Below are positions 1 to 64,000 of a DNA stretch of 64,000 bases, one piece after another. Both the position numbers and the translations under genes were made by a program. Position 1 is the first letter of the stretch. Every line of letters begins with the position of its first letter. Source of the DNA: Natronospira proteinivora (GTDB lineage: Bacteria > Pseudomonadota > Gammaproteobacteria > Natronospirales > Natronospiraceae); contig NZ_JALJYF010000002.1 in the NCBI RefSeq assembly GCF_024170465.1, positions 806,001-870,000 of the forward strand. The letters are read 5' to 3'. The notes beneath the pieces were generated by a model. The model was not told the DNA's origin, did no database searches, and saw only the letters and a program-made list of their open reading frames with translations.

Positions 1-908
1 TCGGGGATCTTGAACACCGAAATCTGGGCCGCTTCCACCCCATTGAGGCGGACAAACAGACGCTGATCGCCGTAACCGTCCCGGACCTCGGCCACTTCGG
101 ACAGACGGATCCGTTGATCATTGTCCGGCAGCTGGATCAGGACATTGGCGATGTCATCGGCGGACTGGAAAAGACCGTCGGTCTTGGCCATGACATCAAA
201 GGTCTCAGAGGTCACCCAGCCGGCGGCGATATCCACATTCTCCCCTTCCAGGGTCATCACCAGGTGCTCCATGGTCAGACCATAGGAGCGCAGCCGCTCC
301 TGGTCGACAATGACCTCCATTTCCCGGACCTGCCCCCCGGCCGCCTCCACACCGGAGACCCCATGAATGGACAAGAGCTGGGGTGCCAGCTGATTCTCCA
401 CCCAGTCGCGGACTTCGGTCTCGGAACGAACCGTGGAACTAAAACCCGCCTCCCAGATGGCATCCTGGGCGGGATCAAATCGGTACAGCCGGGGCGGGTC
501 GATGTCTTCCGGCAGCTGTGTGCGTGCCAGTTCCAGCAGGCGAGAGGCATCCTGCAGGGCCAAATCCAGGTTGGTGCCGTGCTCGAACTCCAGGTTGACG
601 TTGGTCCGTCCTTCCGAAGCCCGACTGTGTATCCGGGTGACCCCCTCGGTGGCGGCCAGATTTCGCTCCACCACCCGTGTGACCTGCTGCTCCATGACCT
701 CCGGGGCCACACCGGGATAGTTCACCGTGACCCGGATCAGGGGGTTTTCAATCTCGGGCAGCAGATCAATGGGCAGACGATCCAGGAAGAAGGAGCCCAG
801 CACGAAGACCACCGAGGCAATAGCCAATGTCCCCACCGGCCGCCGAATGGCGGTATTGGCCAGGCTTCGGCGCCCACCGCTTTTTCGCTCAATACTCGGT
901 CCGCTCAT
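1..908 (-). CDS. RND-family efflux permease, N-terminal part (cut by window edge)
   Basis: Read on the minus strand from ATG at 906-908, an open frame of about 302 codons runs off the left edge. After a short polar N-terminus comes a membrane segment beginning AIRRPVGTLAIASVVFVLG, then LPIDLLPEIENP and a periplasmic porter part containing YPGVAPEVMEQQVTRVVE. This is the typical start of AcrB/HAE1-like proton-driven inner-membrane exporters, which are about 1,000 residues long, so about two thirds is missing. The gene starts 6 bp after the stop of the membrane fusion protein gene, so the two form one operon and probably one tripartite pump. The substrate cannot be told from this part. Confidence 0.9.
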   Translation of the reverse strand, partial: MSGPSIERKSGGRRSLANTAIRRPVGTLAIASVVFVLGSFFLDRLPIDLLPEIENPLIRVTVNYPGVAPEVMEQQVTRVVERNLAATEGVTRIHSRASEGRTNVNLEFEHGTNLDLALQDASRLLELARTQLPEDIDPPRLYRFDPAQDAIWEAGFSSTVRSETEVRDWVENQLAPQLLSIHGVSGVEAAGGQVREMEVIVDQERLRSYGLTMEHLVMTLEGENVDIAAGWVTSETFDVMAKTDGLFQSADDIANVLIQLPDNDQRIRLSEVAEVRDGYGDQRLFVRLNGVEAAQISVFKIP

Positions 909-914
909 GCGCGA

Positions 915-2018
915 TTATCCCCGCCATCCCACGATTCTCACGGCCTGGCCATCCTGCATGTCGATGGGATTGGTGGCCAACACGATATCGCCCTCATCCA
1001 GTCCCTCGGCAATCTCTGTCCAATTGCCCCGGGTCACGCCGGTCTGGACCGGGCGATGATGCAGACGATCTTCATTGACCACATAGACATAGCGTTCGCC
1101 GTCCTCCTCCCCCACGGCGGAGGCCGGCACGGCCAACACATCCGGTCGATGATCCACAGCCATGCGCACCCGCCCCAGGAACCCAGGACGCACGCCCTGG
1201 GTTTCGGCGTCTTCCGGCAGGGCCACCTCGACGGTCACCAGGCGGCTGCTGGCATCGGCGGTCGGGAAAATGCGCCGAATCTCCCCCTCCAAGGGCAGAG
1301 CAGGCATGGCATCCAGGGTCACCGGCACGGTCTGGCCCACCTCCAGATGCACCACATCCAGCTCCGACACCCCCAGGCGGAGCACCAGATCGGACATATC
1401 CACCAACTCGAACAGCACATCCTGGGCACTCACCGCCTCACCGATTTCCACCTGGCGATCGGTCACCACCGCATCACGGGGAGTGATGACAGTGCCAAAG
1501 TCACGGCGTGTTTCCCATAAAAGCACTTCGCTGCGGGCAGCCCGGCGAGCCGCCCGAGCGCGCTGATATTCCACTTCGGTAACATTGCCCTGATCCAGCA
1601 GGCTGACGGTACGCTCATATTCCAGATCCGCCTCGTCGCGGTCGGCCTTGGCTCGCTCCAGCTCCGCTTCTTCCTCGGCCACATCCAGCTGAGCCAGAAT
1701 CTGCCCGGCTTCGATCCGGTCTCCCTCCTCGGCCAGAACCTGTTCAACGCGGGCGCTGATTCGGCTGGCAAGACGAATGCGGGTACGTGGCTCAACCCGT
1801 GCGGAAAGAGAGACGTTGCGGGAGAGGTCCCTGGGCGTGACCTCGACGGCCGCAATGGGGGTCTGGCGTTCCGCCGAGTCATTGTCATTGCCCTCATCGG
1901 CATCTCCATTGTCCGAACAGGCCGACAGGCTCAGCAGGAGCAGGGCGAGAATAGCCAGCTGCGGGAAGGGAATACTCGGTGGGCTGAAAGGCATAATGAT
2001 CATTTTTATGGAAAACAT
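915..2018 (-). CDS. RND efflux periplasmic adaptor (membrane fusion protein), lipoprotein
   Basis: A 367-aa protein with a lipoprotein signal (hydrophobic run then LSLSAC, lipidated Cys about residue 34), an acidic linker, a biotinyl-lipoyl-like part (ARVEQVLAEEGDRIEAGQILAQLD), a coiled-coil hairpin rich in Glu/Arg (AKADRDEADLEYERTVSLLDQG) and a beta-barrel/MP-proximal C-terminal part. This is the HlyD/AcrA adaptor layout. It bridges the inner-membrane RND permease, encoded directly downstream, to an outer-membrane channel that is not in this window. ATG at 2018 is used; the in-frame ATGs at 2003 and 1994 are possible because no clear ribosome site separates them. Confidence 0.9.
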   Translation of the reverse strand: MFSIKMIIMPFSPPSIPFPQLAILALLLLSLSACSDNGDADEGNDNDSAERQTPIAAVEVTPRDLSRNVSLSARVEPRTRIRLASRISARVEQVLAEEGDRIEAGQILAQLDVAEEEAELERAKADRDEADLEYERTVSLLDQGNVTEVEYQRARAARRAARSEVLLWETRRDFGTVITPRDAVVTDRQVEIGEAVSAQDVLFELVDMSDLVLRLGVSELDVVHLEVGQTVPVTLDAMPALPLEGEIRRIFPTADASSRLVTVEVALPEDAETQGVRPGFLGRVRMAVDHRPDVLAVPASAVGEEDGERYVYVVNEDRLHHRPVQTGVTRGNWTEIAEGLDEGDIVLATNPIDMQDGQAVRIVGWRG

Positions 2019-2192
2019 GGCTGCTGAGACTCAACCGCGCGCTCAGGGTTCCGATCAAACCCGGCGCCAGCATTGGGGAAATCGGGCCGTCAGTATGGCA
2101 GGCGCATCGGGCGAAGCAAATTTCCCATTGCGGCCCAGACTGCTATGCTTGCCCGCTTTGGCAACCCGATTCCTACGATCAAAAGGTGTCCC

Positions 2193-3761
2193 ATGAGCAA
2201 CGAACAGGTTACGGGGACGAATAATGGCGGGCTGATGAACCGTATTCTCGACAAAGTCGAGCGGGTGGGCAACAAGCTCCCCGATCCCGCCATGCTCTTC
2301 GCCTCACTGCTGATTATTGTCTGGATCCTGTCCTGGGTCTTTTCCTTGTTCGAGTTCCGCACGCACATCCCCGGCACCGAAGACGCCGTGCAGGTGACCA
2401 ATCTGCTGTCGGGCTCGGAGTTCGCCCACTTTTTGGCCAATATGGTCACCACCTTCACCGGCTTCGCGCCCCTGGGCGTGGTGCTGGTGGCCATGCTGGG
2501 CGTGGGCGTGGCGGAGCGAAGCGGCTACATCAATACCTCCATCAAGCTGCTGCTCAATACCACGCCCAAGCTGCTGCTGACCCCCATGCTGATCCTGGTG
2601 GCCATCGTCAGTCATACCGCGGTGGATGCCGGGTATGTGGTGGTGATTCCCCTGGGCGGCGTGATCTTCTATGCCGCCGGGCGCCATCCCCTGGCCGGGA
2701 TTGCCGCAGCCTTTGCCGGGGTCTCCGGGGGCTTTTCGGCCAACTTCGTGCCTTCGGCCATCGATCCCCTGCTCATGGGCTTCACCGAGTCGGCGGCCCA
2801 GATCATCGATCCGGAACTGCAGCTCAACCCCCTCAATAACTGGGCCTTCACCTCGGCCTCCTGCCTGGTGATCGTGGCCGTGGGCTGGTGGCTCACCGAT
2901 CGGGTCATCGAGCCCCGCCTGAAGGGCACCGAGATCGACGGGGATCCGGATGAGATGCCGGTGATCGAGGAGATCAACCGCCGCGATCGCGTCGCTTTCT
3001 GGATCGCCACCAGTGTCATGGGCCTGGGGGCCGTGCTGCTGACCCTGTCGGTGATTCCGGGCGACTCACCCATGCGTAGCCCGGACGGGGACATCGCCGC
3101 CTTCGATGCGCCGCTGATGCAGTCCATCGTGCCCCTGATCTTTCTGTTCTTCCTGATTCCCGGGGTGGTTTACGGCTATATCGCCGGCACCTTCAAGAAC
3201 AGTGCCCAGGTCATCCAGGCCATGAGCAAGACCATGGAAGGCATGGCCTACTATGTGGTCATGGCCTTCTTCTGCGCCCTGTTCATTGAGGAGTTCGGTC
3301 GCTCCGGCCTGGGTGTGCTGCTGGCCGTGGAAGGCGGCAACTTCCTGCAGGGCCTGTCGCTACCCGGCCCCGTCACCCTGGCAGGGATTGTGGTCTTGGT
3401 GGCCTTTCTCAACATCTTCATGGGTTCGGCCTCGGCCAAGTGGGCCCTGCTGGCGCCCATCTTCGTGCCCATGCTGATGCAGATCGGCTTCTCGCCGGAT
3501 CTGACCCAGGCCGCCTATCGTGTGGGTGATTCGGTCTCCAACATCATCACCCCGCTGTTGCCCTACTTCCCGCTGGTGGTGGTCTACTGTCAGCGCTATG
3601 TGAAGGGCACCGGCATCGGCACCCTGGTGTCGCTGATGCTGCCCTACTCGGTGGTCTTCATGGTGGTCTGGACGGCCTTCCTGATTGGCTACTGGCTGGT
3701 GGGCATGGCCACGGGTCTGCCCTTGGGCATCCAGTCCAACTACATCTACCCGGCGCCCTAA
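2193..3761 (+). CDS. AbgT-family transporter
   Basis: A 522-aa integral membrane protein starting at ATG 2193, preceded by AAAGGTG at good spacing. An upstream in-frame start is possible but lacks a ribosome site. It matches the AbgT (p-aminobenzoyl-glutamate / antibiotic efflux) family: an N-terminal cytoplasmic LPDPAMLF segment, many hydrophobic helices, SHTAVDAGYVVVIPLGG and the C-terminal FLNIFMGSASAKWALLAPIF and GDSVSNIITPLLPYFPL motifs. Family members import p-aminobenzoyl-glutamate in E. coli or export sulfonamides/PABA in others (established knowledge). The substrate here is unknown. It stands alone, with a strong terminator after it. Confidence 0.92.
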   Translation: MSNEQVTGTNNGGLMNRILDKVERVGNKLPDPAMLFASLLIIVWILSWVFSLFEFRTHIPGTEDAVQVTNLLSGSEFAHFLANMVTTFTGFAPLGVVLVAMLGVGVAERSGYINTSIKLLLNTTPKLLLTPMLILVAIVSHTAVDAGYVVVIPLGGVIFYAAGRHPLAGIAAAFAGVSGGFSANFVPSAIDPLLMGFTESAAQIIDPELQLNPLNNWAFTSASCLVIVAVGWWLTDRVIEPRLKGTEIDGDPDEMPVIEEINRRDRVAFWIATSVMGLGAVLLTLSVIPGDSPMRSPDGDIAAFDAPLMQSIVPLIFLFFLIPGVVYGYIAGTFKNSAQVIQAMSKTMEGMAYYVVMAFFCALFIEEFGRSGLGVLLAVEGGNFLQGLSLPGPVTLAGIVVLVAFLNIFMGSASAKWALLAPIFVPMLMQIGFSPDLTQAAYRVGDSVSNIITPLLPYFPLVVVYCQRYVKGTGIGTLVSLMLPYSVVFMVVWTAFLIGYWLVGMATGLPLGIQSNYIYPAP

Positions 3762-3787
3762 GACGCCCTAGGGCAAGCGCAAGAAAA

Positions 3788-3818
3788 ACCGGCCACCTTA
3801 ATGGTGGCCGGTTTTTTT
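3788..3818 (+). terminator. Rho-independent terminator of the AbgT gene
   Basis: A 10-bp perfect stem ACCGGCCACC / GGTGGCCGGT with a 5-nt loop, followed by a run of T. It begins 26 bp after the stop codon. Confidence 0.93.
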
Positions 3819-3877
3819 ATAGTCATCGTGGAATAGCGGAAAGCATGGTGATGCCCATCACCACCCTGAGCTCTACA

Positions 3878-4025
3878 TCAGCAATTCGATCGAAGCCCAA
3901 GCCAACTCACCTCCTCCACTGCTTTCAGCCTGAAGGATCGAGTGCATGGGGGGATTTTCCGGGGCTGTGCGCGACACGGATGTCGCGCCCAGAGCGTCTC
4001 AGGGATGGATTCACAGCGTCCCCGG
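3878..4025 (-). repeat. Dispersed palindromic repeat, family A, copy 1 (inverted arm)
   Basis: About 148 bp whose reverse complement matches 4281-4425 along its length, with small differences. It contains an inner hairpin CTGTGCGCGACA / TGTCGCGCCCAG around 3965-3992. A perfect 20-bp outer inverted repeat (3945-3964 with 4020-4039, beginning CATGGGGGGATTTTCC) encloses it. The tail next to 3880-3945 carries the block with CCTCCTCCACTGCTTT that recurs in the other copies. Confidence 0.8.
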
Positions 4026-4280
4026 AAAATCCCCCCATGTAATCGAGCCGTGAAGCTCTGAAAGAGATCCACTCTCTCCGGCTGACCCAGCTTGAATCTT
4101 CTCGTAGGGGTTTTACAGAACCGTGCTGTGGCATTGAGCCATAGAGACCCTGCGCCGTGTTCTAACTGGGCTTGCTCAGGCTAATGTCTATTAGCTCCTT
4201 CCGAGTCCATTCAAGCTACAGACAGCTGAGAGTGTGGGTTTCTGTTTAAACTTTACGGCTCGAGTACAGGGTGGAACTGT

Positions 4281-4425
4281 CCAGGGACGCGTGGACCCAT
4301 CCCTGGGGCTCTGTGCGCGACATCCCTGTCGCGCACAGCCCTGGCCAGCCCCACCCTGCACTCAATCCTCCTGAATTAAAGCAGTGGAGGAGGTGAGCTG
4401 GCTTGGGCTTCGTTCGCATTACTGA
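4281..4425 (+). repeat. Dispersed palindromic repeat, family A, copy 2
   Basis: Inverted partner of 3878-4025. It contains a perfect 12-bp hairpin CTGTGCGCGACA / TGTCGCGCACAG with a 4-nt loop. An imperfect outer stem pairs about 4262-4286 with about 4338-4362. The tail contains TGCACTCAATCCTCCTGAAT then TAAAGCAGTGG. The tail, without the hairpin head, is seen again at 31945-32007. Confidence 0.8.
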
Positions 4426-4522
4426 AATAGACAGCTCCGGATCGTGATGTACCTCACCATGCTCCCCGGAATCCCACGAATAAGCTTTTCCTGTGTCGAC
4501 TCTCGTTCAAGGCATGCATGCC

Positions 4523-5695
4523 TTAGCCGGGATGGGTAGCGTTGGGCCAGAGGTGGAGGTATTTGAGGGCGGTGCCGGTGTTGAACAGCACCACTCTCTC
4601 GCCGCTCCCGATCCAGCCTTCCTCGGCCAGCTGAACCTGGGCGGCCAGACAGGCGGCCCCCTCCGGACAGGGGAAGAGGCCGCTGCGGGCGGCCATGATG
4701 CGGGCATATTCGATCATCTGGGCATCCGAGACCGTGACTGCCCGGCCCTGGCTCTTGCGCAGGGCATCCAGCACCAAGCGATCACCAAAGCTCTTGGGCA
4801 CACGCATGCCGTCGGCCACCGTGGACCCATCCTGCCAGGGCTCGGCCTTGGCCTCGCCGGCCTCAAAGGCGCGAACCAGGGGTGCGCAAGTCTCCGCCTG
4901 CACCATGACCAGGCGTGGCCGCTCGGAACCGATCAGCCCCAGGGCCTCCAGCTCATCAAAGGCTTTCCAGAGCGCGACGATGCCCGTGCCACCCCCGGTG
5001 GGATAGATAATCACCTCCGGCAGGCGCCAGCCCATCTGCTCGGCAATCTCAAAGCCCATGGTCTTCTTGCCTTCCACCCGGCCGGGTTCGCGGAAGGTGG
5101 CCAGATTGAAACTGCCATCCCGCTCGGCCATGGCCTGGGCCCGCTTGCCGCATTCATCAATCAGGCCATCCACCAGCTCCACCCGGGCGGCATAGGCCCG
5201 GGCCTCGACCTGGAAGGACTCGGGCACGTCCTTGGGCATGAACACGGTCAGGGGCAAGCCGCTGGCTGCGGCATAGGCGGCGGCCGCACAGGCGGCATTG
5301 CCGGCACTGGGGGCGACCAGGGAGGTGGCGCCCAGTGCCTTGGCGCGACCGATGGCCACCGCCATGCCCCGCGCCTTGAAGCTGGCGGTGGGGTTGGCCG
5401 CTTCATCCTTGATCCAGGTGGGCCCGATGCCCAACCACTCACCAATGGAACTGGGCAGCAGCGGCGTGCCGCCGGCGCCCAGTTCGAAGCGCCCTTCCGG
5501 GAGCACCGGTAAAAGCCCGGCCCAACGCCATAGTCCCCGGCCGGGCTCGGGAATCCGGTCGCCCCGAGCCTGGTCCAGGTCATAGCGGGCCAACAAGGGT
5601 CCCCCGCATTCGGGGCAAGTCCCGATCAGCCGATCAATGGAGGCCGTCGCGCCACAGTGGCCGCATTCCAGCTGTTTGAGAAAGGAATCGCTCAT
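4523..5695 (-). CDS. thrC: Threonine synthase (PLP-dependent)
   Basis: A 390-aa fold-type II PLP enzyme. The N-terminus has a zinc-ribbon-like pair (Cys11, Cys14, Cys27, Cys30). The PLP lysine lies in NPTASFKARG (Lys107), the phosphate-binding loop is PTGGGTGI and the substrate region is PSAGNAACAAAAYAA. This is the short threonine synthase type that converts O-phosphohomoserine to threonine. It stands alone, not beside homoserine kinase or dehydrogenase. Threonine dehydratase and cysteate-synthase-like enzymes share the fold, but the N-terminal Cys pairs and overall layout favour threonine synthase. Confidence 0.88.
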   Translation of the reverse strand: MSDSFLKQLECGHCGATASIDRLIGTCPECGGPLLARYDLDQARGDRIPEPGRGLWRWAGLLPVLPEGRFELGAGGTPLLPSSIGEWLGIGPTWIKDEAANPTASFKARGMAVAIGRAKALGATSLVAPSAGNAACAAAAYAAASGLPLTVFMPKDVPESFQVEARAYAARVELVDGLIDECGKRAQAMAERDGSFNLATFREPGRVEGKKTMGFEIAEQMGWRLPEVIIYPTGGGTGIVALWKAFDELEALGLIGSERPRLVMVQAETCAPLVRAFEAGEAKAEPWQDGSTVADGMRVPKSFGDRLVLDALRKSQGRAVTVSDAQMIEYARIMAARSGLFPCPEGAACLAAQVQLAEEGWIGSGERVVLFNTGTALKYLHLWPNATHPG

Positions 5696-5816
5696 GGGGT
5701 AACCGTCGCCAGTGAATCGAGGCTGGGCATTATGGCGGCTTTGCCAGCTGAATTCATGTCCGCAGGCGCCTTGTGTAAACTGACCGGCATCATTTCAAAG
5801 ATCAAAAGGTTCTCCC

Positions 5817-7517
5817 ATGTTTTCAATCATCACACGGCGTGGCTTGATGGCAATAGCGCTGGGGGCAGCGATGGGCCTGCTTGGCGCCTGTGAGACGGGG
5901 CCGAGTCAGGCTGACAAGCTACTGATCAACGGCAATGTCTACACCCTCTGGAACGAGCAACCTCGGGCGGAGGCGGTTGCGGTACGGGGCAACCGCATCC
6001 TCGCCGTGGGCAGCCAGGACAGCCTGGCAGACCACGTCGGCGAGGACACCGAGGTGATTGACCTTGGGGGCGCGACGGTGCTGCCCGGCCTGGCCGATTC
6101 CCATGTCCATCTGGCCGGTATCGGCGAGCGGGAAATGGGGCTGGATCTGGCCGGCATCGATAGCCTTGAAGCTTTCCTGGAAGCCGTTGAGGCCGAGGTG
6201 GAGCAGGCCGAAGGAGGGGACTGGATCGTGGGCCGTGGCTGGCTGGAAACCCACTGGGAGCCGCCGGTATTTCCCACCCGCGAGGACCTGGATGCCATCG
6301 CGCCGGACAACCCGGTCTGGCTGACCCGCGCTGACGGCCACGGCAGCGTGGCCAATTCCAAAGCCCTGGAGATCGCCGGCATTGATGGGGACACGCCCAG
6401 CCCGGATGGCGGCGAAATCCTGCATGACGACGACGGCGAGCCGGAAGGCATGCTGCTGGGCCGGGCCCAGTGGCTGGTGGGCCAGCATGTGCCGGAGCCG
6501 GACGCGGGCCTGGACGAGCGCCTGGTGCTGGGAGCACAACGCAGCCTGGAGATGGGCTGGACCCAGGTCCATATCGCCAGCGGCGATTACGAAGAAGTGG
6601 AAACCCTGCGGGATCTCTTTGCCAATGGCGAGATTCGCCTGCGGGTTCACCAGGCCCTGCGGGGCCCCAGCGAAGACGCGGAACGACTGGTAAGCGAAGG
6701 TGGTTTCAGCGGCCTGTATGAAGGCCGCTACACCATGCGTGGCCTGAAGCTGGCCGCCGACGGGGCCCTGGGTTCCGGTGGTGCCGCCCTGCTGGAGGAT
6801 TATGAAGACCGGGAAGGCCGGGGTTATCTCCAGTTTGAGCGGGAGGAAGTCGAGCATCTGCTGGAGCAGGCCCTGCGTAACGGGGTACAGGTCTGGACCC
6901 ACGCCATTGGCGACCGGGGCAATCGCTTCGCCCTGGATCTTTATGAGGACGCCTTCGAGGCGGTACCCGCCGGCGAACGGGCCATGGCCGATCCCCGCTG
7001 GCGTATCGAGCATGCCCAGCTGCTGCATCCGGATGACCTGCCCCGCTTCGCCGAGCTGGACGTCATCCCCTCCATGCAGCCCTCCCATGCCATCGGTGAT
7101 CTGCATTACGCCCATCGGCGGGTGGGCAAGGAACGCTTGCGCACCGCCTACGCCTGGCAGAGCCTGATTGACACCGGTGTCCCCATCGCCGGCGGCTCGG
7201 ATGCGCCGGTGGAGATGGGTGACCCCCGTATTGAGTTCTATGCCGCCGTCACCCGCTCGGATCTGGACGGCTTTCAGGATGAACACTGGTATCCGGAAGA
7301 GGCGGTGAGCCGGGAAGAGGCCCTTAAGATGTTCACCCTCTGGCCGGCCAAGGCCGTGTTTGAAGAAGATGTGCGCGGCAGCATTGAACCCGGCAAGTAC
7401 GCCGATTTCAGCATCTTCGGCAAAGACCTTATGCAGGTCGAAGCCCAAGCGATTCTGGATGCCCCGGTGGTGATGACCATGGTGGGTGGCGAAATCCTCT
7501 TCGATGCCCGCGATTGA
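5817..7517 (+). CDS. Amidohydrolase (YtcJ-like), exported lipoprotein
   Basis: A 566-aa protein with a lipoprotein signal (a twin Arg near residue 8, hydrophobic run, LLGAC). It has an amidohydrolase-superfamily metal-dependent fold: the HxH motif in LADSHVHLAG, the central GLKLAADGALGSGGAAL, then THAIGDRG, RIEHAQLLHPDDL and the Asp motif GGSDAPVE. These are hallmarks of the YtcJ/LAF3 group of metal-dependent hydrolases acting on cyclic amides or similar C-N bonds; the real substrate is not known. The signal implies action on the periplasmic side. Start ATG 5817 follows AAAAGG at about 7 nt. Confidence 0.88.
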   Translation: MFSIITRRGLMAIALGAAMGLLGACETGPSQADKLLINGNVYTLWNEQPRAEAVAVRGNRILAVGSQDSLADHVGEDTEVIDLGGATVLPGLADSHVHLAGIGEREMGLDLAGIDSLEAFLEAVEAEVEQAEGGDWIVGRGWLETHWEPPVFPTREDLDAIAPDNPVWLTRADGHGSVANSKALEIAGIDGDTPSPDGGEILHDDDGEPEGMLLGRAQWLVGQHVPEPDAGLDERLVLGAQRSLEMGWTQVHIASGDYEEVETLRDLFANGEIRLRVHQALRGPSEDAERLVSEGGFSGLYEGRYTMRGLKLAADGALGSGGAALLEDYEDREGRGYLQFEREEVEHLLEQALRNGVQVWTHAIGDRGNRFALDLYEDAFEAVPAGERAMADPRWRIEHAQLLHPDDLPRFAELDVIPSMQPSHAIGDLHYAHRRVGKERLRTAYAWQSLIDTGVPIAGGSDAPVEMGDPRIEFYAAVTRSDLDGFQDEHWYPEEAVSREEALKMFTLWPAKAVFEEDVRGSIEPGKYADFSIFGKDLMQVEAQAILDAPVVMTMVGGEILFDARD

Positions 7518-7526
7518 TCACTGACA

Positions 7527-7554
7527 GGGACGGGGCGATGTAAAGCCCCGTCCC
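7527..7554 (+). terminator. Likely terminator hairpin after the amidohydrolase gene
   Basis: A perfect 10-bp stem GGGACGGGGC / GCCCCGTCCC with an 8-nt loop, starting 9 bp after the stop. There is no T-run, so it may act as a weak terminator or an mRNA-stabilising hairpin. Confidence 0.6.
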
Positions 7555-7627
7555 GCAACCAAGCCTGCTACATTGAGTAGATAAGGGAAACCAAGGCATT
7601 TCCCTCAGGCTCAGGAGTGTGATTTTC

Positions 7628-8209
7628 ATGATGCGGCGATTCGTACTGGACACCAGTCTATTTACCAACCCGGACACCATGGAGCAGTTCTCTGCAGACC
7701 CCATGGAATGTGTTCGCGTGTTTCTCACCTTGGCCCGGCGAACCCCCACCGAGTTCTACATGCCCTTGTCGGTCTACGAGGAATTCATGCGGGTGCGGGA
7801 GCTGCCCGAAGACCTGGCCGCAGATTTCGAAACCGAAGTCTGGGTCCGCTCACCGCGTCGCTTCCAACTGACCATTCCCGCCGATGTGCTCTATGAGTTC
7901 ATCAACGAGGTGCGGGAACGGATTGATCGTGGCCTGCGGATTGCCGAGGAACACACCAAGCGGGCCGGTGAGCTAGCCAAGATGCGCCCGGAGATCATCA
8001 CCGAGCTGCGGGAGAGCTTTCGCAGTGCCATGCGCAAGGGCCTGCTGGATTCCCGTGAAGACGTGGATGTGGTGCTGTTGGCCATGGAGCTGGATGCGGA
8101 ACTGGCCACCGCCGATCAGGGCATGCGCAAGTTCGCCAACCGGGTGGGGGTAAAGCTGGTCACCCCCGAATACCTGCGCCGGATCATGGAGAACCTGGGC
8201 CAGGGCTGA
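7628..8209 (+). CDS. RNA ligase partner protein (PIN-like)
   Basis: A 193-aa protein starting RRFVLDTSLFTNP. The first acidic residue of a PIN-type nuclease centre is in VLDTS, a second acidic cluster is in LSVYEEF, and acidic residues near the C-terminus (DSREDVDVVLLAMELDAELATADQGM) complete the PIN-like set. It matches what is known as the RNA ligase partner protein family, encoded beside the archaeal-type RNA ligase in several gammaproteobacteria and archaea (established knowledge). The RNA ligase gene is indeed next door, convergent, with 5 bp between stops. ATG 7628 is chosen because AGGAG ends 10 nt upstream; ATG 7631 is equally possible. Confidence 0.85.
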   Translation: MMRRFVLDTSLFTNPDTMEQFSADPMECVRVFLTLARRTPTEFYMPLSVYEEFMRVRELPEDLAADFETEVWVRSPRRFQLTIPADVLYEFINEVRERIDRGLRIAEEHTKRAGELAKMRPEIITELRESFRSAMRKGLLDSREDVDVVLLAMELDAELATADQGMRKFANRVGVKLVTPEYLRRIMENLGQG

Positions 8210-8214
8210 CCCCG

Positions 8215-9321
8215 TTAATCGAACTGGCGGCCACCCTGAAGGGCCTGGTTGATCTTGCCGGTCATGCGCTGGTGGATGCGCTCGAATTCCAAAACCCAGT
8301 AATCGCCTTCCTGGCGTGGCATGCCCCGGTGAACCTTGACCCGTTGGCCACCGGTTAATTCAATGTGCTCCATGAAGCGATCGGCATTGTCCCGGTGATT
8401 GAAGCGGCAGCGGTAATGGTTGCTAACCCGCCCATTCTTCTGGCTTTCCTGAACCGCCCTGAACAGTCCCTGCATCATGGCATGACCCAGCTCATTCAAA
8501 CGATCATGGTCATGCTGCTGGCCGTGCTCGGCCATGAATAGCCCCATGCGCAAAAAACGGTTGGTGAAGTACTCCGGTGGCAGATCCAGCAGGGCCTCGC
8601 CGGTCACACTGATGTCATAGATGTTGGATCGCCCGGTCACGTATTTGGCCCGTTGCTTTTGGTTCTCAGGTTTTAAGACCAGCCCTTCCTTGCCTTCCTC
8701 GTCCAATTGAAGAATCAACTCAGCCAGTTCATTCAACTCCTCCGGTTGATAACGGCCAAATATCTCGGCGGGCTGCAAGCCATAGTCTTCGACCAAGGCC
8801 ATGCGCTCGGCCTGGGGCAGAAAGCCTTCTTCATTGCAGACCATCATGTCGAAGACAAACAAATCCACGTCTTCCTGGACCTGTGGCGAATGGCCTTCCA
8901 GATAGGGATTGCCGGGGCCGACAATTTCGGCACAGAGAATCAAATGGGGATAATCATCGAATATGGCCGGCTTGAGCAGATCATTCAGTCGATCGGTGGC
9001 AAAGGGGCAAATGAAGCCACCCCGGGACAAGGCATAGCACTGGCCCTCATGCTGAAAGATGCGGACATTGAAACCATCCATCTTCTCTTCCGCCCAGAAG
9101 GGACCTTCGAACTGTTTGCCGATGCCGGGGTCCAGGGCCTGGATTCGGGCAATGGAGGGGTAACCGGGAATCACCGTGCCATCGTCCAGGATCACACTGC
9201 CCTTGGGGACCTGACCCACGTCATCCCGCAGATGCGTATAGCTTAGATGGTCGAAAGTCAGTCTCTGCGCCTTGCCGCGTTCCAGGGCGGTTTCCAGGCT
9301 CTTGGCTTCCAACAGGCTCAT
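8215..9321 (-). CDS. Archaeal-type ATP-dependent RNA ligase (Rnl3-like)
   Basis: A 368-aa covalent nucleotidyltransferase. Motif I is EEKMDGFNVR (adenylated Lys about residue 80), followed by a motif III/IIIa-like LCAEIVGPGNPY and LFVFDMM, motif IV EEGKEGLVLKP and motif V-like QRAKYV. The C-terminal domain is the type seen in Pyrococcus/Methanothermobacter RNA ligases, which join or circularise RNA ends. Start ATG 9321 has AGGAG 9 nt upstream; an in-frame longer start at 9348 lacks a site. It is convergent with the PIN-like partner gene. The physiological RNA substrate in bacteria is unknown. Confidence 0.88.
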   Translation of the reverse strand: MSLLEAKSLETALERGKAQRLTFDHLSYTHLRDDVGQVPKGSVILDDGTVIPGYPSIARIQALDPGIGKQFEGPFWAEEKMDGFNVRIFQHEGQCYALSRGGFICPFATDRLNDLLKPAIFDDYPHLILCAEIVGPGNPYLEGHSPQVQEDVDLFVFDMMVCNEEGFLPQAERMALVEDYGLQPAEIFGRYQPEELNELAELILQLDEEGKEGLVLKPENQKQRAKYVTGRSNIYDISVTGEALLDLPPEYFTNRFLRMGLFMAEHGQQHDHDRLNELGHAMMQGLFRAVQESQKNGRVSNHYRCRFNHRDNADRFMEHIELTGGQRVKVHRGMPRQEGDYWVLEFERIHQRMTGKINQALQGGRQFD

Positions 9322-9456
9322 GAATCCGCACTCCTTCAGGCAAGGCAAATTACTATCGAACCGGGAAGGTTCGACGCGAACTTGGCGCTAATGTCCGCGG
9401 CGGAACCGCATCGGCTCAATTTCTGTCGGTATAGGCGTGGGAACCGCTATAACGGT

Positions 9457-10917
<1,461 letters not shown>

Positions 10918-10925
10918 TTAAGCTC

Positions 10926-11070
10926 CAAGCTGCAAGCCACAAGCTACAAGCTGTCTTTCCCGGATGAACATCATTGTGCCCTTAGCGAAGCGCAGGAAAA
11001 ACTGATGCTTCGGAAAAAAGACATTCCCCGATGCAAGCACGAGTTGCTTGCAGCTTGAGGCTTGTAGCTC
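10926..11070. repeat. Heptad inverted-repeat element, family B, copy 1 (between gltB and gltD)
   Basis: Left arm 10926-10953 is four 7-bp units: CAAGCTG, CAAGCCA, CAAGCTA, CAAGCTG. The right arm (about 11044-11070) carries three such units in inverse orientation. TCTTTCCCGGATGA follows the left arm. The same design, with CTTTCCCGG after the left arm, occurs at 57942-58083. Confidence 0.8.
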
Positions 11071-11073
11071 GCA

Positions 11074-14000
11074 TTAAGCAGCACTGCTTAATGTGTCGAT
11101 CAGCGATTCAATGTCCTCGGCCTTCGGTTTGACCAGCCAGAACTTGCCGATCCAGGCGCGGAAGTCATCCAGGATTTCCTGGCCCCATTCACTGCCGGTC
11201 AGTTCCACATGCTGCTGGATCAATTCCCGCAGGTAATGGACATGCTGTTCCAGGTATTCCAGTGAAATCCGGTGGATGTCGATGAGTTCGTGGTTGTAGT
11301 GGTCCACGAAATAGCGGTGTTCATCCAACACATAAGCGAAGCCGCCGGTCATCCCGGCCCCGAAGTTCAGGCCGGTCTCGCCCAGGACCACCACCACACC
11401 ACCGGTCATGTATTCACAACCGTGATCGCCACAGCCTTCAATCACAGCGGTGGCCCCGGAGTTGCGCACCGCAAAGCGCTCACCGGCCTGGCCGGCGGCG
11501 AACAGTTCACCGCCGGTGGCCCCGTACAGGCAGGTATTGCCGATGATGGCCGAATCCCGGGCTCGGAAGCGACTCTCGGCCGGCGGGCGAACCACCAGGC
11601 GGCCGCCGTTCATGCCCTTGCCGACGTAATCATTGGCCTCGCCCACCAGGTCCATATGCAGGCCGCCCACGTTCCAGACGCCGAAGCTCTGGCCAGCGGA
11701 GCCTTCCAGGCGGATGTTGAGGGGGTGATCGGCCATGCCCTGATTGCCATGGCGACGGGCGATCTCGCCGGACAGGCGGGCGCCGATGGAACGGTTGAAG
11801 TTCTCGATGGGGTAATGGAATTCACCGCCGGCGTTGGCATCGATGGAGGGCAGGGTCTCGGCCAGCATCTGTTCGGCCAACTCGCCCTTGTCCCAGGGTT
11901 CGTTGCGGGGCTGCTGGGCAGCCCGGGGCCGGGTGGTCGCCAAGCCGCCGTCCGACAGCAGGGCGGAGATATCCAGGCCCTGCTGACGCTCGGTCTGGGC
12001 TTCCACCGCCTCCAGGTACTCCGGATGGCCGATCAGCTCGTCCAGGCTGCGCACGCCCATGGCCGCCATCCAGTGGCGGACCTCTTCGGCAATAAAGGTG
12101 AAGTAATTCACCACCCGCTCCGGGGTGCCCCGGAAGGCATCCCGCAGGCGTTCATCCTGGGTGGCCACCCCGGTGGTGCAATTATTCAGATGACAGACCC
12201 GCAGATAGGTACAGCCCATGGCGACCATGGGCGCGGTGCCGAAACCATAGCTCTCGGCCCCCAGGCAGGCGGCCTTGATCACGTCCAGGCCGGTCTTGAA
12301 GCCGCCATCAGCCTGCAAGCGGACCCGGCCGCGCAGGTCATTGCCGCGCAGGGTCTGCTGGACTTCGGCCATGCCCATTTCCCAGGGCCCGCCGCAGTAC
12401 TTCACCGAGGTCAGGGGGCTGGCGCCGGTGCCGCCGTCATAGCCGGCAATGGTGATGAAATCGGCATAGGCCTTGGCCACACCGGCGGCAATGGTCCCCA
12501 CCCCGGGGGCGGCCACCAGCTTCACCGAGACCTGGGCCTCGGGATTGACCTGCTTGAGGTCGAAGATCAGCTGGGCCAGATCCTCGATGGAGTAAATATC
12601 GTGGTGAGGCGGCGGTGAAATCAGAGCCACCCCGGGCCGGGCGTAGCGCAGCCGGGCAATCAGCTGGTTCACCTTGTGGCCGGGCAGCTGGCCGCCTTCG
12701 CCGGGCTTGGCCCCCTGGGCCATCTTGATCTGGAGCACCTCGGCATTGACCAGGTATTCCGCCGTGACCCCGAAGCGGCCGGAGGCGATCTGCTTGATCT
12801 TGGAGATGCGCTCATCCTTGAAGCGGGCCACATCCTCGCCCCCCTCGCCGGAATTGGAGCGGGCGCCAATGCGGTTCATGGCAATGGCCAGGGCCTCGTG
12901 GGCCTCCGGGGACAAGGCCCCCAGGGACATGGCCGCGGTATCGAAACGCGGCAGGATGTTCTCAATGGGTTCGACTTCCGACAGGGGAATGGGCTCAGGC
13001 GCGGTCTTGGGCCGCATGAGATCCCGCAACACCATGGCCGGGCGCTCGTTGACCAGTTGCTGGAAGGTCGTCCAGTCCTCCCATTGGCCGCTGATCACGG
13101 CCCGTTGCAGGGCATGGACCACATTGGGGTTCCAGGCGTGGTATTCGCCGTCGTGGATCCACTTGAGCAGCCCACCCTGGTCCCGCAGGGCCCGGCTGTC
13201 CCAGGCCCGTTTGGCCAGGGCGCGCTGATCCGCGTCCAGGTCCTTGAAACCGGCCCCGCCGATGCGGCTGGTGGTGCCGGCAAAGCAGGTCTCGACCACG
13301 TCATCATCGAGGCCGACGATCTCGAACAGGGCCGCCCCGCGATAACTGGCGATGGTGGAAATCCCCATCTTGGAGAGGATCTTGAACAGACCCTTGCGGA
13401 TGCCGCGGCGAAAGGCCCGACCCGGCTCCCGCCGTTGGCTGGGGTCGATCTCTCCCTGGCGGACCATATCGGCGATCACTTCATAGGCCAGCCAGGGGTG
13501 AATGGCGGTGGCCCCGTAGCCGATCAGGCAGGCGAAATGATGGGGGTCTCGGGCGGTGGCCGTCTCCACCACCAGATTGACCGAGGCCCGCAGACCGGTT
13601 TCCACCAATCGACGATTGACCGCGCCGGTGGCCAACAGGGCATGAACGGGCAGGGATTCGGGCCCGAACTGCCGGTCGGAGAGGGTAATGACCCGAACCC
13701 CTTCCCGGGCGGCGGCTTCGGCTTCATCCGCCAGCTGCGCCACGGCCGCTTTCTGGCCCAAGCCGGGTTCCCGGTTCAGGGACAGGGTTATCTGGGGCCA
13801 GCGCTCGGCATCCAGGTTCTGGATCAGTTCGAACTTGCGGGTGGAGAGAATAGGCGAGCCCATCAACACCCGTTCGCCCAGCTTGGGGCCGGGCTCGAAG
13901 GGATTGAGCTCCGGGCCCAGGCGGGTTTCCAACGACATCACCAAGCGTTCCCGCAGGGGATCGATGGGCGGATTGGTCACCTGGGCGAACTGTTGCCGGA

Positions 14001-15549
14001 AGCCGTCATACAGGGACCGGGTCCGCCGGGAGAGCATGGGCAGGGGGGTATCATCCCCCATGGAGCCCACCGCCTCGGCCTCGTGCAAAGCCAATGGGCG
14101 CAGGATATGGTCCCGCTCCTCAAAGCTCAGGCCAAACAGCTTCTCGGCCCGGTTCAGGGACTCCCCTTCCAGGGGCTCGGCACTGAGCTTTTCGTCCACC
14201 AGGACCGAACCGATCCAGGTGGTGCCGTCCCGCAACCATTGACGGGCCGGATAGCGGGCGGCGATTTCCTCGTCCAGTTCCCGGGGGTAGATCAAGCGCC
14301 CCTCCCGGGTGTCCACGGCAATCATCTGGCCGGGGCCCAGGCGCCCCTTTTCCACGATCTCACCGGGGGCGGCATCCAGCACACCGGCCTCGGAGGCCAG
14401 CATGATGATGTCCTTGTCGGTGCGGCAGTAGCGGGCCGGACGCAGGCCGTTGCGATCCAGGGCGCAGGCGGCATAGCGGCCGTCACTGAGCACCACGCCC
14501 GCGGGACCGTCCCAGGCTTCCAGATGCATGCCCACCATCTCGAAAAAGGCGCGCACATCAGCGGAGCGGGTCTCATCGTTCTGCCAGGCCGGGGGAATCA
14601 GGATCCGCATGGCCAGGGGCAGGTCCATGCCGCCGGCGATCAACACTTCCAACAGATTATCCAAACTCTCCGAATCCGAGCCATCCATTTTCACGAAGGG
14701 GGCCATATCCGCCCAGCCTTCGATGGCCTCTCCATTCTCCCCCTGGGGGATCCAGCTTGTTTCCCGGGCCTTGGCCCAGGCGCGGTTGCCGGAAATGGTG
14801 TTGATCTCCCCATTGTGGGCGAGATAACGAAAGGGCTGGGCCAGGCGCCACTGGGGCAGGGTGTTGGTGGAGAAGCGCTGGTGAAAGACCACCGAGGCGG
14901 TGGCCAGCTCGGGATGGGCCAGATCCGGATACAGCACCGGCAGATACTCGGGCATCACCAGGCCCTTGTAGCTCAGGGTGTCCGGGGACAGGCTGGGGAT
15001 GTAGAAATAATCGTCTTCTGCCATCGCCCGCTCGGCGCGGCGGCGGGCAAAGATCAGGCTGAGACGATAGCGGCGATCGCTCATCCCGGCGGGACGATCC
15101 ACAAAAACCTGCTCGATGCGCGGCTGGCTCTTGGCCGCCTCACGACCCAGGGCCTCGGGGTCGGTGGGCACTTCACGCCAGCCCGCAACATGCAGGCCAT
15201 GGGCCTGCAAGGCCTGATCCAGGGCAGCACGACCGCTGCCAGGGGCCTGGGGATTGAGAAAGACGCTGCCCACGGCGAAACCGTCCGCCAGCTGCAAACC
15301 GGCCTCCCGGGCAACGACAGACAAAAAGGCCTCGGGACGGCGCAGCAGCAGCCCGCAGCCGTCACCGGTTTTGCGGTCAGCCGCCACCGCACCCCGGTGG
15401 GTCAGCCGTTCCAGTGCGCGCACGGCGGTACGAACCAGGTTCGCGGAGGCACGCCCCTGCATATCGGCCACCAGGCCGAAACCACAGCTGTCGCGCTCGA
15501 ACTTGGCCCGGTAGAGGGTATTGCGCATATCCGCCGGCTGTTGGGTCAC
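11074..15549 (-). CDS. gltB: Glutamate synthase (NADPH) large subunit
   Basis: About 1,491 aa. The N-terminal class II glutamine amidotransferase domain begins at the Cys of ERDSCGFGLVADMQGR, which should become residue 1 after removal of about 20 residues. Further parts are THRGA and KTGDGCG, the central FMN synthase domain (GAKPGEGGQLPGHKV and SPPPHHDIYSIEDLAQLI), the 3Fe-4S Cys set in CTYLRVCHLNNCTTGVATQ, and the C-terminal GXGXG glutamine-rich beta-helix. GTG 15549 is chosen because AAGGGGAG lies 7 nt upstream. ATG 15528 or longer starts up to 15621 remain possible; all precede the same mature Cys. It pairs with GltD, encoded just downstream. Confidence 0.95.
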   Translation of the reverse strand: MTQQPADMRNTLYRAKFERDSCGFGLVADMQGRASANLVRTAVRALERLTHRGAVAADRKTGDGCGLLLRRPEAFLSVVAREAGLQLADGFAVGSVFLNPQAPGSGRAALDQALQAHGLHVAGWREVPTDPEALGREAAKSQPRIEQVFVDRPAGMSDRRYRLSLIFARRRAERAMAEDDYFYIPSLSPDTLSYKGLVMPEYLPVLYPDLAHPELATASVVFHQRFSTNTLPQWRLAQPFRYLAHNGEINTISGNRAWAKARETSWIPQGENGEAIEGWADMAPFVKMDGSDSESLDNLLEVLIAGGMDLPLAMRILIPPAWQNDETRSADVRAFFEMVGMHLEAWDGPAGVVLSDGRYAACALDRNGLRPARYCRTDKDIIMLASEAGVLDAAPGEIVEKGRLGPGQMIAVDTREGRLIYPRELDEEIAARYPARQWLRDGTTWIGSVLVDEKLSAEPLEGESLNRAEKLFGLSFEERDHILRPLALHEAEAVGSMGDDTPLPMLSRRTRSLYDGFRQQFAQVTNPPIDPLRERLVMSLETRLGPELNPFEPGPKLGERVLMGSPILSTRKFELIQNLDAERWPQITLSLNREPGLGQKAAVAQLADEAEAAAREGVRVITLSDRQFGPESLPVHALLATGAVNRRLVETGLRASVNLVVETATARDPHHFACLIGYGATAIHPWLAYEVIADMVRQGEIDPSQRREPGRAFRRGIRKGLFKILSKMGISTIASYRGAALFEIVGLDDDVVETCFAGTTSRIGGAGFKDLDADQRALAKRAWDSRALRDQGGLLKWIHDGEYHAWNPNVVHALQRAVISGQWEDWTTFQQLVNERPAMVLRDLMRPKTAPEPIPLSEVEPIENILPRFDTAAMSLGALSPEAHEALAIAMNRIGARSNSGEGGEDVARFKDERISKIKQIASGRFGVTAEYLVNAEVLQIKMAQGAKPGEGGQLPGHKVNQLIARLRYARPGVALISPPPHHDIYSIEDLAQLIFDLKQVNPEAQVSVKLVAAPGVGTIAAGVAKAYADFITIAGYDGGTGASPLTSVKYCGGPWEMGMAEVQQTLRGNDLRGRVRLQADGGFKTGLDVIKAACLGAESYGFGTAPMVAMGCTYLRVCHLNNCTTGVATQDERLRDAFRGTPERVVNYFTFIAEEVRHWMAAMGVRSLDELIGHPEYLEAVEAQTERQQGLDISALLSDGGLATTRPRAAQQPRNEPWDKGELAEQMLAETLPSIDANAGGEFHYPIENFNRSIGARLSGEIARRHGNQGMADHPLNIRLEGSAGQSFGVWNVGGLHMDLVGEANDYVGKGMNGGRLVVRPPAESRFRARDSAIIGNTCLYGATGGELFAAGQAGERFAVRNSGATAVIEGCGDHGCEYMTGGVVVVLGETGLNFGAGMTGGFAYVLDEHRYFVDHYNHELIDIHRISLEYLEQHVHYLRELIQQHVELTGSEWGQEILDDFRAWIGKFWLVKPKAEDIESLIDTLSSAA

Positions 15550-15786
15550 ACCCATTCTCCCCTTGCAAGTGACGACGATCGGCTGGCTGCCGAATAGCCA
15601 AACGCCTGTTTGATTCAGCACCTTAGTGTCGGTTCAATCCCGAATGGAAACAAGCCCACAATCAGGGATCGGCTTGGCTGATTGTCGCATGATGCCGGAC
15701 AAGATCGCCGCCATGTGACCATACGTTCTATGGGGTATCGCAAAGCACGTGGCTTTCCAATAAAGGGATAACAAGCAGGATTTGTT

Positions 15787-16041
15787 TCAAAACTTGAAAT
15801 AGACGAACAAGCGACCGTGATTCTTGCTGTCCTTGTCGATGCGATGATAACGCTGTTTGATATCAGGCCGTTCCAGGAACTTGAGGACCCGCTTCTTGAG
15901 CTGCCCTGAGCCTTTGCCTGGGATGATCTCCACCACCTTGATTTTCTTCTGCTCGGCTTCCTCGATCACACGGTTCAAGGCCTCGTCGATTTTTTCACCT
16001 TTGTTGAAAATGTCGTGCAGGTCCAGTTTCAACTTGGCCAT
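15787..16041 (-). CDS. Stand-alone Smr-domain protein
   Basis: An 84-aa protein that is essentially one Smr (MutS2 C-terminal) domain. It has the LDLHD motif near the start, a central helix (KIDEALNRVIEEAEQ), VVEIIPGKGSGQLKKRVLKFL in place of the usual TGRGSG..LR box, and a basic C-terminal strand. Smr domains bind or cut nucleic acid, and stand-alone ones have been tied to RNA cleavage or ribosome rescue in other bacteria; the role here is not known. ATG 16041 has AAGGAGG 9 nt upstream. That site sits inside the 3' end of the diguanylate cyclase gene, whose stop is 2 bp before this ATG, so translation is probably coupled. Confidence 0.85.
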   Translation of the reverse strand: MAKLKLDLHDIFNKGEKIDEALNRVIEEAEQKKIKVVEIIPGKGSGQLKKRVLKFLERPDIKQRYHRIDKDSKNHGRLFVYFKF

Positions 16042-16043
16042 GA

Positions 16044-19000
16044 TCACTGACCTCCTTGCTTTAACCAGCTGGCCGACAGGATTGCTTGGCCCTCTGCCAG
16101 TGCAGTATCCAGGTCCTTACGAACCCGGCGCAAGAACTCAATGGGATCCGTTTCATCGCCTGGGCGCACTACGGCCCATCCATTCCGTCCATGGTTCTTG
16201 ACCTGGTACAGGGCATGATCCGCCAGATCCACAATAGCCTCCCAACTCAAGGATCTCCCCTGTGTTTCCGGCATCAGGGGGTATTCGGAAAAACCGATGG
16301 AAACGGTAATATTGACCTGATGATCTTCATCAATGAAAAAGGCTTCATCACCCATTTTTTTCTGCAGTCGGTGAATGATCGTTTGGGTATTACTCCGTGC
16401 CATTTCACGGAAGATTATTAGAAATTCCTCTCCACCCCACCGCACCACGTAGTCACCGCTACGAACCAGCGCTTCCAGTCGTTTGCCCAATTGCTTGAGA
16501 ACCAGGTCGCCGGCACGATGCCCCTGTTGGTCATTGACCTGCTTGAAGTGATCCACATCCATGAGCGCAAAAACCATCACTAAATCATCTCCCGGTAGCC
16601 GACCTCGGAGACGCTCGAAGTGAGCAAGATCACGGGCCATCTGGCCATAAAGATAACGGCGGTTACGCAGCCCTGTCAGCGGATCAGTCTGACTGGCATC
16701 GCGCAGGGCCCTGTTGGCTTCCACCAGACGATTATTGGCGATACGCAATTCTTCGGTCCGCTCATTAACCTCCCCCTGCAACTGAGCCTGCCGATGGCGG
16801 AGCTGGCGCACCCGCCAGCGATAGCCAAGCAGGAACAACAAGAGAAGCAGACCCAGGCCACTTAAGGGAAACCACAGCGTTTCATGAAAGCGGGGTGGAA
16901 TCCTGAATTCCAGTGATGCCGGCTCATCAACCCAGACCCCGGCGTTATTGGCCCCTCTGACCTGAAAGCGGTAGTCACCGGGGGGCAGATTGGTATAGTC
17001 GGCGCGACGCTGGGATACATTATCCAGTGATCGCCATTGCTCATCGTATCCATCAACCCGAAACTCCAGACGGATGCTTCGGGGGTCCTGAAAACTCAAG
17101 GCCGTAAAGGCAAAGGCCACATCCCGAACCCCCACAGGCAATTCATGCCGTTGGCCGGGCTGGTGATCATGCCAGCGATCCTGATAATAAATTTGTTCCA
17201 CCAGCATTCCCGGAGGGACGGTATTGCGAAAAATCGCATCCGGGCGAATGCGTACCACACCACCCCGGGTAGGTAACCAGAGTCCATCATCCCGCATCAG
17301 CCCCTTGGCGTGTCCAGCCCCGTTACAGCAATAGGCCTGTTGACTGCCGATATGACGCCCGCTTTCACTGAGAATCATTTCTGCATTGACTGCCTGGGCC
17401 CGGCCATTGGCCACCGCACGAACCTCTTCCACCGCAACCCGATAGAGCCCGTGAAAACCGGCTACCCAGATATGGCCGTCTCCATCATCGCTAACAAAGT
17501 AGGCCGCGTTGGTCGGCAGTCCTTCCTCAACACTGATGCGCTGCCATTGATCATTACTCCTGGCAAACAAACCGGAATCAATGGAGGTCAATACTATTAA
17601 ATCCTCATCCACACGGTGAATGGCCGAGTAATCGGCCCCGGGCAACAAGCCGTGTCTTTCACCCAAGGCGGTCAGCTTGTCTGGTGGGCCACGATAAAGG
17701 CCACTGTTGGTGGCTACCAGCAGAGAACCACCCGCCTCGACGCGCACCTGGCGAACCATTCGACTGCCAATACGATCGGATACTCGCTCCAATGCGTCGT
17801 CTCCACGCCACAGAAAAAGTCCTGCCGTGGTGGCAAAGAAATATCGCCCATGGGGCCCCGCCGGAACGATGCCGTTGATCTGATAGGGACTGAGCCGATC
17901 AAATACTGTCGGCGTATTCAGTTCACCGCTTTCTGGATCCATCAAGACCAGGCCACGACGGGTCCCAATCCACAAGCCCTCAGGCCCTTGATGCAGGGTA
18001 TAGGCGTGGGGATGGGGCAAGGCATGACCGGGTATAACAAGCTCAAATAGCTCGTCGGACAAATGGCTCAGGCCGTCATTGCTGCCGACCCAGACCCCAT
18101 CATCGTCAGCATTAGCCACGCTCCAGATCAGGGGCTCATGCAAACCCTGGGGTTCATTGAAACGCTCAGTCCATCCGGCCCAGTAACGGGCCAGGCCATC
18201 CCGGAAGCTGCCCAGCCACAAATTGCCTTCATGGTCCTGGTGGATGCTTTGGATCTGACGGTGGGCATTGGGGTGGTCGGCATCAATCACTTCCTTCAAT
18301 ACCCCGCCGTGTATCCGCAGCAAGGCATGGTTACTGCCCACCCATAGGGTGTCACTGTCATCGGAGTACAGGGCATCCACGGGCTGACCCTGCATTTCCG
18401 GCATCGGCACAAAGGGGATCAAGCGATTGTCGCTGTACCGGAAAAGACCATCATTGCTGCCCACCCAGAGCTCACCGTCGTGACGGGCAAAGCCACTGAC
18501 CTGCACAGCCTCCAGACCTTTGGGTAATGCATGGGGAGATGAAAGGCCATCCTGTCCTAGGAAGCGGAATTGACCCAGGCCACCCAGCCAGACCCCGTCT
18601 GCTTCGCTGAACAGGCTGTAGACCGGTCCCATATCCGGAAAGGGCAGCGGTTTGAGTCGATGACCGTCGGCCTCGAATAAGCCTTCCTCGGCGGCCACAA
18701 GGATTCGACCATTGGGGGTCTCGTCGATGGCCCAGACCGTGATCTCCTGGGGGCGGCCGTCCACATCAGGCGGACCACCGATGGAATGGAATGCCCGTTG
18801 CTGGTAGAGCGCCACGCCTTTGTAGGTGGCAACCCAAAGGCGACCCTGACTGTCCAAGTGCAGATCGTAAATGAAGTTCCCGGGAAGGGCATCCACTTCT
18901 TCCGCCACCCAGGTGGTAAAGCGAACGCCATCGAAACGGGCCAGGCCTTGCTGGGTCCCCACCCAGATATAGCCCTCCGGACCCTGAGCGATGCTGGTCA

Positions 19001-19142
19001 CGGTAATCTGCGGCAAGCCGGATTCCAGGGACCAGACATCACGGACAAAATCCTGGAAGCGCTTGCCCGCCCACTCCCGTTCTGCCTGTGCGGGAGCACA
19101 GACCAGTGACAAGAGCATGATAATAAACAGAAAACGAATCAT
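16044..19142 (-). CDS. Beta-propeller sensor diguanylate cyclase (Reg_prop / Y_Y_Y / GGDEF)
   Basis: About 1,032 aa. It has a signal peptide (IRFLFIIMLLSLVCAPAQA), then many two-component-regulator propeller repeats of the type YIWVGTQQGLARFDG, which form a periplasmic double propeller. A Y_Y_Y immunoglobulin-like domain follows (NLPPGDYRFQVRGANNAG), then one membrane helix (LWFPLSGLGLLLLLFLLGY), a coiled coil and a cytosolic GGDEF domain. The active site is intact (VVRWGGEEFLIIF), and an RxxD inhibitory site (RSGD) sits 5 residues before it. It should make cyclic-di-GMP in response to an unknown periplasmic signal. The start at 19142 places the signal peptide at the N-terminus. The next gene, a Smr protein, is 2 bp downstream. 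Confidence 0.92.
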   Translation of the reverse strand: MIRFLFIIMLLSLVCAPAQAEREWAGKRFQDFVRDVWSLESGLPQITVTSIAQGPEGYIWVGTQQGLARFDGVRFTTWVAEEVDALPGNFIYDLHLDSQGRLWVATYKGVALYQQRAFHSIGGPPDVDGRPQEITVWAIDETPNGRILVAAEEGLFEADGHRLKPLPFPDMGPVYSLFSEADGVWLGGLGQFRFLGQDGLSSPHALPKGLEAVQVSGFARHDGELWVGSNDGLFRYSDNRLIPFVPMPEMQGQPVDALYSDDSDTLWVGSNHALLRIHGGVLKEVIDADHPNAHRQIQSIHQDHEGNLWLGSFRDGLARYWAGWTERFNEPQGLHEPLIWSVANADDDGVWVGSNDGLSHLSDELFELVIPGHALPHPHAYTLHQGPEGLWIGTRRGLVLMDPESGELNTPTVFDRLSPYQINGIVPAGPHGRYFFATTAGLFLWRGDDALERVSDRIGSRMVRQVRVEAGGSLLVATNSGLYRGPPDKLTALGERHGLLPGADYSAIHRVDEDLIVLTSIDSGLFARSNDQWQRISVEEGLPTNAAYFVSDDGDGHIWVAGFHGLYRVAVEEVRAVANGRAQAVNAEMILSESGRHIGSQQAYCCNGAGHAKGLMRDDGLWLPTRGGVVRIRPDAIFRNTVPPGMLVEQIYYQDRWHDHQPGQRHELPVGVRDVAFAFTALSFQDPRSIRLEFRVDGYDEQWRSLDNVSQRRADYTNLPPGDYRFQVRGANNAGVWVDEPASLEFRIPPRFHETLWFPLSGLGLLLLLFLLGYRWRVRQLRHRQAQLQGEVNERTEELRIANNRLVEANRALRDASQTDPLTGLRNRRYLYGQMARDLAHFERLRGRLPGDDLVMVFALMDVDHFKQVNDQQGHRAGDLVLKQLGKRLEALVRSGDYVVRWGGEEFLIIFREMARSNTQTIIHRLQKKMGDEAFFIDEDHQVNITVSIGFSEYPLMPETQGRSLSWEAIVDLADHALYQVKNHGRNGWAVVRPGDETDPIEFLRRVRKDLDTALAEGQAILSASWLKQGGQ

Positions 19143-19292
19143 GGGCGGTGGAGGCTCCCGGAAGCGGTTGGCGAAATCATGGCCATCAGGCTTCCGTGCC
19201 GGCATTTCCTGCTTGGGCAAGCCACTGAAATGTTCCCGAAGCAGGTTCAGGGGCAGTGCCCGAGCTCAGCATAGCCCGTTTAGCCCTCGGGA

Positions 19293-20012
19293 TCAGAATC
19301 CGTCAAATCCACGCTGCCACTGGCTGGAAATATCAAACCAGAGTTCATACTCCTGATCGTTATCCGGGTCCCGCACTACCACGCGGTCGTGGGTGCCCAG
19401 TTCATCAGCCTCCAGGTCGCTGTCCAACAATTCCAGACCGAACAGACTGACAAAGCTTTGCAGCTCTCTGGTACTAATAACCGAGAAAGCCGAAGCCCGG
19501 GATTCCCCATCACCGCTTTCCCGAATGGCGGAGAACAAGGCCCTTAAGACATGATCATGGCGCTCGCGACGACGCTGGTCACCGCGCTGAGCATAGACGG
19601 CACGTGCCACGTAATGGGCGTCCAGCGACACATAGTTTTCTTCCAGAATACGGCCTGCCAGACGCAGGGCATCCCCATAACGGCCGGCGTCCAGCGCCTG
19701 AAACATGGTGTCGGAGAACTGCTGTTCAGCCCCGGCATAGGGCTGGTAAAAGGACGTCTTTACAAACAAGGTCCGCAGCTCAGCATAGTCCACTGCCTCA
19801 TGGTCCTGCTGGGCCTGCTCGACCCGTTCAATATAGCCCTCGGCGGCAGCCGGATCCGGGACCCAGGCCGCCTGTTCCCTGTCCACGGCCGCCTCCTCCA
19901 CCTCGGGCCCCGGTGTCGCGCAGGCGGTCAGAAGCAGGGCGGCCAAAAGCCACGGGATCAGGCCCCGGTGTCCGGGTTGGGCAGACTGGCTGTTCGGCAT
20001 TGTCATGGACAT
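19293..20012 (-). CDS. DUF4919-like lipoprotein
   Basis: A 239-aa protein with a lipoprotein signal ending LLLTAC (Cys about 31) and a helical body. It has VDYAELRTLFVKTSFYQPY, then a TPR-like stretch (GRYGDALRLAGRILEENYVSLDAHYVARAVYAQRG) and a C-terminal strand region ending in DISSQWQRGF. This resembles the DUF4919 family of exported proteins of unknown function. Its ATG overlaps the stop of the outer-membrane protein gene by one base (TAATG). It is therefore the last gene of a tightly coupled putP / OMP / DUF4919 operon. Confidence 0.75.
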   Translation of the reverse strand: MSMTMPNSQSAQPGHRGLIPWLLAALLLTACATPGPEVEEAAVDREQAAWVPDPAAAEGYIERVEQAQQDHEAVDYAELRTLFVKTSFYQPYAGAEQQFSDTMFQALDAGRYGDALRLAGRILEENYVSLDAHYVARAVYAQRGDQRRRERHDHVLRALFSAIRESGDGESRASAFSVISTRELQSFVSLFGLELLDSDLEADELGTHDRVVVRDPDNDQEYELWFDISSQWQRGFDGF

Positions 20013-20767
20013 TAACTTGAACCAAAAGGAATGGAAATCACAAGATGGGCGGACTGCAGGTCCACCGATCCGCGTACTGCCGAATAGTCACCGGACTCGC
20101 CGGTGCTCATGCCATCCAGTACATCGTGCCGGAATTCCAGGCCCATGACCATTTGCTCGCCAATGGTCCAATTCAGGCCCATGGAGGCCCGCAGCATATA
20201 GCCACTGTCATCGCCATCATCGGCATGGTGCCAGCCCTCCTCCGAGGGTCGACGTGGATCGCGCAGGCTGTTGCGAGCCACACCGGCCCCCAGACCCAGA
20301 TGGGGCTTGAGGGGGCCCCAGCCGGAGAACTCGTGACGCAGGATCAGAATTGCGTAATCGCTGCGAAAATCTGCGGTGAAGCCCGCCGTGGCTTGATCCA
20401 CCGCCACTGCTTCGCCGCGAAGGATGACCGGGCCGCTCCGGCCCAAGCGCAAGCCGGCCCACCAGGCACTGCCGTTGCCTGCCGTATCCATAATCCGGGT
20501 GTCAAAACCCAGGGCCCAGCTGCTGCCCGAGCCGCTGGCCAAAGGGCCACTGTCGCCACAAGCCAGGAAATAATCATTCGCCTCATCCGAGGTATCACAA
20601 TCCACATCACTCAAGGTTCCGGGACGGGCCTCACTCACGCCGCCTTCCAGGACCCAGCGAGCCGCAGGCAGTTCCGCCGCCACCATGGGACAAGCCGCCA
20701 TGAGCGATACGGCGAGCCCCACGGCCAGCTGATGGGACGATGGAAGCGTGACAATGCGGCTAGGCAT
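20012..20767 (-). CDS. Predicted outer-membrane beta-barrel protein
   Basis: About 251 aa starting MPSRIVTLPSSHQLAV, with a signal peptide ending MVAAE. The mature part alternates polar and hydrophobic residues in strands typical of small outer-membrane barrels (AWWAGLRLGRSGPVILRGEAVAV, then SDYAILILRHEF, MLRASMGLNWTIGEQMVMGLEFRHDV, LVISIPFGSS). Two Cys around SDVDCDTSDEANDYFLACGD may form a disulfide in a loop. The start codon at 20767 lies inside the end of putP (8-bp overlap), suggesting coupling; longer frames have no signal peptide at the N-terminus. Specific function unknown. Confidence 0.75.
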   Translation of the reverse strand: MPSRIVTLPSSHQLAVGLAVSLMAACPMVAAELPAARWVLEGGVSEARPGTLSDVDCDTSDEANDYFLACGDSGPLASGSGSSWALGFDTRIMDTAGNGSAWWAGLRLGRSGPVILRGEAVAVDQATAGFTADFRSDYAILILRHEFSGWGPLKPHLGLGAGVARNSLRDPRRPSEEGWHHADDGDDSGYMLRASMGLNWTIGEQMVMGLEFRHDVLDGMSTGESGDYSAVRGSVDLQSAHLVISIPFGSS

Positions 20768-22214
20768 GGGGGGTGCCTCGAGGCCGGGTGAGCAGGGTAA
20801 CGAGCACAATGGCCACGGCGGCCAAGGCAAAGCCTGGCACCAGTTCGTACAGCTCAAACAGGCCACCCTCCAGGCGGTCCCAAATGATCACTGTGGCGCC
20901 ACCCACCAGCATGCCGGCACCTGCGGCAAGACGGTTCATGGCGGGCCAAAGCAGCGAGATCAGGATCACCGGACCAAACACCGCCCCAAAGCCGGCCCAG
21001 GCATAGCCCACCAGATCCAGCACCAGGCTCTCCGGGTCCATGGCCACCACCACCGCCGCCAGGGCCACCAGGACCACGGCACCGCGGCCCACCCAGAGGA
21101 GTTCCGACTGCTCGGCATTGGGGCGCAAAAAGGCCTTGTAAAAATCCTCGGAGACCGCGCTGGAGGAGGCCAGCAACTGGGAGTCGGCGGTGCTCATCAC
21201 CGCCGCCAGAATGGCGGCGAGGATGACCCCGGCAATCACCGGGTGGAACAGGGCTTGGCTGAGATGGATAAAGACCTGCTCGCGATCATCCCCGGACAGG
21301 GCCGGCTCCAGCGAGACAATGCCGATCATGGCCACCATCACCGCCGCCACCAGGCAAATGCTCACCCAGCCGATGGCCACCCGGCGGGAGAAGACCAGCT
21401 CTTCGGGATCGCGAATGGCCATGAAGCGGGCCAGGATATGGGGTTGGCCGAAATAGCCCAGCCCCCAGCCTAACAGGGAAAGAATGGCGATAATCCCCAT
21501 GAACTGGCCTTCGGTATCGGTGAGCGGGTTCCACAAGGCGGGATTCACCTCGTTCACGCCACTGACCAGGCCACCGATGCCCCCAAGGGTAAACAGGCCC
21601 AGCAGGGCTACCGCCACCAGGGCCAGGAACATGAGCGCGGCCTGGAAGGCATCGGTCCAGCTCACGGCCAGAAAGCCACCGATCAGGGTATAGAAGAGAA
21701 TCGCCGCCAGGCCGGTGAACACCGCCCAGCGATAATCCATGCCAAAGGCGCTCTCGAACAGGGTGCCACCGGCGGCCAACAGGGAGCTGACATAGAAGGT
21801 AAAGAAGAACAGGATGAACAGGGCGGCGACCACTCTCAGGATACGACTGCCATCCGCGAAGCGGGCTTCCAGGAAATCGGGAATGGTCAGGGCGTTGCCC
21901 AGGCGTTCGGTTTCCGTGCGCAGGCGCCGGGCCACCAAGCGCCAGTTCAGCCAAGCGCCCACCGCCAAGGCAATGGGCATCCATATTTGATCCAGGCCCG
22001 AGATATACACCGCCCCCGGCAAGCCCAGCAGCAACCAGCCACTCATGTCGGAAGCCTGGGCGGACAGGGCGGTGGTCCATTTGCCTAGTTTCCGCCCCCC
22101 CAGAATGTAGTCGGCCAGACTGGTGGTACGCAGAAAAGCCAATGCACCGATGGCGAAAACCACCAGCAAGTAGACGACAAAGGCGGCAACAATCAGGCCA
22201 TTGGTCTCGCTCAT
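20760..22214 (-). CDS. putP: Sodium:proline symporter (SSS family)
   Basis: A 484-aa integral membrane protein. It has the PutP-type N-terminus with LADYILGGRKLG, the SAQASDMSGWLLLGLPG motif in helix 2, IPDFLEARF, IGGFLAVSWTDAFQAALM (the SSS signature region) and VMSTADSQLLASSSAVSEDFYK later. Na+-coupled uptake of proline is the best guess from these motifs; other SSS substrates cannot be excluded. Proline is also a compatible solute, which would suit a halophile. It is the first gene of an overlapping three-gene operon. Confidence 0.9.
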   Translation of the reverse strand: MSETNGLIVAAFVVYLLVVFAIGALAFLRTTSLADYILGGRKLGKWTTALSAQASDMSGWLLLGLPGAVYISGLDQIWMPIALAVGAWLNWRLVARRLRTETERLGNALTIPDFLEARFADGSRILRVVAALFILFFFTFYVSSLLAAGGTLFESAFGMDYRWAVFTGLAAILFYTLIGGFLAVSWTDAFQAALMFLALVAVALLGLFTLGGIGGLVSGVNEVNPALWNPLTDTEGQFMGIIAILSLLGWGLGYFGQPHILARFMAIRDPEELVFSRRVAIGWVSICLVAAVMVAMIGIVSLEPALSGDDREQVFIHLSQALFHPVIAGVILAAILAAVMSTADSQLLASSSAVSEDFYKAFLRPNAEQSELLWVGRGAVVLVALAAVVVAMDPESLVLDLVGYAWAGFGAVFGPVILISLLWPAMNRLAAGAGMLVGGATVIIWDRLEGGLFELYELVPGFALAAVAIVLVTLLTRPRGTPHA

Positions 22215-22365
22215 GCATCACTCCCGGGGAAATTCAGGCCAACAAGTGTAATTCACAGCTGGGCGTCTGCCTATGGCGGACAAGGCGGCCCGACTGTACT
22301 ACGCTAGAAGAGGTCGATTGCCTTCGACATTGCAGTATCAATTCAAGTCACAAAGGGAGAACGGG

Positions 22366-22605
22366 ATGCAAGAATATCTGACATTCAAGAAGATGATCAC
22401 GCCGGCCTTCATTCAAATCATCTTCTGGATTGGGGTTGCCGGTATTGTGATTGCCGGCCTGCTGGCCATGGACCAATCGGTATTTGGTGGCCTGCTGGGG
22501 ATCGTGGTGGGTTTGCTGGTCTGGCGAATCTACTGTGAGCTGATGCTCATTCTGTTTAAGATTTACGAGCGGCTGGGCGAAATCTCCAATAACACCACCG
22601 CATAA
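22366..22605 (+). CDS. DUF4282 membrane protein
   Basis: A 79-aa protein starting MQEYLTFKKMITPAFIQIIFW with two membrane helices (about residues 13-33 and 38-62) and a polar C-terminus (YERLGEISNN). This is the DUF4282 pattern; function unknown. ATG 22366 has AAAGGGAG upstream. A longer in-frame start at 22273 adds only polar residues and lacks support. A strong terminator follows. Confidence 0.82.
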   Translation: MQEYLTFKKMITPAFIQIIFWIGVAGIVIAGLLAMDQSVFGGLLGIVVGLLVWRIYCELMLILFKIYERLGEISNNTTA

Positions 22606-22618
22606 GATCATCGGCAAG

Positions 22619-22649
22619 AAAGCGGGAGAGGGTCAGCCTCTCCCGCTTT
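22619..22649. terminator. Bidirectional terminator between convergent DUF4282 and DUF885 genes
   Basis: A perfect 13-bp stem AAAGCGGGAGAGG / CCTCTCCCGCTTT with a 5-nt loop. A-rich and T-rich flanks let it work for both converging transcripts. Confidence 0.9.
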
Positions 22650-22662
22650 CCTTATTCATGAC

Positions 22663-24498
22663 TTACACCTGTTGTTCCTCAACCCAGCGCTGCACTTCCT
22701 GCTCCAGGATATCCAGGGGCACAGCACCATTGCGAAGAATCATATTGTGGAAGGACTGGATATCAAAGTCCTCTCCGAGCGCTTCTTCCGCTTCTTCCCG
22801 TAGCCGCTGAAACTCCAGCTGACCAATCTTGTAGGCCAGGGCCTGGCTGGGAATGGCCATATAGCGTTCCGCCTCCGATACGGCCCGTGCTTCACCCACG
22901 GCGGAATTTTCGTACATGTAATCCAGCACCTCATCCCGGGACCAGCCGTGATAATGCAGGCCGGTATCCACCACCAGTCGAATGGCGCGCCAGAGTTCGG
23001 CGTTCAGCATGCCGAAGTACTGATAGGGGTCTTCATACATCCCCATTTCCGGTCCGATGGCTTCGGCATACAGGGCCCAGCCTTCGATGAAGGCGGTGTT
23101 GCCGCCAAACTGGCGGAAACGGGGCAGGTGCTCCTGTTCCTGCTGCAGGGCAATCTGGAAGTGATGGCCCGGTACGGCTTCGTGGAGGAAAAGTGACTCC
23201 ACCGCCCAAAGGGGCCGGGCGGAAAGATCATAGGTGTTCACATAGAAGACCCCCGGACGGGAACCATCCGGAGCCGGGCGCATATAGGAAGCCCCGGCGG
23301 CACTCTGCTCCCGATAGGGTTCCACGGCCCGGATCTCGTATTCCGCCTCCGGGGTCAGATCGAACAGGGCCTTGGCGGCTTCGTCCACCCGTTCGCGCAG
23401 ATCCTCATAGGCCTGAATCAGTTCTTCCGGGTCATCCACATAAAACTGCTCGTCCTCGGCGGTGAACTCGAAAAACTCATCCAGGCTGCCTTCAAAACCC
23501 ACCTGCTCCATCACATCGCGCATCTCGCCATGGATTCGCTCCACCTCGTCCAGACCGATCTGATGGATTTCGGCCGGACTCAGATCCGTGGTGGTGGTCT
23601 GGGCGACCATATAGGCATACCAGTCGTCCCCTTCAGGCAAGGCGTGCATGCCGTCGGCCTCCAGGGTCTCGGGTAGATATTCCTCGTCCACGAAATCCCG
23701 GAGCCGAGCATAGGCCGGCACCAGCACCTCGCGGATGGTCTCCCGATAGGCGTCGCGAATCCCTTCGGCCTCGTCTTCGTCCATATCGTCCGGCAGTTCA
23801 CTCACCGGCCGCCAGAACAGACTCTCCTCGGGGTCGTCCACCACATGGGCATCCAGCTGATCCCGGGTACGCTCCATCAAAATGGACGGCTGGACCACAT
23901 CCCGCTCCATACCTTCGCGCATGTTGTCGATGGCCTGGTCCACCCAAGTGGAGAAGTCCTCCATGCGACCCAGGAAGTTGTGGTAATCCTCGGCATCCTC
24001 AAAGGGCTGAGCCCCCTCACCGGAACCCAGCTGGGCCAGGGTGTTACCGAAGTTGCGGAACTGGTTGAGGGGCAAAAGATGACTGGGGAAGCGGTGGCCC
24101 TCTATGGCCTGTTCCCGTTCACGAAGGAAAATCTCCCGGCTGAGGCGATCCTGGTGGTCCAGGCGATCCGGGTCAATTGCCCTGACTTGCTCCAGGAACT
24201 GTTCTTCCAGAGCCAGGCTTTCTTCCCGGAATTCCGGGGAAATGGTAATCGCGAGACGGTCATTGAAACGATGATCACCCTGGAAAGTGGCCCGCAGTGG
24301 ATTACGCTCCAGCTGGGTCTGGAAGTAGTCCTCAAAGGCTTCATGCAATGCGTCGCCTGCCTCCGCTTGATCGGCTTGCGGCTGAGGCTCACCGTTGGGC
24401 GTTTGCTCGTCAGCTTGGTCATCAGCCGGCTCACAGGCCACCAGCAACAAGCCGAGCAGGGCGATGGCAAGTAGTAAAGGGGATCGTTTTTTCATCAT
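22663..24498 (-). CDS. DUF885 family lipoprotein, peptidase-like
   Basis: About 611 aa with a lipoprotein signal (LLLAIALLGLLLVAC) and an acidic linker. The body is helical DUF885 with its hallmark LFLHEAVPGHHFQIALQQE near the C-terminal third, resembling a zinc-metallopeptidase HExxH-type centre, then FIEGWALYAE, which supplies the usual downstream Glu. Family members are predicted exported metallopeptidases; the substrate is unknown. Start ATG 24498 follows AGGTGA. Together with the prolyl oligopeptidase and TAP-type hydrolase elsewhere in the window it fits a peptide-degrading lifestyle (inference). Confidence 0.85.
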   Translation of the reverse strand: MMKKRSPLLLAIALLGLLLVACEPADDQADEQTPNGEPQPQADQAEAGDALHEAFEDYFQTQLERNPLRATFQGDHRFNDRLAITISPEFREESLALEEQFLEQVRAIDPDRLDHQDRLSREIFLREREQAIEGHRFPSHLLPLNQFRNFGNTLAQLGSGEGAQPFEDAEDYHNFLGRMEDFSTWVDQAIDNMREGMERDVVQPSILMERTRDQLDAHVVDDPEESLFWRPVSELPDDMDEDEAEGIRDAYRETIREVLVPAYARLRDFVDEEYLPETLEADGMHALPEGDDWYAYMVAQTTTTDLSPAEIHQIGLDEVERIHGEMRDVMEQVGFEGSLDEFFEFTAEDEQFYVDDPEELIQAYEDLRERVDEAAKALFDLTPEAEYEIRAVEPYREQSAAGASYMRPAPDGSRPGVFYVNTYDLSARPLWAVESLFLHEAVPGHHFQIALQQEQEHLPRFRQFGGNTAFIEGWALYAEAIGPEMGMYEDPYQYFGMLNAELWRAIRLVVDTGLHYHGWSRDEVLDYMYENSAVGEARAVSEAERYMAIPSQALAYKIGQLEFQRLREEAEEALGEDFDIQSFHNMILRNGAVPLDILEQEVQRWVEEQQV

Positions 24499-24637
24499 GC
24501 TCACCTATTTGGCTTGAGATCAGGGAAATAAGCCGCAGCGTCAGCGAATGCAAGACGAGGGCAAAGTCCATAAGATAGTGCGCTTTCGCGGCCATTGCCA
24601 AAGTGGCCATGCCTTTCACCATACCGATGTTCCTGCC

Positions 24638-25678
24638 ATGCGCCTACGACTGCTGCTGCCCGGATTGATTCCGCTGTTGCTCATTGCCCTGGTCGCCTTC
24701 TTGCTGCCCTGGCTCCAGGGCCTGGGGCCCGATGCCCTGCAACGCCTTCCCCTCAGCCCCATTCTGCTGGGGATCCTCATGGGCATGGCCCTCGGTGGGG
24801 TGGCGCAGCGGCGACCCGATTGGGGCCCCGGGATCACCCTGGCGGCCGGGCCGTGGCTGAAGTTTGCCGTGGTCCTGATCGGGCTTCGCCTGAGCCTGGG
24901 GGAATTGGCGAGCACCGGCTGGATGGCCTTGCCCCTGGTGATCGGGGTCATCGTGACCGGTCTGCTGGCCGCGCTGCTGATCGGCCGGGCACTAGGCATC
25001 GGGGCGCGGCTGACGGCCTTGCTCGGGGTGGGCACCGCCATCTGTGGGGCCTCGGCCATTGGCGCCACGGCTCCCGCCATCGGCGCGCGCCGGGAAGAGA
25101 CCGCCTACGCCGTGGCCTGTGTGGCGGTATTCGGTCTGGCGGCAACCCTTTTCTATCCGCCGCTTTTGCATTGGCTGTTGGGGGATGGTCATGCGGCGGG
25201 CCTGGTACTGGGCGGAGCCATCCACGACACCGCCCAGGTTATGGGCGCGGCCGCCCTTTATGAACAGATCTGGCCCGGTGGGGGTGCGCTGGAGGCGGCC
25301 ACGGTCAGCAAGCTGATGCGCAATGCCGCCATGTTGGCGGTGATCCCTCTGGTGGTGATGATGGTCGGGGCCGGCGGCAGTGGCGCTCGCAGGATTCCCC
25401 GCTTTCCTCTGTTCATCCTCGGCTTTCTCGCCATGGCCGGGCTGCGAAGCCTGGGCGACACCAGCGTGCCGGCGACCTGGCAACCCGGATGGGAGACCCT
25501 GATTGAGGCGGGTACCCAATTGAGCCAGTTCCTCTTTGCCATGGCCATGGCCGCCCTGGGCATGGGTGTGCGGCCCAGCATCCTCCGGCAACTGGGCTGG
25601 CGCCCGGCCGTTCTGGCCCTGCTCACCGCCCTGCTGGTGGGGGCCAGTGCCCTGGCCCTGGTCACCCTGAGCCTTTGA
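24638..25678 (+). CDS. YeiH-family putative sulfate exporter
   Basis: A 346-aa membrane protein with about ten hydrophobic helices. Family motifs are LSPILLGILMGMALGG, AGPWLKFAVVLIGLRLSLGE, GVGTAICGASAIGATAPAI and the conserved GGAIHDTAQVMGAAALY with ATVSKLMRNAAM. This is the UPF0324/YeiH family, annotated as putative sulfate (or sulfonate) exporter without firm proof. ATG 24638 places the first helix at the N-terminus; no convincing ribosome site precedes it. Confidence 0.85.
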   Translation: MRLRLLLPGLIPLLLIALVAFLLPWLQGLGPDALQRLPLSPILLGILMGMALGGVAQRRPDWGPGITLAAGPWLKFAVVLIGLRLSLGELASTGWMALPLVIGVIVTGLLAALLIGRALGIGARLTALLGVGTAICGASAIGATAPAIGARREETAYAVACVAVFGLAATLFYPPLLHWLLGDGHAAGLVLGGAIHDTAQVMGAAALYEQIWPGGGALEAATVSKLMRNAAMLAVIPLVVMMVGAGGSGARRIPRFPLFILGFLAMAGLRSLGDTSVPATWQPGWETLIEAGTQLSQFLFAMAMAALGMGVRPSILRQLGWRPAVLALLTALLVGASALALVTLSL

Positions 25679-25778
25679 CCGCCGCATCGCTTAAATTCAA
25701 ACGGTTGTTCGACCGGGGCGCCCAGCTATGGCATCATCAGCGGCAACTTCAGATCACCATCATTCAGGAGGTTTCGCC

Positions 25779-27062
25779 ATGAGCGAGAAGGCCATGCGTC
25801 GGGTCGCGATTCTCGGGGGTAACCGCATCCCCTTTTGTCGTGTTGGGACCCATTACAAGAAAGCCAGCAACCAGGACATGGCCACCGCCGCCCTGCAAGG
25901 TCTGGTGGAACGCTGCAACATCAAGGGCGAGCGGCTGGGTGATGTGAGCCTGGGCGCGGTGACCAAGCATTCCCGAGACTGGAACCTGGCACGCGAATCG
26001 GTCCTGGGGACGGACTTGAACCCGGAAACCCCTGGCTTTGACCTGACCCGGGCCTGCGGTACCAGCCTGGAAGCGGCCAATCTGATCGGCAACAAGATCG
26101 CGACCGGCCAGATCGAAGCGGGCATTGCCGCGGGTACCGACACCGCCAGTGATGTCCCGGTGACGGTGAATGAGGGCTTTCGTGATGTCCTGATGCAGGC
26201 ACGCTTCGCCCGTTCCGGCGGGGAACGCTTCAAGGCCCTGTTGAAACTTCGCCCTCGCCATCTCAAACCCAGCTTTCCCGGCGTCAGTGAACCACGTACC
26301 GGCATGGGCATGGGCCAGCACTGCGAACTAATGGCCCAGGAGTGGGAACTGACCCAGTCCGAGCAGGATGAACTGGCGCTGGCCAGTCACAAGAAGGCGG
26401 CCAAGGCCTGGGAGGAAGGCTTCTTTGATGGTCTGGTCACGCCCTTCCGCAATGCCGACAAGGACAACAATGTCCGCCCCGACAGTTCCCTGGAGAAGAT
26501 GGCGACCCTGAAACCGGCCTTTGACCGGAAATCCGGCAAGGGCACCCTGACCGCAGCCAACTCCACGCCACTGACCGATGGGGCCGCGGCCGTGCTGCTC
26601 GGTTCCGAGGAATGGGCCAAGGAGAAGGGCCTGACCCCCATGGCCTACCTCAAGGATGTGGAATCGGCGGCGGTGGATTTCGTTCAGGGCGAGGGTTTGC
26701 TTATGGCCCCGGCCTTTGCGGTGCCGCGCCTGCTCAAGCGCAATGGCCTGAGTCTGCAGGATTTTGATTATTACGAAATTCACGAGGCCTTCGCCGCGCA
26801 GGTCTTGTGCACCCTGAAGGCCTGGGAATCCGAGGATTTCTGCCGCAACAAGCTGGGTCTGGACAAGGCAATGGGCAGTATCGACCGCGACAAGCTGAAT
26901 GTGAAAGGCGGGAGTGTGGCCCTGGGTCATCCCTTCGCGGCCACCGGGGCCCGGGTACTGGCTTCCGCAGCCAAGCTGCTGGAAGAAAAAGGCAGCGGGC
27001 GGGTACTGATCTCTGTCTGCACGGCAGGCGGCATGGGCGTGACTGCCATCGTGGAACGCTAG
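25779..27062 (+). CDS. Acetyl-CoA C-acetyltransferase (FadI-like thiolase)
   Basis: A 427-aa thiolase. The acyl-accepting Cys lies in DLTRACGTSLEAAN, the catalytic His in YEIHEAFAAQV, a second His in GGSVALGHPFAATGAR and the second Cys in VCTAGGMG. The sequence resembles the FadI branch used for long-chain beta-oxidation, but the partner FadJ is absent here, so the chain-length role is open. ATG 25779 has AGGAGG 8 nt upstream. It is a single-gene unit with its own terminator. Confidence 0.92.
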   Translation: MSEKAMRRVAILGGNRIPFCRVGTHYKKASNQDMATAALQGLVERCNIKGERLGDVSLGAVTKHSRDWNLARESVLGTDLNPETPGFDLTRACGTSLEAANLIGNKIATGQIEAGIAAGTDTASDVPVTVNEGFRDVLMQARFARSGGERFKALLKLRPRHLKPSFPGVSEPRTGMGMGQHCELMAQEWELTQSEQDELALASHKKAAKAWEEGFFDGLVTPFRNADKDNNVRPDSSLEKMATLKPAFDRKSGKGTLTAANSTPLTDGAAAVLLGSEEWAKEKGLTPMAYLKDVESAAVDFVQGEGLLMAPAFAVPRLLKRNGLSLQDFDYYEIHEAFAAQVLCTLKAWESEDFCRNKLGLDKAMGSIDRDKLNVKGGSVALGHPFAATGARVLASAAKLLEEKGSGRVLISVCTAGGMGVTAIVER

Positions 27063-27087
27063 AACGCGCTTGCGCCTGCGGGCGAGC

Positions 27088-27134
27088 AACCCCGGTTATC
27101 GGTGGTGATTGGGCCGCGGTAACCGGGGTTTTTT
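27088..27134 (+). terminator. Rho-independent terminator of the thiolase gene
   Basis: An 11-bp stem AACCCCGGTTA / TAACCGGGGTT with a 21-nt loop, followed by TTTT. Confidence 0.88.
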
Positions 27135-27243
27135 ATGCCTCGTTTTTTCGCGGCCCGCACGAGGGCGGTCTAGTTCCCCCAACATCCTGATCAGGCTAAA
27201 AAAAAACACTCACCGTACCAGCCAATGGGGTTCGGGCAGATGA

Positions 27244-27255
27244 ACCTAATTAGGT
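27244..27255. promoter_or_regulatory. 12-bp palindrome upstream of the AGCS transporter gene
   Basis: ACCTAATTAGGT is a perfect palindrome about 150 bp before the start codon. It could be a repressor or activator site, but no partner regulator is visible. The rest of the 270-bp gap (27135-27405) shows only an A-rich run and a small CCGGTC/GACCGG hairpin near 27320-27344; I could not build a glycine riboswitch from it. Confidence 0.3.
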
Positions 27256-27405
27256 GCTGTTGTATTCCCCCAACTTGCTAGGGCCCGCACTTGCCGCCAT
27301 TATGTTGCGCTGTCGTGTTCCGGTCGGCATCACGGTCAGACCGGTTTTCTGGCTCAACAACGCTCTCTCGATGGTAGTCGGGAGATCAGACCTTTGGGGG
27401 TCGCA

Positions 27406-29154
27406 ATGGATACTTTCAACCAGATCATGGCCAATATTGGTGATATTATCTGGCATCAGAATGTGCTGTTCGTCCTGCTCGCCACCGGTGTGCTATTCAC
27501 CATTTGGAGTGGCTTCTGCCAGTATCGCGCCCTGACCCACGGGCCCGCGATTCTGACGGGGCGTTACGACAACAAGGACGACAAAGGCGCAATCAGTCAT
27601 TTCCAGGCGCTGTCCACAGTCTTGTCGGCAACGGTGGGGCTGGGGAATATTGCTGGTGTGGCCTTGGCGGTTGCCTTGGGTGGGCCCGGCGCGGTCTTCT
27701 GGATGTGGGTGATCGGCATCGTCGGCATGGCGATCAAGCTCACCGAAGTGACCCTCTCCATGCTGTACCGGAATATGGACAACCCTGAAGAGCCCCATGG
27801 TGGTCCCATGTGGGTGGTCTCCCGTGGGTTGCGGGAGCTCAAACCGTCGCTGGGCTGGCTCGGCAAGACTATTGGCGCGATATTCTGTGTCACCCTGCTG
27901 GTCTCCACTATTACCGGCGGCAACATGTTCCAGGCCTGGAGCGTGGGCGAGATCACCAACAGCTACTTCGGCGTTCCGACCTGGGTATGCGGGCTGATTC
28001 TCGCCTTCGTGGTTGGCTTGGTCATCATCGGGGGCGTGAAGCGAATTGGCCGCGTAGCGGCCACCCTGGTGCCCTTCATGGTGGTGGTCTATCTGATCTC
28101 CGCTGTGATCGTGATCGGGGCCAATTGGCAGGTGGTCCCCGAGACACTGGTTCTGATCGTGACCTCGGCCTTTAATCCCCAGGAAGCCACCGGTGCCTTC
28201 ATCGGCGGCGGCATGGGCATGGCGTTGCTGATCGGTATGCAGCGTGCGCTCTTCTCCTCCGAAGCAGGCCAGGGTTCGGCACCGATTGCCTATGCCGCAG
28301 CCAAGACCCGGGAACCGGCCCGCGAGGGCATTGTGGGGGCTACAGGGCCTTTCATCGACACCATCGTGGTCTGCACCCTGACCGCCATGGTGATCCTGAC
28401 CACCGGTACCTGGAACCGGGATGCGGAAGCCTATTACGATGCCGCGCCTGAAATCACGGAACTGGCGGAGGAAGACGGGGATCGCATCTGGTCCCTGGGA
28501 ACCACACCACTGCCGGAACGGGAAAGTACTCGGACCCAAGAGTGGGATGGAAGCGAAAACGTCTTCATGGTGGTACGTGGCAGTGAAAACCCGGCCACGG
28601 GGAATGAATATCACCGCATTTACGGTGACGTCTTCCAGGACAACCAGCAATGGCATGTGGACTGGGGCACCATCACCTCTGATATCCGACCAGAGTATCG
28701 CGATGCCGGGGTCTATGTGAGCTATCCCGGGGCCACTTTGACTGCTCGGGCCTTTGACGATGTGATTCCCGGCTTGGGCATGTGGATGGTCACCATCGCT
28801 GTCTGGCTGTTTGCCATTTCCACCATGATCGCCTGGAGTTATTACGGCGAGCAGGGCGTGATCTTCCTGGCTGGCAAGAAGGCGGTGCTACCGTATAAGT
28901 TCGTCTTCTGCTTCCTGATCCTGGTGGCGACCCTGGGCCTGATCACCACTGATGAGGAGATCAACAATTTCTCCACCATCGGGACCGGCGTGATGCTGTG
29001 GGCGAATATTCCCATCATGCTCTTCTTCGGCTACAAGGCCATGCGAGCCTACAAGGACTACGTCCGCCGTCTCAAGAGCGGGGAGATCAAGCCCTCCGAT
29101 AATCCGCCCTCCTTCAAGGATGTCTTTATCACCGGCAAGGATGTGGACCGCTAA
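27406..29154 (+). CDS. Alanine/glycine:cation symporter (AGCS) with extra loop domain
   Basis: About 582 aa. AGCS motifs: ISHFQALSTVLSATVGLGNIAGVA (the Na+-binding region), GGPGAVFWMWVIGIVGMAIK, then MQRALFSSEAGQGSAPIAYAAA and FAISTMIAWSYYGEQG. It imports alanine or glycine with Na+ (or H+). Usual length is about 450 aa. Here about 100 extra residues (roughly 335-447, rich in Asp, Glu, Trp, Tyr) sit between two helices, just after LTTGTW and before the VIPGLGMWMVTIA helix. ATG 27406 has GGGGG about 6 nt upstream. Confidence 0.9.
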   Translation: MDTFNQIMANIGDIIWHQNVLFVLLATGVLFTIWSGFCQYRALTHGPAILTGRYDNKDDKGAISHFQALSTVLSATVGLGNIAGVALAVALGGPGAVFWMWVIGIVGMAIKLTEVTLSMLYRNMDNPEEPHGGPMWVVSRGLRELKPSLGWLGKTIGAIFCVTLLVSTITGGNMFQAWSVGEITNSYFGVPTWVCGLILAFVVGLVIIGGVKRIGRVAATLVPFMVVVYLISAVIVIGANWQVVPETLVLIVTSAFNPQEATGAFIGGGMGMALLIGMQRALFSSEAGQGSAPIAYAAAKTREPAREGIVGATGPFIDTIVVCTLTAMVILTTGTWNRDAEAYYDAAPEITELAEEDGDRIWSLGTTPLPERESTRTQEWDGSENVFMVVRGSENPATGNEYHRIYGDVFQDNQQWHVDWGTITSDIRPEYRDAGVYVSYPGATLTARAFDDVIPGLGMWMVTIAVWLFAISTMIAWSYYGEQGVIFLAGKKAVLPYKFVFCFLILVATLGLITTDEEINNFSTIGTGVMLWANIPIMLFFGYKAMRAYKDYVRRLKSGEIKPSDNPPSFKDVFITGKDVDR

Positions 29155-29184
29155 AAGCGGATCCCTCGCCTATCGTCCTAAGTA

Positions 29185-29216
29185 GGGGCCGTGACAGTAG
29201 TCACGGCCCCTTTTTT
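29185..29216 (+). terminator. Rho-independent terminator of the AGCS gene
   Basis: An 11-bp perfect stem GGGGCCGTGAC / GTCACGGCCCC with a 4-nt loop and six T. Confidence 0.93.
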
Positions 29217-29350
29217 ATGCCGGATATCCGGACCATCAATCGCAAATGGGATTCGCGGGATGGCTCAAAATATGAAACAAATAATAACAATGTAGATGGT
29301 TTTCACTGGTATGAAACTGGCGATGTTTTCTTATCCGAGTCTTCGATGGA

Positions 29351-29381
29351 AATAAAAAAAGCCCGACCATGGCCGGGCTTT
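29351..29381 (-). terminator. Rho-independent terminator of gyrB
   Basis: Read on the minus strand, AAAGCCCG and CGGGCTTT form a GC-rich hairpin around CCATGG, followed by a T-run (the complement of AATAAAAAAA). It lies 28 bp after the gyrB stop. Confidence 0.88.
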
Positions 29382-29408
29382 CTTCAATCGCTTGCATGGG
29401 TGAAGCCA

Positions 29409-31829
<2,421 letters not shown>

Positions 31830-31903
31830 TCAGCCCACTACCGGTTAAATGCGCCAGTATACCAGTCTAGAGCCCGGCCCGGCAGGTTTTTAATGGCTAG
31901 CAG

Positions 31904-31919
31904 CGTTCCACGTGGAACG
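31904..31919. other. parS-like centromere site 1 (intergenic)
   Basis: CGTTCCACGTGGAACG, a perfect 16-bp palindrome sharing the 14-bp core GTTCCACGTGGAAC with the other two sites. This core is the known ParB-binding parS core of pseudomonads and relatives. Confidence 0.8.
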
Positions 31920-31944
31920 TCCTCTTCTAAGCCGTCGATTCGAC

Positions 31945-32007
31945 TCCCACATCCTGCACTCGATCTTCCTGAATTAAAGCAGTGGTTGGGGGAGCAGGCT
32001 TCGTTGG
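31945..32007 (+). repeat. Dispersed repeat family A, partial copy 3
   Basis: The block with CCTGCACTCGATCTTCCTGA then ATTAAAGCAGTGG and AGCAGGCTTCGTT closely matches the tail of the 4281-4425 repeat. The palindromic head is missing. Confidence 0.75.
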
Positions 32008-32213
32008 AGTTGCCGAGGTGAGTGGTCAGACTGGGGGGAAAGCGGTATCGTCCGCAAAACGCCCAGTCGGTAGAGCTGTAGCGTAATTCAGGGTTATCTC
32101 GACCGAATGGATCCGACTGATTAGGAATGCCTGGGTCTACTTCCGGGAAAATTAGCGATCAGGCGCTACATGGGGAAATCAAAGAGCGATGGTGGGACAA
32201 TCACGTAAATTCA

Positions 32214-33287
32214 CTAGTCGGCGGGATGTAGCTGCCCTTGTTCCACGTGGAACAGGCGGCTATCGCTGGGAGCCAGGCCCGATAACCGCCCACGCTCGAT
32301 GCCGGTGATAAAGCACTGGCCACGCAAGCGCCCCAGCAGCCGTGCTAGCCGCTCCGCGTGAAAGTTGTCCAGCTCAGAGGGCAGATCATCCACCAGCGCC
32401 ACGACCCCCCGACCCCGCTCGGATTCAAACACCTGCGCCCCCGCCAGCAACAGACAGGCCGCCAGCATCTTCTGCTGGCCACGGGACACCCGCTCACGTG
32501 CTGGGACGCCATCCACCCGCAGGACCAACTCCGCTCGGTGGGGGCCATACAGGGTATGGCCCATCTTTCGCTCGTTCTCGTGATTCTCACTAAGTAAATC
32601 CGACAGTGAAGCATCCTGGCGCCAACCAGCTTGATACTCGAGACTGGCCTGCCCCACCCCAAGCCCCAGTTGCACCATTTCGGAGAAACAACCGTTGAGA
32701 CGCTGGACCTGCGCCCGGCGAAAATGGTCCAGGGCCTCACCGTGGCTGGCGACCGCCTCATCCCAGGTCTTTAGAAACGCTTCCTTGGCACCCGTTCGAA
32801 GGGCCCCGTTCCGTTGGGAAAGCGCTTGGCGATACCGCCGCCAGGCACTCAGAAAAGAAGGTTCCACGTGGAACAGCCCCCAATCCAAGAAACGGCGTCG
32901 GTACTCCGGACCGCCTTCCACCATACTCTGGGCGCTGGTATCGATGGACAGCACGGGAAACAGGCTGACGATCTCGGTCATCCGATTCAGATCCGCACCG
33001 TCCAGGCGCCAGCGGGCTTTGCGCTTCTCCCGGCGCACACCGAGACGATGGGCCCGATCCGCCTGGATATCACCCACCAACTCGAACCCCGTCTGCCCCA
33101 TCCGGATGATCCGCTCCGCCCTCGCGGTCCGAAAGGAACGGCCGCGACCCATAAAGAAAATCGCCTCGAGCAAGCTGGTCTTGCCCGAGGCGTTCTCCCC
33201 GCTGATCAGTGTCCAACGCGGCCCGGGTTCCCAATCCAGCTGTTCGAAACAACGGAAGTCCCGGACCCGCAAACGACTCAATGTCAT
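32214..33287 (-). CDS. recF: DNA replication and repair protein RecF
   Basis: A 357-aa SMC-like ATPase. Walker A GENASGKTS is at residues 30-38, the signature region has SRGQQKMLAACLLLAGAQ, and Walker B is VVALVDDLPSELD. It loads RecA at gaps with RecO and RecR. The N-terminus SRLRVRDFRCFEQLDWEPGPR is typical. Two parS-like palindromes lie inside the reading frame; both are read as Phe-His-Val-Glu (in GLFHVEPSF and RLFHVEQGQ). It lies between dnaN and gyrB on the same strand. Confidence 0.95.
   Translation of the reverse strand: MTLSRLRVRDFRCFEQLDWEPGPRWTLISGENASGKTSLLEAIFFMGRGRSFRTARAERIIRMGQTGFELVGDIQADRAHRLGVRREKRKARWRLDGADLNRMTEIVSLFPVLSIDTSAQSMVEGGPEYRRRFLDWGLFHVEPSFLSAWRRYRQALSQRNGALRTGAKEAFLKTWDEAVASHGEALDHFRRAQVQRLNGCFSEMVQLGLGVGQASLEYQAGWRQDASLSDLLSENHENERKMGHTLYGPHRAELVLRVDGVPARERVSRGQQKMLAACLLLAGAQVFESERGRGVVALVDDLPSELDNFHAERLARLLGRLRGQCFITGIERGRLSGLAPSDSRLFHVEQGQLHPAD
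32239..32254. other. parS-like centromere site 2 (inside recF 3' end)
   Basis: TGTTCCACGTGGAACA, a perfect palindrome identical to the pseudomonad-type parS consensus. It codes for part of LFHVEQ near the RecF C-terminus. Confidence 0.88.
32860..32875. other. parS-like centromere site 3 (inside recF)
   Basis: GGTTCCACGTGGAACA, matching the consensus in the 14-bp core and one of the two outer bases. It codes for part of LFHVEP in mid RecF. Confidence 0.82.
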
Positions 33288-33312
33288 GGTGTGTCCATTT
33301 GATCGGCCCGGC

Positions 33313-34413
33313 TTACAGGCGCATCGGCATTACAACGTATTTACAGTCTTCCCGACCCGGGTCGCGAATTAGACAGCTATTATTAGAATCAATCAGATCC
33401 ATGCGGACTGTCTCGCAATCCAGTGCGGCGAGGGCGTCCAGCAGGTAGTTCACATTGAAGCCAATCTCCATGCCTTCCCCTTCAAACACCACATCCAGTT
33501 CTTCCTCGGCCTCTTCTTGCTCCGGATTATGCGCCTGGATTTTGAAACCGTTGGGGATTAGCTCCAGGCGAACCCCTCGGTACTTTTCATTGGAAAGAAT
33601 CGATGCCCGCTGCAACGATTCCCGCAGCCGCAGACGGTTCGCCTCGACGACCTTCTCGCCCGTCCGGGGAATCACCCTTTCGTAATCGGGGAAGCGACCG
33701 TCGATCAGCTTGGAGGTGAACTGCAAACCTTCCACTCGGACCTGGAGATGATTGGCCCCCAGGGCCACTTCCACGGGTGTATCCCCATCCGACAACAGCT
33801 TCTGCAACTCCAGCACCCCTTTTCGGGGCAGAATCACCTGATGGGTGCCCACATCCGAGAGCTCGACTTCTCGTTCGCACAGCGCCAGCCGGTGACCATC
33901 GGTGGCTACCGCCCGCAAGCGATTGTCACTCACTTCCAGCAGCAGGCCATTGAGATAGTAGCGAACGTCCTGCTGGGCCATGGAGAACTGGGTATTCTCC
34001 ACCAGGTCACGAAGCATGCCCTGGGGAATCTCGAAACGACGTTGAACCTGAATATCTTCGACCACTGGGAATTCCGCTGCCGGCAAGGTGGACAGGGTAA
34101 AGCGGCTTTTGCCGGATCGAATCACGACCCGTTCGCCCTTGAGCTCCACCACGATGTCCGCACCTTCCGGCAAGGCCTTGCAGATATCCAGCAATTTTCG
34201 GCCCGGTACGGTCACCTCGCCGGGACTGGCCACCTCCGCCAGCCCTTCCGCCACCAGCTCCACTTCCAGGTCCGTACCCGTGAAGGTTAGCCGGCCGTCC
34301 TCGGCCGTAATCTGAATATTGGCCAACACCGGCATGGTTTGGCGTTTCTCTACGACCCCGCTGACCGATTGAACCGGCTTGAGTAACTGATCCCGATTAA
34401 GCTCGAATTTCAT
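33313..34413 (-). CDS. dnaN: DNA polymerase III beta sliding clamp
   Basis: 366 aa when started at the ATG giving MKFELNRDQLLKPVQSV, the same length as E. coli DnaN. A longer frame from 34434 adds seven residues without family support. Three clamp domains follow in order, ending with DSNNSCLIRDPGREDCKYVVMPMRL, the conserved C-terminal M-P-M-R-L. It tethers Pol III to DNA and is needed for DnaA inactivation. It lies 25 bp before recF, probably co-transcribed. Confidence 0.97.
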   Translation of the reverse strand: MKFELNRDQLLKPVQSVSGVVEKRQTMPVLANIQITAEDGRLTFTGTDLEVELVAEGLAEVASPGEVTVPGRKLLDICKALPEGADIVVELKGERVVIRSGKSRFTLSTLPAAEFPVVEDIQVQRRFEIPQGMLRDLVENTQFSMAQQDVRYYLNGLLLEVSDNRLRAVATDGHRLALCEREVELSDVGTHQVILPRKGVLELQKLLSDGDTPVEVALGANHLQVRVEGLQFTSKLIDGRFPDYERVIPRTGEKVVEANRLRLRESLQRASILSNEKYRGVRLELIPNGFKIQAHNPEQEEAEEELDVVFEGEGMEIGFNVNYLLDALAALDCETVRMDLIDSNNSCLIRDPGREDCKYVVMPMRL

Positions 34414-34434
34414 GTCACCACCCTGGTTGTCCAC

Positions 34435-34653
34435 TGGATTAATATTTAATTAATTAAGTGAATTTAAAATACTGTTATTACTACTAGCTAAGAACAAGTC
34501 TGTGGACCGAAAAAAAAGATCTTTATTTTTCAGAGCCTTATAATCGTTTTTTGTTTGCTTTTGCCTATGGACCATTGGCTGAAGTCCTTGGGACGTCCTG
34601 TGGATAAAATGGGATGAATTTTCGTCCACCGTTTTATCCACAGCCTGCCCACA
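34435..34653. other. Probable replication origin oriC (dnaN-dnaA gap)
   Basis: Two perfect DnaA boxes, 34599-34607 (TGTGGATAA, minus orientation) and 34634-34642 (TTATCCACA), and a near box TGTGGACCG at 34501-34509. An AT-rich stretch at about 34437-34490 (many TTAATTAA-like words) could be the unwinding element. This AT content stands out in a GC-rich window. The placement beside dnaA fits gammaproteobacterial origins. The alternative site is the dnaA-rpmH gap, which has only one perfect box. Confidence 0.75.
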
Positions 34654-35988
34654 TCATGTAGTGAGGGTTCTTAACAGGTTCTGATAATCATCATCGATCC
34701 GTGTATCGGTCTCCCGAAGTTCCTTCACCTTGCGGCAAGCATGCAGCACCGTGGTGTGGTCGCGACCCCCAAATTCCTCACCAATCTCGGGCAGGCTGTG
34801 ATTGGTCAGCTCCTTGGCCAGAGCCATGGCAATCTGTCGTGGTCGGGTAATGGAGCGGCTGCGCCGTTTGCCGAGCAGATCCTTGATTCCCATCTTGAAA
34901 TAATTGGCCACAGTCTTCTGAATATTGTCGATGGTGACGAGTTTTTCGTGCAGTGCCAATAGGTCTCTTAATGCTTCCTTGGTGAAATCCATGGTGATGG
35001 GCTGGCCGGTGAAGCGGCTATTGGCGATTACACGCCGCAGTGCGCCTTCAAGCTCCCGCACATTGGAACGGATCCGCTGGGCGATGAAAAAGGCTACCTC
35101 ATCGGGAAGCTGGACGCCGTCCTGAGCCGCCTTGCGAATCAGAATGGCCACGCTGGTCTCGAGCTCAGGAGGTTCAATTGCCACCGTCAGGCCCCAGCCA
35201 AAACGGCTCTTGAGCCGCTCTTCCAGGCCATTGACCTCCTTCGGGTAACGATCACAGGTCAGAATGACCTGCTGCTGACCTTCCAGCAAGGCATTGAAGG
35301 TGTGGAAAAACTCTTCCTGGGACCGTTCCTTGCCAGCAAAAAACTGGATGTCATCAATCATCAGGGCGTTGAGGCCACGATAAAGCCGTTTGAAATCGTT
35401 AATTGTGTTGTGCTGCAGCGCTTTGACCATATCGCCCACAAAGCGCTCGGAATGCACATAGGCAATTCGGGCCTTTGGGTTGCTTTCCAGCATCCGGTTG
35501 GCCACCGCATGCATGAGGTGGGTCTTGCCCAGGCCAACGCCCCCATAGATGAACAGCGGGTTGTAGGCCTGCCCTGGATTCTCGGCTACTTGGCGGGCGG
35601 CGGCACGCGCCAACTGATTGGATTTCCCCTCAATGAAGTTCTCGAAGGTGTGGTCCGGCACCAGGCGGCTGCCCAGTCGGGCTTCGGGTGCTTGTTGCCG
35701 CCGTTCTGCGGGTTCCGCGCTGGGGCTGCGACGTGGCTTGAGCCCGGCACTGCCGATCTCAAGATGGACCTCCGGAATGGGGTCGGCGGAGACCTCTTCC
35801 ACCACCTCTTGGATAAGCCGCAGGAATTGATCCCGGACCCAATCCCGCACGAAGCGGTTGGGGGCCATCAGTCGCAGCGCCTGTTCATCGGCTTTGACCT
35901 GCAGCGGTCGAATCCAGGTATTCAACTCCTGTTCCGTAAGATCTCGCCCAAGACGGTCAAGACAGCGTTGCCACAGCGCGTCGCTCAC
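34654..35988 (-). CDS. dnaA: Chromosomal replication initiator DnaA
   Basis: About 444 aa. Domain I begins [20 protein letters not shown]. The AAA+ domain has Walker A in [19 protein letters not shown] and Walker B in [21 protein letters not shown]. Domain IV carries the DNA-binding signature [19 protein letters not shown] 35988 is preferred: GGAG lies 6 nt upstream, and the longer TTG start at 36000 would put this site inside the gene. DnaA opens oriC. A DnaA box in its own promoter region suggests autorepression. Confidence 0.97.
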
Positions 35989-36056
35989 CAATGACTCCAA
36001 AAAACGTTGAATTCGGGATAGGAAAATGGCCGTCGCTTTTCCAGCGAAGCCTGCAG

Positions 36057-36085
36057 TCTATACCCCTTGGGCCGAGTTATCCACA
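36057..36085 (-). promoter_or_regulatory. Likely dnaA promoter with overlapping DnaA box
   Basis: On the minus strand TATAGA (36057-36062) could be the -10 box about 70 bp before the GTG start. A perfect DnaA box TTATCCACA (36077-36085) covers the place of the -35 box, which is otherwise poor. This is the layout expected for DnaA autoregulation. Confidence 0.5.
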
Positions 36086-36096
36086 GGCTCGAGCCC

Positions 36097-36125
36097 TTGA
36101 CATGCCTTTGCCATCGAGGTACACT
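36097..36125 (+). promoter_or_regulatory. Sigma70-type promoter of the rpmH operon
   Basis: TTGACA, a 17-bp spacer, TACACT. The -10 box is 62 bp before the rpmH start codon. It fires away from dnaA. Confidence 0.85.
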
Positions 36126-36187
36126 TCGCGGCTTCCTCAAAGCGCCGCGAACAACGCGCGATCACGGAAAACTCAGGATCCAGCGTC

Positions 36188-36322
36188 ATGAAGAGAACAT
36201 TTCAGCCCAGTAATCTGCGCCGCAAGCGCACCCATGGTTTCCGTGCCCGCATGGCCACCAAAGGTGGACGTAAGGTCCTCAAGGCTCGCCGCGCCAAGGG
36301 CCGCGCTCGTCTGACACCCTGA
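36188..36322 (+). CDS. rpmH: 50S ribosomal protein L34
   Basis: A 44-aa very basic protein, [20 protein letters not shown] followed by [20 protein letters not shown] and RLTP, the canonical bacterial L34 in length and sequence. First gene of the rpmH-rnpA-yidD-yidC unit, 8 bp before rnpA, behind a strong promoter. Confidence 0.98.
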
Positions 36323-36330
36323 GGTCGCTG

Positions 36331-36708
36331 ATGGGCGCCATGGGGGACAGGGGTTTCCCGCCCCAGCTGCGCCTGACGCGGGCCGAGGATTACAGGCGGG
36401 TATTCCGCCGGGGAAAGCGGTCGAAAGACCGCTTTTTCACGATACTGGCTCGCCCAAACGGTCAGTGCTGCGGGAGACTGGGCATGGCCATTGCCCGCAA
36501 GCACGCCGGAAACGCCGTTCAGCGCAATCGCCTGAAACGGCTGGCAAGGGAAAGTTTTCGCCACCATCAGGAACGGCTGGAAGGGCTGGATCTGGTGGTT
36601 ATGAGCCGGCCTGCCGCAAGCCAGGCGAGTAACGCCGACTTGCTGGCAAGTCTGAGTCGACACTGGCAGCGGCTGAGAAAGCAATGCGCGCCTTCGCCAT
36701 CTTCCTAA
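36331..36708 (+). CDS. rnpA: Ribonuclease P protein component
   Basis: A 125-aa basic protein with [19 protein letters not shown] at the N-terminus and the RNA-binding RNR motif in [18 protein letters not shown]. It assists the RNase P RNA in tRNA 5' maturation. ATG 36331 has GAGG 7 nt upstream; ATG 36340 is an alternative. It overlaps yidD by 25 bp. Confidence 0.96.
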
Positions 36709-36929
36709 TTCGGTGCTACCGGGCCCTGATCAGTCCCCTGTTCGGGCAGTGCTGCCGTTTTCATCCCAGTTGTTCGGAATATGCCATGGAAGCGGTCCAG
36801 AGCCACGGCGCATTGAAAGGCGTCTGGCTGTCATTGCGCCGCGTCCTCCGTTGCCATCCTTTTTCCGACGGCGGGTATGACCCTGTTCCGCCCGTCCACC
36901 ACCGTTGCCGACATCATCGCCATGGATAA
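36684..36929 (+). CDS. yidD: Membrane protein insertion efficiency factor YidD
   Basis: An 81-aa protein with [20 protein letters not shown], then [14 protein letters not shown] and [18 protein letters not shown], the fixed pattern of YidD with its conserved Cys. A His/Arg-rich tail ends it. It overlaps rnpA at its start and yidC by 8 bp at its end, showing translational coupling in the whole unit. Confidence 0.96.
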
Positions 36930-38616
36930 TCAACGTTTCTTTCTTTTACTCGCCCTCGTCGTTCTGGGTTTTTGGACCTGGATGGAATGGAACCGTCATT
37001 TCGATGAAACGCCGGAGACAGTTGACCCGGCCGGCGAGGAACTGCAGATCGCGGATGATGATGTACCCCGGCCCGATGATGATCCCGATGCGCCCCGTCC
37101 TGAACTGGACGAAGAGGCCGATGCGCCGGCCGTGGATACGCTGCCCGACCGGCCCAGCGGAGAAACCGTAACCGTACGCACAGGCAGTATTGAAGCCCAG
37201 ATCAATACGGCGGCGGGGGAACTCAAGCGTCTGGACCTTCTCCAGTACAAGCAGGAACTGGAGCAACCCGAACCGGTTCGCCTGCTGGATGATCGGCCGG
37301 ATCGACTGTTTGTCATCCAGCCCGGTCTAATTGCCGGACAGGATGCTACCGAGATTCCTCGCACCATCGATTTTCGCCATGATGCCACTTGGTCGATTAA
37401 TACCGAGCGGGAAGAAGTTGCCGAGAGCGAGGATGCTGGTCGCGCCGTGCGCCTGGTCTGGGACGGGCCGGATGGGCTCTCCCTGGCGCGAACTTTCTAT
37501 TTTCTGCCCGACAGCTACAAGGTCATCGTTAGTCAACGCCTGGAAAACAATGGTGAGCAGGCCTGGCGCGGCGGTAGTTATATCCAGATCGAACGAAACG
37601 ATCCCCAGATTTCGCGTTCCATGTTCAATCCGGCTACCTTTACCCATAATGGGCCGGCCTACCATGACACCGAAAGCTACCAACGCCTGAGCTTCTCCGA
37701 TCTTGCCGAGCAGAACCTGCAGCTAAACGTGGACGGTGGCTGGGCGGCCATGGTGGAGCATTATTTTGTTGCTGCCCTGATTCCCACCGACCAGGAACGG
37801 GCGCTTCGCTATTACACCCGCCACCGGGGTGCTGACCGTTATCTAATCGGCATGGCCGACCAGCGTGGCCAGACCGTGGAGCCGGGTGAGAGCCTGGCCT
37901 TTGAGCAATCACTCTATCTGGGCCCAAAGATTCAGCGCGAATTGCGTGAAGCCGCCCCTGATCTGGAACGGGTAGTTGACTATGGGATCCTCTGGATCAT
38001 TGCCCAGCCCCTGTTCGTGGTGTTGAGCTGGATTCATATGGTGGTGGGCAACTGGGGTTGGGCCATCATTCTGCTCACCATCGGCATCAAGCTGGTCTTC
38101 TACAAGCTGGCCGAGACCAGCGGTCGCTCCATGGCCAAGATGCGCAAGCTGCAACCGCGCATGCAGACCATCCGTGAGCGTTACAAGGATGACAAGCAGA
38201 AGATGAACCAGGCCATGATGGAGCTCTACAAGCGGGAGAAGATCAACCCCGCGGCAGGCTGCCTCCCCATCCTGGTTCAGATCCCGGTGTTCATCGCCTT
38301 GTACTGGGTCCTGCTGGAATCTGCGGAGCTGCGTCATGCCCCCTGGGCATTGTGGATCCATGATCTGTCTTCACCGGATCCCTTCTACATCCTGCCGGTG
38401 TTGATGGGGCTGGCCATGTTCGGCCAATTCAAGATGCAGCCGCCGCCGCCCGACCCAATGATGCGCAAGATGTTCATGTTCATGCCGCTTATGCTGGTGG
38501 GCATCGGCATCTTCATGCCAGCGGGTCTGCTGCTCTACTGGGTGGTGAATACCGTGCTGACCGCCGCCCAGCAGTGGAAGATCAATCGGGTGATTGAGCG
38601 GGGCGAGGAAAACTAG
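36922..38616 (+). CDS. yidC: Membrane protein insertase YidC
   Basis: 564 aa. It has an N-terminal membrane helix ([18 protein letters not shown]), a long acidic linker, a periplasmic P1 beta-sandwich domain, and the five-helix insertase core at the C-terminus ([17 protein letters not shown], then [20 protein letters not shown] and [20 protein letters not shown]). It inserts and folds inner-membrane proteins with or without SecYEG. ATG 36922 sits within the end of yidD. The very acidic linker (about residues 20-70) fits a salt-adapted periplasm (inference). Confidence 0.97.
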
Positions 38617-38633
38617 CGCCGGCCGGAAAGCTG

Positions 38634-38678
38634 AACGAAAAAGCCCACAGGCGCAAGACGCCTGTGGGCTTTTTCGTT
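38634..38678. terminator. Bidirectional terminator between yidC and the convergent hydrolase gene
   Basis: A perfect 20-bp stem starting AACGAAAAAGCCCACAGGCG with a 5-nt loop. The A/T ends serve both strands. Confidence 0.95.
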
Positions 38679-38696
38679 TCATTATTCGGCTCTGAT

Positions 38697-39458
38697 TCAG
38701 TCTGGAAGATAGCGACTCGCCCAGCCGGCGATGATCTCCGCGACCCATTCTGCATCCTTGCGCCGGGTGAGCAGATGGTCAGCCGCATCCAACGACAGGA
38801 AGCTCTTGGGATGGAGGGCGGCCTGGAAGATCAGGCCCGCGTTTTCGATTCCCACCACCTCGTCTTCCGGCGCATGCATCACCATCAAGGGCCGTCGCAG
38901 CCCAGCGATGGTGTCTTCCCAGGCCCGGGACTCCATGTCCTCGACAAAGCCCCGGCTGATGGTGAACCGTCGCCCGGCGATCCGAACCTCCGCCTTGCCG
39001 TCTTTTTCAATGGTGGCCCGCTGCTCACCCAGTACCCGCAGAATATGAGCCGGATCTGCGGGTGCGGCGATGGTGGCAATCGCCCGGACTGAGTCAATCT
39101 CCCCCGCGGCGTGCAGTACCGCCGCCCCGCCCAGGGAATGGCCCACCATCAGGTCCACGGCAATATCCACATCCTCCAGCGCGCCTGCGGCCGCCTTGAG
39201 GTCCCGGATATCGCCACCGATGCCGGCGGCCCCGAAGTCCCCTTCACTCTCACCCAGTCCGGTAAAGTCGAAGCGCAGCACCCCGATGCCCCGGCTGGCC
39301 AGGGCACGGCTGACCGCCACGGCCCCCTTGGAATCCCGGGTGCAGGTAAAGCAATGGGCAAAGATGGCCCAACCCCGCGCCAAACCTTCCGGTTCTTCCA
39401 GAACCCCAGACAGCTGTTGCCCTTCTCCGCCTTTGAATTGGAACGCCTTGGATCCCAT
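38697..39458 (-). CDS. Alpha/beta hydrolase
   Basis: A 253-aa single-domain alpha/beta hydrolase. It has an oxyanion-region motif FAHCFTCTRDSKG, the nucleophile elbow GHSLGG, an acid in HAPEDEVV and a His in LDAADHLLT. The sequence is close to the N-terminal half of proteins that elsewhere are fused to an OsmC domain. Here the gene ends after the hydrolase domain, and no OsmC gene is next to it. Substrate unknown. It is convergent with yidC. Confidence 0.85.
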   Translation of the reverse strand: MGSKAFQFKGGEGQQLSGVLEEPEGLARGWAIFAHCFTCTRDSKGAVAVSRALASRGIGVLRFDFTGLGESEGDFGAAGIGGDIRDLKAAAGALEDVDIAVDLMVGHSLGGAAVLHAAGEIDSVRAIATIAAPADPAHILRVLGEQRATIEKDGKAEVRIAGRRFTISRGFVEDMESRAWEDTIAGLRRPLMVMHAPEDEVVGIENAGLIFQAALHPKSFLSLDAADHLLTRRKDAEWVAEIIAGWASRYLPD

Positions 39459-39560
39459 GAAAATGCCTCGTTTAGATGAATCGTATTGAGCTGACGATCT
39501 GGCCCGGCCTTTGTTGTAATCCCCGACAAGCCGCCATACTGAATGGTTTACACTAGCATT

Positions 39561-40904
39561 ATGAATCCAAGCGAAGACATTATTGCCGCCGTAGCGACCC
39601 CACCCGGGCGGGGTGGGGTCGGGATTGTGCGGGTTTCAGGCCAGGATCTGACCGTCATGGCGCAAATCCTGACCGGAAAGCCACCGCGTCCACGTTACGC
39701 CCAGCTTGCTCGTTTTCAGGATGCGGATGGCCAGGCCATCGATGAAGGTTTGCTGCTCTATTTTCCGGCACCGGCTTCCTACACCGGCGAGGATGTACTG
39801 GAAATCCAGGGTCATGGTGGTCCGGTGATCATGGATATGCTGCTACAGCGCACCATCGCCCTGGGGGCCCGGCCTGCTCGACCCGGGGAGTTCTCTGAAC
39901 GCGCTTTTCTCAATGACAAACTGGATCTGGCCCAGGCCGAAGCGGTAGCCGATCTCATCGATGCCGGTTCGGCCCAAGCGGCCCGGGCGGCGGGACGCTC
40001 TCTTAGCGGGGCATTCTCCACCGCCGTGCACGACCTGGTGGAGCAACTGATCGAATTGCGCCTTTTCGTCGAGGCCGCCATCGATTTTCCCGAGGAAGAA
40101 ATCGACTTCCTCTCCGACGAACGCATCGAACGCCAGCTGGCTGCCATCAATGAGGCCTTCGATACCCTGAGCCAACGCGCGGAACAGGGCCGCGTGATGC
40201 GGGAGGGTTTGACCCTGGTGCTGGCCGGCCGCCCCAATGCCGGCAAATCCAGCCTGATGAATCGCCTGGCCGGACATGATGCCGCCATTGTGACCGATAT
40301 CCCGGGGACCACGCGGGATGTGCTGCGGGAATACGTTCACCTGGATGGTCTGCCCCTGCATCTGATCGATACCGCCGGGCTTCGCCAGGCTGGCGATGCC
40401 GTCGAAGAGGAAGGGGTTAGGCGGGCCCGAGCTGCCATGGATGGGGCCGATTGCATCCTGCTGTTGATTGACGAGACCGACCCAGAACCAGTGGATGAGC
40501 TATTGCAGGGTCTGCCGGCGCAACTGCCGGTGATCCAGGTCCATAACAAGATTGATCTGTCCGGCAAAAGTCCTGGCCCACGTGGCGCCAGCGGTCGTGG
40601 CTTTGCCATTTCCGCCAAAACCGGTGCGGGGGTTGATGCCTTGATTGAGCAGCTCAAGGCGGAGGCGGGCTATCGGCCCTCAGGCGAGGATCTTTTCATG
40701 GCCCGTCGCCGACACCTGGATGCCATTGATCGGGCCCGGGCCCATGTGGATGCCGGCCAAGCCGAACTCCAGGAGACCCGTGCCGGAGAGCTGTTGGCCG
40801 AAGAGCTGCGCCTGGCCCAGCAAGCTCTGAATGAAATCACCGGCGAATTCACCAGCGATGATCTGCTGGGTCGAATCTTCTCCAGCTTTTGCATTGGCAA
40901 ATAG
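39561..40904 (+). CDS. mnmE: tRNA modification GTPase MnmE
   Basis: 447 aa. N-terminal tetrahydrofolate-binding domain ([21 protein letters not shown]). G domain with [16 protein letters not shown] (G1), DIPGTTRD (G2), DTAGLR (G3) and NKID (G4). The C-terminus is CIGK, as required. With MnmG it makes the cmnm5 group at wobble U34 of tRNAs. ATG 39561 is taken because family alignment starts at NPSEDIIAA. No ribosome site is evident, so initiation may be weak or leader-poor. Convergent with the diguanylate cyclase gene, 16 bp apart. Confidence 0.96.
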
Positions 40905-40920
40905 CTTCCAGCGACGGTCC

Positions 40921-42018
40921 TTATTCGCCAGTTTCCATCTCCACCCGATTGCGTCCCTTGTCCTTGGCACGGTAGAGGGCCTGGTCGGCTCTTTTGAGCA
41001 GCGTTTCGGCTTCATCGTGCGCTCGATACTCACTCAAGCCAATGGACACGGTCACCTCCACTGGTCCGCCTTCGGTTTCGAAGGGGGCCTGCTCCACCAT
41101 CTGCCGGAGTCGTTCAGCCGCCTGCCGGGCCCCCTCCAGATTCGTGCTGGGCAAGACCACCAGAAATTCTTCGCCGCCAAATCGCCCAAGCCGTTCCCCG
41201 CCCTCGCTCTCAATGAAATCATGCCCTCTCAGCGCGGATTCGACTCGCTGAACAAACTCCTTCAAAACGGCATCTCCGGTCAGATGGCCATGCTGATCGT
41301 TGAGCTGCTTAAAGCGATCCAGATCCAGCAAAAGAACAGACAGGGTCTGCCCGGAATCCCGGCAGGCCTGAATCGCCGTATCCAGGCTTCCGGTGATGGC
41401 CCGCCGATTGCCGGCGCCGGTGAGATGATCCCGGTTGGCCAATTCCTCGATCCTTCCCATGGCGGCGCGCAGGTTGGCCCGCAGTCGCGCCACGTAGCCG
41501 CCCATGAAGGACATCCACAAGAGCACAATGGTGAGAAACAGCCACTGGGAGAGTTCGGTTCGACGAGTGGCCAGGTCCATTCCCGACCAGTCCAGACGAA
41601 TCAGTCCGGCATAGGCCAGCGAGGCAAAGGCAGTCAGCAGCAGGAATTGCCGGGTGGTCAGCCGAAAGACCCCGAAGAAAAAGCTGGTCACGAAAACCAG
41701 CAATACCCCGCCGCGGGCTTCAGGTAGGGTCTGGGCCAGCAGGACCATGCCCCAGAAAATCCCGAAGCTAATCTGGCCCAGGGTCATGCCCGGATCATTG
41801 AAGCGCAGATTCCAGTCACGCCGGATGGCGAGAATAAAGACGGCGTTGGTCAGCAGCATGAGCAGGAAATAGCCCGCCAGCCAAGTCACCCCGGCATCCA
41901 CCAGATTGGTGAGGTAGAGGTAGATGCTTACCAGCATCCACATCAGGTAGGCCACCAAGCCGAGCATGACCCGTCGGATACGGAGTGCCTGCTTATGGTC
42001 CCTGTGAAGCTCGAGCAT
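40921..42018 (-). CDS. Membrane-bound diguanylate cyclase
   Basis: 365 aa. About six membrane helices occupy residues 15-180 (a MASE-like sensor without assigned ligand), then a GGDEF domain with an intact site RFGGEEFLVVLP. The usual RxxD inhibitory site is missing: the matching place reads SEGGERLGRF, so product inhibition may be absent. It should make cyclic-di-GMP. A single gene, not in an operon with its neighbours. Confidence 0.9.
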   Translation of the reverse strand: MLELHRDHKQALRIRRVMLGLVAYLMWMLVSIYLYLTNLVDAGVTWLAGYFLLMLLTNAVFILAIRRDWNLRFNDPGMTLGQISFGIFWGMVLLAQTLPEARGGVLLVFVTSFFFGVFRLTTRQFLLLTAFASLAYAGLIRLDWSGMDLATRRTELSQWLFLTIVLLWMSFMGGYVARLRANLRAAMGRIEELANRDHLTGAGNRRAITGSLDTAIQACRDSGQTLSVLLLDLDRFKQLNDQHGHLTGDAVLKEFVQRVESALRGHDFIESEGGERLGRFGGEEFLVVLPSTNLEGARQAAERLRQMVEQAPFETEGGPVEVTVSIGLSEYRAHDEAETLLKRADQALYRAKDKGRNRVEMETGE

Positions 42019-42115
42019 ATCCGACCCCCCTGACCCCAGCTTCGAGTGTAGCCGTCAGCTGTCGAAAGTGACAGCGACGGTCATTGCCGAGTACCAAGGG
42101 GCCTCCCTGGGGCAA

Positions 42116-43285
42116 TCACCCCAGTACGCTTTCCCGGCGATAGAACAACCAAGCCACCCAGGCCACAATCCCGCTGATGAGCAGGGTGGACAGTGTGTTC
42201 ATGGCCATTCCCAAGGGCGGAATGGATTCAGCCGCGAGCAGCTCGAGGATCGCCACATGCTGACCCACCACCGGAATGGCGAGATTCAGCGTGGTCGCTT
42301 CAAAAGGCCGGATAAAATGCACGATCATGGGGGCTAGTGGCACCACCATCACCACCGACAGCCAAGTCTGCGCCTCCTTGTAGCTCTTGGTGAATGAGGC
42401 AACCAGGCACATCACCGCGGCCCCCAGCAGGGCGAAAGGGGCTACCGCCAAAAAGATCTGAACCGCCGTCATCCAGTTCAGCGACAATGACATGCCCACT
42501 GTCTCCATGGGTACAAAGCCAAGCGCTACTGAAAAGGCTCCTATCACAATAGCCAGAGCCAGCAGCGAGAAGGTGGCCGTGGCCAGCAACTTGCCCAGCA
42601 GGATTTCGCCACGGCGGGCCGCGGTGCTCAGCAAGGGCTCCAGCGAGCCGCGCTCACGTTCGCCGGCGGTGGTATCAATGGCCAGATAGAAGCCGCCCAT
42701 CAATACCGTGAGCAAAATGAAATAGGGCAACATGGCAGCCAGCATCAGACCCCGGGTCTCGGGGGTGGAGACATCCACCTCCTGCAGTTGCAGCGGCCGA
42801 GTCACCCGGCTATCAATACCGCGTGCCATCAGGCGCAGTTCGGTCAGGGTTCGGTCCCAGCCATTGATGGCACTGCGTACCCGTGAGAATTGCCCGCTCA
42901 GCCGTTGCCGGGAGCGGTCGGCATAAAAATGCAGCGGCGCCGGGCGGCCTTCCCGCAGCGCCCTCTCATAGTCTTCACTAATCACCAGCACGAAGTCCTC
43001 GTCCCGGTCCCGCACCGCCTGTTCCGCATCGCCTTCAAACGCTTTAACCTCAAGTCGGTTTTCTTCCAGATAGGCAATCAGTTCAGGGGCATATTCCTGG
43101 CCCTGAACCGGCAGGGTGAGCGACTTCTCTGCCTCCTCGGCACCCATGGTGATAGCCGTGCTCATGATCACCGCGAAGATGGCCGGCCCAAATAGCGGCC
43201 CGAACAACAACACCGACATCAGGGTGCGACGATCACGCAGGTTGTCACGGCATTCCTTGAGATAGACGATCCAGGTTCTGATCAC
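42116..43285 (-). CDS. ABC exporter permease (NatB-like)
   Basis: A 389-aa membrane protein. It has an N-terminal helix (TLMSVLLFGPLFGPAIFAVIM), a long periplasmic part with many charged residues, then five or six helices (LMLAAMLPYFILLTVLMGG and following). The TTAGERERGSLEPLLSTA segment between them is typical of ABC-2 Na+ exporters of the NatB type. It overlaps the ATPase gene by 4 bp, so the two form one transporter. Na+ export would make sense in a halophile, but the substrate is not shown by sequence. Confidence 0.85.
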   Translation of the reverse strand: MIRTWIVYLKECRDNLRDRRTLMSVLLFGPLFGPAIFAVIMSTAITMGAEEAEKSLTLPVQGQEYAPELIAYLEENRLEVKAFEGDAEQAVRDRDEDFVLVISEDYERALREGRPAPLHFYADRSRQRLSGQFSRVRSAINGWDRTLTELRLMARGIDSRVTRPLQLQEVDVSTPETRGLMLAAMLPYFILLTVLMGGFYLAIDTTAGERERGSLEPLLSTAARRGEILLGKLLATATFSLLALAIVIGAFSVALGFVPMETVGMSLSLNWMTAVQIFLAVAPFALLGAAVMCLVASFTKSYKEAQTWLSVVMVVPLAPMIVHFIRPFEATTLNLAIPVVGQHVAILELLAAESIPPLGMAMNTLSTLLISGIVAWVAWLFYRRESVLG

Positions 43286-44025
43286 GAGCCCTCCTCTTGG
43301 ACCGCTTCGGCCCGGCCAATGGCCCGTACGAAGGCCTCTTCCAGATCATCCGTGCCCAGCTGTTCCTTGAGCTCCTGCGGTCGGCCCCGGGCCACCACCT
43401 GACCGTGGGCAATAATCACGATTCGATCACACAGGGCGGCAACCTCCTGCATCACGTGGCTGGAGAAGAGGATGCAGAAACCATCCTTTTTCAGATCACG
43501 GATCAGCTCCCGCAAGGCCCGGGTGGCCATGACGTCCAGGCCACTGGTGGGTTCATCCAGGATCAGGTTTCGGGGGTTGTGCACCATGGCCCGGGCCAGT
43601 GCCGTCTTGAGCCGTTGACCCTGGCTGTAGCCCTTGGCCGGTCGATCTACAAACTCGCCCATTTCCAGGCGCTCGCTCAGCTGATCGATTCGGGCCTCGA
43701 TCTCTGCTTTGGGCACTGCGTTGAGACGGGCAAAATAACGGATGTTCTCGCGTCCGGTCAGGCGGGGATACAATCCGGCATCATGGGGCATAACACCCAT
43801 GCCCAGACGCGCCCGCTGGGGATCGTGGCGAACATCCAGGCCATCTACCAGGACTTGCCCGCTATCGGCCCCGATGGCCGTGGAGATGATGCGCAGACTG
43901 GTGGATTTGCCTGCCCCATTGGGACCCAGCAGACCGGTGATTTGGCCGTCAGCTGCTTCCAGACTGACGCCGCGCACCGCTTCAATCTTGCCGAAGCGTT
44001 TGCGAAGACCCTCTGCCTTGATCAT
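43282..44025 (-). CDS. ABC exporter ATP-binding protein (NatA-like)
   Basis: 247 aa. Walker A GPNGAGKST, Q-loop region MGVMPHDAGLYPRLTGRENI, ABC signature YSQGQRLKTALARAMVHNP (a variant of LSGGQ), Walker B LILDEPTSGLD and switch His in LFSSHVMQE. The NatA layout and the tight 4-bp overlap with the permease gene suggest a NatAB-type exporter. Confidence 0.92.
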   Translation of the reverse strand: MIKAEGLRKRFGKIEAVRGVSLEAADGQITGLLGPNGAGKSTSLRIISTAIGADSGQVLVDGLDVRHDPQRARLGMGVMPHDAGLYPRLTGRENIRYFARLNAVPKAEIEARIDQLSERLEMGEFVDRPAKGYSQGQRLKTALARAMVHNPRNLILDEPTSGLDVMATRALRELIRDLKKDGFCILFSSHVMQEVAALCDRIVIIAHGQVVARGRPQELKEQLGTDDLEEAFVRAIGRAEAVQEEGS

Positions 44026-44046
44026 GTGCTACCCCTTTTAGCCGCT

Positions 44047-45504
44047 TCAGGCCGCTGGTCCGGAAAAATCCAGAAAGAAGGGCATGGGCCGCATCTTCTC
44101 CAGACAGTCGGTATCGAGTGCGTCCGGCTCCGTGCCGGCCAGAAAGTCCCTGAGCAGGAACGGCAGGCAGCCCAGGTGGACCACATTATGCCCCTTGCCC
44201 TTGAGGGTGAGATGGCGGGCATTGGACAGGCTGGCGGCGGCTTGATCCCCCCAGGCTGGCGGTGTCACCGGGTCCAATTCTCCGGACAGCAGCAATACGG
44301 GCTTGTCCGAACTGACCGGCTCATGAAAATCGTCGGGGATCTCGCCCTGTGGCCAGACCGAGCAGATGCCCTCCAGCATCTGCATGGGATCCTGGCCCAG
44401 AAAGCCGGGTTCGCCAAGCTGTTCCAAATCGCCCCGTTCCTCGACAAAGGGCACATCTTCGCTGCAGATCACCGAATAATGCAGCCCGAGACTCAGGCTG
44501 TCTTGCATGGAATCCGAGAGCAAGAGCCACTGAGCCGCCAGAGGTCCCCAGTCATCCTCGGCGGCCGCCTGATGCAGCAGCAAGGGCATCAGGGCCAACC
44601 ATTCCGGCTGATAGGCAGCGAATCGAACCACCTGCGCCACCTTGGCGCGACTGAGCGTTACTTCCGTGGATTCATGGGTGCGCGGGTGGCGAAGCGCCAC
44701 GGTTTCCGGCGATTCGGCCAGTTCGGCCATCAGAGCCTCAAAGTGCTCGGCCAAGTCGGGAAAGGCCTCGCGGCAGGCTGAATCATTCTCGCAACGGGCC
44801 ATCATCCGGTCCACCGATTGCTGGGCGAAGGGGGCAATCATGGGCCCCAGTATTTCATCCGCCGGGACTACCCCGTCCACGGTCAGGGTTTTGATGACCT
44901 CCGGGTAACGCCGCAGGTAATCCAGGCCCAGGCGACTGCCGTAAGACACGCCGTACACATGCCATTCCGGCATGGCCAAGGCCTCACGCACCGCTTCAAG
45001 ATCCCGCACGGTATTGCTGGTGGTGTATTGCCGGGTATCGGCTTCCAGATCGTCCAGACAGCGGGCTGCGGCGTTCACTGCGGTATCCGCGTCCGGTTCC
45101 AGGTCGATGTCGTCTTCGGGGCATTGCAGGGAATTCGACTGGCCGGTACCCCGCTGGTCCAGCAGTATAATGGGATGATTTTGGCGCACCGGTCCCAGGG
45201 CCCGGACATGGGGGATGAAGGCCTGGGTGGCGGCCTGACCCGGCCCGCCGGCCAGCATCAGCAGGGGCGCGCCGCTGGCTTCGCTGCTACTGGCGGGGAC
45301 CCAGGCCCCTTTCAGCATGATCTTTCGCCCATCTGGCTTGCCCCAGTCCTCCGGGACCTCCAGCTCAAAGCAGCGGGCAGAGACGGACTGGCCCCGCTCG
45401 GGCAGGCTCAGACGGCATTCCTCGAAATCAAGCTCAGCTTCCGGGCGCACCGGCACATTGGCGGCGGCGCCGAACACACTCAATACTATCCCTGTGACCC
45501 CCAT
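44047..45504 (-). CDS. Exported alpha/beta hydrolase, TAP-like (tripeptidyl aminopeptidase family)
   Basis: 485 aa. A short signal-like start (GVTGIVLSVFGAAANV), oxyanion part LMLAGGPGQAA, QRGTGQSNSLQCPE, nucleophile Ser in YGVSYGSRLGLDYLRRYP, acid in LSGELDPVTPP and His in LKGKGHNVVHLGC. The C-terminal TAP-like domain has further Cys that may pair in the periplasm. It probably removes N-terminal peptides or prolines. ATG 45504 has GAAGGAGAGG upstream. It adds to the peptidase set of the window. Confidence 0.88.
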   Translation of the reverse strand: MGVTGIVLSVFGAAANVPVRPEAELDFEECRLSLPERGQSVSARCFELEVPEDWGKPDGRKIMLKGAWVPASSSEASGAPLLMLAGGPGQAATQAFIPHVRALGPVRQNHPIILLDQRGTGQSNSLQCPEDDIDLEPDADTAVNAAARCLDDLEADTRQYTTSNTVRDLEAVREALAMPEWHVYGVSYGSRLGLDYLRRYPEVIKTLTVDGVVPADEILGPMIAPFAQQSVDRMMARCENDSACREAFPDLAEHFEALMAELAESPETVALRHPRTHESTEVTLSRAKVAQVVRFAAYQPEWLALMPLLLHQAAAEDDWGPLAAQWLLLSDSMQDSLSLGLHYSVICSEDVPFVEERGDLEQLGEPGFLGQDPMQMLEGICSVWPQGEIPDDFHEPVSSDKPVLLLSGELDPVTPPAWGDQAAASLSNARHLTLKGKGHNVVHLGCLPFLLRDFLAGTEPDALDTDCLEKMRPMPFFLDFSGPAA

Positions 45505-45646
45505 GGGATCCTCTCCTTCGCGCTTGTGATGGTTTCATGATATCCATGGATTCTGGCCGGCAGGCCCTTCGGGGCCGTATAATAACAAGGTTAAACTCGG
45601 TCGACAGACCCCCGCGCCGCGTGGGGGCGCCAAGAGGTGGTGGAAA

Positions 45647-47545
45647 ATGTCCCAGCAGAATCGATTCGACGTGATCGTCGTGGGTGGTGGCCATGCCGGC
45701 ACCGAGGCCGCACTGGCCTCGGCACGGGCCGGTGCGCGTACCCTGCTGCTGACCCAGAATCTGGACACCATTGGCCAGATGTCCTGCAATCCCGCCATCG
45801 GTGGCATCGGCAAGGGCCATCTGACCCGGGAAATCGATGCCCTGGGCGGGGCTATGGCCCGGGCCACCGACCGGGCCGGCATCCAGTTTCGTACCCTCAA
45901 TGCCAGCAAGGGCCCGGCGGTCCGCGCCACACGCGCCCAGGCCGATCGCAATCTGTATCGCCAGGCCATCCGCGCCATGGTGGAGAACCAGCCCGGGCTG
46001 TCGCTGTTCCAGCAGGGTGTCGATGATCTGATCATTGAGAATGACCGGGTTGCTGGCGTGATCACCAGCATGGGATTGCGCTTCGAGGCGCCCAGCGTGG
46101 TTTTAACCGTGGGCACCTTCCTGGGTGGACGTATCCATGTGGGCGGCACCCAGAGTGCCGGTGGCCGGGCTGGGGACGCCCCCTCCAATGCCTTGGCCGA
46201 AAAGCTGCGCGCCCGTCCCTTCCGGGTCGGCCGCCTCAAGACCGGCACCCCGCCCCGGATCGACGGTCGCAGCATCGATTTCAGCCAGTTGGAAGAACAG
46301 CCGGGGGATGATCCCGCACCCGTCTTTTCCTACATGGGCTCCGCCGATGAGCACCCCGAGCAGCGTTCCTGCTGGATCGCCCGCACCAATCCGCGCACCC
46401 ACGAGATCATTCGCGCCCATCTCGATGAGTCCCCCATGTTTACCGGGGCCATCGATAGCGTGGGTCCGCGTTATTGCCCCTCGGTGGAAGACAAGGTGGA
46501 GCGCTTTGCCGACAAGGATTCCCACCAGATCTTTGTGGAGCCGGAAGGCCTGCAAACCCACGAGGTCTATCCCAACGGCATCTCCACCAGCCTGCCCTAT
46601 GAAGTCCAAATCGAGTTTCTGCGCACGGTGAAGGGTTTCGAGCAGGCGCATATTACGCGCCCGGGCTATGCCATCGAATATGATTTCTTCGACCCCCGCG
46701 ACCTCAAGCCCAGCCTGGAAACCAAGCACGTGGGCGGCTTGTATTTTGCCGGCCAGATCAACGGCACCACCGGCTATGAAGAGGCCGGCGCCCAGGGCCT
46801 GCTGGCCGGTCTGAATGCCGCCCGCCAGGCCCAGGCGCTGGACAGCTGGTGCCCCCGCCGGGACGAGGCCTATCTCGGGGTGTTGGTGGATGATCTGATC
46901 ACGCGGGGTGCCTCCGAGCCGTATCGCATGTTCACCAGCCGGGCTGAACATCGCCTGTTGCTGCGGGAAGACAATGCGGATCTGCGCCTGACACCGGCCG
47001 CCCGGGAAATGGGCCTGATCGACGACGCCCGCTGGACGGCATTCGAGTCCAAGCGCGATGCGGTGGAAACCGAGAAGCAGCGTCTCGCGGGTATCCTGAT
47101 TCGGCCCGGCGACCTGAGCGTCGAGGAAGCCGAGCATGTGCTGGGCGGCGCCCTGTCCAAAGAACAGCATGCCACCGAGTTGTTGCGCCGTCCCGAGGTC
47201 ACTTACCACAAGCTCACCGGACTGTCGGTGGTGGGTGCGCCGGTTCCGGACCCCCGGGTCGCCGAGCAGGTGGAGACCCAGCTCAAATACGCCGGTTATA
47301 TCGAGCGCCAGGAAGCTGAAATCGAAAAGGCCCGCCGGCACGAGGATACCCCCTTGCCCGAGGACATGGACTACCGTGCGGTGCGTGGCCTGTCCAATGA
47401 AGTGTGCCAGCGGCTGACAGACGCCAAACCCCAGACATTGGGTCAGGCCAGCCGGCTTCAGGGTGTCACACCCGCCGCCATTTCCCTCCTGCTGGTGCAT
47501 CTGAAAAAGCGAAAAAGCGGCCGCCAGCTACGCAATACGGCCTGA
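45647..47545 (+). CDS. mnmG: tRNA uridine-5-carboxymethylaminomethyl modification enzyme MnmG
   Basis: A 632-aa FAD enzyme with the N-terminal dinucleotide motif [19 protein letters not shown], the [15 protein letters not shown] signature, [10 protein letters not shown] and the C-terminal helical domain. It works with MnmE on U34 of tRNA. In most gammaproteobacteria rsmG, parA and parB follow; here a DUF945 gene on the other strand follows. ATG 45647 is preceded by AGAGGTGGTGG. Confidence 0.97.
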
Positions 47546-47668
47546 GCAGGTTCGGGAAAAGTTGCTTAACAAAATGCGCCTTCGGTATATACATACCCCT
47601 TAGGATTGCCTCAACGGGCTACCTAGGCACCCCGAACGAAGTCGAGGCCAGCTTACACCTTACGGACA

Positions 47669-47702
47669 AAAAAGCCCCGATGCGCATGCATCGGGGCTTT
47701 TT
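47669..47702 (+). terminator. Rho-independent terminator after mnmG
   Basis: A perfect 15-bp stem AAAAAGCCCCGATGC / GCATCGGGGCTTTTT with a 4-nt loop. Can also serve the convergent DUF945 gene. Confidence 0.92.
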
Positions 47703-47746
47703 CTTGAGGCGAATATAAGGTGTCCCGCAATTGGGGACGGTCGGGA

Positions 47747-49177
47747 TCAGAAGCGGAACATCTCGTTGTCATTGACCGAGAAGACACCGTCTTCCATCCG
47801 CACCCGGATTTCCAGGTCGCCGTCCTCGGTTTCGCTCAGCATGCCTTCATCGATGGCGGCATCGATCTGCATGTCCATCAACTCGGCCATGTCCTCTTCC
47901 ATCTCGCCATCCGGCAGGCCACCCATCATGCTCATGGCAATGGTGCGTCGTACCAGATTGCGGCTGGCACTGAGCTGGCCTTCGCCATTCAGTAGCAGCG
48001 GGAAGGCCTCCTGATCGAACAGCTCGCCGAGCTCGGAACGGCTCAGGTCACGGAACTGAACCACACCCTCGCCCTTGATGCTGCCACCGGGTAGATGGAC
48101 ATCCAGGCCCTCCATGCGCAACCCAAGCTGATGTTCCATCAGCGACAATACCGGCTCACGAATCCGGTCCAGGACCATATCATCCATGGCCTGGGGATTC
48201 TCAGGATCGAATTGCGGCATATTGGCAAAGGCTTCCTGAAGATCCGCCGCTGATTGGGGATGGATGTTGAAGATATCGTAGGTCACTTCCGCCGGTCCGG
48301 CTTCAAAGCCTTCCACGGACAGGGATTCCAGATAAATCTCGTGTTCCTGCCCCACCAAATCACCCCGCTCATCGGTCAGGCTGGACCAGAGCAGGCCTTC
48401 CATGCGGGCGGGTTCGCCTTGAGGCGAGCGGATTTCCATGGAGGCCAGGCGCAGTTCCACCCCACCCAGCCAAAGATCTGCCGGTCCACGGCGCTGGTTC
48501 ACGTCCACCCAGGGGGTGGAGAAACTCACGTGGACTCCCGCCTCGTCGCTCATATTGAGCTCGCCGCCGCGCAGCCGGGCTTGAACTCGATCCAATTGAC
48601 GGTTGGCCCGGGCATCCAGGGTAATGGCATCGTCACTCACCACGCGCAGGTGATCACCACCGTCCAGATCCACCTGGAAGTCAAAGGGCAGCACCTTGAC
48701 CTGGGTGCTGAGACCGCCCATCAGACCCAAATGGGTAGTACTGCTGATCTCGATGCCGTGTTCGGCAATGAAGGGCAGGTTCTCATCGGGACGGCTGTCT
48801 ACCGTCGCAAAGCCGGGCTTCCAGCGTTGGGTGAATGGTGCCGGCGCGGTAAAGGGCACGGGACCATGGTGAATACGCTCCTGAAGCAGCAAGGTGGCTC
48901 TGCCATCCTCGTCGGCTTCAGCCCAACCGAACTCGGTCAACATCTCCACCAGCATCGGATCGGAGAAGGTCAGTGCCACCTCGGAATTCGAGCTGAACCA
49001 ACCCCGATCGAAGCTTACAACCTCTGCATCCATGGCTGGTTCCGGATCCAGGGCATCCTGCCAGATCTGCTTGTAGCGCCCTTCGGCCATCATGCCGACC
49101 CCAGCAGGTGCTACCAGCACCAACAACAACAGAACCACCAGCAGTCCGCCCAGCCATTTCTTCATATTGGATTTCAT
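47747..49177 (-). CDS. DUF945 (YdgA-like) membrane-anchored protein
   Basis: 476 aa. One N-terminal membrane anchor (LGGLLVVLLLLVLVAPAGVGMM), then a long, acidic, beta-rich periplasmic part with family features (RGWFSSNSEVALTF early, IHHGPVPF, MEGLDVHLPGGSIKGEGVVQF late). DUF945/YdgA proteins are of unknown function. AGGGGG precedes ATG 49177. Confidence 0.85.
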   Translation of the reverse strand: MKSNMKKWLGGLLVVLLLLVLVAPAGVGMMAEGRYKQIWQDALDPEPAMDAEVVSFDRGWFSSNSEVALTFSDPMLVEMLTEFGWAEADEDGRATLLLQERIHHGPVPFTAPAPFTQRWKPGFATVDSRPDENLPFIAEHGIEISSTTHLGLMGGLSTQVKVLPFDFQVDLDGGDHLRVVSDDAITLDARANRQLDRVQARLRGGELNMSDEAGVHVSFSTPWVDVNQRRGPADLWLGGVELRLASMEIRSPQGEPARMEGLLWSSLTDERGDLVGQEHEIYLESLSVEGFEAGPAEVTYDIFNIHPQSAADLQEAFANMPQFDPENPQAMDDMVLDRIREPVLSLMEHQLGLRMEGLDVHLPGGSIKGEGVVQFRDLSRSELGELFDQEAFPLLLNGEGQLSASRNLVRRTIAMSMMGGLPDGEMEEDMAELMDMQIDAAIDEGMLSETEDGDLEIRVRMEDGVFSVNDNEMFRF

Positions 49178-49366
49178 CTTTCCCCCTAACAGATTTTTAG
49201 CGGTGGCATTCGGCCACCTTGATCGTGAAAACGGACCCGTCGCGACGAGCCCGAAACCATCAGTTTACACCTCTGCCCGGTTTTGGGGGAGGACCCTTGG
49301 CCCAATATCCTGTTTCTGAAGGCCCTGTTATGCTGAGTCTATTCTTGCCGTCTCACGGGAATATCC

Positions 49367-51142
49367 ATGCCCGCGCATCAGCAGATCCTCCTCCTACTCC
49401 TGGCCACCTTGCTGCTGTTTGCCTGGGGCCGGTGGCGCTACGACCTGGTGGCGGGCATGGCCTTGCTGGCCGCCGTGTTGCTGGATCTGGTCCCCAGCGA
49501 GGAGGCCTTCAATGGCTTCGCCCATCCGGCGGTGATCACCGTGGCGGCGGTTCTGGTGATCAGCCGCGCCCTGGGTTCTGCAGGGGTGGTGGACTTGATT
49601 GCCGGACAGGTGACCCGGATCGGTGACCGTGTCCTGATCCAGACCTTCGCCCTGACCCTGGTGGTGGCGGTCTGTTCGGCCTTCATGAACAATGTGGGTG
49701 CCTTGGCTTTAATGTTGCCGGTGGCCATTCAGGTGGCACGGGAGCATGGTTTCCCGGTCTCCCGTCTGCTTATGCCTCTGGCCTTCGGCTCTTTGCTGGG
49801 CGGCTTGACGACCCTGATCGGTACCCCGCCCAATATCATTATTGCCACCTATCGCCAGACGGAACTGGGCGAGGCCTTTGCCATGTTCGATTTCGCCTCG
49901 GTGGGTTTGCTGGTCATGGCGGCCGGGATTGTCCTGGTCACGATACTGCCGCGTTGGGTCCTGCCTGATCGCAAAGGGGAGTCTTCCCCCGATGAGTTGT
50001 TCGAGATCGAGAACTATCTTCTGGAACTCACGGTTGAGGACGACGCCAAGGTCATTGACGACCCCATTCGAGCTCTGGCTGAGCCTCTGGAGAAGGTGGA
50101 CTACACGGTGGTGGGCATTGCCCGTGGCAAAAGGATCATCAGTCCGGTCCGGCCCCATGAGCGAATTCGGGCCGGCGATATCCTGCTGGTGGAAGCCGAT
50201 CCGGAAGAGCTGCAGGGTCCGGCCGAAAAGCTCGGGCTGAGCCTGGGTGGCAGCGGGGAGCTGGACCCCGAGCATTTCAAGAACGATGAGCTCACCGTCA
50301 TGGAGGCCGTTGTTCTCCCCGAGGCCTTCATTGAGGGCCATACTCTAAGGACACTGCACCTTCCGGCTCGCTACGGCATCACCCTGCTGGCGGTGGCCCG
50401 CCAAGGTGAGCGGCTGCGCGAGCGCCTCGGAAAAATTCGCTTCCAGAGCGGCGATGTCCTGCTGCTACAAGGGGAGCGGGAGGCCTTGCAGGAGGCCACC
50501 AGCCGCCTGGGGTGTCTGCCGCTGGCGGATCGGGAGCTCAGCGTGGGGGCACCGCGCAAGCTGATCACCGGGCTGGGTCTGTTCGCCCTGGCCCTGGGCC
50601 TGATCGTCAGTGGCTTGCTGCCAGTCCAGATCGCCCTGCCCGGGGCTGCCTTGGGCATGGTGCTGAGTAATGTGCTCAGTCTGCGCCAAGCCTATGGCGC
50701 CATCGATTGGCCGGTGATTGTCTTGTTGGGGGCCATGCTGCCGGTGGGGATGGCCTTTGAAACCTCCGGCGCTGCTGGCCTGCTTGCCAGTGGCTTGCTG
50801 CAGATTTCCGGGGAATGGCCACCGGCGGTGACTTTGGGCTTGCTACTGTTGGCGGCCATGTTGCTATCGGATGTGATCAACAATGCCGCCGCGGCGGTGT
50901 TGCTGGCACCCGTGGCCCTGGCGATTGCCACCGCTCTGGGCGTATCGCCGGATCCTTTTCTGATGGCCGTCGCCGTGGGGGCCTCCTGTGCCTTTCTCAC
51001 CCCCATTGGTCACCAGTCCAACACTCTGGTCATGGGTCCGGCCGGTTATCGCTTTACCGACTTTGCCCGACTGGGTCTGCCACTCAGTCTGCTTGTTTTT
51101 GCTCTGGGCCTGCCCATGATTCTGCTGATCTGGCCCTTCTGA
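49367..51142 (+). CDS. SLC13-family permease with two TrkA-C (RCK-C) domains
   Basis: 591 aa. N-terminal helices with GGLTTLIGTPPNIIIATYR, the substrate/Na+ signature of the DASS/SLC13 group. Two cytosolic RCK-C domains lie in the middle (VVGIARGKRIISPVRPHERIRAGDILLVEAD and GITLLAVARQGERLRERLGKIRFQSGDVLLLQG). A second membrane half ends with SCAFLTPIGHQSNTLVMGP. Likely Na+-coupled carrier for an anion such as sulfate or dicarboxylate; the substrate is not set by sequence. Confidence 0.88.
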   Translation: MPAHQQILLLLLATLLLFAWGRWRYDLVAGMALLAAVLLDLVPSEEAFNGFAHPAVITVAAVLVISRALGSAGVVDLIAGQVTRIGDRVLIQTFALTLVVAVCSAFMNNVGALALMLPVAIQVAREHGFPVSRLLMPLAFGSLLGGLTTLIGTPPNIIIATYRQTELGEAFAMFDFASVGLLVMAAGIVLVTILPRWVLPDRKGESSPDELFEIENYLLELTVEDDAKVIDDPIRALAEPLEKVDYTVVGIARGKRIISPVRPHERIRAGDILLVEADPEELQGPAEKLGLSLGGSGELDPEHFKNDELTVMEAVVLPEAFIEGHTLRTLHLPARYGITLLAVARQGERLRERLGKIRFQSGDVLLLQGEREALQEATSRLGCLPLADRELSVGAPRKLITGLGLFALALGLIVSGLLPVQIALPGAALGMVLSNVLSLRQAYGAIDWPVIVLLGAMLPVGMAFETSGAAGLLASGLLQISGEWPPAVTLGLLLLAAMLLSDVINNAAAAVLLAPVALAIATALGVSPDPFLMAVAVGASCAFLTPIGHQSNTLVMGPAGYRFTDFARLGLPLSLLVFALGLPMILLIWPF

Positions 51143-51216
51143 AATCGAATTGCACGGTAGCCTGAGAACTGCTATTTTTTTCCTTAATTCAGGCATAGGC
51201 GAATCGGAGATGGCTC

Positions 51217-51696
51217 ATGATGGCAAGGACGCCTTTTATCCTTTTTTTGGCCGTATTTGTTATTGGATGTTCCAATAGAACTGACCCCCTTCAAGAACCC
51301 TCCCTGGCCGTTCCCGAAAACACCAGTAGTGAAGCGCCGTCACTGGATGATATCGAGCGTTGTATAATGGTCACGGCCGAATTGAACGGATGGTTGCCCG
51401 AACGCGGATCAGACCGGGGCAGACTGAAAGCGCAGCGCCATGTTCGTTCCCACCGCGCTTTCATTGACATATTTTATGACGAGGAATCGATTGACGTTCA
51501 ATATGCGGATAGCATCAACCTCAACTACGTTGATCGGCCTCCGAGGAGCGTTCGCCGTTACAAGGATATGAACTACACGGGCCCAGTGATCCATCCTATC
51601 TACAATCAATGGGTTGAAACTCTGAGCAACGATCTCGAAGTCCGGCTTAGACAGCCGGATTTTCTCTGTGAGCGCATGCAGGGTATACGCAACTAA
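51217..51696 (+). CDS. Lipoprotein of unknown function (paralogue 1)
   Basis: 159 aa, lipoprotein signal with FVIGC (Cys18). The mature part begins acidic and has DDIERCIMVTAELNGWLPE, RHVRSHRAFIDIFYD, YADSINLNY and a terminal IHPIYNQWVETLSNDLE. It shares this order of motifs with the next gene (IERC, GW, YD, DS-NL, a Y near the end followed by W), so the two are tandem paralogues. I do not recognise a named function. CGGAGA precedes ATG 51217. Confidence 0.75.
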   Translation: MMARTPFILFLAVFVIGCSNRTDPLQEPSLAVPENTSSEAPSLDDIERCIMVTAELNGWLPERGSDRGRLKAQRHVRSHRAFIDIFYDEESIDVQYADSINLNYVDRPPRSVRRYKDMNYTGPVIHPIYNQWVETLSNDLEVRLRQPDFLCERMQGIRN

Positions 51697-51742
51697 TCAG
51701 ATTCGAAATACAAGCATTGCGTCTGAACAAAAAGGGGAAACT

Positions 51743-52252
51743 ATGTCGTTCGCGGTTTCTGATAGAACTCGGAAAAAGGCTATTATTGCCTTGGTGGTTG
51801 TGCTTGGGATCGTCTTGGCAGCATGTACGCGTAATATGCGTCCGGTGGAAGACCAGTCCCAAAGCATGCCAGGTAACATTGAACAGGATGCGGCGCTTGC
51901 GGATATAGAGCGCTGCCTGGTATTGGCAGGAAGCTACCGGGGATGGGCCCGCCATCCTGCCAGCGATGAAGGCGACCTTCATCTGCGGAGATTGGAGCGC
52001 CATCATATGGCACACGTTAGGGTTGAATATGATTCGACCCAGTACCGCTTATCGTATGTGGACAGCGCGAACCTGCGTCATAGTGAGAATGAGCGGATTC
52101 TCTATGATCGTCAAAGAGATACCTTTACCGAATATGAAGGAGAGGTAATTAGTGTCCATTATTATAGGTGGACGGATTATCTCTTGGAGACAATGCATTC
52201 AGTACTTTCCCAGGGTCTGGACCATTGCGACACTGAGGCATCCGAGCATTAA
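51743..52252 (+). CDS. Lipoprotein of unknown function (paralogue 2)
   Basis: 169 aa, lipoprotein signal with GIVLAAC (Cys28). The mature part has LADIERCLVLAGSYRGWARH, then VRVEYDSTQYRLSYVDSANL and ISVHYYRWTDYLLETMHSVL. The match in motif order with the preceding gene is clear, identity moderate. Start ATG 51743 follows GGGGAAA; the longer frame from 51668 lies before the signal peptide. 46 bp separate the two genes, so they likely share a transcript. Confidence 0.75.
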   Translation: MSFAVSDRTRKKAIIALVVVLGIVLAACTRNMRPVEDQSQSMPGNIEQDAALADIERCLVLAGSYRGWARHPASDEGDLHLRRLERHHMAHVRVEYDSTQYRLSYVDSANLRHSENERILYDRQRDTFTEYEGEVISVHYYRWTDYLLETMHSVLSQGLDHCDTEASEH

Positions 52253-52427
52253 AGGATGGAAAAGCCGGGACGATCACGTTTGAAGGATTCTGCCCGTTCT
52301 CATGTCGAAGCCTCAATGGTGAGCCCGCCAGCCTGTGTCCAGGAAACGGGTTCACATGGACGCAGAATAGCCACCATATGCTCATCGGGCTGAGATTCGG
52401 GATTCACACCTGTGGAGCAGGCCAGGG

Positions 52428-53528
52428 TCAGTCCTCGTCTTGAAAGGCATCAAGGTGAAAGTCGCGAATGGCCTCCACTTCCGACAGGCCAGGTTCCCGG
52501 GGATGCTCGGGAACCTGGCCGCTCATCACTTTCAATACCGTATGGACCCCCCGGGCCAGCGGCTCCAGGTTGTAGCCTCCCTCCAGAACCATGGCCAGGC
52601 GACCGTTACAGTGCTGATCCGCCAAGGCCTGCAATATTCCGGTGAGGTGGGAAAAGCCTGAATAGCTCATGTTCATGCAGAGATCCAGACGATGGGCATC
52701 GAAACCGGCGGAACAGATGATCAGGTCCGGTTGGAACCATTGGGTGGCCGGCACCAGAATCTCCTCAAAAGCCCGCATCATGGCTTGGTCCCCGGAACCT
52801 TCCGGCATTGGCACGTTGACCGTGGTGCCTTCACCGATGCCGCCACCCACTTCCTCCATATAACCTGTTCCAGGGTAGAAGGGCGCCATGCGGTGGGTAT
52901 CGAACAACATCACATCCGGGTCAGCCCAGAAGATGTCCTGCGTACCGTTGCCATGGTGGGCGTCCCAATCCACGATCAGAACCCGTTCACAACCCAGCTC
53001 CACCTGGGCATAGGCGGCGGCCACCGCCACATTGTTGAACAGGCAAAAGCCCCGGGCGCGGACCGCATTGGCGTGATGCCCCGGTGGCCGACAGAGGGCA
53101 AAGGACCCTTGTGATTCCCCCCGGACCACGGCTTCCACGGCCCGGATGGCGGAGCCGGCGGCGACTTCCGCCGCTTCGACGCTGCCCGGCGAGACCGCCG
53201 TGGTGTCCACATCCAGCCAGGCGTGTTTGCCGCGCAGCTTATAGATCGACTTGAGGTAGGCTCGGGTATGAACCAGTCCCAGTTCTTCCGGTGTCGCCGC
53301 CCGACTCTCTTCCAATCGGATCCCTTCAATGGGTTCGGCGGCCAGCAGATCCAGGATGGCTTGAATCCGGCCTGGATGCTCCGGGTAACTCCATTTCACC
53401 ACCAGGTCCGAAAGGATGCCCCGGACCCGCCGGTCCAAGCGCCCAGGCAGGAATTTCTCTTCCACATCCGGGCGGTGTTCCAGCATGCGTGGGTCGTGTA
53501 TGACTAGGACGTCCCGTTTTTCGCCCAC
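52428..53528 (-). CDS. Histone-deacetylase-family (acetoin utilisation AcuC/APAH-like) hydrolase
   Basis: 366 aa. Zinc hydrolase motifs in order: RPPGHHANAV (the His pair), VDWDAHHGNGTQDIF (metal-binding Asp and His), SAGFDAHRLD (third metal ligand) and EGGYNLEPL (catalytic Tyr). Bacterial members act as acetylpolyamine or protein deacetylases; the substrate is not assigned. The mixed gene neighbourhood gives no help. Confidence 0.9.
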   Translation of the reverse strand: MGEKRDVLVIHDPRMLEHRPDVEEKFLPGRLDRRVRGILSDLVVKWSYPEHPGRIQAILDLLAAEPIEGIRLEESRAATPEELGLVHTRAYLKSIYKLRGKHAWLDVDTTAVSPGSVEAAEVAAGSAIRAVEAVVRGESQGSFALCRPPGHHANAVRARGFCLFNNVAVAAAYAQVELGCERVLIVDWDAHHGNGTQDIFWADPDVMLFDTHRMAPFYPGTGYMEEVGGGIGEGTTVNVPMPEGSGDQAMMRAFEEILVPATQWFQPDLIICSAGFDAHRLDLCMNMSYSGFSHLTGILQALADQHCNGRLAMVLEGGYNLEPLARGVHTVLKVMSGQVPEHPREPGLSEVEAIRDFHLDAFQDED

Positions 53529-53655
53529 TTTCAGTCTCCTTATTCCATGCCACTCCTGGCATCATAGACTACTGACTTGGCCATGCTCGTATTTTCTCTA
53601 TGCGGGCAGGCAAGGCGTACAATATGCCTTTATCCGAATCCAGTCTGGAGGCTGC

Positions 53656-54621
53656 ATGTCCCCTGTCCGTCCGCGCCTGACCCAATTTCCCCATGGCATC
53701 ACGGCCATCGATACCGACTATCATCGGCCCCGTTTTGACGCCAGTCATCTGATTGTGGACGAGGGCCGGGCCGCTTTTGTGGATACCGGCACCACCCATT
53801 CGGTCCCGGCCTTGCTGGCCGCCCTCGCGGAAATGGGGCTGGACCGCAAATCTGTGGATTATGTTCTGCTGACCCATGTTCACCTGGATCATGCCGGTGG
53901 TGCCGGGGAATTAATGAAGTATCTCCCCAATGCCATCTGCATTGTGCATCCTCGCGGTGCCCGTCACATGGTTGATCCGGCCAAGCTGATTGCCGGCACC
54001 AAGGCCGTCTACGGAGAAGCCGCTTTTCAGGAGATGTATGGGGAGATTCCCCTCATCCCAGCCGAGCGGGTGCGGGAATCCAAGGACGGCATGGTGCTGA
54101 GACTGGGGGACCGCCGCTTGACCCTGTTTCATACGCCGGGCCATGCGAAGCATCATTACTGCATCTTCGATGATCGCCCCCAAGCGGTCTTTACGGGGGA
54201 TACCTTCGGTGTCTCCTATCGGGAGCTGGATACCGACCAGGGCGAGTTCATCCTGCCTACCACCACACCGGTTCATTTCGATCCCCAGGCCTACCATCAG
54301 TCGGTGGACCGGATCATGAGCTTTGAACCCAATGCCTGTTTCCTGACCCATTACAGTCGGGTCACCGACCTGGACCGTCTGGCCGAGGATCTCCATCGGG
54401 AGATCGATGCCTTCGTGGCGATTGCCAGGGCCCATCAAGGTGCCGAGGATCGGGTGTCCACCATTGAGCAGGCCCTGATCCGCCATCAGGCTGAACGCAT
54501 GGCCGCCCACGGTATCAAGTCGCCGGAGGAGACCACCCGGCGGGTGCTGGACATGGATCTGCAGCTGGATGCCCAGGGTCTGGACGTCTGGTTGAGCCAG
54601 CAGGAAAAACAGCAGGCCTAA
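53656..54621 (+). CDS. MBL-fold metallo-hydrolase
   Basis: 321 aa. Metal motif LTHVHLDHAGGAGE, further ligands in HTPGHAKHHYC and VFTGDTFGVSY, last His in FLTHYSRVTD. Glyoxalase II-like layout with a helical C-terminus. Substrate unknown. TGGAGG before ATG 53656; the longer frame starting at 53416 is a run into the divergent HDAC gene. Confidence 0.88.
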   Translation: MSPVRPRLTQFPHGITAIDTDYHRPRFDASHLIVDEGRAAFVDTGTTHSVPALLAALAEMGLDRKSVDYVLLTHVHLDHAGGAGELMKYLPNAICIVHPRGARHMVDPAKLIAGTKAVYGEAAFQEMYGEIPLIPAERVRESKDGMVLRLGDRRLTLFHTPGHAKHHYCIFDDRPQAVFTGDTFGVSYRELDTDQGEFILPTTTPVHFDPQAYHQSVDRIMSFEPNACFLTHYSRVTDLDRLAEDLHREIDAFVAIARAHQGAEDRVSTIEQALIRHQAERMAAHGIKSPEETTRRVLDMDLQLDAQGLDVWLSQQEKQQA

Positions 54622-54691
54622 GGACTGATCCGCCGTTGCCGCACTATCTGGGCCAGCCGTGGTTTAATTGGGGTGATGGATTGGTCAGCGC

Positions 54692-55012
54692 TCAGTCGGC
54701 GTCAAAGGACCAGCCAAAGCGGGCCAGATCGATGCGTCCCCGAAGGCCGAAGGCCACCCCTTCCGCCTCCAGGCACTCGCGCTGGCGCTCACCCGCGCCC
54801 GCTAACGGCAGACTGATCTCACCCCGGGCGTTGATGACACGATGCCAGGGAATGCTGCTGCCCGAGGGAAGGGCATGCAGGGCATAGCCCACCAGCCGTG
54901 CCTGGCCCGGCAAGCCGGCTGCCCGGGCCACCTGGCCGTAGGTGGAGACATGGCCGGCCGGGATGGCCATTACCGTGGCATAGATGGCTTCATGCTTCTC
55001 GGAGCGGGCCAT
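54692..55012 (-). CDS. Alkyltransferase-like protein (MGMT family without the active Cys)
   Basis: 106 aa, an MGMT C-terminal DNA-binding domain: IPAGHVSTYGQVARAAGLPG, then IPWHRVINARGEIS. In true O6-alkylguanine transferases the site reads PCHRV; here Trp replaces the acceptor Cys, which marks the ATL (alkyltransferase-like) group. ATLs bind O6-alkylguanine and hand it to nucleotide excision repair (established for other bacteria). It ends 5 bp from the start of nothing conserved; the next gene on the same strand is a small membrane protein upstream. Confidence 0.9.
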   Translation of the reverse strand: MARSEKHEAIYATVMAIPAGHVSTYGQVARAAGLPGQARLVGYALHALPSGSSIPWHRVINARGEISLPLAGAGERQRECLEAEGVAFGLRGRIDLARFGWSFDAD

Positions 55013-55016
55013 GGGG

Positions 55017-55370
55017 CTATTCCATGAGCAGGGCGCGGATCACGGTAAAGACCAGGGCCCCGCTACTGCCCAGCACCAACAGGGTCATGCCGATGCCGGT
55101 GTAGCTTCCTGTGAGCAGGATCAACCCCAATTCTACAACCGTAACCACCAAGACCAATGCCGCCGCGCTCAGATAATGACGTCGGGCCGCTGGCGCGCCC
55201 AACAGGCGTCGAGCGGCCACCAGCCAGAACAGCCCGGCCACCAGGGAAAAGCCCCCCGCCAGAACCGGGTCCAGCGGTGTCCACAGCCCGGCGGCCAGCA
55301 GCCAGGCCAGCAAGCCGATACCGGTGAGCAGAATGAGGATGGCAAAGATAATGGCCAGGGCCTGATTCAT
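55017..55370 (-). CDS. Small four-helix membrane protein, unknown
   Basis: 117 aa with four hydrophobic helices (AIIFAILILLTGIGLLAWLL, then VLAGGFSLVAGLFWLVAA, YLSAAALVLVVTVVELGLIL and GMTLLVLGSSGALVFTVI). No known family recognised. ATG 55370 has AAGGACC upstream. It ends 4 bp before the ATL gene start, so the two are probably co-transcribed. Confidence 0.7.
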   Translation of the reverse strand: MNQALAIIFAILILLTGIGLLAWLLAAGLWTPLDPVLAGGFSLVAGLFWLVAARRLLGAPAARRHYLSAAALVLVVTVVELGLILLTGSYTGIGMTLLVLGSSGALVFTVIRALLME

Positions 55371-55434
55371 GGTCCTTCCCCGCAATGAAAGCCCGTATGA
55401 TATCAGGCTGAATGTGTCATATCCGGGAGGAAAC

Positions 55435-55620
55435 ATGGTCCCCCTATTGGGTTTTCTGTTATTGCTTTTTCTGGGCCTTTGCTGGTATCGCATCGCGGGC
55501 AAGGCTGGATTTCAGCCCTGGCTGGGCCTGCTGATGCTGGTGCCGGTGGTCAATCTGGGCTTTCTCGCCTGGTTTGCCTTTACCGATTGGCCGATTCACC
55601 GTCATCCCGGCGAAGATTGA
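55435..55620 (+). CDS. Small membrane protein, unknown
   Basis: 61 aa, two hydrophobic helices (VPLLGFLLLLFLGLCWYRIA and LGLLMLVPVVNLGFLAWFAF) with a short polar tail WPIHRHPGED. The GFQPWLGLLMLVPVVNL motif resembles small proteins of unknown function found beside other membrane genes. GGGAGGAAAC before ATG 55435 is a good ribosome site. Divergent from the preceding gene. Confidence 0.7.
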   Translation: MVPLLGFLLLLFLGLCWYRIAGKAGFQPWLGLLMLVPVVNLGFLAWFAFTDWPIHRHPGED

Positions 55621-55696
55621 GCCCCTTGGCCTGAGCAGCGTCTTGGCCTAATCTTTAGGCTTTGTTTTTTAACCATTCAGTGAGACCGAGTTCGCT

Positions 55697-57880
55697 ATGA
55701 AACAGCGTCATCTGATGATTCCCCTGGTCACCGCCGTGGCCGTGGCCCTGGCCCTGGTGGCTTGCGAGGCCCCGGAAGAACAGGACCGCCCCGAGGCTAG
55801 CCTGGGTTACGATTATCCCGACACCCGCCGCCAGGACCTGGTGGAAGAGATCCACGGGCATGAAATCGCCGATCCTTATCGCTGGCTGGAAGAGCTGGGC
55901 AGCGACGAGGTTCGGGACTGGATCAATGCCCAGAATGCCCTAACCTTCGAACACCTGGAAAGCCTGGATGGGCGTTCCCGCTTCAAGGAACGCATGACCG
56001 AGTTGTGGGACTACGAGCGCTACTCGGTGCCGGGCGAGGAATCCGGCCGCTATTTCTATCGTCACAATGACGGGCTGCAGGATCACGACGTGCTGTACTG
56101 GCTGGATGAGCTGGATGGTGAGCCGGTGGAGCTCATCGATCCCAATCAGTTCTCCGAGGACGGCACCGTCTCACTGACCATGACCTCGGTGCGTGAAGAC
56201 GGCGAATACATCGCTTACGGCAAGGCCGAGGGCGGCTCCGACTGGCAGACCTTCCATATCCGCAATATCGAGTCCGGCGAAGATACCGGCGATTTTCTGG
56301 AATGGATCAAGTATTCCCCGGCCGCCTGGACCCATGATCACGAGGGCTTTTTCTATGCCCGTTACCCTGAGCCCGAAGGGGATCCCCTCACCGCGCCCAA
56401 TGAGGACCACAAGGTCTATTACCATCGGATGGGCGAGGACCAGGCCGATAACGTTCTGGTCTACGAGCGACCGGATCGCCCGGACTGGCGGTTCAACCCC
56501 GAGGTCAGCGATGATGGCCGCTATCTGATCCTGACCGTTCGGGAAGGCACCGACCGTCGCAACCGGGTTTATTACATGGATCTGCAGGACGAGGAAAACC
56601 CCCGTCTGGATGGCGAGGTGGTGGAACTGCTGGATGATTTCGACGGCGGCTATCACTTCATCGACAATGATGACGCCGTGTTCTACTTCTACACCACCGC
56701 CGATGCCCCCCGGGGCCGGGTCATCGCCGTGGACACCGAGACGCCTGAACGGGATAACTGGGAAACCCTGGTGGAAGAAGGCGATCGGGTGATTCGCGGT
56801 GTTACCGCCGTGGACGATCGCTTCGTGGTCAACTATATGGAAGATGCCCGCAGCCGCCTGGCCCTGTTTGGTCGTGACGGTGAGCTGCGGGGTGATGTGG
56901 AGCTGCCGACCCTGGGCACGGTCTCCAGCGTCCGAAGCGGTCGTGACGGTGAGATGTTCTTTGGTTTCAGTTCCTTTCTCTATCCCACCACCATCTTTCG
57001 CTATGACACCGAAGCCGATGCTGAAGCGGAGATCTTCCGTCAGCCGGAGCTGAGCGGATTCGACCCCGAGGACTATGTCACCGAGCAGGTCTTCTACGAG
57101 TCCAAGGACGGCACCGAAATTCCCATGTTCATCACCCATCACCGGGATACCCAGGTGGATGGCCAGACCCCCACCCTGCTTTATGGCTATGGCGGCTTTA
57201 ATATCCCCATCCTGCCTTCCTTCTCGGTGGAGAACCTGGCCTGGATGGAACAGGGAGGTGTCTATGCCTCGGCCAATATCCGCGGTGGTGGCGAGTTTGG
57301 CCGGGAATGGCACCAAGCCGGTGTGCAGGAGAAAAAGCAGAATGTCTTTGATGACTTCATCGCCGCGGCCGAATACCTGGTGGACGAGGGCTATACTTCA
57401 TCCGATAACCTGGGTATTTACGGCCGTTCCAACGGCGGCTTGCTGGTCGGCGCGGTGATCAACCAACGCCCGGATCTCTTCGGCGCGGCCCTGCCGGCAG
57501 TGGGCGTGATGGATATGCTGCGTTTCCACAAGTTTACCGTGGGTGCCGGCTGGACACCGGACTATGGTAATCCGGAAGAGGCCGATGATTTTGAGGTTCT
57601 GCGCCAGTACTCGCCCTATCACAACATTCAGGTGGGCCATGACTATCCGCCGGTGCTGGTGACCACGGCCGATCATGACGACCGGGTGGTGCCGGGCCAT
57701 TCCTTCAAATATGCGGCCATGCTGCAGTACAAGCAGTCGGACGACAGCAGCAGCCCCATGCTGATTCGCATCGAGGACCGGGCCGGCCATGGTGCCGGCA
57801 TGTCCACCACCATGCGTATCGAGGAAGCCCGCGACCGCTGGGCCTTCCTCGCGGAGCATCTGGGCTTGGAATTAGACTGA
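55697..57880 (+). CDS. Prolyl oligopeptidase (S9A), lipoprotein
   Basis: 727 aa. Lipoprotein signal ending LALVAC. N-terminal IADPYRWLEELGSDEVRDWI, then a seven-blade propeller, then the catalytic domain: Ser578 in YGRSNGGLLVG, acid in TTADHDDRVVPGHSFKY and His in EDRAGHGAGMS. It cleaves short peptides after Pro. As a lipoprotein it probably works in the periplasm or on the outer membrane. Own terminator at 57901. Confidence 0.93.
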   Translation: MKQRHLMIPLVTAVAVALALVACEAPEEQDRPEASLGYDYPDTRRQDLVEEIHGHEIADPYRWLEELGSDEVRDWINAQNALTFEHLESLDGRSRFKERMTELWDYERYSVPGEESGRYFYRHNDGLQDHDVLYWLDELDGEPVELIDPNQFSEDGTVSLTMTSVREDGEYIAYGKAEGGSDWQTFHIRNIESGEDTGDFLEWIKYSPAAWTHDHEGFFYARYPEPEGDPLTAPNEDHKVYYHRMGEDQADNVLVYERPDRPDWRFNPEVSDDGRYLILTVREGTDRRNRVYYMDLQDEENPRLDGEVVELLDDFDGGYHFIDNDDAVFYFYTTADAPRGRVIAVDTETPERDNWETLVEEGDRVIRGVTAVDDRFVVNYMEDARSRLALFGRDGELRGDVELPTLGTVSSVRSGRDGEMFFGFSSFLYPTTIFRYDTEADAEAEIFRQPELSGFDPEDYVTEQVFYESKDGTEIPMFITHHRDTQVDGQTPTLLYGYGGFNIPILPSFSVENLAWMEQGGVYASANIRGGGEFGREWHQAGVQEKKQNVFDDFIAAAEYLVDEGYTSSDNLGIYGRSNGGLLVGAVINQRPDLFGAALPAVGVMDMLRFHKFTVGAGWTPDYGNPEEADDFEVLRQYSPYHNIQVGHDYPPVLVTTADHDDRVVPGHSFKYAAMLQYKQSDDSSSPMLIRIEDRAGHGAGMSTTMRIEEARDRWAFLAEHLGLELD

Positions 57881-57900
57881 GTCGGCAATAAGAAAGATAG

Positions 57901-57926
57901 CGGGTCCCGAAAGGGGCCCGTTTTTT
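57901..57926 (+). terminator. Rho-independent terminator of the prolyl oligopeptidase gene
   Basis: CGGGTCCC / GGGGCCCG (8 bp with one G-T pair), GAAA loop, six T. Confidence 0.92.
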
Positions 57927-57941
57927 ATTCCGCGAGAGCTT

Positions 57942-58083
57942 CAAGCTACAAGCCGCAAGCTTCAAGCTGGCTTTCCCGGTTTCATGACCGTTGCCTATAG
58001 CAAGCTTTTCGCTGGCTGGGGACCGGCTACGAGCACGGCCCTATCCCTTGCACAGCCAGCTTGCAGCTTGCAGCTTGAAGCTG
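57942..58083. repeat. Heptad inverted-repeat element, family B, copy 2
   Basis: Left arm 57942-57969 is four 7-bp units: CAAGCTA, CAAGCCG, CAAGCTT, CAAGCTG. The right arm 58057-58083 carries three CAAGCTG units inverted. GCTTTCCCGG follows the left arm, as in copy 1 at 10926. It fills the gap between two convergent genes. Confidence 0.8.
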
Positions 58084-58086
58084 ACT

Positions 58087-58911
58087 TCAATCCCACTCCG
58101 GCGCCAGGCCCTCGGGATTGATCACGCGGCCGTTGGGGTCGGCCAGGGCCGTGATCTGCTTCATTTCCCCCTCACTCAGTTCGAAATCGAAGATCTCGAT
58201 ATTGGCGCTGGCGTTGGCCTCGCGGCTGGAGCGCGGAATGGCCACCACCCCGTCCTGCTGGATCAGCCAGCGCAGGGCGATCTGCCCGGGATTCTTGCCG
58301 TGCTTCTCGCCAATGGCTTTGAGTGTGTCGTTCTCGAACACCCGGCCCTGGGCCAGGGGGCAATAGGCGGTGAGGACCATGTCGGCTTCCCGCAGCGCCG
58401 GAAAAAGGGTGTTCTGCGCCAGGAAGGGGTGGTACTCGATCTGATTGGTCACCAGCGGCGCCCGGCTCGCTTCCTGGGCCCGGGCCAGCCAGTCGCTGGG
58501 GTAGTTGCTGACCCCGATGTGGCGGGCCAGGCCCTGTTCCTTCACGGTGTTCAGGGCATCGAACATGGCCTGGAAGTCCACCTTGGGGTTGGGCCAGTGC
58601 AGCAGCAAGAGATCCACGTAATCGGTTTGCAGCTTTTCCAGGCTGGCTTCCACCGAGGCTTCCAGCTTGCCCGAGCGCATGGCATCGATCCAGACTTTGG
58701 TAGTGAGAAAGATCTCTTCCCGGCGAAAGGGGGCATGGGCCAGGGCCTCGCCCACGCCCTGTTCATTGCCGTAAATCTGGGCGGTATCGATATGGCGGTA
58801 TCCGGCCTGCAGGGCGTGTTCCACCATGCGGGCCGCGTCTTCCACTGCCAGCTCGAAGGTGCCAAAACCCAGTGCGGGGATGGAGGCCCCCTGGCATTTC
58901 ACATTCCACAT
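58087..58911 (-). CDS. Aldo/keto reductase
   Basis: A 274-aa TIM-barrel enzyme. Catalytic Asp and Tyr in YRHIDTAQIYGNEQGVGEA, Lys in FLTTKVWIDAM, His in VDLLLLHWPNP, cofactor-phosphate site near VVAIPRSSREANASANIEI. The type is that of DkgA/DkgB 2,5-diketo-gluconate or methylglyoxal reductases; substrate not assigned. NADPH preference likely from the family. Confidence 0.92.
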   Translation of the reverse strand: MWNVKCQGASIPALGFGTFELAVEDAARMVEHALQAGYRHIDTAQIYGNEQGVGEALAHAPFRREEIFLTTKVWIDAMRSGKLEASVEASLEKLQTDYVDLLLLHWPNPKVDFQAMFDALNTVKEQGLARHIGVSNYPSDWLARAQEASRAPLVTNQIEYHPFLAQNTLFPALREADMVLTAYCPLAQGRVFENDTLKAIGEKHGKNPGQIALRWLIQQDGVVAIPRSSREANASANIEIFDFELSEGEMKQITALADPNGRVINPEGLAPEWD

Positions 58912-59290
58912 GGTGATTCTCCTTGCGGTCGCAATAATGGTGATGGAACGGTTTAGAACGCACCGCTCCCGATGTCGTATTGGACGCCATTGTTCATGTT
59001 AATCAGTCACTTACCTGAGAACTGCAGCTTCGCTGGGAGGCGGTGGCCAATGGCCACGAAAAATTCATCCTCCCGCCCTTGTCAGGGCCTGAAATTGGCA
59101 TCTATTATTAATCTTGCTGGCTCGTTTGAAGCGGCAAGGCGAGGCCCAATACCCGCCGGCCGATTCAGACTAACAGGGGCCAAGGGCCCCGGTGAAATTT
59201 CCCTTCCTCAAGCGGTAGCCGCAAGGTAGGAAACACGCCGGTCCATTGTTCCCGCCAGCATTTCGTCTAAAAAACGTAAGGAAGGTAAGT
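58912..59290. other. Gap before the cold-shock gene, probable long 5' leader
   Basis: No gene. It holds a candidate promoter at 59079-59108 and then about 175 bp of leader before the cold-shock ATG, which fits the long structured leaders of csp mRNAs (known for E. coli). The part before 59079 has a GGCCAATGGCC palindrome. Confidence 0.6.
59079..59108 (+). promoter_or_regulatory. Candidate promoter of the cold-shock gene
   Basis: TTGTCA, 18-bp spacer, TATTAT. Confidence 0.55.
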
Positions 59291-59494
59291 ATGCAGACCG
59301 GTACTGTGAAGTGGTTCAACGAGGCCAAGGGCTTCGGTTTCATCGCCCCCGAAGATGGTGGCAAGGATGTCTTCGTGCATTTCTCCGGTATCTCCGGCGA
59401 CGGGTTCAAGACCCTGCAGGAAGGCCAACAGGTTCAGTTCGAAACCAAGGAAGGCCCCAAGGGTCTTCAAGCCGTGGATGTCCAGGCACTCTGA
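59291..59494 (+). CDS. Cold-shock protein (CspA family)
   Basis: A 67-aa OB-fold protein, [20 protein letters not shown] with RNP1 KGFGFI and RNP2 VFVHFS. It binds single-stranded RNA/DNA and melts mRNA structure. GGAAGG before ATG 59291. Confidence 0.96.
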
Positions 59495-59535
59495 ACCGCC
59501 CGATGTCGGTCTGTGATCGACAGCGGTTAGAACCA

Positions 59536-59559
59536 GGCCCGCTCCAGTTGGAGCGGGCC
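59536..59559 (+). terminator. Terminator of the cold-shock gene
   Basis: A 10-bp perfect stem GGCCCGCTCC / GGAGCGGGCC, 4-nt loop, then TTGTCTCTTT. Confidence 0.9.
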
Positions 59560-59720
59560 TTGTCTCTTTCAATCCCTCCCCAACTCTCCAATTATTGTGC
59601 CAACTCTAGGCACGATTTTCTTGACCCATGTTCCCTTAGAAACAATTTTGCCATGTCTAATAGGCCGAGCTTCCCACTTATCCTTTTAAATTTCTTCCAG
59701 GTTTTCACGTCCATATTTCC

Positions 59721-59748
59721 TTGACAAGGAAGGATGCATTGCTATCTT
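59721..59748 (+). promoter_or_regulatory. Promoter of the decayed lanthipeptide precursor
   Basis: TTGACA, 16-bp spacer, TATCTT. The stretch from -35 to -10 resembles that of the intact copy (60304-60331), with the same spacing and the shared TTGCTA. Confidence 0.7.
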
Positions 59749-59813
59749 TAATTAGAGTTAGTCGTTGTGGCCAATCACAATAATATTAATCACTAAAAGG
59801 TGGGAGTAAGACG

Positions 59814-60002
59814 TTGAAACTGAAGTTGAACAAATAAGAATTCGTGATTCTGTCCGACGATGCCGAAGTGCTAGGCAAGGAAATGATCCCCCAGGTTGGT
59901 GGTGGTAACTTCACGGATCACTGTGGACACGGCGATGATTGCCGCCCAACACTGGTCGCCGCTGAAACGTGTGGCTATTGGATCTGCCCGCCTGTTTTCT
60001 AA
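59814..60002 (+). pseudogene. Decayed class I lanthipeptide precursor (paralogue of 60389)
   Basis: A 63-codon frame homologous to the intact precursor. The start is TTG where the intact copy has ATG. Codon 8 is TAA (59835-59837) where the intact copy has GAA, a one-base change. Beyond it the leader is nearly unchanged (LSDDAEVLGKEMIPQVGGG) and several differences are silent. The core starts NFTDHC and ends ETCGYWICPPVF, with four Cys like the intact copy. So it was once a working gene and decayed recently, unless the stop is bypassed. A late GTG (59844) could restart translation but would lose the leader's KLKLNK part. Confidence 0.8.
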
Positions 60003-60011
60003 ATGGGCCAC

Positions 60012-60050
60012 AAATGAAGGTGAAGGACGCCCTCGGGGCTGCCTTCATTT
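60012..60050 (+). terminator. Weak terminator-like hairpin after the decayed precursor
   Basis: Outer stem AAATGAAGG / CCTTCATTT (9 bp) with an inner GCCC/GGGC hairpin, no T-run. It stands where the intact copy has its terminator. From 60051 to 60303 nothing else is recognisable; the last 70 bp are AT-rich. Confidence 0.5.
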
Positions 60051-60303
60051 ATCCAGATTGATTTCCTCGCATTGCTTGCTTGTGACCATCCCCGCTTCGA
60101 CACGGCTCTCAGGGTGGATGGGCTGTTCATTGCGTTGTCAATCTTCAAGCGCGGATCGACAGCATATTGTCCCCTGGGTCCCTCGCAACCGGACGATCCA
60201 GCATCAGGGCATGCAAAAGAAATCATTATTCCAAACTCGTCCTACATTAGTCATATTAGCACTTACATTGTGATAATTTTTTACCTTTTTTTTAGGTTTT
60301 ATC

Positions 60304-60331
60304 TTGACACGGGAAGCTGCGTTGCTACGCT
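60304..60331 (+). promoter_or_regulatory. Promoter of the intact lanthipeptide precursor
   Basis: TTGACA, 16-bp spacer, TACGCT, about 58 bp before the start codon, preceded by an AT-rich tract ending in TTTTTTTTAGG, which could act as an UP element. Confidence 0.72.
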
Positions 60332-60388
60332 CAGGTTTGGTCATTGATTTGGCCAAGCACAACCAAATTTAAAATTGGGAGTAAGACA

Positions 60389-60583
60389 ATGAAACTGAAG
60401 CTGAACAAAGAAGAGCTGGTGACCCTGTCCGACGACGCCGAAGTGCTGGGCAAGGAAATGACCCCCCAAGTTGGTGGCGGTCAGGACACCCAGGTCTGTG
60501 TTGACTACAGCGAGCGCATTTGCCGCGTGACTTTGGCGCCCGGCGAGACCTGCGGCGTATGGACCTGCCCACCCGTACTATAA
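60389..60583 (+). CDS. Class I lanthipeptide precursor peptide
   Basis: 64 aa. Leader residues 1-31 (KLKLNKEELVTLSDDAEVLG, then KEMTPQVGGG) have the LNKxxL-like motif of class I leaders and end in a GG-type cleavage site. Core residues 32-64 hold Cys37, 45, 55, 60 and Thr34, Ser41, Thr48, Thr54, Thr59. Thr34-x-x-Cys37 is a canonical ring spacing, Ser41 to Cys45 is also plausible, and the end is ETCGVWTCPPVL. ATG 60389 has GGGAG 6 nt upstream; a longer frame from 60344 runs through this site and is rejected. LanC and LanB genes follow. Ring pattern, activity and final cut are not known. Confidence 0.85.
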   Translation: MKLKLNKEELVTLSDDAEVLGKEMTPQVGGGQDTQVCVDYSERICRVTLAPGETCGVWTCPPVL

Positions 60584-60595
60584 AAATGGGGTGAG

Positions 60596-60628
60596 AATGA
60601 GGGCAGCCCACCATGGGCTGCCCTCATT
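60596..60628 (+). terminator. Strong terminator/attenuator between precursor and lanC
   Basis: A perfect 15-bp stem AATGAGGGCAGCCCA / TGGGCTGCCCTCATT with a 3-nt loop, then TTCT. Partial read-through would give much precursor and less enzyme mRNA, as in other RiPP clusters. Confidence 0.9.
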
Positions 60629-60704
60629 TTCTAATTCGATATCGTACGTATTTCATTTGCTCTAATTTCTCAACTGTGCCTTTAAGCGCCCGAGGGCCAA
60701 AGCC

Positions 60705-61919
60705 TTGCACATCATGACCCAGTGCCAATTCAATCGCCTTGAGGCGATTGTTGCCGAGATTGTCCCGAACCTCCTGGAAGCACCCACTGACGAACCGATT
60801 GGCCTGATGAGCGGTCGGGCTGGCCATGCCCTTGCCGTTTGGTATGCCCGGCATTTCAATTCGGACTTGGTCGATGAAAATCAGTTTTCAGAAATGCTTT
60901 CCGAACTTCAGGGTGCTGTGCCTTACGTAAGCAAAGACCACCGATTTAGTAGGGGGTTACCCGGTGTCGCCTGGTTATTTGAATTGCTTCTCTGGGAGCA
61001 GGACGACCCCTATCTTGCAGAGTTCAACCAGAATGTTGACCGTATCCTGCTGAACTTACTCCAAGTCGAGTCGTGGCAAGGGGAAATTGAGCTGATGGAA
61101 GGCTTGAGTGGACTCGCACCTTATGCAGCCCGTCGCCTTAAGCAGGCGAATCAAACAGCCGTTTACAAGGAAATTATTCGTCATTTTTCCGATCTCGCGG
61201 TCTGGATTTTCCCCGATCAATGCACTTGGCCGAATCCGCCCAATTCGCCGTATAACATGAAATCCCAACCTGAGGAGCCGGAGCATAACCTGGGGCTCGC
61301 TCACGGTGTACCCGCTGTGCTTGCTGCATTGATCGCGCCTACCCAGCATAAAGATTTGAGCTCGGTGGCCAAACCGCTCCTGCAGGGAGGCGCCAACTGG
61401 CTAGCGGCTCAACGCCAGGACAGTGATGAACTTGAGTGCCACTATGGTTACCTGGCTGGAGAGCCCAGCCACTCGAGGCTTGGTTGGTGTTATGGCGATG
61501 CCAGTAACGCACTAATCTTGGCTCGCGCCGGGGCAGTTTTGAATGATAAAGCCTTGATCCAGGCAGCAAGAACCGTTGCCCTTCATGCCGCCAGCCGATC
61601 GCCCGAAGCCGGACTGGTAAGGGATGGTGGACTTTGCCATGGCAGCGCAGGCCTATCCCTTATCTTTTCCTTGCTGCACACTCTACTCGGTGACCCCGAG
61701 CTCCAGAACGCCGCCGAATTTTGGTTGGAAGATACCATTAAGCGCTATGAAAACCACGGCCTTAACGGCTTCGACGCCTATCGTTACGAACCGGAAAATG
61801 GCAAGCCTTATTTTGTCGCGGACACTGGGTTCCTGGCGGGCTATGCCGGAGTTGCCTTGGCATTGATGGCTGCAACCGAACAATCGCCGGATTGGGGCGA
61901 TTGTCTCCTGCTCCTCTAG
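60705..61919 (+). CDS. lanC: LanC-like lanthipeptide cyclase
   Basis: 404 aa, typical for LanC. Double-barrel motifs: an early GLPGVAW, the catalytic His in NLGLAHGVPAVLAAL (His200), zinc ligands Cys262 (GWCYGDAS) and Cys311-His312 (LCHGSAGLSLIF), and the C-terminal FLAGYAGVALAL. All residues known from the nisin cyclase (its His212, Cys284, Cys330, His331) are in place. It adds Cys thiols onto dehydrated Ser/Thr to form lanthionine rings. Start: TTG 60705 has GAGGG 8 nt upstream; ATG 60714 is possible but lacks a site. In this cluster lanC lies before lanB. Confidence 0.92.
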   Translation: MHIMTQCQFNRLEAIVAEIVPNLLEAPTDEPIGLMSGRAGHALAVWYARHFNSDLVDENQFSEMLSELQGAVPYVSKDHRFSRGLPGVAWLFELLLWEQDDPYLAEFNQNVDRILLNLLQVESWQGEIELMEGLSGLAPYAARRLKQANQTAVYKEIIRHFSDLAVWIFPDQCTWPNPPNSPYNMKSQPEEPEHNLGLAHGVPAVLAALIAPTQHKDLSSVAKPLLQGGANWLAAQRQDSDELECHYGYLAGEPSHSRLGWCYGDASNALILARAGAVLNDKALIQAARTVALHAASRSPEAGLVRDGGLCHGSAGLSLIFSLLHTLLGDPELQNAAEFWLEDTIKRYENHGLNGFDAYRYEPENGKPYFVADTGFLAGYAGVALALMAATEQSPDWGDCLLLL

Positions 61920-61985
61920 AAAAAGCTTCATGAATCGCGCATTATCTGGCATTTCGCTCGCCGAATTCCCAGTTGCTGTGTAGAA

Positions 61986-62020
61986 ACAAGCGAATTTTCC
62001 TGTGGAAAACCCTCGCTTGT
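61986..62020 (+). other. Hairpin between lanC and lanB
   Basis: Outer ACAAGCGA / TCGCTTGT (8 bp) and inner TTTTCC / GGAAAA pairs around TGT. No T-run. It may tune processing or read-through into lanB. The 188-bp gap has no gene. Confidence 0.5.
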
Positions 62021-62107
62021 AATGCCATCCCAGAAATCAAACTTAAGCGACGCAGCGGGAGCGAGAGGCACGTTGAAGGATGACTAGAAGAAGGCATAGG
62101 AAATTCA

Positions 62108-64000
62108 ATGGCACACCATCAGAACCTGCAGCCGGAAGAGTTTTTTGTTATTCGTACCCCCCGGTTACCTGTATCCGAACTGTCGCGCCTCCCAAAGGAT
62201 CCTCGCGAGCAACAAATATTCATCGAAGAGTGGCTGAAGGAGCCAGGGGTGGCTGAAGCGATCTACATTGCCAGTCCTTCATTGATGGCTAGGTTAGATC
62301 AGTGGCGGGCCAAGCCGACCGGGAAACAAGGCCGAAAGATTACGGAAAGCCTTGTCAAGTATTTCATTCGCATGACAACCAGGTCTACACCTTTTGGATT
62401 GTTTGCTGGAATTCAATTGGGGAATGTCAGTGACCAGACTCGCCTAACCATAGACCCTGGTCGTGTCGGTCGTCGTCATACACGCTTGGACATGTACTAC
62501 CTCGCAGGTGTACGGGATGGATTGAGCAAGGATGAGGAAAGCAAGTACAGCGTCCCATACAGGCCCAACCCAACATTGCATCAGGTTCACGACGCATTAC
62601 ACTATATCGAACCCTACCGGGGAAATGGAGGACGACAGTACCGCCTGAGTTCCGCTGCGGCCGAACCCCATTTGCTTGCCCTGCTGGGCAAGGCCCGGGC
62701 CGGCCTTAGCCAATCAGACTTGATTGATGCATTCCGTGCTGAATACCCGGAAGCCGAGCGGCATGAAGTGGACGAGTTCATCAATGAATTGATCAACGAA
62801 TCTCTGCTTCTACCCCATATTCCCTTGCCCTTGACCGGTAATTCTCCAGACCAGGCTTTCCTCCAGTCGCTGGATCGGCTCTCTGAGCAGGCCACGGCTG
62901 GTCCCATCCGAAAGGCGATTAAGCAGTTAAATAAGATTGATCAGGAGTTTGGTGTCGAACCACTTCGTTATCAAGCCGTCAAGGAGACCCTCGAGGCACT
63001 ACCCCACGAGGTTTCTGAAAATAAACTCTTCCAGGTCGATCTCTATCGCGAGCTTAAAGATTGCCAGCTGGATCGAGACCTGGCATCGAAAGTAGCAACT
63101 GTGATGACTCTGCTTGCTCAGCTTGGCCAAGAGCCGACAAACGAACTGGAGGAGTTTGTAAATCGTTTCAAGGCCCGATTTGAAGGGCAGATGATTCCAT
63201 TATCCCAGGTACTGAATGAGGAAGTTGGGATACCCGTGAGTACCGAAGGTGGCTATCAAAGCCAATTGTTGGCGGGCGTCCAATTGCCGAAGAAAGGACG
63301 GAATACCGTTTCATCTGCCACCACCTCCCCTTTGCAGGCCGAAATCATGCGGCGCCTCAGCTTGCCGGAAAATCATGGTATGGATGCAATCCATATTCCC
63401 CTTAAAGCACTGAAAAAAATGGCCGAAAAGCGAAAAGGGAATGAACCAGCTAGACTACCCGTGTCGTTTGCTGCATCCCTCAGCTTGTACAGGAAACGCC
63501 AAAGCGGACAGGCCATTGCCCATCTTAAAGGTGGCTATGGGCCGTCGGCCGCGAATCTGTTAGGGCGGTTCTGCCATTTAGATGAGCGATTGACACAGCG
63601 CGTCCGCGAACACCTGGAAAAGGAAGAAGCCCATTCGCCGGATGCAATATTTGCCGAGGTCGTCCATATGCCCGATGGGCGTCCCGGCAACGTCATTGCC
63701 CGCCCCATATTAAGGCCATATGAAATCGCCTTTCTAGGGGATTCCGGTGTGCCCGAGGAGAAACAGATCGGAATCGATGACCTTTATGTCTTCGTGGAAG
63801 ATGGAATCGTCAAGCTCTGGTCCAAGCGACATCACCGCCAGGTCGTGCCACGGCTCTCATCGGCACATAATTACAGCAGTAGAAGCCTGGGCATTTATAA
63901 GTTTCTTTGTATGTTACAAAATCAATCAGGGAAGGTCCCGGGATTTACACTTCCCGAGTCTCTGCGACAGAGCAGTTTCGTGCCGCGGATACTGCTCGGG
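62108..64000 (+). CDS. lanB: LanB-type lantibiotic dehydratase, N-terminal part (runs off the window)
   Basis: 631 codons open to the right edge without a stop. The N-terminal glutamylation domain has EFFVIRTPRLPVSEL at the start, the hallmark FIRMTTRSTPFGLFAG at residues 87-101, then RVGRRHTRLDMYYLAGV and KLFQVDLYRELKD. Class I LanB enzymes (about 1,000 aa) load glutamate from Glu-tRNA onto Ser/Thr and then eliminate it. The C-terminal elimination domain lies outside the window, so a split LanB cannot be excluded. AGGA lies 6 nt before ATG 62108. Confidence 0.92.
   Translation, partial: MAHHQNLQPEEFFVIRTPRLPVSELSRLPKDPREQQIFIEEWLKEPGVAEAIYIASPSLMARLDQWRAKPTGKQGRKITESLVKYFIRMTTRSTPFGLFAGIQLGNVSDQTRLTIDPGRVGRRHTRLDMYYLAGVRDGLSKDEESKYSVPYRPNPTLHQVHDALHYIEPYRGNGGRQYRLSSAAAEPHLLALLGKARAGLSQSDLIDAFRAEYPEAERHEVDEFINELINESLLLPHIPLPLTGNSPDQAFLQSLDRLSEQATAGPIRKAIKQLNKIDQEFGVEPLRYQAVKETLEALPHEVSENKLFQVDLYRELKDCQLDRDLASKVATVMTLLAQLGQEPTNELEEFVNRFKARFEGQMIPLSQVLNEEVGIPVSTEGGYQSQLLAGVQLPKKGRNTVSSATTSPLQAEIMRRLSLPENHGMDAIHIPLKALKKMAEKRKGNEPARLPVSFAASLSLYRKRQSGQAIAHLKGGYGPSAANLLGRFCHLDERLTQRVREHLEKEEAHSPDAIFAEVVHMPDGRPGNVIARPILRPYEIAFLGDSGVPEEKQIGIDDLYVFVEDGIVKLWSKRHHRQVVPRLSSAHNYSSRSLGIYKFLCMLQNQSGKVPGFTLPESLRQSSFVPRILLG

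Follow-up and report, generated by a model that had tools for sequence, protein, structure and literature searches.

The DNA analysed here is a 64,000 nucleotide stretch of the Natronospira proteinivora genome (the window), at the end of which genes for a lanthipeptide precursor, a LanC and a LanB stand together. The locus raises the questions whether these genes belong to a complete class I lanthipeptide operon, of which type it is, and how it came to reside in its host. Taken jointly, the results strongly indicate that it is a complete class I operon of the gammaproteobacterial LxLxKx5L/GG-leader type and that it was acquired horizontally. This reading is based on what the sequence shows, namely the genes present, their intact domains and catalytic residues, the type of leader, the insertion and the clade, and the assemblage of lanA, lanC and lanB is far beyond chance.

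The intact precursor gene, lanA2 (60389-60583, + strand), was delineated by ORF reading and alignment and encodes 64 residues, consisting of a leader, MKLKLNKEELVTLSDDAEVLGKEMTPQVGGG, and a core, QDTQVCVDYSERICRVTLAPGETCGVWTCPPVL. The core comprises 33 residues, including four Cys, four Thr and one Ser, and a Ser or Thr is present upstream of every Cys. The leader fits the pattern LxLxKx5L, has GG at its end, and aligns with precursors adjoining homologous LanBC. It contains no FxLD box and, when scored with NF038153, the NCBI model for class I leaders, stayed under the curated threshold (12.6 bits, threshold 22); model NF038158 (lant_leader_L1b) was weakly matched by 5 of the 11 members of the precursor alignment (best E 0.0013). 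Inverted repeat and fold analyses identified a strong RNA hairpin with an 18-bp stem and a 3-nt loop between lanA2 and lanC (60593-60631, + strand; -36.4 kcal/mol, z -7.4). This hairpin probably acts as an attenuator or 3' stabiliser, yielding LanA in excess over the enzymes.

The lanC gene (60714-61919, + strand) encodes a cyclase of 401 residues that matches PF05147 (120 bits, E 1.5e-34). Alignment with LANCL1 and LanC structures placed the zinc ligands at C259 in a WCYG motif and at C308 and H309 in a CHG motif, and the catalytic-type His at H197 in AHG. The lanB dehydratase gene occupies positions 62108-64000 of the window on the + strand and, as established with the parent contig and Pfam/TIGR profiles, runs on in the same frame past the window edge to 65293. 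The full-length protein of 1061 residues, whose N-terminus is RMTTRSTPFGLFAG, contains the glutamylation and elimination domains (PF04738, 425 bits; PF14028, 212 bits, and TIGR03891, 219 bits). All nine mapped NisB positions (R83, R87, T89, D121, R784, R786, E823, R826 and H961), which we take to be the catalytic residues for glutamylation and elimination, are identical. A split or truncated LanB is ruled out by the single intact ORF in the parent contig. The precursor with its GG leader end and four-Cys core, the LanC with all zinc ligands and the LanB are thus as the preliminary description, made from the window alone, had proposed. It had named a missing elimination domain as an objection and had advised reading past position 64000 for this domain, a transporter and a protease. 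The elimination domain was found there, and this objection is therefore answered; an HlyD adaptor and a C39-ABC protein, transporter and protease in one, are present as well.

The genes for this HlyD-family adaptor (414 residues; 65379-66623) and C39 peptidase-ABC exporter (703 residues; 66620-68731), given in extrapolated window coordinates, lie on the same (+) strand as lanB. The exporter contains domains PF03412, PF00664 and PF00005, and scored 373 bits with PCAT1, the Cys-His-Asp triad being conserved in the alignment. With a C39 domain fused to the ABC part, this triad and a GG-leader substrate, it has the features of the C39 (PCAT) type. No regulator, immunity (LanFEG/LanI) or LanP genes are present between csp and the S9 peptidase gene; LanP is not needed because the C39 domain is present. 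Four genes for outer-membrane channels are located elsewhere in the genome. The LanA-C-B-HlyD-ABC gene order recurs in Rheinheimera and Arsukibacterium, and the order C-B-HlyD-ABC is found in Alkalimonas and Colwellia.

From what is known of these protein families we infer the following pathway. LanB would recognise the leader motif of LanA2, glutamylate Ser and Thr residues of the core from glutamyl-tRNA(Glu) and eliminate the glutamate, giving Dha and Dhb, after which LanC would add Cys thiols to form (methyl)lanthionine rings, four at most. Cleavage after ...PQVGGG by the C39-ABC exporter would follow, and the 33-residue product would leave the cell via this exporter, the HlyD adaptor and a TolC-type channel of the host. 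The spacing of Ser/Thr and Cys suggests that the C-terminus of the core probably carries an overlapping ring pair, the ring pattern itself being speculative. There is a small chance that the product of LanB and LanC is not a plain lanthipeptide and contains, for example, dehydrated residues together with disulfides, or further tailoring. The sequence does not reveal the ring pattern, and the title of the pseudorosin paper, as cited in PMC12819058, mentions a dethiolation activity of the dehydratase PsfB. The operon contains no tailoring gene, however, a LanC with its full set of zinc ligands adjoins LanB, and every Cys of the core has its preceding Ser or Thr, which argues for a plain lanthipeptide. 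Its role is most likely, though speculatively, that of a bacteriocin or interference peptide.

A second precursor gene, lanA1 (59814-60002, + strand; TTG start), was identified by ORF reading, upstream alignment and whole-genome search. Its eighth codon is TAA, located within the LxLxKx5L leader motif, and the sequence past this stop resembles a GG leader followed by a four-Cys core, NFTDHCGHGDDCRPTLVAAETCGYWICPPVF. The whole-genome search detected no precursor copies besides lanA1, with its one TAA, and lanA2. A sigma-70-like promoter, TTGACA-16-TATCTT, is present upstream of lanA1 (59721-59748, + strand; motif scan and upstream alignment), in a scan that found five sites where 2.4 were expected by chance; when both upstream regions were aligned, its TTGACA coincided with a TTGACA upstream of lanA2 (60304-60309). 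It is unlikely, though conceivable, that lanA1 is also made, by read-through or from an internal GTG at 59844, and that the system is a two-component lanthipeptide. The gene does retain promoter-like and ribosome-site sequence in addition to its GG leader end and four-Cys core, and thalassomonasin clusters (PMC11433236), like those of Rheinheimera, have two precursors. Against this, any product initiated at GTG 59844 would, owing to the TAA, be devoid of the LxLxK portion of the leader motif, this GTG lacks the conserved GGGAG ribosome site, the hairpin downstream of lanA1 is not significant (fold z -0.8), and precursors decayed by one stop occur in relatives too. The only intact precursor gene is lanA2, and lanA1 is its decayed paralogue; this decay could mean that the system is being lost.

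The cluster is a ~9 kb insertion with a GC content of 48-54%, compared to ~60% outside. In a congener (G005) the site is empty, the gap between csp and the S9 peptidase gene measuring ~360 bp versus ~9.4 kb here. No LanB was found in the 18 other genomes of the order (one of 19 has the cluster), nor, in the class sample, a LanB match in another genome comparable with the present one. The insertion edges contain no tRNA or Rfam element, and no transposon-type direct repeats were seen flanking the cluster. That the congener lost the cluster, and the present genome did not gain it, is, strictly speaking, still conceivable, but gain is favoured because of the GC contrast. The host itself was typed by atpD, the assembly containing no 16S rRNA; the copy on the same contig is closest to Gammaproteobacteria. 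It is highly improbable that the two S9-family peptidases (55697-57880 and 68945-71041), although they bracket the cluster, POP enzymes cut the leader in class III lanthipeptides and a Spirosoma cluster holds a prolyl oligopeptidase family gene, are cluster members cutting the leader, as both have the GC content of the host and are in place in the congener without lan genes (77% and 85% identity), an empty site that rules them out as members.

A scan of genome contigs with a single LanB protein as query gave nothing, but an alignment of plasmid-borne LanBs recovered homologues. The LanB tree places the present protein in a gammaproteobacterial clade with Pseudoalteromonas, Rheinheimera, Alkalimonas and Colwellia (SH-aLRT 98), to most of whose LanBs it is 43-45% identical. 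LanBs from Cupriavidus and Rhizobium plasmids fell outside this clade and were left out of the functional reading. The description as a class I cluster in a gammaproteobacterium is supported by the LanB tree, by atpD and by the operon itself, with its domains, catalytic residues and type of leader. The novelty that it implied for the host group is not supported: class I lanthipeptides from gammaproteobacteria have already been characterised, examples being thalassomonasins, viridisins, pseudorosins and PciA (PMC11433236, PMC11015633, PMC12819058, PMC9993889). The cluster, as judged from its genes, is not the first of its sort in these bacteria; the family is known and the core is new. The claim of a new core is supported in a weak sense: no identical core was met, the published pseudorosin, thalassomonasin and viridisin cores lying outside the letter-by-letter comparison. 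The tail of a Pseudoalteromonas precursor adjoining LanB, NTCGRHTCPDIY, differs from that found here, ETCGVWTCPPVL.

Pseudorosins A-C of Pseudoalteromonas flavipulchra S16 and PciA of P. citrea share with the present system a class I LanB/LanC and small Cys/Thr-rich cores, as do thalassomonasins A/B (Thalassomonas actiniarum) and viridisins (T. viridans), also from marine-type gammaproteobacteria; the present cluster belongs to another lineage of the Gammaproteobacteria and probably differs from all of these in core. Bacteroidetes class I LanAs have LxLxKx5L leaders ending in GG and are accompanied by C39 proteases; the Bacteroidota group of pinensin and relatives is alike in leader motif, GG end and C39 protease (PMC7268733). 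Its LanBs form a sister clade in the tree (28-33% identity). The pinensin LanB, however, is split in two polypeptides (PMC7268733), whereas the present one is undivided, in one ORF, and belongs to the gammaproteobacterial clade. Nisin-type systems (NisB/NisC/NisP/NisT) appear alike in LanB and LanC chemistry, as judged from sequence, and in catalytic residues, but the present cluster has no FxLD box, LanP or LanFEG and contains the C39 exporter and HlyD adaptor in their place.

A LanB of the cluster's family is present in 51 of 108 Pseudoalteromonas genomes. Precursors occur in all 51 genomes with LanB and in none of the 57 without; they combine a conserved 31-residue leader with a hypervariable Cys/Thr-rich core. 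A single genome can encode up to ~50 or more dispersed peptides, rich in Cys and Thr, that carry the same leader, and precursor-rich genomes usually have one LanB copy. We consider it fairly likely that Pseudoalteromonas has a combinatorial class I system, usually with one LanB and ~10 to >50 precursors dispersed over both large replicons, and that the window cluster, with its one product, stands at the margin of the enzyme family that runs this system. Prochlorosins of picocyanobacteria are made from many precursors with a Nif11 leader by one LanM, the class II enzyme ProcM. The Pseudoalteromonas system resembles them in that a single set of modifying enzymes goes with precursors dispersed in their dozens, each with a conserved leader and a hypervariable core, but is of class I (LanB and LanC, glutamyl-tRNA) with a short leader of 31 residues. 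The genome studied here, with only two precursor copies, is unlike both. No prochlorosin-like class I system in Pseudoalteromonas was found described in the literature searched.

The operon adds another complete, self-contained class I system from Gram-negative bacteria, with a new core. Expression in E. coli is reported for PciA of P. citrea, whose tRNA(Glu) is close (PMC9993889), and the present operon should likewise be suited to such expression if its tRNA(Glu) resembles that of E. coli. If the proposed reading of Pseudoalteromonas is true, heterotrophic marine bacteria would possess in this system a class I equivalent of the prochlorosins. The link of one LanB to dozens of dispersed precursors, in half of the Pseudoalteromonas genomes sampled, would then provide a natural class I lanthipeptide library and a means to study how a glutamyl-tRNA-dependent LanB copes with many cores.

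The preliminary description, which had recognized a lanthipeptide precursor, a LanC and the start of a LanB at the edge of the window, was borne out: all three genes are real and lie on the forward strand (lanA2, the intact precursor gene, at 60389-60583; lanC at 60714-61919; lanB from 62108) of a 2.93 Mb genome in four contigs, the window covering positions 806001-870000 of contig 2. Reading past the window edge, in extrapolated coordinates, showed that lanB is full (62108-65293, 1061 aa). Next on the same strand come genes for an HlyD-family adaptor of 414 aa (65379-66623) and for a 703-aa ABC exporter (66620-68731) that carries a C39 peptidase at its N terminus. Domains were assigned with Pfam and NCBIfam models: PF05147 in LanC (120 bits), PF04738, PF14028 and TIGR03891 in LanB (425, 212 and 219 bits), PF13437 in the adaptor, whose TIGR01843 score of 163 bits is under the cut-off of that model, and PF03412, PF00664 and PF00005 in the exporter. 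The closest solved structures are 9g04 and NisB (4wd9) for LanB, 3t33, 8byk and NisC (2g02) for LanC, and PCAT1 (4ry2) for the exporter, with which the C39 Cys, His and Asp align. HMMER alignments placed LanB residues R88, R92, T94 and D128 on NisB R83, R87, T89 and D121, and R821, R823, E863, R866 and H1017 on NisB R784, R786, E823, R826 and H961; in NisB these are established residues of glutamylation and glutamate elimination. LanC contains H197 (AHG), C259 (WCYG), and C308 and H309 (CHG). We have little doubt that this is a class I lanthipeptide cluster, and in our judgement it is quite likely to be functional and producing.

A search of the whole genome revealed exactly two precursor genes. 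The LanA2 peptide consists of a leader, MKLKLNKEELVTLSDDAEVLGKEMTPQVGGG, and a core, QDTQVCVDYSERICRVTLAPGETCGVWTCPPVL; the leader matches the LxLxKx5L motif with GG end that Walker et al. described in those class I LanAs of Bacteroidetes that go with C39 proteases (PMC7268733). The second copy, lanA1 (59814-60002, forward strand), is located 575 bp upstream of lanA2, starts with TTG and has a TAA at codon 8. The two copies are 81% identical across a 130-bp stretch and have similar promoter regions and ribosome sites. Judged from its sequence, lanA1 is taken as dead, because the stop lies inside the leader motif and the product from a GTG at 59844 would be without the N-terminal half of that motif. 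Of 31 leader codons, 20 are the same, six differ synonymously and five otherwise (including start and stop). Both core ends read TL...ETCGxWxCPPV while the front halves differ, so that the C-terminal part of the core was probably under constraint before lanA1 decayed. A strong hairpin in the gap between lanA2 and lanC (60593-60631, forward strand; -36.4 kcal/mol, z -7.4) probably sets precursor versus enzyme levels.

In the proposed pathway LanB would dehydrate Thr/Ser of the LanA2 core using glutamyl-tRNA(Glu), LanC would close Cys onto the dehydrated residues, and the C39 exporter would cut after ...QVGGG and export the product together with the adaptor and one of the four outer-membrane channels encoded by the host genome. 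The calculated [M+H]+ of the core is 3638.711 unmodified, 3566.669 at -4 H2O and 3548.658 at -5 H2O. By analogy, an antibacterial role would be likeliest; no immunity gene hinting at a target was found in the cluster. The cluster belongs to an already known kind, since gammaproteobacterial lanthipeptides of class I have been produced before. They include the thalassomonasins and viridisins (PMC11433236; PMC11015633), pseudorosins A-C (cited in PMC12819058) and PciA of P. citrea, which was produced in E. coli with no additional tRNA(Glu) supplied (PMC9993889).

The GC content is 48-54% across the cluster versus about 60% on either side. In the congener G005 the genes for POP, an aldo-keto reductase, a cold-shock protein, an S9 peptidase and a dehydrogenase occur in identical order (77-94% identity), but the cold-shock gene and the S9 peptidase gene are about 360 bp apart there, compared with about 9.4 kb in the window genome, and this site of G005 contains no lan genes. 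LanB was found in none of 18 other genomes of the order; it exceeded the Pfam cut-off in 3 of 369 sampled genomes of the class, at full strength only in the window genome, and a protein-query search detected no other LanB in 398 genomes of the phylum. Together these results indicate that the cluster was most likely acquired after the genus arose. The insertion edges showed no signature of a mobile element. The S9-family peptidases on the two flanks (55697-57880, and 68945-71041 on the reverse strand, beyond the window and 3' of the exporter gene) are not cluster members, as both are kept in G005 without the cluster. An S9 query gave 13 matches in the window genome, which suggests a protein-feeding lifestyle of the host. 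The assembly lacks 16S rRNA; atpD on the same contig is closest to Gammaproteobacteria (Aeromonas 76.1%, E. coli about 75.7%, Neisseria 71.2%; plasmid-collection records).

When the genomes of 84,980 species were scanned with a LanB alignment, the nearest LanBs turned up in Pseudoalteromonas, Alkalimonas, Rheinheimera, Arsukibacterium and Shewanella (43-45% identity over about 1050 aa), followed by Colwellia, Photobacterium and Algicola (34-39%). In a maximum-likelihood tree the window LanB falls inside this gammaproteobacterial clade (SH-aLRT 98-100), which a Bacteroidota clade adjoins. The full lanA-lanC-lanB-hlyD-ABC order is shared with Rheinheimera and Arsukibacterium, and lanC-lanB-hlyD-ABC with Alkalimonas and Colwellia, the Colwellia precursor lying ahead on the opposite strand; in most Pseudoalteromonas loci hlyD-ABC precedes lanC-lanB. 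Aligned precursors of the relatives and the window have a common leader, and one precursor of Pseudoalteromonas sp. HM-SA03 ends in NTCGRHTCPDIY, close to ETCGVWTCPPVL in the window. Unusually long Cys-rich precursors with this leader (with 5-7 Cys and cores some 50 aa long) occur in Colwellia (L028, 6249-6509) and P. rubra (L112). On plasmids of Cupriavidus oxalaticus (L011, 6042-10123) and Rhizobium johnstonii (pRlX3; L014, 5442-10003) LanB adjoins a cupin-like gene, kinase-like LanC genes lie at greater distance and no LxLxK/GG precursor was seen; this arrangement, on plasmids of a beta- and an alphaproteobacterium, is a different one and perhaps undescribed.

Searching whole genomes of relatives with a precursor profile (E <= 0.1) gave 69, 76, 31, 17, 45, 14, 28, 32, 12 and 11 matches in Pseudoalteromonas genomes, and only 1-3 in Rheinheimera, Alkalimonas, Arsukibacterium, Shewanella, Colwellia, Photobacterium and Algicola. 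The nearly closed Pseudoalteromonas genome G835 has 52 precursors scattered over two large contigs and one LanB. Dozens of such scattered small genes with a LanA leader and hypervariable Cys/Thr-rich cores were also seen in G762 (L016), G763 (L017), G766 (L020) and others (loci L107-L174), and several dispersed copies (in G762, G766, G825, G876, G792 and others) carry one in-frame stop, like lanA1. At 40 fetched places, nearly all from two Pseudoalteromonas genomes, the 31-aa leaders have a mean pairwise identity of 52% and the dissimilar cores 23-26%; the cores contain 12% Cys and 11-13% Thr, and all 41 peptides scored have two or more Cys as well as a Ser/Thr. Among 108 Pseudoalteromonas genomes, surveyed at a precursor threshold of E <= 1e-4, the 51 listed as precursor-bearing are the 51 that bear LanB, mostly as a single match (in a few genomes there are two or three, the majority of them partial), and none of the 57 LanB-negative genomes has precursors. 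The Fisher value for this co-occurrence, 5e-32, is overstated because the genomes share ancestry and are not independent. The pattern ties the scattered peptides to LanB, and they are probably its dispersed substrates. Text searches of literature that is largely open access found no description of this system. The window genome is without such an expansion. The Pseudoalteromonas system seems to be the class I equivalent of the prochlorosins; precursor birth and decay look common in the family.

Follow-up and report, generated by a model that had tools for sequence, protein, structure and literature searches.

Class I lanthipeptide precursors of Bacteroidetes carry an LxLxKx5L motif in a leader that ends in GG, and a gene for a C39 protease lies nearby (Walker et al. 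2020, PMC7268733). In prochlorosin-type lanthipeptides, precursor pseudogenes created by an early stop or a frameshift have been described as common (PMC10027976). The locus considered here lies towards the end of the window (the whole 64,000-nucleotide stretch of DNA that was analysed) and can be compared with both. From the families of its proteins, its gene set—an intact lanA, lanC, lanB, an HlyD-type adaptor gene and an ABC exporter gene—is a class I lanthipeptide cluster. At its head, upstream of all of these genes, stands a second copy of lanA, hereafter the twin, which is interrupted by a stop codon. The features of the cluster given below are all on the forward strand.

The nearest cluster found is on a Spirosoma oryzicola plasmid (NZ_CP089546.1) that encodes six intact precursors. 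The two clusters share the leader motif, the GG end and the set of lanB, lanC, HlyD and C39-ABC genes, as well as multiple similar precursors with unlike cores and the positions of Cys37/55/60 and Ser/Thr59. The present cluster differs from the Bacteroidetes-type systems in lying in a non-Bacteroidetes genome and in its LanB, to which the nearest proteins found, on the Spirosoma plasmid and on a Cupriavidus plasmid, are about 31% identical. In contrast to the Spirosoma precursors, those described here have seven extra residues between the leader helix and the GG and end in CGxWxCPPV, and one of the two copies is very likely dead. The prochlorosin-type families likewise combine a conserved leader with unlike cores and lose copies through early stops or frameshifts (PMC10027976). 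However, the prochlorosin systems belong to class II (LanM), their leaders are of the Nif11/nitrile-hydratase-like type and their precursor genes are numerous and scattered, whereas the present cluster belongs to class I and has its two copies in tandem. In the Cupriavidus oxalaticus plasmid, an unannotated open reading frame (ORF) upstream of the LanB gene (L010:7625-7960) holds KLTLERETIRNL and then SLWTCPG; these resemble the motif in the leader and the WTCPP end of the precursor in the window, and the ORF is a possible precursor of the plasmid cluster.

The intact lanA gene (60389–60583) encodes a 64-aa precursor, MKLKLNKEELVTLSDDAEVLGKEMTPQVGGG QDTQVCVDYSERICRVTLAPGETCGVWTCPPVL, followed by a stop codon. 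Its leader, MKLKLNKEELVTL...VGGG, fits the LxLxKx5L/GG signature letter by letter, with L3, L5, K7 and L13 and with GG at positions 30–31, and the sequence fits a leader followed by a core with Ser/Thr and Cys. It has no match among the Pfam and NCBIfam models. The lanC gene (60714–61919) encodes a LANC_like cyclase (PF05147, E = 1.5e-34) in which WCYG and CHG, which we take to be zinc-ligand motifs, can be found by eye. The full-length lanB gene starts at 62108 and runs past the end of the window at 64000 to genome position C2:871293; the dehydratase domains Lant_dehydr_N and Lant_dehydr_C (PF04738, E = 4.9e-127; PF14028, E = 2e-62) are on a single 1061-aa protein. It is followed by the HlyD-type adaptor gene and then by the gene for an ABC exporter with a C39 peptidase domain (PF03412, E = 1.4e-37). 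The lanC, lanB, HlyD and C39-ABC genes are all intact. Judged from these families and the leader motif, the intact copy would be translated and its precursor probably bound by LanB at the LxLxKE stretch of the leader and then dehydrated; with cyclization by LanC, the two enzymes would install (methyl)lanthionine rings. The C39-ABC exporter would then cut after the GG and export the product together with the HlyD protein.

The twin (59814–60002) is a full-length relative of this 64-codon gene. A search of the whole genome found exactly two precursor copies, the intact gene (E = 5.9e-41) and the twin, and no third; at E = 8.6e-21 genome-wide, the similarity of the twin to the intact copy is far beyond chance. 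Its frame reads (TTG)KLKLNK, stop, EFVILSDDAEVLGKEMIPQVGGG NFTDHCGHGDDCRPTLVAAETCGYWICPPVF, stop, and is open from the first stop to its own TAA at 60000–60002. The original prediction had described TTG in place of ATG and TAA in place of GAA at codon 8, and both can be read directly from the DNA; the nonsense codon, at 59835–59837, is a single base away from GAA. TTG is an accepted, if weak, start codon and by itself is no sign of decay. Also confirmed from the sequence were the retention of the leader frame and of all four core Cys, and the mostly silent or mild character of the leader differences: among codons 2–31, six differ only silently, three carry missense changes (L10F, T12I and T25I) and one is the nonsense codon. 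Aligned with the intact copy, the core shows a gap of two codons, and 15 of the 31 aligned residues are identical.

To place these lesions, we aligned the twin with the intact copy and the six Spirosoma precursors (n = 7 intact precursors). All seven share L3, L5, K7, E8, L13, GG and Cys 37, 55 and 60. Codon 8 is Glu in 7/7, which indicates that the TAA of the twin is derived. Position 59, as read from the alignment, is Ser or Thr in 7/7 and Ile in the twin; this Ile59, a feature that the original prediction did not mention, is probably a derived lesion as well. With Ser41 missing too, the twin has three Ser/Thr to pair with its four Cys, which is not enough to form four rings.

The duplicated unit takes in the promoter region, the GGGAGTAAGAC ribosome-binding site and the hairpin after the gene. 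The twin is preceded by a sigma-70-like promoter (59721–59748; TTGACA-16-TATCTT, with TG ahead of the −10 element), predicted from its match to the consensus, and by a GGGAG ribosome-binding site (59802–59806) identical to that of the intact copy. Alignment to the twin promoter reveals a promoter-like pair before the intact copy (60304–60331; TTGACA-16-TACGCT), which is under the threshold of the promoter scan; of the two pairs, only that of the twin passes. Promoter spacing, reported at the outset as kept, is so between the −35 and −10 elements (16 in both copies), but the distance from the −10 element to the start is about 8 nt longer in the twin. A hairpin 3′ of the twin (60018–60050; −17.9 kcal/mol, z = −1.4, weak tail) is the counterpart of the strong hairpin between lanA and lanC (60595–60630; −36.4 kcal/mol, z = −7.1), a probable partial terminator.

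These observations make it very likely that the twin is a tandem duplicate of lanA within the class I lanthipeptide cluster that was pseudogenized when a point mutation turned codon 8 into a stop, and its reading as a decayed gene is well supported. The TTG start, the codon-8 stop, Ile59 and a hairpin weaker than that of the intact gene all fit real decay. The twin may still be transcribed, yet it would yield only the seven-residue MKLKLNK, which would lack the likely LanB-binding motif, and presumably no further product. Against a dead gene, it can be argued that the frame is open apart from this stop and that the leader differences are largely silent, a pattern that would also be expected were the frame still read somehow.

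A sequencing or assembly error at the TAA would leave a strain with two working precursors of different cores. The change from GAA is a single base and the remaining frame is open, as such an error would predict. However, a substitution is involved and no long homopolymer surrounds it, the assembly consists of 4 contigs with 98% completeness, and the other odd features of the twin (TTG, Ile59 and the weaker hairpin) are consistent with real decay. We consider an error quite unlikely.

Re-initiation at GTG 59844, six bases past the TAA, would produce a 52-aa peptide (59844–60002) that keeps the GG export signal and lacks the LanB-binding motif LxLxKE, but we consider it very unlikely. An in-frame GTG does lie near the stop with an open frame from there, and leader codons 11–31 still have a low dN/dS (0.14, interval 0.02–0.67). 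Yet no good ribosome-binding site is seen at this GTG, which in the intact copy is simply the codon for Val11. The peptide would also miss L3, L5, K7 and E8, which are invariant in the compared relatives, and the twin core lacks a conserved ring-forming residue. The further step, in which the upstream copy would be live as a leader-shortened precursor made by re-initiation after codon 8, with an unmodified or differently handled peptide exported beside the lanthipeptide, is highly improbable.

Returning to the twin as a dead duplicate, we estimated the selection under which the two copies diverged. Pairwise dN/dS over leader codons 2–31 without codon 8 is 0.12 (interval 0.03–0.44), which suggests that much of the leader divergence arose under purifying selection. 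In the core, silent sites are saturated and dN/dS comes to about 0.2. At conserved residues, the density of silent differences is higher in the core (9/14) than in the leader (6/25; Fisher p = 0.019), and the contrast between leader and core is therefore partly a DNA-level one. A leader that is homogenized by recombination, constrained near the start, or both would in part explain this contrast as well as a fast core would. As for the original prediction of diversifying copies, dN/dS points to purifying selection in the leader, but positive selection in the core is not shown, since its silent sites are saturated and they, too, diverge more than those of the leader. That the twin is instead a silent cassette, whose core could recombine into the intact gene by way of the similar leaders, is hardly credible: leaders that resemble each other more closely than the cores do, silent sites included, are what sequence exchange between leaders would produce, but there is only a single silent copy, the genome is that of one strain, fewer silent changes near a start codon have ordinary causes (mRNA structure and codon choice), and the conserved ring residue is gone from the twin core.

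The time at which the dead duplicate lost its function was addressed with a likelihood model that allows a neutral phase of variable length on the branch of the twin. The likelihood is almost flat for neutral phases of 20–100% of this branch, with a drop of 1.46 log units at 100%; very short neutral phases are slightly disfavoured, which in part reflects the choice of a gene that carries a stop. Hence, of the original prediction that one copy was just lost, the loss stands, given the derived TAA, whereas 'just' is possible but not demonstrated, as almost any time after the duplication is allowed.

The cluster forms an island of low GC content, about 0.51 (0.47–0.54) against about 0.61 around it. 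It extends from window position 59600 to beyond 64000 (L002:5600-14731), and is flanked by a cold-shock gene on one side and an S9 peptidase gene on the other. Both of the other genomes from this genus lack the cluster at the matching site: in one (G002), the aldo/keto reductase, cold-shock and S9 peptidase genes are contiguous, and in the other (G001), the reductase, the cold-shock gene and the quinone oxidoreductase gene that lies beyond the peptidase are contiguous. Searches with the precursor and LanB found neither in these two genomes nor in the rest of the order (18 genomes besides the source). LanB had no match in 368 other sampled genomes of the class, none of 397 other genomes in the phylum sample contained PF14028, and precursor and LanB searches of the genome_contigs and viral_contigs sets gave no matches. 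The low GC content, the empty sites in the sister genomes and the lack of LanB in the order, class and phylum samples point to horizontal acquisition, and the cluster probably entered the source lineage by horizontal transfer. Within the class, the precursor gave two weak matches (E about 0.002), which are likely due to chance. A second sequence like the cold-shock gene (window 59292–59494) is present at L002:18440-18659, beyond the quinone oxidoreductase gene, with similar sequence in the sister genomes. Elsewhere in the window, the neighbouring ORFs 51217–51696 and 51668–52252 encode small lipoprotein-like proteins that are related and have a DDIERC/ADIERC...Y.DS.NL pattern in common; this pair (51217–52252) is perhaps a tandem duplication.

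Because precursor pseudogenes with early stops have been reported in the prochlorosin family (PMC10027976), the phenomenon itself is already known. The locus provides an example of a class I cluster with Bacteroidetes-type GG leaders, present as an island in a probably gammaproteobacterial genome, with one live and, very likely, one dead precursor. The pair would be a small natural record of precursor duplication, core drift and loss, and it leaves the existing understanding of that process unchanged.
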